IMG/VR virus record: IMGVR_UViG_3300042353_000012
Span: 1-35,044 of that record
DNA: 35,044 nucleotides
Reading direction: 5' to 3' (one strand)
DNA from: a virus
The notes below the pieces were generated by a model. It saw nothing but the letters and a program-made list of their open reading frames with translations, was not told the origin of the DNA and did not search any database. Positions 1 to 35,044 of the stretch are shown here, piece by piece. Position numbers and translations under genes: made by a program. Numbering within the stretch: the stretch's first letter is position 1; the number at the start of each line of letters is the position of its first letter.

Positions 1-176
1 GAATCTAAAATGATTGGGTTTGTATGCGCTACATTTCCTGCGCTTGTTGTATAAGTTGCTTGAGGCGTCGTAGTACCAGCGGCGTAAGTAAAAATTTTTC
101 CGCCGGAAAGAATAACGCCATAGTTGTCAAAAAATTGCCAACCAACACCGCCAAATGCTGAAATATTGACAGCCAT
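1..176 (-). CDS. Partial copy of tail adaptor protein (N-terminus only)
   Basis: This is the start of the same protein encoded at 34524-35024. The ATG is at 176, and the reading frame runs off the window at position 1 with no stop. The visible 58 residues are identical to the full copy at protein level, because the two base differences are silent. It begins right after the stop of the small gene at 181-345, with a GGAG ribosome-binding site located in the end of that gene. If the sequence is circular this is not a separate gene but the joining overlap. Confidence 0.85.
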   Translation of the reverse strand, partial: MAVNISAFGGVGWQFFDNYGVILSGGKIFTYAAGTTTPQATYTTSAGNVAHTNPIILD

Positions 177-196
177 GTAATTACTCCAAAAGAATT
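1..196. repeat. Direct terminal overlap, copy 1 (matches 34849-35044)
   Basis: The first 196 bases match the last 196 bases of the window, aligned without gaps at an offset of 34,848. Two differences are visible: position 54 (A here, C at 34902) and position 69 (C here, T at 34917). On the minus strand both fall in third codon positions of threonine codons, so both are silent. The simplest reading is that the sequence closes on itself into a 34,848-bp circle assembled from a slightly mixed population. The alternative is a real second copy of the gene in a longer genome. Confidence 0.9.
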
Positions 197-345
197 TGCC
201 CACCGTCCTCTTGGACGAGATTATCACCATTTTCGCACAGCAAGTTGCCTACTGACGCGCCACTGTCAAGCGTGCCTGAAAACAGCGTGACAATGCCAGC
301 TAGGCCAATCGCCACCGAATTGCGAAGGGCGACACCGAAGCTCAT
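181..345 (-). CDS. Small phage tail-region protein, 54 aa, unknown
   Basis: A 54-residue protein starts MSFGVALRNS and ends in an acidic tail GQILLE. The start ATG overlaps the stop of the upstream gene at 342-650 (ATGA), and its stop lies 4 bases before the ATG of the tail adaptor, so it is translationally coupled within the tail operon. The N-terminal part (about residues 8-23) is hydrophobic. The C-terminal part contains GDNLVQEDGG, resembling acidic Gly/Asp-rich tails of phage tail-region proteins. No enzyme motif is seen. The last five codons are repeated at the far right end of the window (35029-35044), as expected for a circular join. Its function is unknown; a minor virion or tail assembly role is inferred from position only. 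Confidence 0.7.
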   Translation of the reverse strand: MSFGVALRNSVAIGLAGIVTLFSGTLDSGASVGNLLCENGDNLVQEDGGQILLE

Positions 346-650
346 TGTTTGTTGATAGGCTTGCAGTACGCAGTGCCGTCTGTGCTACCAATTCGAAGCA
401 CACTGACCCGCCAAGGAGAACCGTTTGAGCTGAGTGTCAGAACAAACGGGATAGGCGTATAAGCGGGGATGGGTGTGCTGGCACTGGTAGCAACAGCACC
501 AACGCCCACTTCAACATAGCAAGGCACTTCGCACCAAACCAAAACGCCTTGAGGGCCAGCGTTCCATGCGGTTGTGTTGCCTGCGCTCGCACCGGCAGTT
601 GCGGTGTAAGCGGGGAAATCCGCTTTGCTCATCGGGTTAAGTAGTTCCAT
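342..650 (-). CDS. Small beta-rich virion-region protein, 102 aa
   Basis: Two ATG codons lie in tandem at 653 and 650. The AAGGAA ribosome-binding site sits only 2 bases before the first but 5 before the second, so 650 is preferred. The protein is rich in Ala, Thr, Val and Pro with short alternating hydrophobic stretches, suggesting a beta-sandwich rather than an enzyme, and it has three cysteines (CEV, CYV, YCK). It lies between the Dps-like gene (stop 660) and a 54-aa gene that it overlaps by 4 bases, upstream of tail-fibre genes. A structural role such as head or tail decoration is plausible, but I do not recognise a named family. Confidence 0.65.
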   Translation of the reverse strand: MELLNPMSKADFPAYTATAGASAGNTTAWNAGPQGVLVWCEVPCYVEVGVGAVATSASTPIPAYTPIPFVLTLSSNGSPWRVSVLRIGSTDGTAYCKPINKQ

Positions 651-659
651 CATATTTCC

Positions 660-1022
660 TTATGCCAAGAATTTGAGCTTGTAAAGTGTTCGCAGATATA
701 TCTCAACGATATTATCTATCAATTGTTGCAACGATGAATCAGATTTATCACACACATCGTATCTTGCGGCCTCAATTTCAGCAAGTGAATCTTGCAAGAA
801 CTCAATAACGTTGGCCGTTTTCTTGGCCGAATTCAAGGTAATTGGGCCAATTAAACCGTACCGGCCTTGGTAGGCTTCGGCAAAGTCATCAGCCGCACCA
901 ATGATGCGGTCATAAAAAATGTTTAAGGCCACATGTTTGCTGTAGCTACGGGTGTTCAAATGAACACTGTGCGTTACATCACGGGCTAGGAACAAAATTC
1001 CTATGAAGTCTGCGGCTTTCAT
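660..1022 (-). CDS. DUF5856-like four-helix protein with Dps-type metal-site spacing
   Basis: This 120-residue all-helical protein resembles the phage family DUF5856. Predicted helices are about residues 3-22, 27-52, 62-85 and 93-119, the layout of a ferritin-like four-helix bundle. H18, H30, D45 and E49 have spacings 12/15/4. These equal the ferroxidase residues of E. coli Dps (H51, H63, D78, E82) and Listeria Dps (H31, H43, D58, E62). The fifth Dps ligand, Asp at H+4, is Asn34 here. The surrounding pattern H-x4-N-x-R and the last helix (SSLQQLIDNIV, TLYKL) also recall Dps. At 120 aa it is shorter than Dps (about 150-170). It overlaps the portal stop (ATGA). Iron or peroxide handling is inferred; a purely structural role is the alternative. 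Confidence 0.8.
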   Translation of the reverse strand: MKAADFIGILFLARDVTHSVHLNTRSYSKHVALNIFYDRIIGAADDFAEAYQGRYGLIGPITLNSAKKTANVIEFLQDSLAEIEAARYDVCDKSDSSLQQLIDNIVEIYLRTLYKLKFLA

Positions 1023-3211
1023 TGTGGCATTCCTTGTGGTGGCATCATCTGTTGTTCAGGTGGCATCATCTCCATGGGCATGGATTCCTCGCGCATCTCA
1101 GGCATCTGGTTCATTGTGTTTTGCGACTCCATAGCCGCAGCAACAACACCCATGGCAATATCTTGGATCTGCTCCTCGGTCATGCCTGCTTGCACAGCGG
1201 CAATCCGCTTGGTTTCGGCATCATAAAGTTTAATTTGAGCCTCAAAGTCCTTGCGCTCCATGTCCTGCATCTCGATAGACTTGCCAACATTCTGGATCAT
1301 CTGGTACATCTGCTCCATCTCAGCGCCCATGGCCTGAATTTGTTGCTGGGCGGCCTGCAATGCTGGATCATCCTCGCCATCAGACAAGAACTTGGGATCA
1401 ATGGTCTTGGCAAAGCGTTTGGACATCTCCTGTGCGCCAGGCCAGTCCATGTTCTTGACGAACAAGTCGCCGGCCACTTGCCACAGTTGGGGATTACCTT
1501 GCAGCAGTTGAGCCATGGCTTCCAATGCCTCTTGGCGTTTGGTTGCGTAGCCTGGGCCAGTTGTAGCCACCACGTCGTACTTGCCAACGCCGGGATTGTA
1601 GATTTTTTCAATCACAATACCCTGCTCGTTCACAATCTTGTTGACGGGTTGAGGCTGGTCAGGGTTGATCTTGACCATCTTTGTCTCGCCGTCTTCGCCA
1701 ATGATGCGAGCAATCCGCTGTGTGTCGTAAATCTTGGGAATTAAGTCCACCAATTGACGGGCCACATGACGCACGGCACGGGTCAGGTTGTCACCATAAT
1801 GGTAAGTACCTACATCACCCTCACGCTGGCGGGCCAAAATAGCTTTACCAGAACGCTCGTTGGAGCCCATGCCCAATGATGCGTTGTATTGGCCGGTTGT
1901 AGACTTAATGTCCTCGGAAGCGCCAGCTTTGGCTTGCAACAAACCAGTCGAAGCCATTGGCGGCTGCGCACGTTGAGGCAAAGGCAACGCCGCGCCTTGG
2001 CCATCGGTTACATCAGGGTTTACCTCTAGGTACGGCCAATTATTTGTGTTGGCTGTCTTCCACTTGTCCTCATAGCCCTCAAACTGGCCACCGTAGCCAA
2101 TGAACGGAGCCTTGGGCGCCAGAGCCAGCATCTCAGCTTCCTGAGATACCCAGTAGTTGTACATGCGCTGGGCATCCTTGGCGTTTCTGACGAGGCCGGA
2201 GACGTATAACCTACCGTCTACCTCAAACTCGTTGCCAACAACACGGATCACAGGGATCCATTTGCCAGCCCACTCTTTTTGTTCAAGTATTTCGTAACCG
2301 TTAATCTTGCAATACATTACCCGTGGGCGCTCAGACTCACGCGACTTAATGGCCTTGCCGAACATGTCTTTTAACATGCGATCTTCAGGCGTGCCTTCAA
2401 AGGCCGACTGGTTGCCTGGGTACAAGTTCAGCTTGGTTGTGTCGTAGTCAATGTAGTAGTAACCGGCAATGCGAACTGTGTCTTCATTGAGCCAGTTGCT
2501 GATCGACTGATCGCCTACACCTAACGATTGCAATGTAGAAATAGGCGCGGCATCAGGATACTGGCGCTCGTATTCTGCTTTTGTCAGGTCTTCGGTGATA
2601 AAACAATACGTTGCATCTGCACCCGTTGGGTCTTGGATCAGCGGATCCATGTAGACCGAGAAGGAGTTACGCACACGGCCAATCTTGATGTCTTGATCGA
2701 ATGTGTTTTCATCACAATATTCGGTCATTAGGGTGATGTAACCCTCACCATAAGCAACTTGGTTCTCGCACGCTGTGTCATAGGCTACATCAGCGTCACT
2801 CATGTACTCAATGTGGCGAATCATGCCGTTGAAAATGTCTGCCACTTCCACATCAGCGTCGTCATCGACTGGGATGACCCGTGCGCCTGGGCGGTTCTGA
2901 CGCATGTCATTCGTTACTTGACGAACGTGTTGCGGCAGTTTGTTAATCGTCAGTGTCGGGCGCGCGTTGATTGTTTGACCTTGCACCGCACCACGGGTAG
3001 CCAGTACGTCAGCAGGCCACTGCCAATGATTGTCAGGGGATCCGGCATAAAAACGCAGATCGTCAATTTCATCTTCGCGGCTTTCAGCCAAAGCGGAGAC
3101 AGCCATGTCCAACCGCGAACGGGCGGTTGTCAATATATCTGAAGCACTCTTTTTAGGCTTACCGCCAGCAGCTACGTTAGCCGCTGCAACAATACCAGTA
3201 GGATCATTCAT
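1019..3211 (-). CDS. Portal protein, P22 gp1-like
   Basis: This 730-residue protein is close in length to P22 gp1 (725 aa) and shows the family's N-terminal pattern: a helical start with DLRFYAGSP and W-rich HWQWP (about 50-65), then NKLPQHVRQVTNDMRQNRP (about 89-107), which is typical of P22-type portals. It would form the dodecameric ring at one capsid vertex through which TerL packs DNA and to which tail proteins attach. The C-terminus is a long helix followed by a Met/Gln/Pro-rich tail, matching the barrel and disordered end of P22 portals. It overlaps the GroES-like gene upstream (ATGA at 3208-3211) and the Dps-like gene downstream (1019-1022), so translation is tightly coupled. Confidence 0.95.
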   Translation of the reverse strand: MNDPTGIVAAANVAAGGKPKKSASDILTTARSRLDMAVSALAESREDEIDDLRFYAGSPDNHWQWPADVLATRGAVQGQTINARPTLTINKLPQHVRQVTNDMRQNRPGARVIPVDDDADVEVADIFNGMIRHIEYMSDADVAYDTACENQVAYGEGYITLMTEYCDENTFDQDIKIGRVRNSFSVYMDPLIQDPTGADATYCFITEDLTKAEYERQYPDAAPISTLQSLGVGDQSISNWLNEDTVRIAGYYYIDYDTTKLNLYPGNQSAFEGTPEDRMLKDMFGKAIKSRESERPRVMYCKINGYEILEQKEWAGKWIPVIRVVGNEFEVDGRLYVSGLVRNAKDAQRMYNYWVSQEAEMLALAPKAPFIGYGGQFEGYEDKWKTANTNNWPYLEVNPDVTDGQGAALPLPQRAQPPMASTGLLQAKAGASEDIKSTTGQYNASLGMGSNERSGKAILARQREGDVGTYHYGDNLTRAVRHVARQLVDLIPKIYDTQRIARIIGEDGETKMVKINPDQPQPVNKIVNEQGIVIEKIYNPGVGKYDVVATTGPGYATKRQEALEAMAQLLQGNPQLWQVAGDLFVKNMDWPGAQEMSKRFAKTIDPKFLSDGEDDPALQAAQQQIQAMGAEMEQMYQMIQNVGKSIEMQDMERKDFEAQIKLYDAETKRIAAVQAGMTEEQIQDIAMGVVAAAMESQNTMNQMPEMREESMPMEMMPPEQQMMPPQGMPQ

Positions 3212-3441
3212 TCCAAAACCCCTAAAATATGAGGCTCACGCATAATGACATAATCTTTGCCACCCTGCTTAAATTCTTGCCCTACATCGAAGTATACATG
3301 GTCACCAACTTTGATGTCTAGGCATTTTGGGCCAATTGAAATTGCAATGCCAGTGCCTAACTTCTCAGTTTGAGGCAACACAAACAAGGGGTGCTTGTCC
3401 ACATCGCGCTCAATGATGATGCAGTCTTGCAATGCTTTCAT
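3208..3441 (-). CDS. GroES-like co-chaperonin, 77 aa
   Basis: The protein follows the Cpn10/GroES pattern: an N-terminal strand (LQDCIIIERD), a Gly-containing strand (GTGIAISIGP), DIKVGDHVYF (about 43-52), then GKDYVIMRE and a C-terminal ILGVLE. It is shorter than bacterial GroES (about 95-97 aa), and the mobile loop that contacts GroEL is replaced by a shorter Pro/Phe/Leu stretch (HPLFVLPQTEK, 17-27). Phage co-chaperonins such as T4 gp31 replace host GroES for capsid folding. Its position directly upstream of portal and coupled to it fits a role in folding head proteins with host GroEL. No GroEL gene is present. It overlaps both neighbours by 4 bases. Confidence 0.8.
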   Translation of the reverse strand: MKALQDCIIIERDVDKHPLFVLPQTEKLGTGIAISIGPKCLDIKVGDHVYFDVGQEFKQGGKDYVIMREPHILGVLE

Positions 3442-3575
3442 TTTTTCTTGGCCGGTGCGGCTCTTTTAACCGCATACGCAATCGCCACAGCTTGCTTGAC
3501 TGGCTTGCCAGCTTTGACTTCAGCTTTGACGTTTTTGCGGAAGGCTTCGGGTGATTTTGATTTAACCAATGGCAT
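3438..3575 (-). CDS. Small basic protein, 45 aa
   Basis: A 45-residue, Lys-rich protein starts MPLVKSKSPEAF and ends AAPAKKK. It has 12 lysines and 2 arginines, a central motif NVKAEVKAGKPVKQAVAIAY and no cysteine. Such short basic proteins are common next to portal/terminase genes in environmental phages. DNA or RNA binding is a guess from charge. Its stop overlaps the GroES-like ATG by 3 bases (AATGA), and it starts just after the next upstream small gene. It is too short for most gene callers, but the start, spacing and family resemblance support it. Confidence 0.75.
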   Translation of the reverse strand: MPLVKSKSPEAFRKNVKAEVKAGKPVKQAVAIAYAVKRAAPAKKK

Positions 3576-3577
3576 GA

Positions 3578-3730
3578 TTATTTCTTCTTGGCTGTCTTGG
3601 CCGATTCTTTAAAGTCTTTGGCCGAAGGCGCCGCCTTTGTGCCAGGCTTGTTCATCTTCTCGCCAGAGCCAGCCTTGATGCGTGCTTGCTTTGCGTGAAT
3701 ATTTGCATAAAGTCCGGGTTTGGTAGCCAT
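3578..3730 (-). CDS. Small basic protein, 50 aa
   Basis: A 50-residue protein begins MATKPGLYANIHAKQARI and continues with a G-x-GEKM segment and a lysine-rich tail (AKTAKKK). The pattern GLYANIH-K-RI-GSGEKM is one I associate with short conserved phage proteins near terminase genes; the function is not known. It lies 3 bases downstream of the DUF6321-like gene and 2 bases upstream of the 45-aa basic gene. The three form a run of tiny basic proteins between terminase and portal. A role in DNA packaging or condensation is possible from charge and position only. Confidence 0.75.
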   Translation of the reverse strand: MATKPGLYANIHAKQARIKAGSGEKMNKPGTKAAPSAKDFKESAKTAKKK

Positions 3731-3733
3731 GAT

Positions 3734-3994
3734 TTAACACTTCCATCGTTTAAGAGCTGCTTTAGCGCGTTCGCCGTCTTTGGCGTTGGCCGCTACTGCG
3801 CCCATTCTTGCACAAAATGAATCCTTGCGACCTTGGTCTGCCTTGGTTTTAGGGTTAGGCGCTGGCGCTTTTAAATTGCTGCCAGTCGCGGCGTTGTACT
3901 TCTCACGCCCTTTGGCGGTCAAACCCGCGCCCTTGGACACCGGCAACTTCTCGCCACGTCCTACAGATAACGACACATTCTTTTTTGTAGCCAT
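3734..3994 (-). CDS. DUF6321-like protein, 86 aa
   Basis: This is a basic 86-aa protein with the motif GAGLTAKGREKYNAATGSNL (about 22-41) followed by SFCARMGAV (about 59-67) and a C-terminal ALKRWKC. This combination matches the DUF6321 family as I know it from phages, for which no biochemical function is established. It starts immediately at the TerL stop (TAG|ATG, no gap). Two cysteines (in SFCAR and at the C-terminus) could bind metal or form a disulfide, but this is not demonstrated. A role linked to packaging is suggested by its place between TerL and portal. Confidence 0.8.
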   Translation of the reverse strand: MATKKNVSLSVGRGEKLPVSKGAGLTAKGREKYNAATGSNLKAPAPNPKTKADQGRKDSFCARMGAVAANAKDGERAKAALKRWKC

Positions 3995-5521
3995 CTAACT
4001 GCCCATCCATGAAGTTGCAACCGCCGTGCGGTCAGTGTACTTGCGGCTTGTTTCCCTCGCAGTATATTCCCTATGAGCCACAGGAAACGCAAACGTCACG
4101 CATATTGCATCTGCTGCGTCAGGACTTGCTAGGCCACGCGCCTTCATGTCCTTCTTTGACTCCAAAAATATAGTGCCCCTAGAATCTGGCTTGATCATAG
4201 GCGAAACTAAATCAGTTTTCAAGAACCTATCTTTGGGAATTGATGCAGTTCTTAACCAATCTTTCATTTTCCCCCACATTTCAGCCCTTTTGTTGCCATA
4301 CATGATCGGATTTGCAGATTTATTGCCAAAGTTGACACCTTTGATTTTGTACCTCTGCTCCTTCAATCTGTCAACAATGCCAGCACCTAACCCACCCTCA
4401 TCGATGACTACTAATGTGGGTTTAAATTCTTCAATGGCCTCAATTACATGGCCAACAACGGTCATGGTGTCGTCACCCCTGTGGCGATCTATGCGGATGA
4501 TGTCTCTGCCTTGACGTATGGCAATCACCGTAGCATCAGCGCCAAAGCGTGCAGGGTCAACACCAATGATGATTGGGGCCGTCTGGTCTTTGTATTTGGG
4601 CCGGCTCATGGCCTCGTCCACAATGTCTGCCGGAATAAACTGGTCATCACCCTCACTCGGAAACATGCCATAAACCTCAACGTGTGCTTGCGAGGAGTCT
4701 GGGCCGTACTCATCAATGATGTTCTGGTAAACCTGTTTGTCCGTGCCTTCCACAGTTCTGGCATCCACCACCTTATTCGTCCAAAAGTCGCGCTTGGAGT
4801 TAAAGCACTCATAAAAGTAGCCAGTATTGCGCCGTGGATTAGAGAAAGCCAACCACAGGCGGTTCGGTGTGTTCTCGGTAAAGAAGCCAGCCGTCACAGC
4901 CCAAATTGAGTCATCAATACCACTTGCCTCGTCAAAAATCACCATCACACCATCAAAGTTGTGAACACCCGCATAAGCATCAGGATTCTCAGCAGACCAC
5001 AAGCGGCCCTCAACAGCCCAATACCTTGTGCCTTTTTTGAGGTCTTTCTCAACCAGTTCAGTCAACCACGTTGCCGGCGTGATCTTTGTGGCCGCAACCT
5101 CAAACCAGTGGCTGTTAATACTCATCGCCAACCACTTCGTGATCTCAGCCCATGTGACCGCACGCAGCTGGGCTTCGCTGTTGGCCGAAATGATGGTGGT
5201 AGAACCTATGCGGGTGGATAGCATCCAGATAGTTAACCAGGACACAAGGGCTGACTTGCCGATACCACGGCCAGAAGACACCGCACTGCGCAAGGTGTTG
5301 AAGTCTATCTTGCCTTGATTGTCTTTGATGTGCTGGGCTATCTCCCGCAGGACTTCCCTCTGCCACTTGCGCGGCCCCTTGAAGTTTTGAAGGGGTGTAT
5401 TTTCTTGCCCCCAAGGAAAGGCAAACAACACAAAGGCTTCTGGATCGTCGGCAATCGCCGGTGTCCACAGCGTGGCCATCAGTTCTTGTTCGTCTTCGGG
5501 CTTGTAGATCGTGGTTTGCAT
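3995..5521 (-). CDS. Terminase large subunit (TerL)
   Basis: This 508-residue protein is the ATP-driven DNA packaging motor and headful nuclease, docking on the portal. The ATPase domain has Walker A SSGRGIGKS (82-90) and Walker B VMVIFDE (192-198) with catalytic E198. The RNase H-like nuclease domain shows D322 (GVDPARFG), D374 (VVIDEGG) and D468/D471 (SPDAAD), the expected acidic set. Length and motif order match P22/Sf6-type terminases. The ATG at 5521 has no good ribosome-binding site; an in-frame ATG at codon 15 is an alternative. The TerS gene is not adjacent: a 488-aa gene and a plus-strand ORF lie between them, so TerL may have its own promoter in 5522-5590. Confidence 0.95.
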   Translation of the reverse strand: MQTTIYKPEDEQELMATLWTPAIADDPEAFVLFAFPWGQENTPLQNFKGPRKWQREVLREIAQHIKDNQGKIDFNTLRSAVSSGRGIGKSALVSWLTIWMLSTRIGSTTIISANSEAQLRAVTWAEITKWLAMSINSHWFEVAATKITPATWLTELVEKDLKKGTRYWAVEGRLWSAENPDAYAGVHNFDGVMVIFDEASGIDDSIWAVTAGFFTENTPNRLWLAFSNPRRNTGYFYECFNSKRDFWTNKVVDARTVEGTDKQVYQNIIDEYGPDSSQAHVEVYGMFPSEGDDQFIPADIVDEAMSRPKYKDQTAPIIIGVDPARFGADATVIAIRQGRDIIRIDRHRGDDTMTVVGHVIEAIEEFKPTLVVIDEGGLGAGIVDRLKEQRYKIKGVNFGNKSANPIMYGNKRAEMWGKMKDWLRTASIPKDRFLKTDLVSPMIKPDSRGTIFLESKKDMKARGLASPDAADAICVTFAFPVAHREYTARETSRKYTDRTAVATSWMGS

Positions 5522-5543
5522 TTATCTAGCAATCTGATAGAAT
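5515..5543 (+). promoter_or_regulatory. Possible promoter for the orphan plus-strand gene
   Basis: TTTGCA (5515-5520) and TAGAAT (5538-5543) are separated by 17 bases, a weak sigma70-like pair. A transcript starting 7 bases after the -10 would begin at the ATG of the 5550 gene, so the mRNA would be leaderless. The match is modest (4/6 and 5/6) and lies over the TerL start. Confidence 0.3.
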
Positions 5544-5549
5544 GGTGAC

Positions 5550-5756
5550 ATGACATTATCACCTATCGTCAACACCGACATCAAAATGCCAGCCAAGATG
5601 CTTAATGCACTTAGCCTGCATGAAACGCGCTGCATTGTGACTGGCGTGAGCGAAGTTACCGAAGCGTCTGTCAAAGCATTTTTGACTGAACGATACGGCG
5701 AAAAACTTGCCAACACTTTTGATCCAAAGTTCTTGTTCAATAGCCAAGGCGCTTAA
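5550..5756 (+). CDS. Orphan plus-strand small protein, 68 aa
   Basis: This is the only plausible plus-strand gene in the long minus-strand arm. Its codons look like those of neighbouring genes (GCC, GGC, GAA, AAC), and the minus-strand frames across 5522-5736 give implausible peptides, so coding on plus is the better reading. The 68-residue protein has a helical middle (PAKMLNALSLHE) and a segment TEASVKAFLTERYGEKLANTF; no family is recognised. Only a weak GGTG precedes the ATG. It is divergent from TerL (28 bases) and converges on the 488-aa gene with a 20-base overlap. An accessory 'moron'-type gene or an antisense regulator of TerL are both possible. Confidence 0.55.
   Translation: MTLSPIVNTDIKMPAKMLNALSLHETRCIVTGVSEVTEASVKAFLTERYGEKLANTFDPKFLFNSQGA
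5555..5584 (-). promoter_or_regulatory. Possible TerL promoter
   Basis: On the minus strand TTGATG (5584-5579) is followed after 18 bases by GATAAT (5560-5555). These are 4/6 and 5/6 matches to the sigma70 consensus, and the pair lies about 35 bases upstream of the TerL ATG. It would allow TerL to be expressed independently of the long upstream operon. It overlaps the 5' end of the plus-strand gene, so the two could interfere. Confidence 0.3.
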
Positions 5757-7203
5757 GCAACTCATTGCTAATCACGCCAGAATAAGGCTTCATCTGCAAA
5801 GCCCTTAAATCAGTTGCGCGTGGATTTGTAACATCTGGTATGCCTCTGGCTTTGGCCACTTCAGGCAACAATTGAAAAATATTAAGGTCTTCAGACAATG
5901 TGCCAATCCCTTTGCCTGGCACGCCTCTTGGATAAGACGGATGGCCAGACTGCATCACCATCGGCGTGCCAGCAAATATCTCACCCACATTCTGGATGCC
6001 GCCCTCTTGCGCGGCCAGTTGCGCAGGATCTGACACTCCCAATCTTGCGCTGCCAATGTTCAAACCACCTTCATTTCGAAAGTCTCTGTCCATCATCGCC
6101 TTAATGGCCTTGCGCGTTCTGTCCGGCGCATCCCTAAACTGCTGAACACTTGCCGGGTCAGACACGCCAGACCAAGTAGGAATAAATTGTTTAATTGATT
6201 TGTCTAATTGCTTTTTCTGCATCTTGCCCATGGCAGCATCAGCATATGACAACATTGTCTCGCCAGTCATTTGCGCAAAGTCACCGCCAGTTGGCGCCAT
6301 TCGCCATGGCACATAAATTGGGTTTTGTCCCGTGGCACTTTTAATCTCTTGCGCAGCATTCAAAATCTGCTTCACCGGCCCTGGCGCAGATGCCCAAACT
6401 TGGCCAGGATTGTTGAACATGTAATCTTGACCACCCAAAAAATCCACAGGGCGATTAAATTGCACATTGTCAATACCCATCAACTTACCACCAGCTGCCG
6501 TGCGATCAGCCATGCTTGTAATAAATGGCCGACCAGCAAACTGATCTAGCGTAACCGTTGGCGCAGTCACCACATTTGGGTTCAACTGCACATCACGGGT
6601 CATCGCCTGCATTCTTGCCTGCTCTAAAACCCTTGGGTCATAGCGTGGATCGAACGCGCCAAAGCCACTGCGGCCAGATGGCGGCACAGCAAACAATGGC
6701 TGCGGAGTCATAGCGCCAAGCAATGTGCCTGAGCGCTCACCCATCATGGCCGCATTCAATTCCTCACCCGCAATCTTTGCCGCCTGCTTGACCGTCTTCC
6801 CACCAGCCAACGCTGCCTGCCTTGCCAACCTCGCGGCCTGCAATGCTTCCATCGGCGTCATTGGCGCCAGTGCGCCTAGATTGGCTGCCGCCTGCTGAGC
6901 TGGGCCTTGAGGTGGCAAAGGCAAAGTCTTGAGTAATTCTTGCGAACCATACGGCACTTGCGTCTGGGGGCCGTAGTCAACATCGCCGTACATCTCCATT
7001 GGCATTGGGGTGCGCAATGTGTTCAAGATGTCAGACGGCATACCGGCGGTTGCGGCAACCCTGCCACGCAACACTTGCACCGGCATGTCTAACGCGGCGC
7101 GGGGGTCTTGCACCGTGCGGTTACGCCGCAGTTGCGGGTAAAAGCCAAACGCCGCACCTAGCGCGTTTAAGCCTTCAGGGGTCAATGCGTTGTTGATTGG
7201 CAT
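5737..7203 (-). CDS. Unknown 488-aa protein between TerS and TerL
   Basis: I do not recognise an enzymatic family. The first 170 residues are rich in Ala, Pro, Met and Gln (low complexity, with an Ala-rich helix at about 115-155). The middle (about 220-330) is a folded segment with GRPFITSMADRTA, GGQDYMFNNPGQVWAS and NPIYVPWRMAPTGGDF. The end has HPSYPRGVPGKGIGTLSED and a final helix. This is reminiscent of domains embedded in large polyvalent phage proteins and in internal virion proteins, so an injected or virion-associated protein is possible. The ATG at 7203 has no Shine-Dalgarno, only an AT-rich leader. Its end overlaps the convergent small gene at 5550-5756 by 20 bases. Confidence 0.85.
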   Translation of the reverse strand: MPINNALTPEGLNALGAAFGFYPQLRRNRTVQDPRAALDMPVQVLRGRVAATAGMPSDILNTLRTPMPMEMYGDVDYGPQTQVPYGSQELLKTLPLPPQGPAQQAAANLGALAPMTPMEALQAARLARQAALAGGKTVKQAAKIAGEELNAAMMGERSGTLLGAMTPQPLFAVPPSGRSGFGAFDPRYDPRVLEQARMQAMTRDVQLNPNVVTAPTVTLDQFAGRPFITSMADRTAAGGKLMGIDNVQFNRPVDFLGGQDYMFNNPGQVWASAPGPVKQILNAAQEIKSATGQNPIYVPWRMAPTGGDFAQMTGETMLSYADAAMGKMQKKQLDKSIKQFIPTWSGVSDPASVQQFRDAPDRTRKAIKAMMDRDFRNEGGLNIGSARLGVSDPAQLAAQEGGIQNVGEIFAGTPMVMQSGHPSYPRGVPGKGIGTLSEDLNIFQLLPEVAKARGIPDVTNPRATDLRALQMKPYSGVISNELLKRLGY

Positions 7204-7220
7204 GGGGCAGATAATAAATC

Positions 7221-7284
7221 ATTTTTTTAAAAAATAAAAATAAAAAATGTGCGCGGGGCTACCGTTACCGCGGCCCTTTCGCGC
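7221..7284 (-). terminator. Candidate terminator or AT-rich unwinding element
   Basis: On the minus strand a GC-rich imperfect stem is followed by a T-rich stretch of about 27 bases (7249 down to 7223). The stem pairs GCGCG and GGGC at 7251-7259 with GCCC and CGCGC at 7273-7284, with a 3-base bulge. This is the form of an intrinsic terminator downstream of TerS. The same AT-rich tract could instead serve as the melting region of the adjacent candidate origin. A run of nine C lies next to it at 7293-7301. Confidence 0.45.
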
Positions 7285-7489
7285 CGGCCCTACCCCCCCC
7301 CTGCTCGCCGGTGGCAGGCCGTTGGCGCTTGTCCACAGGGACTTTTCTACACTTGTCCACATTTGCTTGTGCATAACTCAAACTGTAATACTTTGATGCT
7401 CTTAAATCTGTGGATAACTTAGGGTCAACTTAACATAATGGACACTGTATAAAGTAGAAACGTATTTTCTGTTTTCCGAGCCTTCTTTT

Positions 7490-7507
7490 CGTTGCGTTTG
7501 CGCAACG
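7490..7507. repeat. Perfect inverted repeat (7-bp stem)
   Basis: CGTTGCG at 7490-7496 is followed by TTTG and its exact complement CGCAACG at 7501-7507. No T-run follows on either strand, so it is unlikely to be an intrinsic terminator. It lies 60 bases after the stop of TerS, between TerS and the DnaA-box cluster, and may be part of an origin or a protein-binding site. Confidence 0.6.
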
Positions 7508-7566
7508 TGTCGGCGCGCGTGCGTAATGATACAAAATCTATGCAAAAAGCGCATAACCTTGCTTCG

Positions 7567-8079
7567 TTACGCTTCCTTGACTTCCGCATCAACCACGTTA
7601 CTATCATCTCGTAACACGCGCTGCTTCGCTTCCTTCAAGGCATCCATAACGCTGATTCGGTTATCGGTCACGGCAACGTCTATGCGATCACCGTAGGTCT
7701 TAGGCTTCAACTTACTTGCAACCCACTTGCGTGCATCGACTTGCATTCGCTTTTGTTGCACCCATGCAGACGCCATAGGGCCTTCTAAACCGTCTGGCAT
7801 CTCTTGGTCAGCCAGTTCAATGATTTCCTCTGCCAATCGGTCTGCACGGCTTTCTACAGCCTTTTCGTACATGGTTCTGAACTCAGGGCTGTTTCTGAGC
7901 GTAAGCATCACCAATTGATACGATGGCATTCCTTCTGCCTTAATCGCCGTGCTTAGACTTTTACCTTCCGAGATTTGCTCGCACAAGATTTGCCAGCACG
8001 GGTTATCCATCCCATAAACAACTGGACGGCCACCAGGATGTTTCTGCACTGTCATCTCTGACGCCAAGTTATCAGTCAC
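7567..8079 (-). CDS. Terminase small subunit (TerS), Sf6-like
   Basis: A 170-residue protein recognises the packaging site and loads TerL. The N-terminal part (about 14-60) contains GGRP and a helix-turn-helix-like segment. The central region (about 75-90) has ESRADRLAEEIIELAD, and around 115-132 comes VDARKWVASKLKPKTYGD, a pattern shared with Sf6-type small terminases. The start is a GTG at 8079 with GGAG 7 bases upstream; an ATG at codon 9 is the weaker alternative. The C-terminal tail is acidic. Unlike in P22, it is separated from TerL by about 2 kb holding the candidate origin and another gene. A packaging (pac) site may lie within or near this gene. Confidence 0.85.
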   Translation of the reverse strand: MTDNLASEMTVQKHPGGRPVVYGMDNPCWQILCEQISEGKSLSTAIKAEGMPSYQLVMLTLRNSPEFRTMYEKAVESRADRLAEEIIELADQEMPDGLEGPMASAWVQQKRMQVDARKWVASKLKPKTYGDRIDVAVTDNRISVMDALKEAKQRVLRDDSNVVDAEVKEA

Positions 8080-8161
8080 TTGTAAACTCCTAAAAAAAGC
8101 GAGGTACTCACGCTAGCAGCGCTTTCCCCCAAAGGTGCGGCAATGGCAACTGCGCACACCG

Positions 8162-8509
8162 TCATGTTATCACCTCAATCTCAACCTTGTAAACATTTGG
8201 GCCACCAGACCTCTGACAATACTGCCAATCGATCAAACTACTGCCGTCATCCACGCCAAGCCAGTCAGCCACACCGTCCCTGACCGCTTTAAAGCCAGAC
8301 TGTAGGTTATCGCCATCTAGCTTCCTTGGGGCCACTCTGGTCAGCATCACGGTGACTGGCAGTATCTCCACGCCATAAGACTGTGCAACAGCTGCCAGTG
8401 CCATCCTTGTCTTTTGCCGTTGGCTTTTGGTCAGCCTGGCTTTTGCCGCCCAATGCAACCGCATGTTGGCCACCGACACAATTTTCATGTCCATTTCAAC
8501 TTCAATCAT
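8162..8509 (-). CDS. rusA: RusA-like Holliday junction resolvase
   Basis: A 115-residue protein of typical RusA length (E. coli RusA is 120 aa). The signature PRKLDGDNLQSGFKAVRDG (61-79) holds the two metal-binding aspartates D65 and D67, and a further acidic pair D87-D88 occurs in GVDDGS, as in the RusA family. It would cut four-way junctions arising in recombination or replication before packaging. The start at 8509 is chosen because GGAGG lies 5 bases upstream; a longer frame from a TTG at 8539 would run into the repeat region. It lies downstream of the primase-helicase, with the repeat array between them, and upstream of TerS. Confidence 0.9.
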   Translation of the reverse strand: MIEVEMDMKIVSVANMRLHWAAKARLTKSQRQKTRMALAAVAQSYGVEILPVTVMLTRVAPRKLDGDNLQSGFKAVRDGVADWLGVDDGSSLIDWQYCQRSGGPNVYKVEIEVIT

Positions 8510-8540
8510 GCCAACCTCCAACGCCCTCGATTTTCCCAAA

Positions 8541-8740
8541 ACCGAACCGAACCGAGCCGAAACAGTTTACGAACCGAAACCGAATGGGTATGTATACCCT
8601 TTCGGTAAGTTTCGGTTCGAAAAACCGACTGTTTGGACTAGCAGTTTCGGTAAGTTTCGGTAAGTTTCGGTTAATTCGGTTCATAGTTTCGGTTCAACCG
8701 AATTAACCGATTCGGTTACCGATTCGGTAAGTTTCGGTTC
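8541..8740. repeat. AGTTTCGGTW repeat array with inverted copies
   Basis: Six direct copies of AGTTTCGGT(A/T) lie on plus at 8608, 8643, 8653, 8663, 8685 and 8730; the copies at 8643-8672 are exact tandem 10-mers. Inverted relatives (AACCGAAAC, ACCGAACCGA) fill 8541-8585 and 8695-8710. The array covers the gap between RusA and the primase-helicase and encodes that protein's last residues (EPKLTESVTESVNSVEPKL). Iteron-like binding sites, an origin element or a mobile palindromic repeat are possible. Confidence 0.8.
8570..8619. repeat. Large imperfect hairpin or cruciform
   Basis: CGAACCGAAAC (8570-8580) pairs with GTTTCGGTTCG (8609-8619), CCGAA (8580-8584) with TTCGG (8601-8605), and GGGTAT (8586-8591) with ATACCC (8594-8599) around a 2-base centre. 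A 4-base bulge (TAAG) lies on the right side. It sits in the non-coding gap upstream of RusA. No T-run follows, so a terminator is unlikely. Confidence 0.7.
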
Positions 8741-10771
8741 GACAATAGCATCCATATTCGGTCTGGTTCTGTAGCCTCTAGAGTCCTCCAAAACCAACAA
8801 CTTTTTGACCAAGCTATCTACAACTTCCCTAAATCGGTTGGACTTGATGCCATGCTCTTTGGCTGATTCTCGCCACTCATCGTAGGTTACTAAGTCCACA
8901 ATGCCGTTCTTTTCGTGGTTCATTTGGATGGCAACTAAGCAGTCCAAGGTCTTCCTTTGGTTGCCTGCGAGGTAGGTTTTCTTTTGGATGGAACTGGTAA
9001 GACCTGAGATGTCAACTGCCGTCAGATAAGCCCCCTTAACTGGCAATCCGTGCTTGTCTTGGATCGGCAAATCAACCTGTGTGATCTGAAAGTTCTTAGG
9101 TGCAGGCATTTCTGCATCCTTCATCTTCTTAGACTCAAACGCAATGGTCTTGGTTCCACTATCCAGCTGGCAGCGGTATTCCGCATCTAGGGCGCCCTTC
9201 AGGGCCGTCGATCCCCGACTACGATCCTTGTCTGCCACGCCTGAGTGATGAACCACCAAAACGCAACACTTCCATGGTTGGCGAAGATACACATCCAAAT
9301 GCTGAATGAACGCATTCATGTCTTGAGTGCTGTTCTCATCCCCGCCATGGTTACGCGCTAGGGTGTCAATGATGATCATGCTTGGCACAGTGCCAGCCTG
9401 CTGAGACAACTCTTTGATGGCCTCCGCAACCACCGCAGCCTCCGTCGCGTCATACAGCTGCGCCGCACGGTGGCTCTTGTACAGTGGCGCCCCATCAAGG
9501 GTTTGGCCATTACCTAGTTGCCACGCCTTGAACCGCCTGGCAAGGCCGTTGTGCCCTTCGCCGGCAATGTAAAACACAGAACCTTGCTTGACCTCATGGC
9601 CATGCCATGGCCGTCCAGTGGCCACGCAGCAGGCCAAATCGATTGACACAAAACTCTTACCGCCGCCTGGATCACCAAACACTTGCGCCAAGCTGTCGCT
9701 CTCAATGTAGTCATCAACGATCCAGTTAATCTGGCTAAGTTCTAAGCTGTCAATTCTGGAGAACTCAAACGCTAGTTTGTCACGCATGGGGCCAGCCACG
9801 CGCTCAATCTGCTCCTTTACCGCATCTAGCCCTTGCAGGCAGTGCAGGTCATTAAAGTCTGTTGGTTTGTTGTCCACCATGTCAGACTCCCCAAATGATG
9901 GGTAAACAATCTCACCAAACACTAAGGCTGCCGCTGCCCTGCCCTTGGTCACCCCAGGGTTACCTTCAGTAAACTGGTCATTGTCTGCCCCGATGATAAT
10001 CTTTGAGCCTGGAAACATCTCTTTGGCGCTCTTGGCCACCTTGGCTAAGTTCCCACAATCAAACGCCACAAGCACGGTGTAGTCCGTTGCCTCATGGATC
10101 GATGCACAGGTTGCAAAACCCTCACCAATGAACACAATCTTCCGATTCCCTCGCAACTCGTAGAATCCACCCTCAATCTTGCCACCCTTCAAGAAACGCT
10201 TGTTGCCATCTGCATCAATGGTCTGGTAACTCAAAATCTCCCCCGCTTGGTTGATCACAGGCACAACCAGTCTGCCCGCACGATCAATCTTGATGCCGTG
10301 GGCGCCAATGTGCTTCCTCACAAGGTATGGATGGTCATCAGACGCATCTGCATACGTTCCAACCTCATCCTCTGCACGCTCGGCTGCCACCGCTTGCGAG
10401 GCTATCCTGTCAGCCTCCTTCTTGGCCTTGACATCTGCTATCCACTTATCATGCTCAAAGCGCTCAGTAAACGACATTTGCCTGCCAGTATCTGCCACCC
10501 ATTTGCTCTCAAACACTGGCTCTTTCCAACAGCCTGCAATGCCCACAGGCACTTTGCCACTGGTGTGCAAGATGTACCAACCATCCAATGCACCCTTCTT
10601 GGATGAAATGTGAGCCACCCTGTGAATCTCACCGTCTGCCACGATCTGGTCTTTGATCACAAGGCCCGCAGCCTCACAGTGCCTGCGAAACCCTTCCTCT
10701 GGGTTGATCAAGTCTTGGCTTTCTGTGGCTGCCGCGAAGCCGTTGGGGAAAATAGAAGTTAAGTTGCTCAT
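8681..10771 (-). CDS. Toprim primase-helicase (RepA/AAA_25-type)
   Basis: A 696-residue replication protein. A Toprim primase domain carries the catalytic glutamate E217 (IVFIGEG) and D263/D265 (GADND). A RecA-type helicase domain carries Walker A GDPGGGKS (366-373), Walker B MIIIDT (465-470) and a VVHHS segment (506-510), followed by RGSTALKG (519-526). This is the layout of phage/plasmid Toprim-RepA fusions that prime and unwind DNA at the fork. The start at 10771 overlaps the repressor stop (ATGA); the frame extends further upstream but would run through the repressor gene. The C-terminus is encoded by the AGTTTCGGT repeats and is probably not part of the fold. Confidence 0.92.
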   Translation of the reverse strand: MSNLTSIFPNGFAAATESQDLINPEEGFRRHCEAAGLVIKDQIVADGEIHRVAHISSKKGALDGWYILHTSGKVPVGIAGCWKEPVFESKWVADTGRQMSFTERFEHDKWIADVKAKKEADRIASQAVAAERAEDEVGTYADASDDHPYLVRKHIGAHGIKIDRAGRLVVPVINQAGEILSYQTIDADGNKRFLKGGKIEGGFYELRGNRKIVFIGEGFATCASIHEATDYTVLVAFDCGNLAKVAKSAKEMFPGSKIIIGADNDQFTEGNPGVTKGRAAAALVFGEIVYPSFGESDMVDNKPTDFNDLHCLQGLDAVKEQIERVAGPMRDKLAFEFSRIDSLELSQINWIVDDYIESDSLAQVFGDPGGGKSFVSIDLACCVATGRPWHGHEVKQGSVFYIAGEGHNGLARRFKAWQLGNGQTLDGAPLYKSHRAAQLYDATEAAVVAEAIKELSQQAGTVPSMIIIDTLARNHGGDENSTQDMNAFIQHLDVYLRQPWKCCVLVVHHSGVADKDRSRGSTALKGALDAEYRCQLDSGTKTIAFESKKMKDAEMPAPKNFQITQVDLPIQDKHGLPVKGAYLTAVDISGLTSSIQKKTYLAGNQRKTLDCLVAIQMNHEKNGIVDLVTYDEWRESAKEHGIKSNRFREVVDSLVKKLLVLEDSRGYRTRPNMDAIVEPKLTESVTESVNSVEPKL

Positions 10772-10986
10772 GCCTTGGCCTCCAAAAGTTCTGGCCAAAT
10801 GGACTGCCAACTCCCCTGGCACACCATCTGCCGAGTGACACGCCCTTCGGTCTGTTGCTCTACCCGAACAGCCTCCCAAGCTGACATCTCCCGCCGGCCC
10901 GTCAGGCACTGGTAGAGATACTGTTCATTGATGCCAACTTTTTCTGCCAGTTGTCGGCGCTCATCTGGTGGTATTTGTGTGTTCAT
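10768..10986 (-). CDS. YdaS/Cro-like transcriptional repressor, 72 aa
   Basis: A 72-residue helix-turn-helix protein: LAEKVGINEQYLYQCLTGRR (about 13-32) and MSAWEAVRVEQQT follow the YdaS/Cro-like pattern of small phage regulators. It is the first gene of the minus arm and is coupled to the primase-helicase (ATGA). Three 15-bp operators lie in the divergent region just upstream, so it is the natural candidate to bind them. The ATG at 10986 is taken as start; a TTG three codons upstream is possible. No Shine-Dalgarno is visible, and the likely promoter is so close that the mRNA may be nearly leaderless. No partner CI-type repressor is present. Confidence 0.8.
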   Translation of the reverse strand: MNTQIPPDERRQLAEKVGINEQYLYQCLTGRREMSAWEAVRVEQQTEGRVTRQMVCQGSWQSIWPELLEAKA

Positions 10987-10995
10987 AGGACGCAA

Positions 10996-11004
10996 AGTCT
11001 AGCA
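10996..11004 (-). promoter_or_regulatory. Possible extended -10 promoter for repressor gene
   Basis: On the minus strand TGC-TAGACT forms an extended -10 element ten bases before the repressor ATG; no convincing -35 is seen. It overlaps operator O1, so the repressor could control its own synthesis. The same TGCTAGA core occurs in the plus-strand promoter. Confidence 0.35.
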
Positions 11005-11013
11005 GATTGCTTG
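10999..11013. promoter_or_regulatory. Operator O1
   Basis: CTAGCA-GAT-TGCTTG fits the repeated operator CTAGCA-N3-YGCTWG with one departure from perfect symmetry. It overlaps the possible -10 of the repressor promoter. Confidence 0.65.
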
Positions 11014-11061
11014 AACAAACACGCATTAGGGAAAGCACCTACACAAATAATTTAAATATTT

Positions 11062-11076
11062 CTAGCAAAACGCTTG
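11062..11076. promoter_or_regulatory. Operator O2
   Basis: CTAGCA-AAA-CGCTTG is the second copy of the 15-bp operator. Its centre is 22 bp (about two helix turns) from O3 and 63 bp (about six turns) from O1, compatible with cooperative binding on one DNA face. Its end overlaps the -35 of the plus promoter. Confidence 0.65.
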
Positions 11077-11103
11077 ACGATACCTAGCAAGATGCTAGAT
11101 AAT
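11074..11103 (+). promoter_or_regulatory. Early promoter of the plus arm (P_R-like)
   Basis: TTGACG (11074-11079) matches the -35 consensus 5/6. The -10 is TGC-TAGATA (16-base spacer, extended -10) or GATAAT (18-base spacer). Operator O3 fills the spacer and O2 touches the -35, the arrangement of a repressible early phage promoter. Transcription would begin near 11108. Confidence 0.7.
11084..11098. promoter_or_regulatory. Operator O3 (perfect palindrome)
   Basis: CTAGCA-AGA-TGCTAG is a perfect 6+6 inverted repeat lying between the -35 and -10 of the plus promoter, so a bound repressor would directly block RNA polymerase. Confidence 0.7.
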
Positions 11104-11160
11104 TCACCCATGCCAACGAAATTGTTCTTGGTATCACGCCGAAAGGCCAAAGGAAACGAA

Positions 11161-11424
11161 ATGACAAACGCAACACAAACTAGCCGCAACGAATCAATGT
11201 ATGGTTTTGCTGATATTGACTCTTATATTGAGTCAGTTAAAGAATCCATCACATACCAATTTACTGGTGGCAACATGGTAGTCGCTGGCTTGATGTCAGA
11301 TGCACAAGAATTGATGGCTCATGGCGATACAGAACGCGCCCGTCAAAGCCTCAACATTGCCAAGACCATCATGTTTGAAATTATGGATGGCAAATTGGTT
11401 GGCACACAACCTTCACGCATCTAA
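11161..11424 (+). CDS. First early gene, unknown helical protein, 87 aa
   Basis: A mostly helical 87-residue protein (DIDSYIESVKESITYQF, then MSDAQELMAHGDTERARQSL and a helix KTIMFEIMDG). It is the first gene after the repressible promoter. AAAGGA lies 7 bases before the ATG at 11161, which decides the start. An in-frame ATG at 11110 lies only about two bases after the expected transcription start and would give a leaderless 104-aa form with a basic N-terminus. The function is unknown; immediate-early position suggests host takeover or regulation, by inference only. Confidence 0.7.
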   Translation: MTNATQTSRNESMYGFADIDSYIESVKESITYQFTGGNMVVAGLMSDAQELMAHGDTERARQSLNIAKTIMFEIMDGKLVGTQPSRI

Positions 11425-11436
11425 GGAGTAAACAAC

Positions 11437-11619
11437 ATGAACCGCAAAACAGTTTTTACTCAAGGCAACATCACCATCGTTCGTGTTCAGGACTATGGTT
11501 TCCGCTGCAACACATTGTCATCCAGTTGGGAAATTTATGTTGATGGCAATTTCCGCTGGACATTTGCCAGACTGAAAGATGCCAAAAAATCAATTGCCAG
11601 CAACGATTTCTCAAACTAA
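11437..11619 (+). CDS. Small early protein, 60 aa, unknown
   Basis: A 60-residue protein preceded by AAGGAG 8 bases before the ATG. Alternating hydrophobic and polar residues (TVFTQGNITIVRVQDYG, SWEIYVDGNFRWTFA) suggest a small beta-sheet, ending in a Lys-rich helix (KDAKKSIA). No family is recognised. It follows the first early gene by 12 bases and is followed by a UUCG-loop hairpin. Confidence 0.65.
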   Translation: MNRKTVFTQGNITIVRVQDYGFRCNTLSSSWEIYVDGNFRWTFARLKDAKKSIASNDFSN

Positions 11620-11626
11620 ACCAAAC

Positions 11627-11640
11627 GGGGCTTCGGCCCC
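11627..11640 (+). terminator. UUCG-loop hairpin after second early gene
   Basis: GGGGC (11627-11631), loop TTCG, GCCCC (11636-11640). The stem is stable but no T-run follows, so it may pause polymerase or protect the upstream mRNA end rather than terminate fully. Confidence 0.4.
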
Positions 11641-11652
11641 CGAAAGCACAAC

Positions 11653-11796
11653 ATGAAACACCACAAACATTTCCACTACCCCGAAGTCAAGAACGCCAGG
11701 CTTACCGCCCGCGCACAAGCAGGGCTTGATCTTCTTACAGCCCTTGCCATTGGCATCAGCTTGGCCGCCTTACTGGTTGCATGGTGGTCAACATGA
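11653..11796 (+). CDS. Small single-pass membrane protein, 47 aa
   Basis: A 47-residue protein with a His-rich start (MKHHKHFHYP), an amphipathic middle and a C-terminal hydrophobic segment LLTALAIGISLAALLVAWW (27-45) long enough to span the membrane. The basic N-terminus would stay in the cytoplasm. The stop overlaps the next gene's ATG (ATGA), supporting translation. The His cluster could bind metal but may simply reflect base composition. The function is unknown; early expression and membrane location suggest host interference or exclusion, without direct evidence. Confidence 0.6.
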   Translation: MKHHKHFHYPEVKNARLTARAQAGLDLLTALAIGISLAALLVAWWST

Positions 11797-12068
11797 ACCC
11801 CACACCCGCCTGCCCCCAAGGAATTATTGAGTTTGAGTGCGAACTTGAAGGTGTCGATTTGGTTTGCCACTTGGAATACATCCCTGAAGAAATTGGCTCA
11901 CTTGACAGCCATGGCTTATCCAATGAGCCTGACTACCCCGAAACTATGGAATTGGTCAGCGCCTACATCAGAGGTACTGACATTGACATTGGCCACTTGC
12001 TTTTGCAGGGCCTTGTAGACCACATCACAACTACCGCACTTGAGGACTATAAAAATGACGATTTCTGA
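11793..12068 (+). CDS. Acidic unknown protein, 91 aa
   Basis: A strongly acidic 91-residue protein (EFECELEGVDLVCHLEY, LEDYKNDDF). The start at 11793 is chosen because its ATG overlaps the preceding stop; an ATG four codons earlier is possible but less coupled. Predicted strands at the N-terminus are followed by helices (PETMELVSAYI, GHLLLQGLVDHITTTAL). Acidic early phage proteins sometimes mimic DNA, but nothing specific supports that here. Its end overlaps the next gene by 14 bases. Confidence 0.7.
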   Translation: MNPTPACPQGIIEFECELEGVDLVCHLEYIPEEIGSLDSHGLSNEPDYPETMELVSAYIRGTDIDIGHLLLQGLVDHITTTALEDYKNDDF

Positions 12069-12423
12069 ACTGGCAGCACAGCTTCGCATGGCCAAGCAGG
12101 CCGAAACCGAAGCCAAGGCCGAGCGCCTGCGCATTGAGGGTCTGATCACAGACCAGTTTGCCAAGCCCGAAAGCAACGAAGGCACACATAACGACGAAGA
12201 GTTTACGATCACTTGGAAACTTAACCGAACGGTGAACACTGACCAGTTGGCCGCTGACTACGAAGACTTGCCAACCAACGCCAAGAACGCATTCCGCTGG
12301 AAGGCCGAGGTCAATTTGGCCTACCTTCGCACCCTCGCAGACATTGACCCCGCTGGCTACAACAAGGCTGCCGTGTTCATCACAAGCAAACCCGCAAAAC
12401 CATCCATTGAACTGAAAGACTAA
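12055..12423 (+). CDS. DUF7173-like recombination-module protein, 122 aa
   Basis: A 122-residue protein with an N-terminal charged helix likely to form a coiled coil (ELAAQLRMAKQAETEAKAER, about 4-23), then a folded part ending FITSKPAKPSIELKD. Proteins of this build commonly precede the AAA_24 ATPase and DUF669 genes in phages; the family name is given with caution. The ATG at 12055 lies inside the end of the acidic gene, with GAGGAC upstream; a start at 12040 is less likely. The next gene begins one base after its stop. It probably assists recombination or ssDNA handling, inferred from context. Confidence 0.65.
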   Translation: MTISELAAQLRMAKQAETEAKAERLRIEGLITDQFAKPESNEGTHNDEEFTITWKLNRTVNTDQLAADYEDLPTNAKNAFRWKAEVNLAYLRTLADIDPAGYNKAAVFITSKPAKPSIELKD

Positions 12424-12424
12424 C

Positions 12425-13171
12425 ATGGCCTTTGATCTATCCTCTATTTCCAAAACCAAACGTGTTCGCGCCCCCAAGATTGTTGTGGTTGGCCAAGGCA
12501 AGATTGGCAAGACAACCTTTGCTGCCATGGCGCCTAATGCCATTGGCATCCTGACCGAAGACGGCGCCGATGCGGTAGACGCAAACGCTTTCCCGCTGGC
12601 TTCTAGCTTGGCCGAGGTTTACGCAGCCATTGACACGCTGATCAACCAAGACCATGACTTCCAGACCTTGTTCATTGACTCGCTTGACTGGCTAGAACCC
12701 ATGATCCAAGAGCATGTGTGCAAGCAAAACAACTGGAAGAACATTGAGCAGCCAGGCTTTGGTAAGGGCTATGTGGCCGCCGCCGAAGAGTGGCGTAACC
12801 TTCTGTCTGGCCTTGAGGTCTTACGCTCTGCCAAGGGCATGGGCATCATCCTAATTGCTCACGACAAGATCAAGCGCATTGAAGACCCGCTGACCGAGGG
12901 CTATGACAGCCATGTCCTGAAACTGCACGACAAGGCCGCAGGCTTAGTTCAAGAATGGGCTGACGTTATTGGCTACGCAGGTTACCGCATCTTCACCAGC
13001 AAGACTGACGCAGGGTTTTCTAAGAAAGAAACCAAGGCCACAACAACTGGCGAGCGCATCTTGCACGTTGAACCCCATCCGGCTCACTGCGGTGGTAACC
13101 GCTTTGGCCTTCAGAATATGCCGCTTGACTGGACGGCATTCCAAGCAGCGCTCACCGTGGCGCAGTCTTGA
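12425..13171 (+). CDS. Sak4-like RecA-fold ATPase (AAA_24)
   Basis: A 248-residue single-domain ATPase. Walker A GQGKIGKTT (23-31) and Walker B TLFIDS (81-86, D86) sit in a RecA-like core, followed by IILIAHD and a C-terminal strand region. Length and motifs fit the AAA_24 family, which includes Sak4 phage recombinases that anneal ssDNA together with an SSB. The neighbours agree: DUF669 (SSB-like) and a nuclease follow. It would promote annealing and repair of phage DNA. It lies in the cytoplasmic early operon directly after the DUF7173-like gene. Confidence 0.85.
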   Translation: MAFDLSSISKTKRVRAPKIVVVGQGKIGKTTFAAMAPNAIGILTEDGADAVDANAFPLASSLAEVYAAIDTLINQDHDFQTLFIDSLDWLEPMIQEHVCKQNNWKNIEQPGFGKGYVAAAEEWRNLLSGLEVLRSAKGMGIILIAHDKIKRIEDPLTEGYDSHVLKLHDKAAGLVQEWADVIGYAGYRIFTSKTDAGFSKKETKATTTGERILHVEPHPAHCGGNRFGLQNMPLDWTAFQAALTVAQS

Positions 13172-13210
13172 TCACCCCAGTTCGTAACTTAACTTTTTAG
13201 GAAATTTATC

Positions 13211-13726
13211 ATGGCTCAGTTTAATTTTGACGCATCTACCGTCGCCCCCCAAGCATCTACAGGCCCACTGCCTGCCGGCACATACCTGGCACACATCACA
13301 GAGTCCGATGTGCAACCATTGAAGTCTGGCAATGGCGAAGGCTTGAAGCTGACCTTTGAAATCATTGATGGCCAGTTCAAAGGCCGCCGTGTATGGGAGA
13401 ACCTTAACATTCGCCACAGCAACGAAGACACACAGCGCATTGCTCAAAGCCAGTTGTCTGCGCTTTGCCATGCGGTTAACGTGATCAAGTTGCTTGACAC
13501 TGCCGCCCTGCACTTTAAGCCAGTGCGCATCAGCGTGACCGTGCGCGAAGCCCAAGGCATATACAAGGCCAGCAACAACATCAAGGGCTATGAGTCTGCC
13601 GGTGGTGGTATCAGCGCACCAGCTGCACCAGCGTACACACCACCGCCTGTGGCCGACACCCCTGCATGGCCAACCGCCGAGCAAGAAGCCGCCAAGTCCA
13701 AAGCACCCGCCTGGGCACGCAAATAA
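13211..13726 (+). CDS. DUF669 family, probable ssDNA-binding protein
   Basis: A 171-residue protein with the DUF669 pattern: N-terminal FDASTV, PAGTYLAHITESD (about 21-33), LKLTFEIIDGQFKGRRVWENL (about 46-65) and a Pro/Ala-rich linker ending in APAWARK. The beta-rich core and disordered tail resemble OB-fold SSBs, and DUF669 members are often found beside recombinases and nucleases. It would coat ssDNA for the Sak4-like partner. The tail lacks the acidic DDDIPF-type tip of bacterial SSB. Its stop overlaps the nuclease ATG (TAATG). Confidence 0.8.
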   Translation: MAQFNFDASTVAPQASTGPLPAGTYLAHITESDVQPLKSGNGEGLKLTFEIIDGQFKGRRVWENLNIRHSNEDTQRIAQSQLSALCHAVNVIKLLDTAALHFKPVRISVTVREAQGIYKASNNIKGYESAGGGISAPAAPAYTPPPVADTPAWPTAEQEAAKSKAPAWARK

Positions 13727-14814
13727 TGGCTTTACTTCCACAATCAGTTACTGATCCTGTGGCCGATGCCATCTTTGCCCATTACAAGGCAAAGTTTGGC
13801 GCGGAAGCCCAGCGCCCTTACCTTGGCGCCTCTGCCATTGGTAAGCCCTGCCTGCGCCAGCACTGGTACTCGTTCCGGTGGTCTAAGCCCGCGCAGTTCT
13901 CTGGCCGCCTGTACCGAGTGTTTCAGTCTGGCCACTTACAAGAGCCAAGGGTCTATGCTGACTTGTCTAGCATTGGCTGCACGGTCTACCAAATCAACCC
14001 TGTCACCGGCAAGCAGTGGTCATTCAGCGAAAGCACAACTGGCCACCACTTCCAAGGCAATGCTGACGGCATCATCACTGGTTTGCCGCAGGCGCCAAAG
14101 TCTCCGCATCTACTGGAGATAAAGACAGCATCTGACAAGATGTTCAAAGACATGCAAAAAAATGGCGTAAAGAAGTCCAAGCCCGAACATTACGCGCAGA
14201 TGCAAATATACATGAAGTGGTCAATTGATCAGTTTGGGGAAGATGGCTGCCAACGTGCGCTGTACTTTGTGGTGAACAAAGACAACGATGACATTTACAC
14301 CGAGCGCTTGGAGTTTGACAAAGCCGAAGCGCAGGCACTGATTGACAAGGCCATGGCGGTGATCACCAGTGTGGAACCTCCCGTTGGCGTGTCTACAGAT
14401 CCAACATGGTTTGAGTGCAAGTTTTGTGATTACCAGGCTATTTGCCATGGCACTGACGTGCCGGCAACAACTTGCCGGTCATGTGTGCATGTCACGCCAG
14501 AGATGGATGGCCAAGGCCGGTGGTCATGCGCATCGCTTGGCACGGACTTAACCACAGACCAGCAACGCAAGGCTTGTGGAAAACACCAGTACATTCCCAT
14601 TTTGTTGGCCAAGACGGCCAGTCCCGTTGACTTGACCCAAGATAATGGACTGATTTACAAAACGCTAGACGGCAAGCAGTTTGTCAACGGTGACCCTGCC
14701 GTTAACCCTGATTACATCAGCAGCGCTGAGATCCATGCCTGCGCAGACAAGACCGCCTTGGTGGACGAATTTGCTTTGGATCTGCGTAAAAAAAATAACG
14801 CAAGGTTTGTATGA
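13726..14814 (+). CDS. Cas4/RecB-like Fe-S exonuclease with extra Cys site
   Basis: A 362-residue PD-(D/E)XK nuclease. The active site is D114 (GNADG), E131 and K133 (LLEIKTA) and Q158 in HYAQMQ. A cysteine near the N-terminus (C42, KPCLRQ) plus C-x2-C-x5-C at 231/234/240 matches the four-cysteine Fe-S cluster of Cas4 and AddB-type nucleases. A second set, C250-x2-C253, C268 and C284, looks like a separate zinc site. It would resect dsDNA ends to feed the Sak4-like annealing system. The ATG at 13726 overlaps the DUF669 stop. No CRISPR or cas genes are near, so a Cas4 role in spacer capture is not indicated. Confidence 0.85.
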   Translation: MALLPQSVTDPVADAIFAHYKAKFGAEAQRPYLGASAIGKPCLRQHWYSFRWSKPAQFSGRLYRVFQSGHLQEPRVYADLSSIGCTVYQINPVTGKQWSFSESTTGHHFQGNADGIITGLPQAPKSPHLLEIKTASDKMFKDMQKNGVKKSKPEHYAQMQIYMKWSIDQFGEDGCQRALYFVVNKDNDDIYTERLEFDKAEAQALIDKAMAVITSVEPPVGVSTDPTWFECKFCDYQAICHGTDVPATTCRSCVHVTPEMDGQGRWSCASLGTDLTTDQQRKACGKHQYIPILLAKTASPVDLTQDNGLIYKTLDGKQFVNGDPAVNPDYISSAEIHACADKTALVDEFALDLRKKNNARFV

Positions 14815-14969
14815 ACACGCCATCAATACAAGAAATTACGCTTAGAGATTACTTTGCCGCAGCTGCTTTGACTGGTTTGCTTGCCGATGGTGACCGAAAG
14901 TCGGCTGTAGAAAACGCTTACGCCATGGCTGACAAGATGCTTGAGGAGCGCGAACGTGATCTTGCGTGA
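14811..14969 (+). CDS. Small helical protein, 52 aa
   Basis: A 52-residue protein with ITLRDYFAAAALTGLLA (9-25) followed by a charged helix (DKMLEERERDLA). Short proteins with this LRDYFA-A-AL-GLLA pattern are widespread in phages; their role is unknown. The ATG overlaps the nuclease stop (ATGA). Its end overlaps the helicase start by 14 bases and contains the helicase ribosome-binding site, so translation is coupled. Confidence 0.75.
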   Translation: MNTPSIQEITLRDYFAAAALTGLLADGDRKSAVENAYAMADKMLEERERDLA

Positions 14970-16650
14970 GTATCAGTCCCGCGCAGTTACCGAGTTGTTT
15001 GGTTGGTGGACAAAGCACCAGGGGGATGCCGACATTCCCTTGCTTGTTTTGCCCACTGCCGCAGGCAAGTCGGTGATCTGCGCTGAGATTGTGCGCCAGA
15101 TGTGGGATCAGTGGCCAGAGTTTCACCCGCGCACTGTGGTGCTAGTTCCTTCTAAGGAACTGGCCGAGCAGAATGCGGCCAAACTCAGGGCGCTGTTACC
15201 TCACACCATTAGCGTGGGCTACGTCAGCGCAAGCCTAGGAACCAAGAAGTACAACGCCGACGTGATTGTGGCCACCATTGGCAGCATCCATAAAGCCGCG
15301 CACTTGCTTGGCAACATCAAAGCCGTGATCATTGACGAGGCTCATCTGGTGAGCCAGAAGGCAAACGACGCAGGCATGTACCGCACGTTTCTGTCTAAAC
15401 TTGCAGAGTTATGCAAATTTCGCATAGTTGGCATGACGGCCACGCCATTCAGGGGCAATCAAGTTTGGCTGACTGACGGCGACGATCCGCTGTTTACTGG
15501 CATTGCAAGCCGAGTGTCCATGCGTGAGTTGCTTGATGCCAAGTTCATTGCCCCACTGGTTCCACCTACCGAGCGCATTGAGACACGCATCGATGCTAGC
15601 CATGTTGGCATCTCCAACGGTGACTACAAGGTTGGCGAACTATCCCGCGAGGTTGAGAAATACCTAGCCAAAGTGGCCATAGAAGCCACCAGAATCGCTT
15701 CAGAGCGCAAGAAATGGATCGCTTTTACACCGAGTGTCGCCAACGCCGAAAGCCTGTCTGACAAGCTGAACGCGCTTGGCATTGTGAGCGCCGTTGTGTG
15801 TGGCGAGACACCCAAGCAAGAACGCGAAGACCTGATTCGCCAGTTCAAGAGCCATCAGATTCACTGCCTGGTTACCGTGCTAGCGCTTTCAGTTGGCTTT
15901 GATGTGCCAGATGTGGATTGCATTGTTTGGTGCAGGCCCACCAAGTCGCCCGTGCTTTATGTGCAGGGTATGGGTAGGGGCACACGCATTGCAGACGGTA
16001 AGACTGATTGTTTAGTGCTTGACTTTACCGACACCGTTGAGCGTTTGGGGCCGGTGGACACCATCCAAGGCAGGGCTAAGAAAAGGTCTGGCCCCCAAGA
16101 GGCGCCTTACAGCATCTGCCCAGACTGCGGTGAACGCAACGCACCAGCTGCGCTTGTGTGTGTCCACTGTGGCGCCCAGATCAGAGAAGAAGAAGCCAAG
16201 CCAATGGACGCCAAGGTTTCTTATGCTGCGCTGTTGTCAAGCCAGACAACCATGGCCGAACTGGTCTGGCATGACATTACTAAGGTGGGTTACGCCATGC
16301 ACAGGAAAGAAGGCAAGCCAGACAGCATGAGGGTTGACTACTACAGCGGCCTGCTGCGTGTGGCCAGTGAGTGGGTCTGCTTTAACCACGTTGGCTACCC
16401 CAAGCAGAAGGCGCAAGACTGGTGGCTGCGCAGAGATCCAACAACAATGCCATCAAACACTGAAGAAGCAATTGATTGGGCAAGTTTACTTTATAAGCCA
16501 GTCAGAATTGCAACCCGCAAAAATGGAAAATATACAGAGGTAAAAGAATATGAATTTAATAGAACTCAACGCAGTCAAGAGACATTTGGACAGCCAGGTC
16601 AAACAAATAAATTTGATACAAGTAAATTGCAGACAGTGCAACAACTTTGA
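14956..16650 (+). CDS. SF2 DEAH-box helicase with zinc ribbon
   Basis: A 564-residue superfamily 2 helicase. Motifs in order: LREYQ (3-7), motif I PTAAGKS (33-39), motif II DEAH (127-130), motif III TATP (161-164) and motif VI QGMGRGTR (337-344). A zinc ribbon with C388-x2-C391 and C402-x2-C405 follows, then a phage-specific C-terminal domain. The GTG at 14956 is chosen because GAGGAG lies 7 bases upstream and homologues start near LREYQ. It likely unwinds or remodels DNA in replication or recombination, as UvsW-type helicases do. The last 100 bases also encode the start of the next gene in another frame and are unusually A-rich. Confidence 0.92.
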   Translation: MILREYQSRAVTELFGWWTKHQGDADIPLLVLPTAAGKSVICAEIVRQMWDQWPEFHPRTVVLVPSKELAEQNAAKLRALLPHTISVGYVSASLGTKKYNADVIVATIGSIHKAAHLLGNIKAVIIDEAHLVSQKANDAGMYRTFLSKLAELCKFRIVGMTATPFRGNQVWLTDGDDPLFTGIASRVSMRELLDAKFIAPLVPPTERIETRIDASHVGISNGDYKVGELSREVEKYLAKVAIEATRIASERKKWIAFTPSVANAESLSDKLNALGIVSAVVCGETPKQEREDLIRQFKSHQIHCLVTVLALSVGFDVPDVDCIVWCRPTKSPVLYVQGMGRGTRIADGKTDCLVLDFTDTVERLGPVDTIQGRAKKRSGPQEAPYSICPDCGERNAPAALVCVHCGAQIREEEAKPMDAKVSYAALLSSQTTMAELVWHDITKVGYAMHRKEGKPDSMRVDYYSGLLRVASEWVCFNHVGYPKQKAQDWWLRRDPTTMPSNTEEAIDWASLLYKPVRIATRKNGKYTEVKEYEFNRTQRSQETFGQPGQTNKFDTSKLQTVQQL

Positions 16651-16750
16651 GACAGGCATGTGTAAGCAGTTTGGAGCAAAGCCACCGCTAGAGTGGATTA
16701 CCGGCACGGTTGAGTGCGAACACTGGGAATGGGATCAAATCCCTTTTTAG
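16550..16750 (+). CDS. Small zinc-binding-like protein, 66 aa
   Basis: A 66-residue protein with CRQCNNFETGMC (C-x2-C-x6-C, 28-39) and VECEHWEWDQIPF at the end (C plus H), a likely four-ligand zinc site. The frame overlaps the helicase gene by 101 bases. AGAGG lies 9 bases before the ATG. The conserved-looking Cys region is entirely outside or at the edge of the overlap, so a later start is conceivable, but no better start is seen. Similar short Cys-rich proteins follow helicases in related phages. Nucleic acid binding is inferred. Confidence 0.75.
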   Translation: MNLIELNAVKRHLDSQVKQINLIQVNCRQCNNFETGMCKQFGAKPPLEWITGTVECEHWEWDQIPF

Positions 16751-16759
16751 GAGACAGGC

Positions 16760-17047
16760 ATGATCCGCACAGATGAAGATGACGAGTTTGAACGCATATC
16801 GCGTGAGAACGCCATGCGTGAAGTGCAACGACTAGGGCAAGAAATAGAATTAGAAGTGGTAATCCACACCAAGCGTTTGTGCCCTAAATGCACAGAAGTC
16901 AAACAGTTTTTGAGGGCTAAAAACATTAACTATGTTGAGATGGACATGGAGTCTAGCCCTGACTTACCCCATATTTTTATCAATGGCAAGCGCGTAGATG
17001 GCTTGGCTGAACTAGAAAAATCATTTAAAGGAGCAATACAACCATGA
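16760..17047 (+). CDS. Glutaredoxin-like thiol-disulfide protein
   Basis: A 95-residue protein. After an acidic 30-residue N-terminal extension it has a thioredoxin-fold glutaredoxin: VVIHTKRLCPKC with active-site C41 and C44 (CPKC), then VKQFLRAKNINYVEMDME, a cis-proline region DLPHIFINGKRV and DGLAELEK. Phage glutaredoxins supply electrons to ribonucleotide reductase or other enzymes; no reductase gene is present here, so it would act on a host partner. AGGAG lies upstream. The stop overlaps the next ATG (ATGA). Confidence 0.88.
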   Translation: MIRTDEDDEFERISRENAMREVQRLGQEIELEVVIHTKRLCPKCTEVKQFLRAKNINYVEMDMESSPDLPHIFINGKRVDGLAELEKSFKGAIQP

Positions 17048-17229
17048 TAGAAAAACCACCACATTCAAAAATTAGCTACCCGTCTATGCCAATTAAAGAC
17101 TTTAAATGGGAATCTGGCTCAGACGTGCAGGCGCTTTGGCGTAAGCACGGTTGGACACCGCCATCCGAACACATGCCGCCCCCACCGCCAGAGCGCGTTA
17201 TGGATATGCCATTAAGGAGAGTCAGGTAA
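17044..17229 (+). CDS. Unknown Pro-rich protein, 61 aa
   Basis: A 61-residue protein with SDVQALWRKHGWTPPSE (about 26-42), a run of five prolines and a basic end (PLRRVR). The W-x-K-HGW-PPSE pattern recurs in short phage proteins. It is coupled to the glutaredoxin gene by ATGA and ends right at the next start. No function is known. Confidence 0.7.
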   Translation: MIEKPPHSKISYPSMPIKDFKWESGSDVQALWRKHGWTPPSEHMPPPPPERVMDMPLRRVR

Positions 17230-17421
17230 ATGCCTCGCCCCAAACCACCCGAACCCCTACTAGGCCGACAAGTCCGAATGTCTGACAGGCATTGGATGAT
17301 TTTGCAAGAACTTGGCGGTGCTGACTGGCTGCGCAAGCAACTAGATAAGAACGCCAAGATGCCGGCCAAGTATTACCGCCGTGAACTAGATGCACCTTCA
17401 AAGAGAGAACCCAATGACTGA
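17230..17421 (+). CDS. Unknown small basic protein, 63 aa
   Basis: A 63-residue basic protein: GRQVRMSDRHWMILQELGGA (12-31) followed by DWLRKQLDKNA looks like a short helix-turn-helix or ribbon-helix element and resembles small phage proteins with the MSDR-W-L-LGGA-WLR pattern. DNA binding is possible but unproven. AAGGAG lies 10 bases upstream. Its end overlaps the next gene by 8 bases. Confidence 0.7.
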   Translation: MPRPKPPEPLLGRQVRMSDRHWMILQELGGADWLRKQLDKNAKMPAKYYRRELDAPSKREPND

Positions 17422-17575
17422 CGACGACGACATCCAAGAATACGTTCGCACTTGGAAGGGTCTGACGGATGAGGAGATTTTGAAAAATCAAGACATAGTG
17501 GAAAATTCATACAGCCTTGACTTGATTGAATTTGCCAGAGCCATTGAAGCCAAACTCAAGGAGAAAAACACATGA
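17414..17575 (+). CDS. Unknown acidic protein, 53 aa
   Basis: A 53-residue protein starts MTDDDDIQEYVRTWKGLTDE and ends in a helix EFARAIEAKLKEK. The ATG at 17414 lies inside the end of the previous gene, with GAGAG 6 bases upstream. The stop overlaps the next ATG (ATGA). No recognised family or motif. It is one of several small coupled genes in the distal early operon. Confidence 0.65.
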   Translation: MTDDDDIQEYVRTWKGLTDEEILKNQDIVENSYSLDLIEFARAIEAKLKEKNT

Positions 17576-18204
17576 GTTACATTGTGGCATCACTGCCGCC
17601 CATGAAATGCTTTGTTAAGCGCGAATTTTTGTACAACGATCACAAAGGTCACAACGAACTGGAGCCTGCGATCTGGGTAAGCCTTAAAGCCCTGCGCGGC
17701 CAAGTATTCCGCATTGAAAGTCTATTGCCTGCATATGGCGCCTTGTATGACAAGCTACCCATCCACGCCTATGTCTGGCACAAAGACGCAGGCAATCTGC
17801 CGATTGACACGCTTCAATTGTGGGACTGCATGGGCTACCGCTTTACGGTCATTGAAAAGATTGGCCTGCGTAACCTTGAAGTGAAATTCTTGGGCAAAGA
17901 CAAAGAATGGCACTTTGGGCGTTACTTGTTTACGGTGGACTTCTGCGCTGACGGCATGGACTTAGACACAGGGTTTACCGAGCAGGCCGAGGAACACAAG
18001 TCTTTTAATTGGATTGCCCTTGACAACGGCCAGTTTGCTTGTCAGCCAAACAACCGATGCCTGTGGTATGACCAGAGCCTAATCCCTGCTGAGACAAAGT
18101 TTCCTGACTTCCAAGCGGCGCAGCGCCTGTGGACTGTGGACGGCACACGCAAGTGGTCTGCTGGTGATGATTGGTTTTACGACATCAAGGAAAAAAGCAC
18201 ATGA
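17572..18204 (+). CDS. Unknown conserved-looking protein, 210 aa
   Basis: A 210-residue cytoplasmic-looking protein (MSYIVASLPPMKCFVKREFL start; many aromatic residues; W-rich end WSAGDDWFYDI). Segments such as HELEPAIW-like NELEPAIWVSLKALRG and DTLQLWDCMGYRFTV look like a compact mixed fold. No catalytic pattern or named family is recognised. It is coupled at both ends by ATGA overlaps, in the last part of the plus arm. The position downstream of DNA metabolism genes suggests an accessory early role. Confidence 0.8.
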   Translation: MSYIVASLPPMKCFVKREFLYNDHKGHNELEPAIWVSLKALRGQVFRIESLLPAYGALYDKLPIHAYVWHKDAGNLPIDTLQLWDCMGYRFTVIEKIGLRNLEVKFLGKDKEWHFGRYLFTVDFCADGMDLDTGFTEQAEEHKSFNWIALDNGQFACQPNNRCLWYDQSLIPAETKFPDFQAAQRLWTVDGTRKWSAGDDWFYDIKEKST

Positions 18205-18392
18205 CTAACCAAAGCGGCTGGCGCAAGCGCCAAATTCAAATGCCCAAGTTTGACATTTGGGAGCGCGAAAGCCTGGTTGACTTTGCTGGCGAGTCTTACG
18301 TCAAACTGTGCGAACAGGACGACATTATTCAGCAGCTGCAATGCGATCTTAAAACAGCCATTGAGGCTTACAGGGCGTTAGTTAAAGAATAA
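18201..18392 (+). CDS. Last plus-arm gene, unknown, 63 aa
   Basis: A 63-residue basic-then-acidic protein (WRKRQIQMPKFDIWERES, then a helix DDIIQQLQCDLKTAIEAYRAL). The ATG overlaps the previous stop. Its end overlaps the endolysin gene on the other strand by 11 bases (18382-18392), marking the convergence of the two transcription arms. No terminator hairpin is evident at this junction. Confidence 0.65.
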   Translation: MTNQSGWRKRQIQMPKFDIWERESLVDFAGESYVKLCEQDDIIQQLQCDLKTAIEAYRALVKE

Positions 18393-18825
18393 GGGCGCAT
18401 TCGGCTTGTCTGCGCTTGGTTAACCCCGCCAGAACTTTGCCGCCGCCCTTATTCCAAAGCATCAATTGCTCTTTAGCGCCTTCCCAATCTTGGGCGTTGA
18501 TTTTGCGCTTGAGGGTTGAAGTTTGAAGTCGGCCTGTCCCTAGGTTGTAGCAAAAGTCTACGATGGCGTTGCACTTGCGTTCATCAGTTGCCAAAATTGG
18601 GCAGTTGCGCAAAACGCCGGGCAGGTACGTATGCTCAAGCTCAATCATCAAAAGCGCCCGCGCCGTGGGTTCATCCATCGGCGCGTCTTCAAGGGTTACT
18701 TTTTTTCCGTCAGCGTAGTAAGTTGAACCGTACCCAATCGTAGCCACGTTGGCTGGACAAAGGTACGGCTTGGCTCGATAGCCCTCAAACTGACGGCACA
18801 GCGCAGCGGCCAGTTCTAAGTTCAT
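18382..18825 (-). CDS. Endolysin, GH24 (T4-type) lysozyme
   Basis: A 147-residue muramidase that cuts the glycan chains of peptidoglycan at the end of infection. The catalytic pattern E14-x8-C23-x5-T29 (FEGYRAKPY, C, VATIGYG) has the same spacing as T4 lysozyme E11/D20/T26, with Cys in place of Asp as in many phage endolysins. Further family marks are CNAIVDFCYNLGTG (84-97) and a C-terminal KGGGKVLAGLTKRR. There is no signal-anchor segment, so release needs the holin. Its start overlaps the holin stop by 4 bases. It is the last gene of the minus arm. Confidence 0.93.
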   Translation of the reverse strand: MNLELAAALCRQFEGYRAKPYLCPANVATIGYGSTYYADGKKVTLEDAPMDEPTARALLMIELEHTYLPGVLRNCPILATDERKCNAIVDFCYNLGTGRLQTSTLKRKINAQDWEGAKEQLMLWNKGGGKVLAGLTKRRQAECALIL

Positions 18826-19313
18826 AGCCCGCGCTGTTTCAAAGTTCTATCGAGGAACCAATAGTTAATTGTTCCAGCCAAGAGTGCTGAGAAGTCAGGC
18901 GACATCATCATCTTAAAGACTTCCATGGGGGCAGCGCCTGCAACCCATGAGTTCCAACCAAACCACAAATGCACAAAAGACCAAACCAAAAGAATCCAGT
19001 ATGTAACGACAGGGCGAACTGACGCAGACAAACTAGCCGCCCATCCACCAGCGGCTTTGACCATTGCGGCTTGTTGTTCAATCGCGGCGTTGAAGGCGTC
19101 CATGACCCCTACATCAACTGCTGCCTCCCGTTGTGCCCCAATCTCAGCCAGCTTCATCTGACCTCTGATTTGCTCTAGTTCACACTGGCGGGCAAACATA
19201 AGCATCTCGTGTGATCGTTCGTTCTTTTTATCAAAGAACTTCAGCACCTCGGGAGCCAAGCGAAAAATACCACCTAGCGCTCCGCCCAATATTCCACCAA
19301 ATACTTCAAACAT
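18822..19313 (-). CDS. 3TM-type holin
   Basis: A 163-residue membrane protein: a Gly-rich hydrophobic N-terminus (1-20), a long charged helical middle (25-95) and two hydrophobic spans at about 101-120 (PVVTYWILLVWSFVHLWFGW) and 138-155. It ends with a basic tail (DRTLKQRGL). This layout fits the 3TM holin family also found in gene transfer agents. It would permeabilise the inner membrane to release the endolysin encoded immediately downstream. The ATG at 19313 is chosen because GGAGG lies 7 bases upstream; a TTG two codons earlier is less likely. Confidence 0.8.
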   Translation of the reverse strand: MFEVFGGILGGALGGIFRLAPEVLKFFDKKNERSHEMLMFARQCELEQIRGQMKLAEIGAQREAAVDVGVMDAFNAAIEQQAAMVKAAGGWAASLSASVRPVVTYWILLVWSFVHLWFGWNSWVAGAAPMEVFKMMMSPDFSALLAGTINYWFLDRTLKQRGL

Positions 19314-19315
19314 AA

Positions 19316-20047
19316 TCAATCCTCCGACATATCAGTTGCAGCCAAGTTTATACGGGTTTTTAACGCCGCAATATCCTCTGGCTTGTCTTTAAAACCAATG
19401 GCTACATACCCCGCAAACTTACCCATATCTGGGGGGATAGATCCACGGCACATAAACTTCACGCCTTGTTTTGCGCCCCATTCACCAACTTTGGATGATG
19501 GTTTAAATTCTTCACACATAACCTCACCATTGAGCATGGCAACCATTGCACCATTTCGGTCTGACGACGCATTAAACAATGAAGTAACAGAGCCTTCAAT
19601 AGCTTTTTCCCGTGAGCCGTCAGCGTTTAAAGCCAATACGGTGGTGCGGCTGTTGGTTGCCAAATTAGCTTTGTGAATCAGCACAACTAAGCCATCCACA
19701 TCTTTCATTAAACTACGGGCGGGGGCAAGCAAGTTTTCCTGCTTTGCCAACTGTGGCATCTTGTCTTGTGTAGTGATGGCGTGAAGGATGACCTGACGGG
19801 AGTCCCAAGCAAAGTAACCAGCAAACGCCAAGAACGATAACAGGATGACCGTAAACAGCTTAAATGGATTGTCAACCCACTCAATCAAACCAATGACTTT
19901 TCCAAGGGCGCTGTCGTCTTTTTTGGTTTCTGCTTTAACAGGCGGTGGCGCGGCAACAGACACGTTGATTGTCTGTTCGGCTTTAGGCTTAGGTGTGCGC
20001 CGCTTAACTGGCGCTACCTTGGCTGGAGGCTTTTTTGCTGTAACCAT
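19316..20047 (-). CDS. Single-pass membrane protein with periplasmic domain, 243 aa
   Basis: A cytoplasmic N-terminal tail of about 50 residues rich in Lys, Pro and Ala, one membrane span at about 61-80 (PFKLFTVILLSFLAFAGYFA), and a periplasmic domain of about 160 residues with two cysteines (C178, C200) likely to form a disulfide. The outer domain has a pattern (GLVVLIHKANL, TVLALNADGSREKAI, GYVAIGF) that could be a GAF/PAS-like fold. It sits next to the holin, so control of lysis timing or superinfection sensing is conceivable. No named family is recognised. It ends 2 bases before the holin ATG. Confidence 0.8.
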   Translation of the reverse strand: MVTAKKPPAKVAPVKRRTPKPKAEQTINVSVAAPPPVKAETKKDDSALGKVIGLIEWVDNPFKLFTVILLSFLAFAGYFAWDSRQVILHAITTQDKMPQLAKQENLLAPARSLMKDVDGLVVLIHKANLATNSRTTVLALNADGSREKAIEGSVTSLFNASSDRNGAMVAMLNGEVMCEEFKPSSKVGEWGAKQGVKFMCRGSIPPDMGKFAGYVAIGFKDKPEDIAALKTRINLAATDMSED

Positions 20048-20055
20048 GTAAATCC

Positions 20056-20289
20056 TTATGCGTATAAATCTAGTCTACGATTTTTAAACATCGCCAACTC
20101 TAACTGGTTGACCCTAGCCTTTTTGTTATACAGTTCCACTTCTAATTCTGCTCTTGCCAATTCAACCTTACGCGCTTTTATTGCAAGCCTGTAATCTTCA
20201 TCTACCTTTTCAACAGCTTTGTCAAAAACAATTTTTTGAAAATCGTATCTTGGTTGAACCATCGGATACCACTTGCTTGGGATAATCAT
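20056..20289 (-). CDS. Coiled-coil protein, 77 aa
   Basis: A 77-residue highly charged helical protein; residues about 20-70 (EKVDEDYRLAIKARKVELAR and onward) form one long coiled coil with alternating Lys/Glu. No membrane span or catalytic motif is visible. It lies in the lysis/membrane cassette, overlapping the secreted 95-aa gene by 4 bases. It might be an inner partner of lysis proteins or a minor virion protein; nothing decides between these. Confidence 0.7.
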   Translation of the reverse strand: MIIPSKWYPMVQPRYDFQKIVFDKAVEKVDEDYRLAIKARKVELARAELEVELYNKKARVNQLELAMFKNRRLDLYA

Positions 20290-20573
20290 TTCTTTTCCCG
20301 TTCAAGCGCGTCCTTATATCCATGGACTATCTTTGCCCTAAGCCACGTAGAGTCCGACGCCCCCGCCCACTCGGACAAATTGTTCCAGATAACTGTGTAA
20401 TCCGATGATTTGCAATGACTTGCGTTTTGATCCAGCCAAGCCATCATTTCTTTGTGCCGCTGTGTAGGATCGTGGACTGTGTAAGCTATTCCATAGAATT
20501 CGCGGACGTAGCAGCCATTTTTGGCCACGGCTCCAACTAGCCCTAACAGCAGTAAGAGTAGGAGCCAGCGCAT
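20286..20573 (-). CDS. Secreted small protein, 95 aa
   Basis: It starts with a classic signal peptide (MRWLLLLLLLGLVGAVA, 1-17), followed by a soluble domain with two cysteines (C21 and C54) and several tryptophans. The cysteine after the hydrophobic stretch is preceded by KNG, which does not fit a lipobox, so an outer-membrane lipoprotein is unlikely. A periplasmic role near the lysis genes, for example in spanin-like or host-envelope functions, is inferred. It is 1 base from the next upstream gene. Confidence 0.75.
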   Translation of the reverse strand: MRWLLLLLLLGLVGAVAKNGCYVREFYGIAYTVHDPTQRHKEMMAWLDQNASHCKSSDYTVIWNNLSEWAGASDSTWLRAKIVHGYKDALEREKK

Positions 20574-20795
20574 TCATTTGTCTACTTTATTGTCCAGTTT
20601 GTCAAAAATTTTACCGAGCATTTCTTTAACTTCACGCATGTCAGCGCGGTAGTCGTCCCGCGTGACGTAGTTCAAAGGCATCGCCCGAACGTCTGTGTCC
20701 AAACGCTCAAGTGATCGGTAAATGTTGTTCAATATCCAACCACCTAAAAACCCCGCCAAACTTACCGCAATGTTAAAAAGAACTTGGGAGTCCAT
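20574..20795 (-). CDS. N-anchored membrane protein with coiled coil, 73 aa
   Basis: A 73-residue protein with an N-terminal membrane span (about 6-26, FNIAVSLAGFLGGWILNNIY), then a charged helix with YVTRDDYRADMREVKEMLGK (43-62). The topology (anchor plus periplasmic or cytoplasmic coil) recalls small phage accessory membrane proteins and could be an inner-membrane spanin, though it is short and no clear outer partner is found. Its start overlaps the end of the ejection-protein gene at 20795 by 1 base. Confidence 0.75.
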   Translation of the reverse strand: MDSQVLFNIAVSLAGFLGGWILNNIYRSLERLDTDVRAMPLNYVTRDDYRADMREVKEMLGKIFDKLDNKVDK

Positions 20796-22693
20796 TATTC
20801 GGCCATGCCTTTTAAATCAATCTTGACTGGCTTATTGTTCAAAGCGTTTTTGTTTGCACCTTTTGGCGCTAACTGGTTTGGTTGTTTAAGTGCTTCTTGA
20901 ACCTTGCCAGTTATTTCGCTGGTACGAGCAAGTTCAGCAGCTTGTTTGGCGCCTGGAAACCTTATTGCTTGCAAAGCCTCAAGGCCACGCAAGACAGCGC
21001 CAGAGGTGTTGCTGTAGTTCACAGCGCCAGGCTGTTTAACAATGACATCTTTGACGGCATCGCGCAAATCTATAATTTCATCGCGCCCTTTTTTGCCAAA
21101 CATATAAACCAATTTATCTTCGGCATCAAGTTGATTGACAAGGGTGTTAAGGTTTCTAAAAGACGGCTGATCACTCTTAGTTAACAAATCTTTCATTTCT
21201 TGAATTGTTTGGCCTTTTAATTCTGCATAAGCCTGCTCACCCTGTTTGCCGCCTTTTTTAAGCAATCTGGTGACTGTGCGCATTTCTTCCAATGAGCCAT
21301 CAAGCACCACATATTTAAACACATCATCAAGCGCCACTTGGCGGTCAGCGTAGCCAGCCTTTGTGCCAAGCAACTTGTCTACACGTCTGACATCTTCAAA
21401 CTCTTTGGCCAACTGCTCTCTAGCTGCTCTTGCTTTTTGATACAACTCACCGCCAGCACCTTCACCCATTTGGGTAATAAGCTGTTTCATTTCTGGTGCG
21501 CTTGCGGAGTTTTTAACTTTACCAATTTGTTGATAAATGTCTTCTAACGCTCGAACCGTAATGTTTCCAGTATTTTGTGGGTCATTCATGGCCAAGGCTT
21601 CGGCCACTGAATCCAAAATGGGATCTAATGTTTTACGGGCTGTTGGCGTTTTGGTGTTAATGTATTCAAGCAAAGTTTGATAGTTGACTGGCTCTAATGT
21701 TTCGCCAGCAATGTCTGCTTTGGCATACAGTGATTTGTATGCGTCATACTTTTTGGTGTACTCATCATTAAGCGCCTTGTCAACAATCTTGCCAACGGCA
21801 CGCATCTGAGTTGGATCAGCCACTTCAGCGCCCACCTCATTAGTCATGCGCTCAAAGTTCCGCACAATGGCTTTTTGTTGATTTGCTTTAAAGCCACCCA
21901 TTTGCTCGGTTAGTTTGGTTTTGGCTTCTTCAGAAATGCCAGTTACTACACCACGGGCAACATCTGCTTCAAATTGCTGTTGTGCTAAGTTTTGAGTGCG
22001 CTCACCAGCTGTAGCAGGGATGTTAAGGCGGCTTAAGCGCTCTTGGCGCTTTAAGGCTTCATCAGTGGTGGCAGCGCCCATGCCAACCATAGCAGGCTGT
22101 TGTTCGCGTGTCATTACTTTAGCCAAAGCATTTTGCACTGGTGTAACCGTTTGGCTTACAACAGGGCGAGCAAGTGCGCCAACTTGCATCAAGGTTGCAG
22201 GAGCCAGAGCGTTTAATGTTGTACCAGCTGCGCCAAGTGTTGGTGGTAAAGCGCTAGTGACTGGTTGCAAGAACTCACCAACAGCGCCCAAGGCTTCTCT
22301 GGCCGTCTGTGTGCGCGGCTGATATTGCACAGCTTTCATGGCTTGTTCGCCAGCGCGAATGCCTTCTTGAGTGCCGTATTTGCCACTGGCCAAAGTGCCA
22401 GCAATACCAACAATAGGTGCAATAGCACCGCCGGCCAAGGTAGCGCCAAGCGCTAATGGGGTTTCAATCACACCCATGATGCGGTCACGCATAGACACTT
22501 CTGGTGGCTTAACACCAGTCACAACATTTTCAGCGCCTGGTATTGACGCAGCAGAACCCAAACCAATGGTCTTGTAAAAGTCCATTTTGGGAATCTTTGC
22601 ATAAAACTTTTCATGCAATGAGTCGGCCAGAGCAAGGTCTGGCACGGCGTCATATTGTGGATACTGTGCGCGAAATTCTGCAAGAGTAGCCAT
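20795..22693 (-). CDS. DNA ejection (internal virion) protein, 632 aa
   Basis: A 632-residue protein begins with the pattern FRAQYPQYDAVPDLALADSL and FYAKIPKMDF (6-39), which is common at the N-terminus of phage internal virion proteins. A Gly/Ala-rich hydrophobic stretch at about 76-106 could insert into membranes. The remainder is helical. By position (last of three genes after the tail needle) it corresponds to P22 gp16/gp20, which leave the virion and help DNA cross the cell envelope. It is coupled to the next upstream gene at 22693 (TAATG). Confidence 0.75.
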   Translation of the reverse strand: MATLAEFRAQYPQYDAVPDLALADSLHEKFYAKIPKMDFYKTIGLGSAASIPGAENVVTGVKPPEVSMRDRIMGVIETPLALGATLAGGAIAPIVGIAGTLASGKYGTQEGIRAGEQAMKAVQYQPRTQTAREALGAVGEFLQPVTSALPPTLGAAGTTLNALAPATLMQVGALARPVVSQTVTPVQNALAKVMTREQQPAMVGMGAATTDEALKRQERLSRLNIPATAGERTQNLAQQQFEADVARGVVTGISEEAKTKLTEQMGGFKANQQKAIVRNFERMTNEVGAEVADPTQMRAVGKIVDKALNDEYTKKYDAYKSLYAKADIAGETLEPVNYQTLLEYINTKTPTARKTLDPILDSVAEALAMNDPQNTGNITVRALEDIYQQIGKVKNSASAPEMKQLITQMGEGAGGELYQKARAAREQLAKEFEDVRRVDKLLGTKAGYADRQVALDDVFKYVVLDGSLEEMRTVTRLLKKGGKQGEQAYAELKGQTIQEMKDLLTKSDQPSFRNLNTLVNQLDAEDKLVYMFGKKGRDEIIDLRDAVKDVIVKQPGAVNYSNTSGAVLRGLEALQAIRFPGAKQAAELARTSEITGKVQEALKQPNQLAPKGANKNALNNKPVKIDLKGMAE

Positions 22694-24294
22694 TATCTGA
22701 CTCCAGGTACATTCAGCCCTAATGGATTGGTTGGTGTTGCGTTAGGTATACCACCACCGCCTGCGGCAGCGGGTGCGCCTCCACCGCCATAACCTTCAAT
22801 GTATTTTCTACCTTCTTTATTGGTAGAAATTTTCATACCTTCAACAGCACGTTCTCTAGCAGCGGCTTTTTGTGCAATTACTTTTTCTCCTTCGCCAATT
22901 AAAGGAAAAAACTCTTTAATTGTGTTGGATATTTCAGATGCTCCAAAAGCCGCGCCTGAAGTTTTGCGCAAATAAGCAGTAGCAAAAGCCAATTGTGATT
23001 GCGCTAGTTTTTGTTGCGCTGCGTTCGGGCCAATTAAACCAGTTGGGTCTGCATTAAATGTTGATTGAATAACATTTCCAATGCCATCTCCAACACCAAA
23101 TGGAACCATTTGAGCCAATCCAGTTAGCAAGCCTGGCACAACTGCATTCTTAACAGTTCCTGACTTTTCTAATTGTTTGATTGTGTTTTGCGCTTGTGCC
23201 ATTGCACCGCCAAACATGGCTGCATTGCTTTGGGTTTCGGTCATAGCCGTCCCTTTGCCCATCAATGGCACACCACCCGCAGGAGCCGCTGCCGGCGCCT
23301 GCTGATCCAACACGCTAGTCATGCCAGGGATAGCTTGGCTAGTAGGCGCAGGCAACCGAGCGCCTGGCATACCAGTTTGTGCCATTGGCGCAGCAGCTGG
23401 TGCAGCACCACCAACCGTAACAGGGAAGGCTTGCAATGTGCGTTTGTTGACACCAACAATTGAGCCGTCTTCAGCTTCTTTAAGTTCAAAGCCAGGGTTA
23501 GCTTGCTCAAACGCAAACTTTTGTTGTGCCAAATTAAGTTGGCCAGCAGAGGTTGTTGCTTGTCTTGCCGCAGTAAGGTCAGCAAATGTTTGGGTTTTGG
23601 ATACGGCCCCGCCAGAAATTGGCATACCGTAGCCTGGCAATCTTGGATTGTCTTGGATGGTTTGAATTTGACCACCAATGTCTCTATCGCGTGTTTTTGG
23701 CAACATAAAACCAAGTTTGTCTTTAGCGTCCACAAGGCCCAAAACTTTTTCAATTCGGTATTCTCTATATTGCTCTGGAGTCATGCTTTGAAGTTTCTGT
23801 GCTTCTGCGGCTGCAGTAGAAAAATCAAAATAACCTTTTGTAACACCATCATTGAGTTTTTTAATTGCATCTTGTGGTGTTGGCGAATCACCTAAAGACT
23901 TCAATCCATAATTAAGTTTGTCTTGAGTCAACTTAAATTGGTCTTTTTCAATTTCACCTTGGGTTTTTTTGGCGGTAAGCGTAGCAGCTTCAATTTCTCG
24001 GCGTGTTTTTTCAATGCCTGGAATTTGTGACCCGCCACCGCCTTTTGCCAAAAGACCGGTCAATTTGTTGTAATTGATTGTGCCGGTATCAGGGTCAATA
24101 GATTGACTATAAGCATTAGCTAACACATTTTGCGTTGCTTCAGCGCGTTGAGCAGCGCCAAGTTGATACTGCGCTAATTGATTTTGGTTTTGCGCGTTTT
24201 GAATAGCAGCAATCTGGCCGTACTGCGCCAACGGATTGGGCATCTCAAGTTGTAATGGCCGAACGCCAAGGGCAATGTTTGGATCAAGTGCCAT
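22693..24294 (-). CDS. DNA ejection-type virion protein, 533 aa
   Basis: A 533-residue protein. The N-terminus is Gln/Ala/Asn-rich (YGQIAAIQNAQNQNQLAQYQ, about 25-44), followed by helices, a Pro/Ala/Gly-rich linker (about 290-355) and a helical end with a Gly-rich tail. Such composition is usual in phage ejection proteins that are packed inside the head. No catalytic motif is seen. It lies between the gp7-like and the 632-aa proteins, in the order expected for the P22 gp7-gp20-gp16 set, which supports the call more than sequence identity does. Confidence 0.7.
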   Translation of the reverse strand: MALDPNIALGVRPLQLEMPNPLAQYGQIAAIQNAQNQNQLAQYQLGAAQRAEATQNVLANAYSQSIDPDTGTINYNKLTGLLAKGGGGSQIPGIEKTRREIEAATLTAKKTQGEIEKDQFKLTQDKLNYGLKSLGDSPTPQDAIKKLNDGVTKGYFDFSTAAAEAQKLQSMTPEQYREYRIEKVLGLVDAKDKLGFMLPKTRDRDIGGQIQTIQDNPRLPGYGMPISGGAVSKTQTFADLTAARQATTSAGQLNLAQQKFAFEQANPGFELKEAEDGSIVGVNKRTLQAFPVTVGGAAPAAAPMAQTGMPGARLPAPTSQAIPGMTSVLDQQAPAAAPAGGVPLMGKGTAMTETQSNAAMFGGAMAQAQNTIKQLEKSGTVKNAVVPGLLTGLAQMVPFGVGDGIGNVIQSTFNADPTGLIGPNAAQQKLAQSQLAFATAYLRKTSGAAFGASEISNTIKEFFPLIGEGEKVIAQKAAARERAVEGMKISTNKEGRKYIEGYGGGGAPAAAGGGGIPNATPTNPLGLNVPGVR

Positions 24295-24296
24295 GT

Positions 24297-25043
24297 TTAT
24301 CTCCCTAAACCAATAGCTGCGTTATATCCAGGGTATGGTTCGGTTAAATAACTACTACCGCGATTTTGTAAAACTTGTTGCAACAATGAGTTTTGTGCTT
24401 GATTTTGGCCATAATTTAAATAAGTACCCACACCGCCAGTAATTGCATTAGTTGCGCCCACTTGGCCCGCTGCTTGAGCTGCGCCAGCGCCAGTCATTAA
24501 GTTGCCTGCACTGGTTGCATAATTTTGGCCAGCTTGACCGACTAAATTAGTAGCAGTTTGACCGATGCCGGCCATCCCTGCTTGACGGTTGTACAACTGA
24601 TTTTCGCTGGCCACGCCAGTGTTGTAGCCCGTTAAAGCGCGGTTGTAAGCGTTACCAAATTCTTGCGATCCCATTTCTTGACCAAAACGCTGTGCGGCTT
24701 TTAAAGCACCGCCAGAAATCAAACCACCACGAGCAGCGGCCTGACGATCAAGCGCTTTTTGACCTTCAGACAAACGAAATGCGTAGCCTGGGTCAGCTTG
24801 ATAATCGCCTGCACCAAACTTAAACGCGCCAGGCACATTACCCGCCGTGCGTTGCATTTCAGCTAACGCGTTATAGCCCGCCGTACGATAGGGCGCTTGA
24901 TCTTCGCGTGTTTGTCGAAATTGTTCTGCTTGAAGTTCAGCAGCGCGGTCTGCTGCGGCAACTTGCACATCGCCTGCCTTACTTGCTGAACGAGAGCCAA
25001 GTAAAGCACTTCCAAAAATTGCAGCGGGTATCATCCATGGCAT
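24297..25043 (-). CDS. DNA transfer protein, p32/gp7-like
   Basis: A 248-residue protein with a hydrophobic N-terminus (MIPAAIFGSALLGSRSA, 4-20), an Ala/Gln-rich helix with REDQAPYRTAGYNALAEMQ (about 46-64), LSEGQKALDRQAAARGGLIS and long Gly/Ala/Asn-rich stretches. This pattern is that of 'DNA transfer protein p32'-type phage proteins, which are ejected with DNA. The ATG at 25043 is preferred because AGGAGA lies 6 bases upstream; a longer frame would overlap the cupin gene. It starts 1 base after the cupin stop. Confidence 0.8.
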   Translation of the reverse strand: MPWMIPAAIFGSALLGSRSASKAGDVQVAAADRAAELQAEQFRQTREDQAPYRTAGYNALAEMQRTAGNVPGAFKFGAGDYQADPGYAFRLSEGQKALDRQAAARGGLISGGALKAAQRFGQEMGSQEFGNAYNRALTGYNTGVASENQLYNRQAGMAGIGQTATNLVGQAGQNYATSAGNLMTGAGAAQAAGQVGATNAITGGVGTYLNYGQNQAQNSLLQQVLQNRGSSYLTEPYPGYNAAIGLGR

Positions 25044-25044
25044 A

Positions 25045-25386
25045 TTAATTCTCCTGTAGGCACTGGGCCAATTCTTGTGCTTGCGCAACATTGCTTGGCA
25101 CAATTAAAACTTCGTCAATTTCATCCATATCAGTGCATTCTGTTGCATGAATGCAGTACCACACAACATCTGTAAGCGATTTTACGCCATGATGTTTATT
25201 TGCTTCAATAGTCAAACAGGCTGGCGCGTGAATAATTTTGCGCTCATCGTCAACCATTAACTCAATTGAACCACTGGCAAGGATCGACAAATGATCGAAT
25301 TTATGCCTATGTTGCACAAGAATATGCCCCGCAGGAATGCGTGTTTCTTTGGCGTATACACCCGCACTAAAGTGGTGTTCAATCAT
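25045..25386 (-). CDS. Cupin-domain protein, 113 aa
   Basis: A single cupin beta-barrel. Motif 1 appears as G20-x5-H26-x-H28-x3-H32 with the following SGSIELMV strand; motif 2 as APACLTIEANKHHGV with H65/H66. H26, H28 and H65 (or H66) could bind a metal; the usual motif-1 Glu is replaced by D31/H32. Cupin enzymes and small-molecule binding proteins share this fold, so the substrate cannot be told. The C-terminus is a short acidic-hydrophobic helix. It lies in the virion operon between a beta-rich protein (1-base overlap, TAATG) and the gp7-like gene. Confidence 0.85.
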   Translation of the reverse strand: MIEHHFSAGVYAKETRIPAGHILVQHRHKFDHLSILASGSIELMVDDERKIIHAPACLTIEANKHHGVKSLTDVVWYCIHATECTDMDEIDEVLIVPSNVAQAQELAQCLQEN

Positions 25387-25721
25387 TAGGTCACCTCACG
25401 CCCAGAAACGCGGATGTTGATTGCGCTGGCTGTGCCTGCAATTGTACTGATAAAGTCGCCTGCGCCAAGCACTTGGCCAACCAATTCAGGAAACGTGTAA
25501 ACCTCAGATGCCTGCAAGGTCTTGGTTTTAGTGATCAAGTTGGTGTTGCCCGCAGCGCCTGCCAATGTAACCAAGTTCACAGAAATCGTAGCCGCTGTAG
25601 CGGTAATGTTAGTGGCTGTGAACTTGTCGATGATGGCAGTAACGCCAATAGCGGTGTATTGAGTTGTTTGCGCGTTTTCGGCAAACTTTGCCGGTACGAG
25701 GACTTTGACGGTGACTGTCAT
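25386..25721 (-). CDS. Beta-rich virion-region protein, 111 aa
   Basis: A 111-residue protein of Thr/Ala/Val-rich strands (TVTVKVLVPAKF, ITATAATISVNLVTLAG, ASAINIRVSGREVT) that looks like an immunoglobulin-like or jelly-roll beta-sandwich. Similar small proteins sit near tail genes in P22-like environmental phages. There are no cysteines and no catalytic motif. A structural role, such as decoration or tail attachment, is inferred. It is 3 bases downstream of the needle-like gene. Confidence 0.7.
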   Translation of the reverse strand: MTVTVKVLVPAKFAENAQTTQYTAIGVTAIIDKFTATNITATAATISVNLVTLAGAAGNTNLITKTKTLQASEVYTFPELVGQVLGAGDFISTIAGTASAINIRVSGREVT

Positions 25722-25724
25722 GGT

Positions 25725-26375
25725 TTACTCCAGTAAGAGGCAGTTATTAGCGGCGCGTTGCATAATGACCCAATTTGTGCCGTCAGACACCATTGTCACC
25801 CAATTTCCTACAACTGCCAAGAGGATTGCTGTGCCAGCTACTGTACTGTCAATTGGCACAACATTGCTTGAGGCCGAGTCAACCAACTGAGCCTGCATAT
25901 TTTTAATTGTAATTTGCCTACCAACGTATGAAGACGGGGTGGGTAATGTCACTACACAAGTCGATCCAGACTTATTGTTGATATACCATGAGCTAGAGCC
26001 AACTGTAAAATCAGCAGTTACAGTTACTGGCGCAGTAAATAAACTTGAAATTAAAAGCTGTAGTGAAGCGGTATCTACAACAGGCTGTATTTCAAGATTT
26101 TGGATTTGTTTTTGCAATTCCGCAATTTGCGAAGTTAAAACAGAAGTTGAAGGTAATGTTTGTAAATCTTGATTAACCGTTTGAAGGGCGGCGTCGTAAG
26201 ACGCGATCAAAGATGTAGCATTTGGTACAAGGTCACCCTCATCCACAACTATAGACGCGTCAAACAACGACAGAAAGAACATATACCAAGCACGGTCAAT
26301 TAAACCCGTGCGAGGATCAATCAGCGGCACTCGCGGCGGCGTGATTGGCGTTGGCGTAGCGTTAGGACTACGCAT
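25725..26375 (-). CDS. Probable tail needle/fibre protein in gp26 position
   Basis: A 216-residue protein with an N-terminal PPRVPLIDPRTGLIDRAWYM (about 14-33), a Gln/Leu-rich helical stretch (about 60-105) that could form a trimeric coiled coil, and a beta-rich C-terminal knob (ADFTVGSSSWYINN, NWVTMVSDGTNWVIM). P22 encodes its needle gp26 immediately after gp10, which is exactly its place here. The needle plugs the portal channel and pierces the outer membrane. The ATG at 26375, overlapping the gp10 stop by 8 bases, is preferred over one at 26414. No sequence identity to P22 gp26 is claimed. Confidence 0.65.
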   Translation of the reverse strand: MRSPNATPTPITPPRVPLIDPRTGLIDRAWYMFFLSLFDASIVVDEGDLVPNATSLIASYDAALQTVNQDLQTLPSTSVLTSQIAELQKQIQNLEIQPVVDTASLQLLISSLFTAPVTVTADFTVGSSSWYINNKSGSTCVVTLPTPSSYVGRQITIKNMQAQLVDSASSNVVPIDSTVAGTAILLAVVGNWVTMVSDGTNWVIMQRAANNCLLLE

Positions 26376-27906
26376 TCGTTGGATCCAGAATAAGTTCTGC
26401 ACCCATGATGGCAATCTTTATAGGATCAGTGCCAGACACTTCGTAGACGCGATCCCGCAATTTGACGGTCATACCCAAACGCCGCCAAATTACACGCCTG
26501 TAATACTCGCCAATTTTCCCCATGGACTTCCAATGCTCGTTTGACCATGTGTGGCCGCCGTCATCTGAAAAACGGAGCATGACTTGAGGATCGCTACCTT
26601 GCGTAATAAGCGTTGTGTCATCGCTTATTAAATAATCGCCGCTTTCGGTAATTAAATAATCACCATCTTCAGTTTGAAGATATATGGTTTCAGCAATCAT
26701 TGAACCAGTTAAGCCAATTCCAGACTCGCAATCAAGTTGCAATGTATGCTGGGTTGTGCGCTTTAAAGTGTTAGTGCCAGTAGGCAACGCACGCCACGTG
26801 CGTAACCACTTTTGAATGCTGCCGTTGTCTGAATAGTCGTCTAAATCAAACGCATAGACATTGCCATTGTCAAAGTCGCCAATAACAATTTTGTTGTTAA
26901 AAGCCATTTGGCAGTTACCGCGATGACGGGTAAACACGCCATTTAAAAATCCTGCACGCTCATGCCACGCTTGTGTCGCCGCGTCATAAACCCATGTCGT
27001 ATTGGCACTAGGGAAAACCAGAACATAAAAGCTGTGGCCGTCTTGCTGGTATGTGTAGCCAATGGCGTCCGACAAGTCAGCGTACTGTTGAATCTGCCAC
27101 TCAACAGCGTGCGTGGAAATGCGCACGCCAGTGTAGCCATTAGCGCGGTAGACAATACCTTGCCCACGGCGGTCACGGCCAAGCCAGAACAGGCCGTTGT
27201 CCATTTTGGCTATTGAGTAAGGGGCAGCGCACCCTAATTCGTTAAACGCGCCTTGAATTCGTTGTAGGGGGAAGTCTGTGGCGCCAGCGTCGTACCAAAC
27301 TTCAATTGAGTTTGTGCCAAACGCCCACACCTCGCGGAAGTTAGACGTTACGGCCAGTAGACCATCAGGTGAGCCTTCGGTGCTGACAAACTCTAGCGGG
27401 TCAATGGACGTACCGTCCAGTAGCTGTGTCACCCACATTAACTGGCTGTTTGGCTGATTGAATACAAAGTAACCGTCCAGATAGCAAACAGTTACAGCGC
27501 CTGGAAAATCAGGGTCAGTGATTTGGCCAAAAGCGTTTGTGGTGTTGTTGTAGATGTAGCTAGGGCCATTAGCCGCAATGAACAACTGCGTGCCATTGTC
27601 AGCCATGCTAACTGGCCCCGTACCAATTACTGTGCCAATTAGTGTAGCCGTATAGGCAGTGTTGATCTTGTACAGCTGTGTGCCTGACACCACAAAAGCA
27701 AAGCTGTCGTTAGATGAGAATGCCCATAGGCCACGGATCGGGCCAGTACCAATGGTGTTAAGTAACTTCAGGCCGGGGGCGCGGTTCAGAAACGCGGGCT
27801 CTTTACCGGCCTCTGGAACAATCTCGGGAAACAGATTGACCATCCGAGCGTCTGCCGCGTTGACAGACCGCGCTACATAAGTAGAGCCAAGAATCGGCGT
27901 CTTCAT
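26368..27906 (-). CDS. Packaged-DNA stabilisation protein, P22 gp10-like
   Basis: A 512-residue protein, close to P22 gp10 (472 aa). The start MKTPILGSTYVARSVNAADA, followed by MVNLFPE and RAPGLKLL, is characteristic of this family, which forms the hexameric tail hub below gp4 and holds DNA in the capsid. The body is beta-rich (repeated strand motifs with GxxxF and YxxN). The ATG at 27906 overlaps the previous stop (TGATG). A TTG just before it is unlikely to be used. Confidence 0.9.
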   Translation of the reverse strand: MKTPILGSTYVARSVNAADARMVNLFPEIVPEAGKEPAFLNRAPGLKLLNTIGTGPIRGLWAFSSNDSFAFVVSGTQLYKINTAYTATLIGTVIGTGPVSMADNGTQLFIAANGPSYIYNNTTNAFGQITDPDFPGAVTVCYLDGYFVFNQPNSQLMWVTQLLDGTSIDPLEFVSTEGSPDGLLAVTSNFREVWAFGTNSIEVWYDAGATDFPLQRIQGAFNELGCAAPYSIAKMDNGLFWLGRDRRGQGIVYRANGYTGVRISTHAVEWQIQQYADLSDAIGYTYQQDGHSFYVLVFPSANTTWVYDAATQAWHERAGFLNGVFTRHRGNCQMAFNNKIVIGDFDNGNVYAFDLDDYSDNGSIQKWLRTWRALPTGTNTLKRTTQHTLQLDCESGIGLTGSMIAETIYLQTEDGDYLITESGDYLISDDTTLITQGSDPQVMLRFSDDGGHTWSNEHWKSMGKIGEYYRRVIWRRLGMTVKLRDRVYEVSGTDPIKIAIMGAELILDPTNA

Positions 27907-28619
27907 CAATAGTTACCGGCATAGATGTTGAAACGCTGGCGGTTGGCCACCAATGCGTAAGGCAGTGCCATCACATCATCTGGGTTGTTGATGCGCTTCA
28001 AGTCACGCTTAGAAGTCATGGCAATGCGTTGCACTTGGGGGCTTGGCTCAACGCCAAACTCAGGAGCAAACTCCATGGCCAAGTTGTATGTAAACGCACG
28101 CAAATAGCCAGGCGGGTAGTACAACACCGTGGACAAATTGGCAGGGTTGTTCAGTTCTTGAACCGACACAAAGTGAAACTCCAAGTCCTGCGTGGGGCGT
28201 GGGTAGAGATATATCTCAATGTTAGGAAACGTCATGTTGACCCACATCACTTGTGGATAAGTAGACGTTACGGTCTTAACAGCAATACCGTTGTACTGCT
28301 GTTGGTTAATCATTTTGATGCCATACGACACGTTATTTGCCGCTTTGAAGTATGTAGCATCGTCAAGCAAGATAGGGCGAAGACCTATAAAGTCACCAGA
28401 CGGGCCAAGGGTGCGGCTAATAAAACTCGCAGGCCATGTGAAAATTTGATCTTGCGTAGAGAACACTGACAGACGTTCTGTGTTCCAGCTGTCAATCATT
28501 TGATTTAATGCCATCAAGGCATCTTGTGACGTAGCCGCAGAGGGCGTTTCACCTTCAGCAAGCACGCCAAGGAGCCGAAGCGCCCGATTGATTTGTTCGC
28601 CAGCGGTGTACGTTGTCAT
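27906..28619 (-). CDS. Tail accessory factor, P22 gp4-like
   Basis: A 237-residue protein with the family pattern: INRALRLLGVLAEGETPSA (10-28), DALMALNQMIDSWN (33-46) and RLSVFSTQDQIF, then a beta-rich middle and a helical end containing NLAMEFAPEFGVEPS. It would bind the portal ring as the first tail component and receive gp10-type subunits, in agreement with the gene order portal-coat-gp4-gp10. P22 gp4 is 166 aa; the extra length is typical of environmental relatives. Confidence 0.87.
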   Translation of the reverse strand: MTTYTAGEQINRALRLLGVLAEGETPSAATSQDALMALNQMIDSWNTERLSVFSTQDQIFTWPASFISRTLGPSGDFIGLRPILLDDATYFKAANNVSYGIKMINQQQYNGIAVKTVTSTYPQVMWVNMTFPNIEIYLYPRPTQDLEFHFVSVQELNNPANLSTVLYYPPGYLRAFTYNLAMEFAPEFGVEPSPQVQRIAMTSKRDLKRINNPDDVMALPYALVANRQRFNIYAGNY

Positions 28620-28621
28620 GC

Positions 28622-28807
28622 TTAGACCTCTTCAGTAGTCACTTTTCTACGGCGCTTAACTTCCAGCACGTTTACAGGAGCCGCTTCAGATTCAGAAGGC
28701 GTGTCTGGATTATAGCGAGTCCAGCCATTTTTTTCATCCATTTCAGCCTCTAAATCCATGGTTGCTATTTTGGCGCCATGAACAGGGTGAGTTAGAGTAA
28801 TGTTCAT
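28622..28807 (-). CDS. Small virion-region protein, 61 aa
   Basis: A 61-residue protein starts with a strand-like NITLTHPVHGAKIATM, has an acidic helix and the segment KNGWTRYNPDTPSES, and ends in a basic stretch (VKRRRKVTTEEV). Short proteins with an acidic helix followed by GW next to coat genes are frequent in phages and are sometimes minor head proteins. It lies between the second decoration-like gene's hairpin and gp4. The function is unknown. Confidence 0.7.
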   Translation of the reverse strand: MNITLTHPVHGAKIATMDLEAEMDEKNGWTRYNPDTPSESEAAPVNVLEVKRRRKVTTEEV

Positions 28808-28816
28808 AATTTAAGA

Positions 28817-28837
28817 ATGGGGGTGATTAGCCCCCAT
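28817..28837 (-). terminator. Hairpin after second decoration-like gene
   Basis: On the minus strand ATGGGGG pairs with CCCCCAT across a 7-base loop, followed by TCTTAAATT. This may be a weak intrinsic terminator or attenuator between head and tail genes. Confidence 0.5.
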
Positions 28838-28842
28838 TTGGT

Positions 28843-29256
28843 TTACAGAACGTGGATCACAGCATAGTTGATTACAAAAGCCTCGGCCAGCGCACCGCCC
28901 GAGAGGTTGCGAATTGTGATTACGCAACTTCCAGCGGTTTTGCTAGAAATCCAGCAGTTGTATGCACCAGCGGTAGCACCAGATGAAACGCTTAAAATCA
29001 CAACATCCTTGGCACTGATTGTGCTGTTGGTCAAAGTGAATGACACGTTTGTGATGTTTGCCAAAGAGGCGCCGTTTAGTGTAATCTGACCAGCAGATTT
29101 GTTCAGAGTTACCCCTGTGGACTTGTCTGTCAATTGAGTCACTGTGCCGCTTGCTTCTGCGGTGTAGCCCAACTCGCCACCAGCCAGTACAAAGTTAGAC
29201 CCAATGATGTCTTGGTCTTCAAAAGCAACGCCAATTGGTTTGGTATTAGAGGTCAT
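28843..29256 (-). CDS. Probable head decoration protein, 137 aa
   Basis: A 137-residue beta-rich protein (IIGSNFVLAGGELGYTAEAS, VSFTLTNSTISAKDVVILS, SCVITIRNLSGG) with many Ser, Thr and Gly, as in capsid decoration or head-fibre proteins. The ATG at 29256 is chosen for the AGGAA just upstream; an earlier in-frame start would read through the hairpin. It follows the first decoration-like gene downstream of the coat gene. No named family is assigned with confidence. Confidence 0.7.
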   Translation of the reverse strand: MTSNTKPIGVAFEDQDIIGSNFVLAGGELGYTAEASGTVTQLTDKSTGVTLNKSAGQITLNGASLANITNVSFTLTNSTISAKDVVILSVSSGATAGAYNCWISSKTAGSCVITIRNLSGGALAEAFVINYAVIHVL

Positions 29257-29270
29257 AATGTTTCCTTTTA

Positions 29271-29294
29271 AAATGAGGGCCGAAGCCCCCATTT
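29271..29294 (-). terminator. Strong UUCG-loop hairpin between decoration-like genes
   Basis: On the minus strand AAATGGGGGC and GCCCTCATTT form a 10-bp stem (one G-T pair) closed by a TTCG loop, with TTT at its 3' side. It looks like an intrinsic terminator or attenuator that would reduce transcription past the capsid genes. Confidence 0.6.
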
Positions 29295-29298
29295 AAGT

Positions 29299-29697
29299 TT
29301 AGGCAATACGGTACAAAGTCCAAGAGCCTTCGCCGGTTTTACGGGCGAGGAAACGGGCGGATGTGCTTTCCAGCGCAACCATGTTTCCAACCAAAGTCCA
29401 ACCCGTGCCTGCGGCAAAAGTGACTTGATAAGCAGAATCGACAACCACGATTGCAAACTCAAAAGCTGCGTTTATTTTAGCAGCGCTGCTGACATCAGCT
29501 TCCAACAAAGCCACGGTGGGCAAAGTTGCAGTGATGTCGGCAGCAGAGTCGCTGGTAAACAAACCATTCGCCAATTGAGCTGCGGTCAAAGTTACATCAA
29601 CAGTCAGGGCCGTAGGAGCGCCTTGAACAAACAGTTGTGCTTCACCGACGTTGCCGTCGCCAAGCTGGTAGCCACCAGCGCCATTAGGTAATGCCAT
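29299..29697 (-). CDS. Probable capsid decoration protein, 132 aa
   Basis: A 132-residue protein with an N-terminal Gly-rich MALPNGAGGYQLGDGNVGE, then alternating strands (TVDVTLTAAQLANGLF, FEFAIVVVDSAYQVTF, GEGSWTLYRIA). The PNGAGGYQLGDGN start is one I associate with small capsid-associated proteins encoded right after the coat gene. A role in stabilising the capsid surface is inferred. UUCG-loop hairpins lie on both sides, which could set its expression relative to coat. Confidence 0.75.
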   Translation of the reverse strand: MALPNGAGGYQLGDGNVGEAQLFVQGAPTALTVDVTLTAAQLANGLFTSDSAADITATLPTVALLEADVSSAAKINAAFEFAIVVVDSAYQVTFAAGTGWTLVGNMVALESTSARFLARKTGEGSWTLYRIA

Positions 29698-29729
29698 GAT
29701 AATTTCCTTAAAAAGATGTTACGAAATGA

Positions 29730-29745
29730 AACCCCCGAAGGGGTT
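29730..29745 (-). terminator. UUCG-loop hairpin right after the coat gene
   Basis: On the minus strand AACCCC and GGGGTT pair around TTCG, followed by TCATTTCG. It lies 6 bases after the coat stop and may partly terminate transcripts, so that coat is made in excess over downstream proteins. Confidence 0.55.
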
Positions 29746-29751
29746 CCAAAA

Positions 29752-30954
29752 TTAGCCCCAGATGCGGCAACCCATTTGTGGGCGGATCGTGCTGAAACCG
29801 TACAAAACGTCAATACGGCAAGGCATACGGTCATTGTTAATATCGTACTGACGCACGATACGCAAAGAAATGCCGTTGTGGACTGCGCGGGCAGCCATGT
29901 CAACACCTTGTGGCAACAGCAAGTCAGCAGTTGCAAAGGTGATGGCGTCCTTGTGGTAGACCAAGTTTTGAGCGTACTGGCTAGATGCAGCGCCTACAAA
30001 TATAACAGCCTTACCAGAGGTAGGGAAGCTGTCAACGGTAGCCAAAGCATTGGCGGCGGTGTAGATGGCAGCAACAGTCACAACGATTGCAGTGCTAACA
30101 GCAGTTGCATCGGCCAAAGCTACAAACTGGAACAACGAACCAGTGGATTCACGGGTTTGTGGGTTTACAGCAAAGCAATCAGCAACAGTGAACACATCGC
30201 CAGCTTTAACTGTCAGGCCAGAGCCAACGGTCAAAGCAATGCTAGTAGCGCCTTGAGTAGACACAGTGGTGGTCACAGAGTTGCCGGTGGCAACGCGCGA
30301 GCCAGTGGTGTGTTGCTTAATAGACTGAGACATGTTGATCTCGTCAAAGCCCAACACGCCAGTGCCCATCATGCCGTTCTTGAATTGCTTGCTGATAGTG
30401 TCTGTAGGATTGAACAGACCTTTCATGCCTTCAACCAAGCCAGCGTTAGCAGCAGGGTTTACGGTAGCGTAACGTGGGGACATCACGGCTGCGTTCTCAT
30501 TCAACTTCTGCTGGGCTTGGAGCAAGACCAAAGAAGTAGAAGGAGTGGTGCCAGGTGTACCAACGGTGTTACCAATGGTTTTGTACGCATTGGCCACATC
30601 AGCATCAATGGAAGATGCCAACTGGCTGATACGAGGCTTTAACACACGCTCAGCAAAGTCATCCAATTGCATGGTCAATTCAGCAGATGTGAAGTTGACA
30701 CCGATGTGCTTTTGGCTGGCAACGGTCAAAGTGGTGAACTGTTCGTTGTCGTCTTGAACTTGCAGGGCGGCGCCGTCAGTTACCAAAGCGCGGTCAGGTA
30801 AACGGATACGCAGGGTTGAACCGATCTTAGCACCTTCAACAGCGAAGCTGTCGTCGTACTGGCGGTTCACGTTGCGGGTGATCACAAGGTTGTTCTCGAG
30901 GATTTCAAGAGATTTTCTTGTGATCATGTCGATCGTCAGAATACTGTTTGACAT
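29752..30954 (-). CDS. Major capsid (coat) protein, P22 gp5-like
   Basis: A 400-residue coat protein (P22 gp5 is 430 aa). The N-terminus MSNSILTIDMITRKSLEILE followed by NLVITRNVNRQYDDSF is typical of the P22 coat family, and the HK97-type fold is expected. The region of about 220-330 is Thr/Val-rich and probably the inserted I-domain, which helps folding. It would assemble around the scaffold encoded just upstream, as a procapsid. AAGGAC lies 7 bases before the ATG. The gene is followed by a UUCG-loop hairpin. Confidence 0.93.
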   Translation of the reverse strand: MSNSILTIDMITRKSLEILENNLVITRNVNRQYDDSFAVEGAKIGSTLRIRLPDRALVTDGAALQVQDDNEQFTTLTVASQKHIGVNFTSAELTMQLDDFAERVLKPRISQLASSIDADVANAYKTIGNTVGTPGTTPSTSLVLLQAQQKLNENAAVMSPRYATVNPAANAGLVEGMKGLFNPTDTISKQFKNGMMGTGVLGFDEINMSQSIKQHTTGSRVATGNSVTTTVSTQGATSIALTVGSGLTVKAGDVFTVADCFAVNPQTRESTGSLFQFVALADATAVSTAIVVTVAAIYTAANALATVDSFPTSGKAVIFVGAASSQYAQNLVYHKDAITFATADLLLPQGVDMAARAVHNGISLRIVRQYDINNDRMPCRIDVLYGFSTIRPQMGCRIWG

Positions 30955-30975
30955 TTTAAAAGTCCTTTAAAAAAA

Positions 30976-31752
30976 TTAGCGGTTCTGTGCTTCCCACTTT
31001 TTCACTTGTCGTTTGCGCTCGGCTTCAATCCACTCTGATGCGTTCATGGACTTGGTAGACCTTGGATCAGTAGTATCGTAAGCCGACACTCCAGCGGAGC
31101 GTGCGGTGACAGGTGAAATCGGCGCTGGCGCAGATGTCGTTTTTCTAACTGGGGGCGCTGAAACCAATTTGGCCTCAATTTTCCCAATTTCCTTCGCCTG
31201 GCTCAATGGCGACATGCGTGAGATTCGATCTGCTTCTTTTGGATTAGAGCCGAGATAGTACGCTAACTCTGGCCCCACGTCCGAAGACTGGATCGTTTCT
31301 GCCATCACGTTTGTGATAGGAAGTTTAGGGTTGTAGGCGACTTGTTCAAAGTCGTCATACTTAGTCCTAGCTTCTTCTTCTAAATCGTGATAACTCTCAA
31401 GAACTTGCGATTGCTGCTTGGCGGCTTCTCGTTTGGCAATCAGTTCTTCGGCTTTCTGATAGGCCAGTGCTTCCGCATAGGCTTCAGGGCTTTCAAACTG
31501 GTCAACGGATGCTGACGGGGCGGCTTTCACGATTTGCGTTTCCGCAGACCGATTTGCTTGTTCTCTTTCCCACTTACGTTGCTCTCTTGCAAGGCGTTTG
31601 CCAATAGCAGCATCAAGTTCCTCTTGCGAGAATGTCTTGGCAGGCTGTGTCTCAGCTACTTCCGGCGTACTTTCAACAACTTCAGGTGTGGCCGTCACAT
31701 CCGTGGTTGGCGCGGAGTCTACTTCCGCTAGGGCTTGGACTTCTTCAGTCAT
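30976..31752 (-). CDS. Scaffold protein
   Basis: A 258-residue protein upstream of coat, in the usual place of a scaffold. It has an acidic, Pro/Thr/Val-rich N-terminus (about 1-40), a long charged helix (about 41-125, with EELDAAIGKRLAREQRKWE), a segment NPKLPITNVMAETIQSSDVG with AYYLGSNPKEADRI typical of phage scaffolds, and a basic C-terminal helix (ERKRQVKKWEAQNR). In P22 a basic C-terminal helix-turn-helix binds coat. It guides procapsid assembly and leaves before or during packaging. Confidence 0.85.
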   Translation of the reverse strand: MTEEVQALAEVDSAPTTDVTATPEVVESTPEVAETQPAKTFSQEELDAAIGKRLAREQRKWEREQANRSAETQIVKAAPSASVDQFESPEAYAEALAYQKAEELIAKREAAKQQSQVLESYHDLEEEARTKYDDFEQVAYNPKLPITNVMAETIQSSDVGPELAYYLGSNPKEADRISRMSPLSQAKEIGKIEAKLVSAPPVRKTTSAPAPISPVTARSAGVSAYDTTDPRSTKSMNASEWIEAERKRQVKKWEAQNR

Positions 31753-31820
31753 GTTTTCTGAATCCTAAGATTCCTCGGTCTACTGGGCCGATACAGTTTG
31801 TCAGCACATTATGCTGGAAT

Positions 31821-32150
31821 TTATGCCCATGGTAAAGCAGGCTCAGATTCTTTTTGAGCCAACTGGCGAGCAAGTTGATCAGCAAGTTGCGCTTCGCCTT
31901 CATCTTTGATAAAACGAGTAGTTGATTGCTCAACATCATCGCCATCTATCCAAGTAGTGACTTCAGGCGCAAAGCACCAATCAAGCACTTGTTGTTCAGT
32001 CAGTTGCTCATAAGCTGTAAAAGTATCGCCACGCACCAAATTTCTGGTGTAAGACGCAAAAAATTCACCATCTGTAACTGTTAAATCAACTTTGACAATT
32101 AGATTGTCTTCAGCAACTTGAACCTTATCAATTGTCCATTTAAATTCCAT
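31821..32150 (-). CDS. Unknown protein upstream of scaffold, 109 aa
   Basis: A 109-residue protein with beta-strands at the start (FKWTIDKVQVAEDNLIVKVD) and an acidic helical end (EGEAQLADQLARQLAQKES). The centre has RNLVRGDTFTAYEQLTEQQV and DWCFAPEV. This resembles a phage family I know as DUF7936, with unknown function (name given with caution). It is between the tailspike and scaffold genes in the virion operon. The 68-base gap to scaffold shows no clear promoter. Confidence 0.75.
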   Translation of the reverse strand: MEFKWTIDKVQVAEDNLIVKVDLTVTDGEFFASYTRNLVRGDTFTAYEQLTEQQVLDWCFAPEVTTWIDGDDVEQSTTRFIKDEGEAQLADQLARQLAQKESEPALPWA

Positions 32151-32174
32151 GATTGTTCCTTTAGAAATATGTGC

Positions 32175-32555
32175 TTATGTCTGTGATAGGTATGTTAAAG
32201 AAAAGTCAATGCGAGAGCCAGAACCAAATACTGTTATTCCAGAAATCATAATTGCGCCTGCTGCCGCTAAGCCTGAAAAAATTACCGTTGAAGAATTATT
32301 TGGAACAGATGCAGAAAGTGAAGTGACGTTTGTTGCAAGCGCTTCAAAATAACTTACCGCACCAGAACCAACCGTTGCAAGCGGTGTGTTTTGAGACAAG
32401 AATGGAAGCCCAGAAATAGTTGTTGTGCTTCCCGTTCCAATTACATTAACGATAATTTTTCCCTTAACAAATACTTGGTTATTTATTTTTGTATAGTAAC
32501 CTTCTTGTATTGTGTAAGTGGCATTGCCGCCAATACTAGGAGTCCATGTTCCAGT
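32175..32555 (-). repeat. Shared 126-residue C-terminal domain, copy A (tailspike)
   Basis: Codes residues 401-526 of the tailspike, beginning TGTWTPSIGG and ending IDFSLTYLSQT. Aligned without gaps to copy B at 33765-34145, about 76 of 126 residues are identical (hand count). It points to duplication or exchange of a receptor-binding or trimerisation domain. Confidence 0.8.
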
Positions 32556-33755
32556 TACAGGTGTGTTATCTACATATGTAGCACCTACCGCTATGTTAGT
32601 GGCGCCAGAAGTACCCGCGAAAGTATTGTCACCAATAATTGTATTTGTTGTAGTTGCACCTAAACTAAGACCATAGGTTGCAGCAAAAGGGGCTGTAGTT
32701 GCGTTAACAGTTTTGTTGGCGGATAAATATGTTCCGTCAGAAGTTCCATTTATGTCTATTGCAACAAGACTTAATCCAGATTGATTACAGGTATCTACTA
32801 AGTTACCCGTAAAAGAAATTTGGTTGGTGTCTGTGCAATACGCAAAACGTCTGTACGCAAGCATTGACGTATTGCCCGCAATATTTACAACATTTACTCC
32901 AGTGTTTGCTGCGTAACTACCACCATTGCCATTTGTAACAATGTCATTGTAGTTAGCTCTAAAATTATTGTTTGTAATTGACGTTCCACGCACTGAATTT
33001 GCGCCTGTATGGTTAAGAACAATTGCAGCCGTTACATCGTTTGTAGAACCACATAAATTAAAATGGTTGTCGCTTATAAGTAAGTTTGTCCCGTTGTTTA
33101 CATAAATACCAGCAAGTGTGTCAGCATAGAAAACATTGTTACTGATGCGGTTTATGTCGCCACTAGCAATTGCAATGTTGTTGATGTAAACGCCATATCT
33201 TGCATTTTCAATTCCGCAATGCGCAACCGTCATATCTGCACAGTAATCCATGTAAATACAAGCATTTGGAATTGCAGTAAACCAACAATTTTTTATTTGC
33301 GAATCAAAACAAGTTTGCCCACTACGACCAAGAGTTAATGCGTTTCCTGTGCCTGTTGCTGCGCCAGCGCCCCAAAACTGCAATCCATATACAGATATTG
33401 TGTCTAAACTTCCAGTTGAATAATCAACCATGTTTAGGTTTGGATATGCTGGATCCATCTTAATCATTGATGAATTACTACCAATCATTCCAGTACCATG
33501 CAACGAAACTCGTCTGCTTCCAATGACTAACGTACTAGAAATAATGTAAACCCCTGTAGGGAAATATATGTTCCATCCGCCTTGCGCTGCGGGGCTATTA
33601 GGGCCACCAACGCCGCCAACTGATAGAGGAACACTATTGATAGCCGCTTGAATTGCAACCGTATCATCTGTAACTCCATCACCAGTAGCCCCAAAATCCA
33701 TCACATTGACGGGTGTGCCTGTAATCATTGAGTAAGAGGCTTTAGTAAGAGACAT
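32175..33755 (-). CDS. Tailspike with pectate-lyase-like beta-helix
   Basis: A 526-residue protein. The N-terminus is short, with NVMDFGATGDGVTDDTVAIQ (17-36), the signature of the pectate lyase 3 / tailspike beta-helix family. Right-handed parallel beta-helix repeats follow (NNIAIASGDINRISNNVF, NLLISDNHFNL, TSITNNNFRA), and a C-terminal domain (401-526) is shared with the next upstream tail protein. It would bind and possibly cut host surface polysaccharide. It lacks a P22-type head-binding domain of its own; that role may be carried by the separate protein at 34524-35024. Confidence 0.85.
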   Translation of the reverse strand: MSLTKASYSMITGTPVNVMDFGATGDGVTDDTVAIQAAINSVPLSVGGVGGPNSPAAQGGWNIYFPTGVYIISSTLVIGSRRVSLHGTGMIGSNSSMIKMDPAYPNLNMVDYSTGSLDTISVYGLQFWGAGAATGTGNALTLGRSGQTCFDSQIKNCWFTAIPNACIYMDYCADMTVAHCGIENARYGVYINNIAIASGDINRISNNVFYADTLAGIYVNNGTNLLISDNHFNLCGSTNDVTAAIVLNHTGANSVRGTSITNNNFRANYNDIVTNGNGGSYAANTGVNVVNIAGNTSMLAYRRFAYCTDTNQISFTGNLVDTCNQSGLSLVAIDINGTSDGTYLSANKTVNATTAPFAATYGLSLGATTTNTIIGDNTFAGTSGATNIAVGATYVDNTPVTGTWTPSIGGNATYTIQEGYYTKINNQVFVKGKIIVNVIGTGSTTTISGLPFLSQNTPLATVGSGAVSYFEALATNVTSLSASVPNNSSTVIFSGLAAAGAIMISGITVFGSGSRIDFSLTYLSQT

Positions 33756-33764
33756 GGTTAATCC

Positions 33765-34145
33765 TTATGTCGCAGAACGATAAGTCATGCTGAAATCAAT
33801 ACGAGTGCCACTTCCAAATACGACTACGGTACTTGACATAGAAGCAGCCGCTGCGGTTAAACCAGCGAACTTAATTGTAGAAGATGAGCCTCCAACCCAA
33901 GGAACTAAAGATGTAACTGAAGTTGCTAAAGAACCAAAATAAGTTACGCCCCCGCTACCACCTGAAGAAAATGACGAGGCAAATGATGCAAACGGCATAC
34001 CACTAATAGTTGTAGTGCTTCCAGTACCTATAACATTTATTTGAATTTTGCATTGCAAATAAACCAATTCACCAACTTTTACATAGTAACCTTCTTGCGT
34101 AGTATACGTAGCCGTACCGCCAATACTCGGTGTCCAAGCACCTTC
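33765..34145 (-). repeat. Shared 126-residue C-terminal domain, copy B (tail fibre)
   Basis: Codes residues 124-249 of the tail fibre, beginning EGAWTPSIGG and ending IDFSMTYRSAT. It aligns without gaps with copy A at 32175-32555. The strongest match is NVIGTGSTTTISG and the FGSG-RIDFS end. Confidence 0.8.
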
Positions 34146-34514
34146 TTCGTATGAATTTAGCAATTGACTACTCATCCCCGCTGCGGGGGTGTTGGCAGTA
34201 AAATCAAAGCCTTTGGCCGCAGTGCCTTGAATTAAATTACCAGTAGATAAAGTTTGATTGCCAACAAATGATTGGGCGGCATCAATGCGTGCTGCGCTCC
34301 AATTTGCGTCAGGAACAGTTGCAACGCGAGTTGAGGCAGCTGCAGGGCCAGTGATCTGCAAAATACCAGATGTAGCATTTGCGCGGATATTCTGAACTGT
34401 CAAATCGTTGGTTGCAACTTTAACCGTTGCGCCACTTTGAACAATGGGCAATACCTCAGTCCCCGCTAAGGGGGTTGTTGCGCTGGTTAGAGCACTAATC
34501 TTTTTATCTGCCAT
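33765..34514 (-). CDS. Tail fibre-like protein, 249 aa
   Basis: A 249-residue protein. The N-terminus ADKKISALTSATTPLAGTEV (2-21) is a frequent start of phage tail fibre proteins; the middle is Thr/Ala/Asn-rich. The C-terminal 126 residues form the domain shared with the tailspike. It has no beta-helix and no catalytic motif. It may be a second receptor-binding protein or an assembly partner of the tailspike. It lies 9 bases downstream of the adaptor gene and 9 bases upstream of the tailspike gene, so all three are probably made together. Confidence 0.8.
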   Translation of the reverse strand: MADKKISALTSATTPLAGTEVLPIVQSGATVKVATNDLTVQNIRANATSGILQITGPAAASTRVATVPDANWSAARIDAAQSFVGNQTLSTGNLIQGTAAKGFDFTANTPAAGMSSQLLNSYEEGAWTPSIGGTATYTTQEGYYVKVGELVYLQCKIQINVIGTGSTTTISGMPFASFASSFSSGGSGGVTYFGSLATSVTSLVPWVGGSSSTIKFAGLTAAAASMSSTVVVFGSGTRIDFSMTYRSAT

Positions 34515-34523
34515 GATAATTCC

Positions 34524-35024
34524 TTAAAAATAACTTACTTCAATTGTTGATGTGTAGGGTGGCGCAGTCGAAAATGTCAGCGTTGTGCCGCTTAAAGAAA
34601 AAGTGTTCTTTTGTTGATAAACACCATTAACATAAACTTGCGTATTGTTTTCGTCTGTTGGGGCGGCAGTTAACGTGAAAGTAACTTGACTGCCCGTGCC
34701 AGTAAAGTTATCCACATACGCCACTCTCCCGCCAGAGCCAAAAATATTGTCATAAGTTGCAATCAAAACATCAGTAGATGTCTTAAGAACAAATTTATAC
34801 GAATAACCCATTAAAAGCCAAATTTCGCCACCAGGCACTCGGCCTGCTGAATCTAAAATGATTGGGTTTGTATGCGCTACATTTCCTGCGCTTGTTGTAT
34901 ACGTTGCTTGAGGCGTTGTAGTACCAGCGGCGTAAGTAAAAATTTTTCCGCCGGAAAGAATAACGCCATAGTTGTCAAAAAATTGCCAACCAACACCGCC
35001 AAATGCTGAAATATTGACAGCCAT
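34524..35024 (-). CDS. Tail adaptor, tailspike head-binding-like protein, 166 aa
   Basis: A 166-residue protein. Residues about 1-95 (GGVGWQFFDNYGVILSGGKI, TYAAGTTTPQATYT, NPIILDSAGRVPGG) follow the pattern of the N-terminal head-binding domain of P22-type tailspikes, which docks the spike on the tail. The end (about 105-166) is a small beta-domain (TGTGSQVTFTLTAAP, VYVNGVYQQKNTFSL). It has no receptor-binding part, so it may act as a separate adaptor for the two downstream tail proteins. GGAG precedes the ATG. Its 5' part is repeated at 1-176. Confidence 0.85.
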   Translation of the reverse strand: MAVNISAFGGVGWQFFDNYGVILSGGKIFTYAAGTTTPQATYTTSAGNVAHTNPIILDSAGRVPGGEIWLLMGYSYKFVLKTSTDVLIATYDNIFGSGGRVAYVDNFTGTGSQVTFTLTAAPTDENNTQVYVNGVYQQKNTFSLSGTTLTFSTAPPYTSTIEVSYF

Positions 35025-35044
35025 GTAATTACTCCAAAAGAATT
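34849..35044. repeat. Direct terminal overlap, copy 2 (matches 1-196)
   Basis: Second copy of the 196-bp overlap, with C at 34902 and T at 34917 where copy 1 has A and C. It includes the start of the adaptor gene and the last bases of the 54-aa gene. Confidence 0.9.

Follow-up and report, generated by a model that had tools for sequence, protein, structure and literature searches.

Dps is a cage-forming protein of bacteria that sequesters iron and protects DNA against peroxide. Its 12-mer cage has ferroxidase sites that are each shared between two subunits, the Escherichia coli protein additionally using Asp67 as a ligand, and some Dps bind DNA via a basic tail. In the 24-mer ferritins and bacterioferritins the di-iron site lies within a single subunit, with ExxH motifs on helices B and D. 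In Pseudomonas aeruginosa Dps the di-iron site consists of just H37 and H49 with D64 and E68, the equivalent of E. coli D67 being non-coordinating (PMC10002758). The low-affinity iron site in the ferroxidase centre of E. coli Dps includes Lys48 (PMC9140674). Dps encoded by phages are already known (PMC8008677, PMC6669764).

The window analysed here, a 35,044-nucleotide stretch of viral DNA (IMG/VR record IMGVR_UViG_3300042353_000012), encodes a protein of 120 residues whose ORF opens with an ATG start codon on the minus strand. It lies in the following run of genes:

342..653, minus strand: 103-aa ORF, 6 nt downstream of the mini-ferritin gene (ORF call)
660..1022, minus strand: Dps-like mini-ferritin gene (DUF5856 / PHROG 858), 120 aa, pI about 5.9 (5.85) (ORF, Pfam, PHROG, AF2 model)
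1019..3211, minus strand: portal protein gene, directly upstream of the mini-ferritin gene (phrog_156, E 2.7e-130)
3208..3441, minus strand: GroES-like co-chaperonin gene in the same run, overlapping the start of the portal gene (PF00166, E 1.1e-6; phrog_3188)

The portal and mini-ferritin genes overlap by 4 nt, which confirms the portal neighbour named in the first-pass annotation, while the 103-aa ORF has no Pfam or PHROG match. Elsewhere the window encodes a terminase, a major head protein, a connector protein, a primase-helicase and a helicase, and has a tail-spike/fibre-like gene. The closest named relatives, as judged by the mini-ferritin gene, are freshwater phages, for example DSL-LC05 and ctNMl277.

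The protein matches the Pfam family DUF5856 (PF19174) with an e-value of 5.1e-20 (72.8 bits against a gathering cut-off of 34.6) and PHROG 858 with an e-value of 7.5e-24. Searches with tblastn (E 0.01) found DUF5856 in 870 of 50,697 phage records. The carriers are mainly T4-like and Ackermannviridae phages, jumbo phages among them too, and T4 RI.-1, also called MobD.6, is itself a member (E 5e-33). Bacterial genomes yielded 15 loci among 84,980 species, mostly on short MAG contigs, making a bacterial origin unlikely in the sampled genomes; DUF5856 looks like a phage family. None of three members tested matched NCBIfam, and we found no paper naming DUF5856 in open-access text. The product name given to T4 RI.-1 and its relatives in PHROG 858 and RefSeq, ‘starvation-inducible transcriptional regulator’, is misleading to judge by the modelled fold, which is ferritin-like and not that of a regulator. 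The DUF5856 model also produced a sub-cut-off match in a Bacillus subtilis control genome, which MrgA/Dps would fit.

An AF2 model of the window protein, built on an alignment of 102 diverse DUF5856 proteins (pLDDT 95.1, pTM 0.88), forms a four-helix bundle with helices at residues 3-23, 27-55, 72-90 and 96-118. Foldseek comparison with the PDB placed Dps in nearly all of the top rows, apo P. aeruginosa Dps first, with a best e-value of 0.03 and a probability of 1.00; the e-values, 0.03 and above, are weak, whereas the probabilities lie near 1. By VIA the model matches Mycobacterium smegmatis Dps2 with a Z-score of 14.2 and an rmsd of 2.2 Å over 118 residues, and E. coli Dps with a Z-score of about 13, values to be read in the knowledge that four-helix bundles reach high Z readily. 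The T4 RI.-1 model (pLDDT 92.7) likewise has M. smegmatis Dps2 as its best VIA match (Z 13.3, rmsd 2.3, 115 residues). The four-helix layout resembling Dps that had been predicted from the sequence is thus recovered. The fold alone would not settle kinship with Dps, but fold, sequence profile and ligands together do.

With phmmer, the window protein alone had no match among PDB sequences, and only a family profile reached Dps. A profile of 13 divergent members (set A1), collected by tblastn instead of peptide patterns, had Dps chains as its top three matches (E 5e-6 to 1.6e-5). Dps was matched more weakly by profile A5 (E 1e-3), and hhalign with five bacterial Dps gave an e-value of 2e-6 over 108 columns. 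The window protein has no match to PF00210 (Ferritin), DUF5856 being the sole Pfam model reported at E up to 10; PF00210 is weakly matched by six of the 102 members, at best with an e-value of 0.0032. We regard the homology of DUF5856 to Dps as close to certain. A natural tandem fusion of the mini-ferritin was looked for, and none was found.

The metal site had previously been assigned to H18, H30, D45 and E49, with spacings of 12/15/4 said to equal those of Dps exactly, and N34 in place of the remaining ligand. The residue numbering is correct throughout and the spacings are arithmetically right. The positions concerned are:

969..971, minus strand: His18 codon, at the position of E. coli Dps Lys48; first ligand in the first-pass annotation (99/102 His; register)
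960..962, minus strand: His21 codon, by alignment the homologue of E. coli Dps His51, the first ferroxidase ligand (102/102; alignments)
933..935, minus strand: His30 codon, homologue of Dps His63 (102/102; alignments)
921..923, minus strand: Asn34 codon, at the position of E. coli Dps Asp67 (unconserved in the family)
888..890, minus strand: Asp45 codon, homologue of Dps Asp78 (102/102; joint alignment)
876..878, minus strand: Glu49 codon, homologue of Dps Glu82 (102/102; joint alignment)

Conservation was counted in the same 102-member alignment. Its only invariant columns are H21, H30, A32, D45, E49 and G53, all six present in the window protein, although part of the set was gathered with peptide patterns covering H18, H30, D45 or E49, so that invariance at those positions is not fully independent. 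The two largest divergent scans used patterns without H21, whereas the pattern of one of these scans did include H18, which nevertheless varies, with 99 His (97%), 2 Gln and 1 Lys. Among the 13 members of set A1 there are again only six invariant columns, five of which are H18, H21, H30, D45 and E49. Three of the four residues originally picked, H30, D45 and E49, are therefore strictly conserved, while the place of H18 is taken by H21; the chance of at least three of the four falling among six invariant columns of 120 is 2.8e-4. Positions 18, 21 and 30 hold the only His residues of the window protein.

The register points the same way. HMMER comparison with Dps chains of the PDB pairs H21 with the first Dps His and puts a three-residue deletion between the two His, and hhalign with a profile of five bacterial Dps likewise sets H21 on the first His with the same gap. 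A joint MAFFT alignment with bacterial and phage Dps does so too and has H21, H30, D45, E49 and D95 as its only invariant columns. The VIA structural alignment starts at model residue 1 and E. coli Dps residue 31, which, for an ungapped helix A, would pair H21 with H51 and H18 with K48. H21 and H30 are separated by 9 residues in 80 members, 12 in 12, 13 in nine and 18 in one, and members fetched with a jumbo-phage sequence (e.g. L271, L277) show the Dps spacing of 12 from H21. As three sequence methods and its presence in 102/102 members favour H21, we reject H18 as the first ferroxidase ligand: on these alignments the counterpart of E. coli Dps H51 and Listeria H31 is H21, and the spacing in the window protein becomes 9/15/4. 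With three residues missing from the A-B loop in the family, the ‘exact’ 12/15/4 match from H18 is a coincidence of register, which pointed to the right family nonetheless; H30, D45 and E49 stand as Dps ferroxidase ligands. H18 is still relevant since it sits at the place of Lys48, part of the low-affinity iron site.

The alignment agrees that N34 occupies the position of E. coli D67, in a column that is not conserved and is mostly Gly (G 57, N 18, Q 11, D 6, other 10 among the 102 members). Absence of this fifth ligand is no bar to a di-iron site because that of P. aeruginosa Dps uses four. An intra-subunit site of the 24-mer ferritin or bacterioferritin type was rejected, as neither helix B nor helix D has a conserved ExxH. 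That the window protein retains an intact Dps-type metal site is very probable, and fold, profile homology to Dps and the strict conservation of four ligands lend strong support to the mini-ferritin idea. Outside the metal site, D103 and Y114 of helix D are each 97% conserved, and in the alignment Y114 lies close to the Trp that is conserved in Dps (E. coli W160).

The protein shares with Dps, MrgA and HP-NAP (PF00210) a four-helix bundle over the full length, and with Dps the His-His pair on helices A and B and the Asp-x3-Glu on helix B. Its ligands align to E. coli Dps H51, H63, D78 and E82 and to P. aeruginosa Dps H37, H49, D64 and E68. Even so, DUF5856 is a Pfam family separate from that of Dps, and the differences are considerable. 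The chain has 120 residues against roughly 144-167 in typical Dps, and neither an N- nor a C-terminal tail (helix A runs from residue 3, helix D to 118). The A-B loop is three residues shorter, and the model lacks a B-C helix, there being none between residues 55 and 72, where Dps has one at the dimer interface. Compared with E. coli Dps it has His at the Lys48 position and N34 at the unconserved Asp67 position. Given this unconserved position, the shorter loop and the missing interface helix, assembly may differ from the 12-mer.

T4 RI.-1 resembles the window protein in Pfam family, invariant ligands and predicted fold at about 26% identity, but it has 128 residues with an N-terminal extension of 11-12, and its gene lies in the rI lysis-inhibition operon rather than beside a portal gene. 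The Ackermannviridae proteins LIMEstone1 ORF78 and Sajous1 gp217 belong to DUF5856 (E 9e-29 and 1e-28), keep all the ligands and are about 34% identical to the window protein; the gene in these phages adjoins a primase and other structural genes instead of a portal. Canonical phage Dps, such as those of Lactobacillus phage Semele, Campylobacter phage WX1 and Streptomyces phages, have the Dps fold and the same ligand set. Unlike the window protein they score above the PF00210 cut-off, have the 12-residue His-His spacing and keep the Dps Trp, and their DUF5856 scores are marginal at most.

A portal gene lies directly upstream in 115 of the 121 family members that share at least 60% identity with the window protein, and the overlap with it is 4 nt in 104 of the 115. 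By contrast, none of 162 less similar members with room upstream has a relative of the window's portal there, a count from which diverged portals could have escaped detection. Portal linkage is thus a trait of the window's phage group and not of DUF5856, and a portal association across the whole family, which the first-pass annotation might have led one to expect, was rejected. Neighbours in other members include RusA-type resolvases, endolysins, rI and GroES. GroES-like ORFs occur in 31 of the 121 close-relative loci, and GroES adjoins the mini-ferritin gene in three divergent members. One 4.9-kb viral contig (L064) carries two divergently oriented mini-ferritin copies, at 1310-1672 on the minus and 2321-2683 on the plus strand, which may reflect either a true duplication or a chimeric assembly.

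Carriage in the virion, suggested as one role for the protein, finds support in published mass spectrometry for three relatives and not for the window's phage itself. LIMEstone1 ORF78 (13.15 kDa) was identified in the virion proteome with three unique peptides and 28% coverage, in a list of 39 proteins with no host proteins reported (PMC3296691), and the genome record (L320) places ORF078 behind a putative late promoter and lists it as a confirmed structural protein. Sajous1 gp217 gave 10 spectra in CsCl-purified particles and a Phyre2 match to ferritin at a confidence of 96.7 (PMC10892097). Virion mass spectrometry of phages ValerieMcCarty03 and ValerieMcCarty04 gave 26 and 27 spectra for gp108 and gp100, respectively, in a preparation of 153 proteins (PMC13119998). 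DUF5856 membership was confirmed for LIMEstone1 ORF78, Sajous1 gp217 and ValerieMcCarty03 gp108. Virion proteomics of lysates carries background and these preparations include some non-virion proteins, but the DUF5856 protein is likely to be present in the relatives' virions.

The reading we favour, and hold with fair confidence, is that the window protein is a minimal, tail-less Dps-type mini-ferritin, probably made late and probably carried in virions. A di-iron (or Fe/Mn) site would form between paired subunits, one contributing H21 and H30 and the other D45 and E49; H18, at the Lys48 place, may serve as a further ligand. A ferroxidase function is predicted as the probable activity: the site would oxidise Fe2+, with H2O2 as the most likely oxidant, and Fenton damage would be held down. 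Since the protein has neither a DNA-binding tail nor a B-C helix, it would protect by chemistry and not as a coat on the DNA. Production from the same gene run as the portal suggests that the mini-ferritin is probably late. Part of it would probably end in the particle, by analogy with the three relatives found in purified virions, although for the window's own phage such carriage falls somewhat short of probable. A stronger version, in which a dedicated and widespread virion mini-ferritin sits in fixed copies in or on the head or portal vertex, guards packaged DNA from iron and peroxide and enters with the DNA against early oxidative damage, we consider unlikely.

The best-surviving alternative is an active Dps-like mini-ferritin that works in the infected cell only, keeping free Fe2+ and peroxide down while the phage replicates and assembles, with the virion detections as carry-over. 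It would agree with the majority of members not lying beside virion genes, their neighbours including resolvases, endolysins and rI, with the proposal that phage-encoded canonical Dps aid host oxidant tolerance (PMC8008677, PMC6669764) and with the sheer 153 proteins of the ValerieMcCarty preparation. It sits less easily with the protein's recurrence in three independent virion preparations, one of them the short LIMEstone1 list without reported host proteins, and with the structural label and putative late promoter of ORF078. We treat it as a serious but doubtful competitor to a mini-ferritin that also travels in the particle.

The His, Asp and Glu residues might instead hold Zn or Mn in a purely structural bundle, an oligomer at the portal or neck with no redox activity. 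The Fe1-type site of P. aeruginosa Dps accepts Mn and Na too (PMC10002758), the gene is co-translated with the portal in the window's phage group and a Dps-like fold is predicted inside two annotated phage prohead proteases. Since the ligand set is that of a redox centre and the majority of members are not adjacent to portal genes, such a role is improbable.

A lysis-timing accessory protein like T4 RI.-1, with the ferritin fold serving as regulator and not enzyme, is more improbable again. The T4 gene does lie in the rI operon, and when it is overexpressed the collapse of lysis inhibition comes slightly later (Golec et al. 2010, reviewed in PMC6832632), but that effect is small, jumbo phage RaK2 has an RI.-1 relative without having T holin or RI (PMC3622015), and regulation would not require four metal ligands to stay invariant.

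For Sajous1 gp217 a ‘ferrojan horse’ was proposed from virion mass spectrometry, a neighbouring tail gene and the ferritin fold: a mini-ferritin on the tail that offers iron to host uptake receptors and so aids entry (PMC10892097). For the window protein this is very improbable, its gene's neighbour being the portal and not a tail protein, and Sajous1 infection was undiminished in TonB- or FeoB-deficient Salmonella (PMC10892097). A transcription regulator, finally, has only the PHROG/RefSeq product name in its favour and, against a ferritin-like fold with neither DNA-binding domain nor basic tail, can practically be dismissed.

The first-pass annotation knew of no function for DUF5856, but the resemblance to ferritin is not new: it is implicit in the ‘starvation-inducible’ name of PHROGs and RefSeq, and a 2024 paper in Viruses called one member a ferritin. 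In open-access text we found no earlier description of the invariant ligand set or of the corrected register, nor any that connects the small-phage gene with T4 RI.-1 and with the virion protein of Ackermannviridae. What counted as a ‘family of unknown function’, present in no fewer than 870 sequenced phage records, T4 included, thereby gains a testable biochemical identity: it is proposed to be a Dps-type ferroxidase reduced to 120 residues, whose four invariant ligands can be mutated. The misleading database name is corrected, and three virion mass-spectrometry sightings are now joined to each other, to T4 RI.-1 and to a conserved metal site. If the mini-ferritin is carried in particles, phages would bring their own antioxidant enzyme along with the genome.

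Similar folds are predicted elsewhere among viral proteins in BFVD. Two proteins of uncultured phages annotated as prohead proteases, A0A6J7XDU5 (333 aa) and A0A6J7WIS1 (432 aa), contain a Dps-like fold, with TM-scores by query length of 0.78 and 0.74, respectively, a hint that head assembly may involve a ferritin-like domain. In giant viruses a similar fold is predicted for uncharacterised proteins of 115-129 aa, namely A0A481ZC29 of Pithovirus LCPAC404 and A0A7D3V608 of Fadolivirus.
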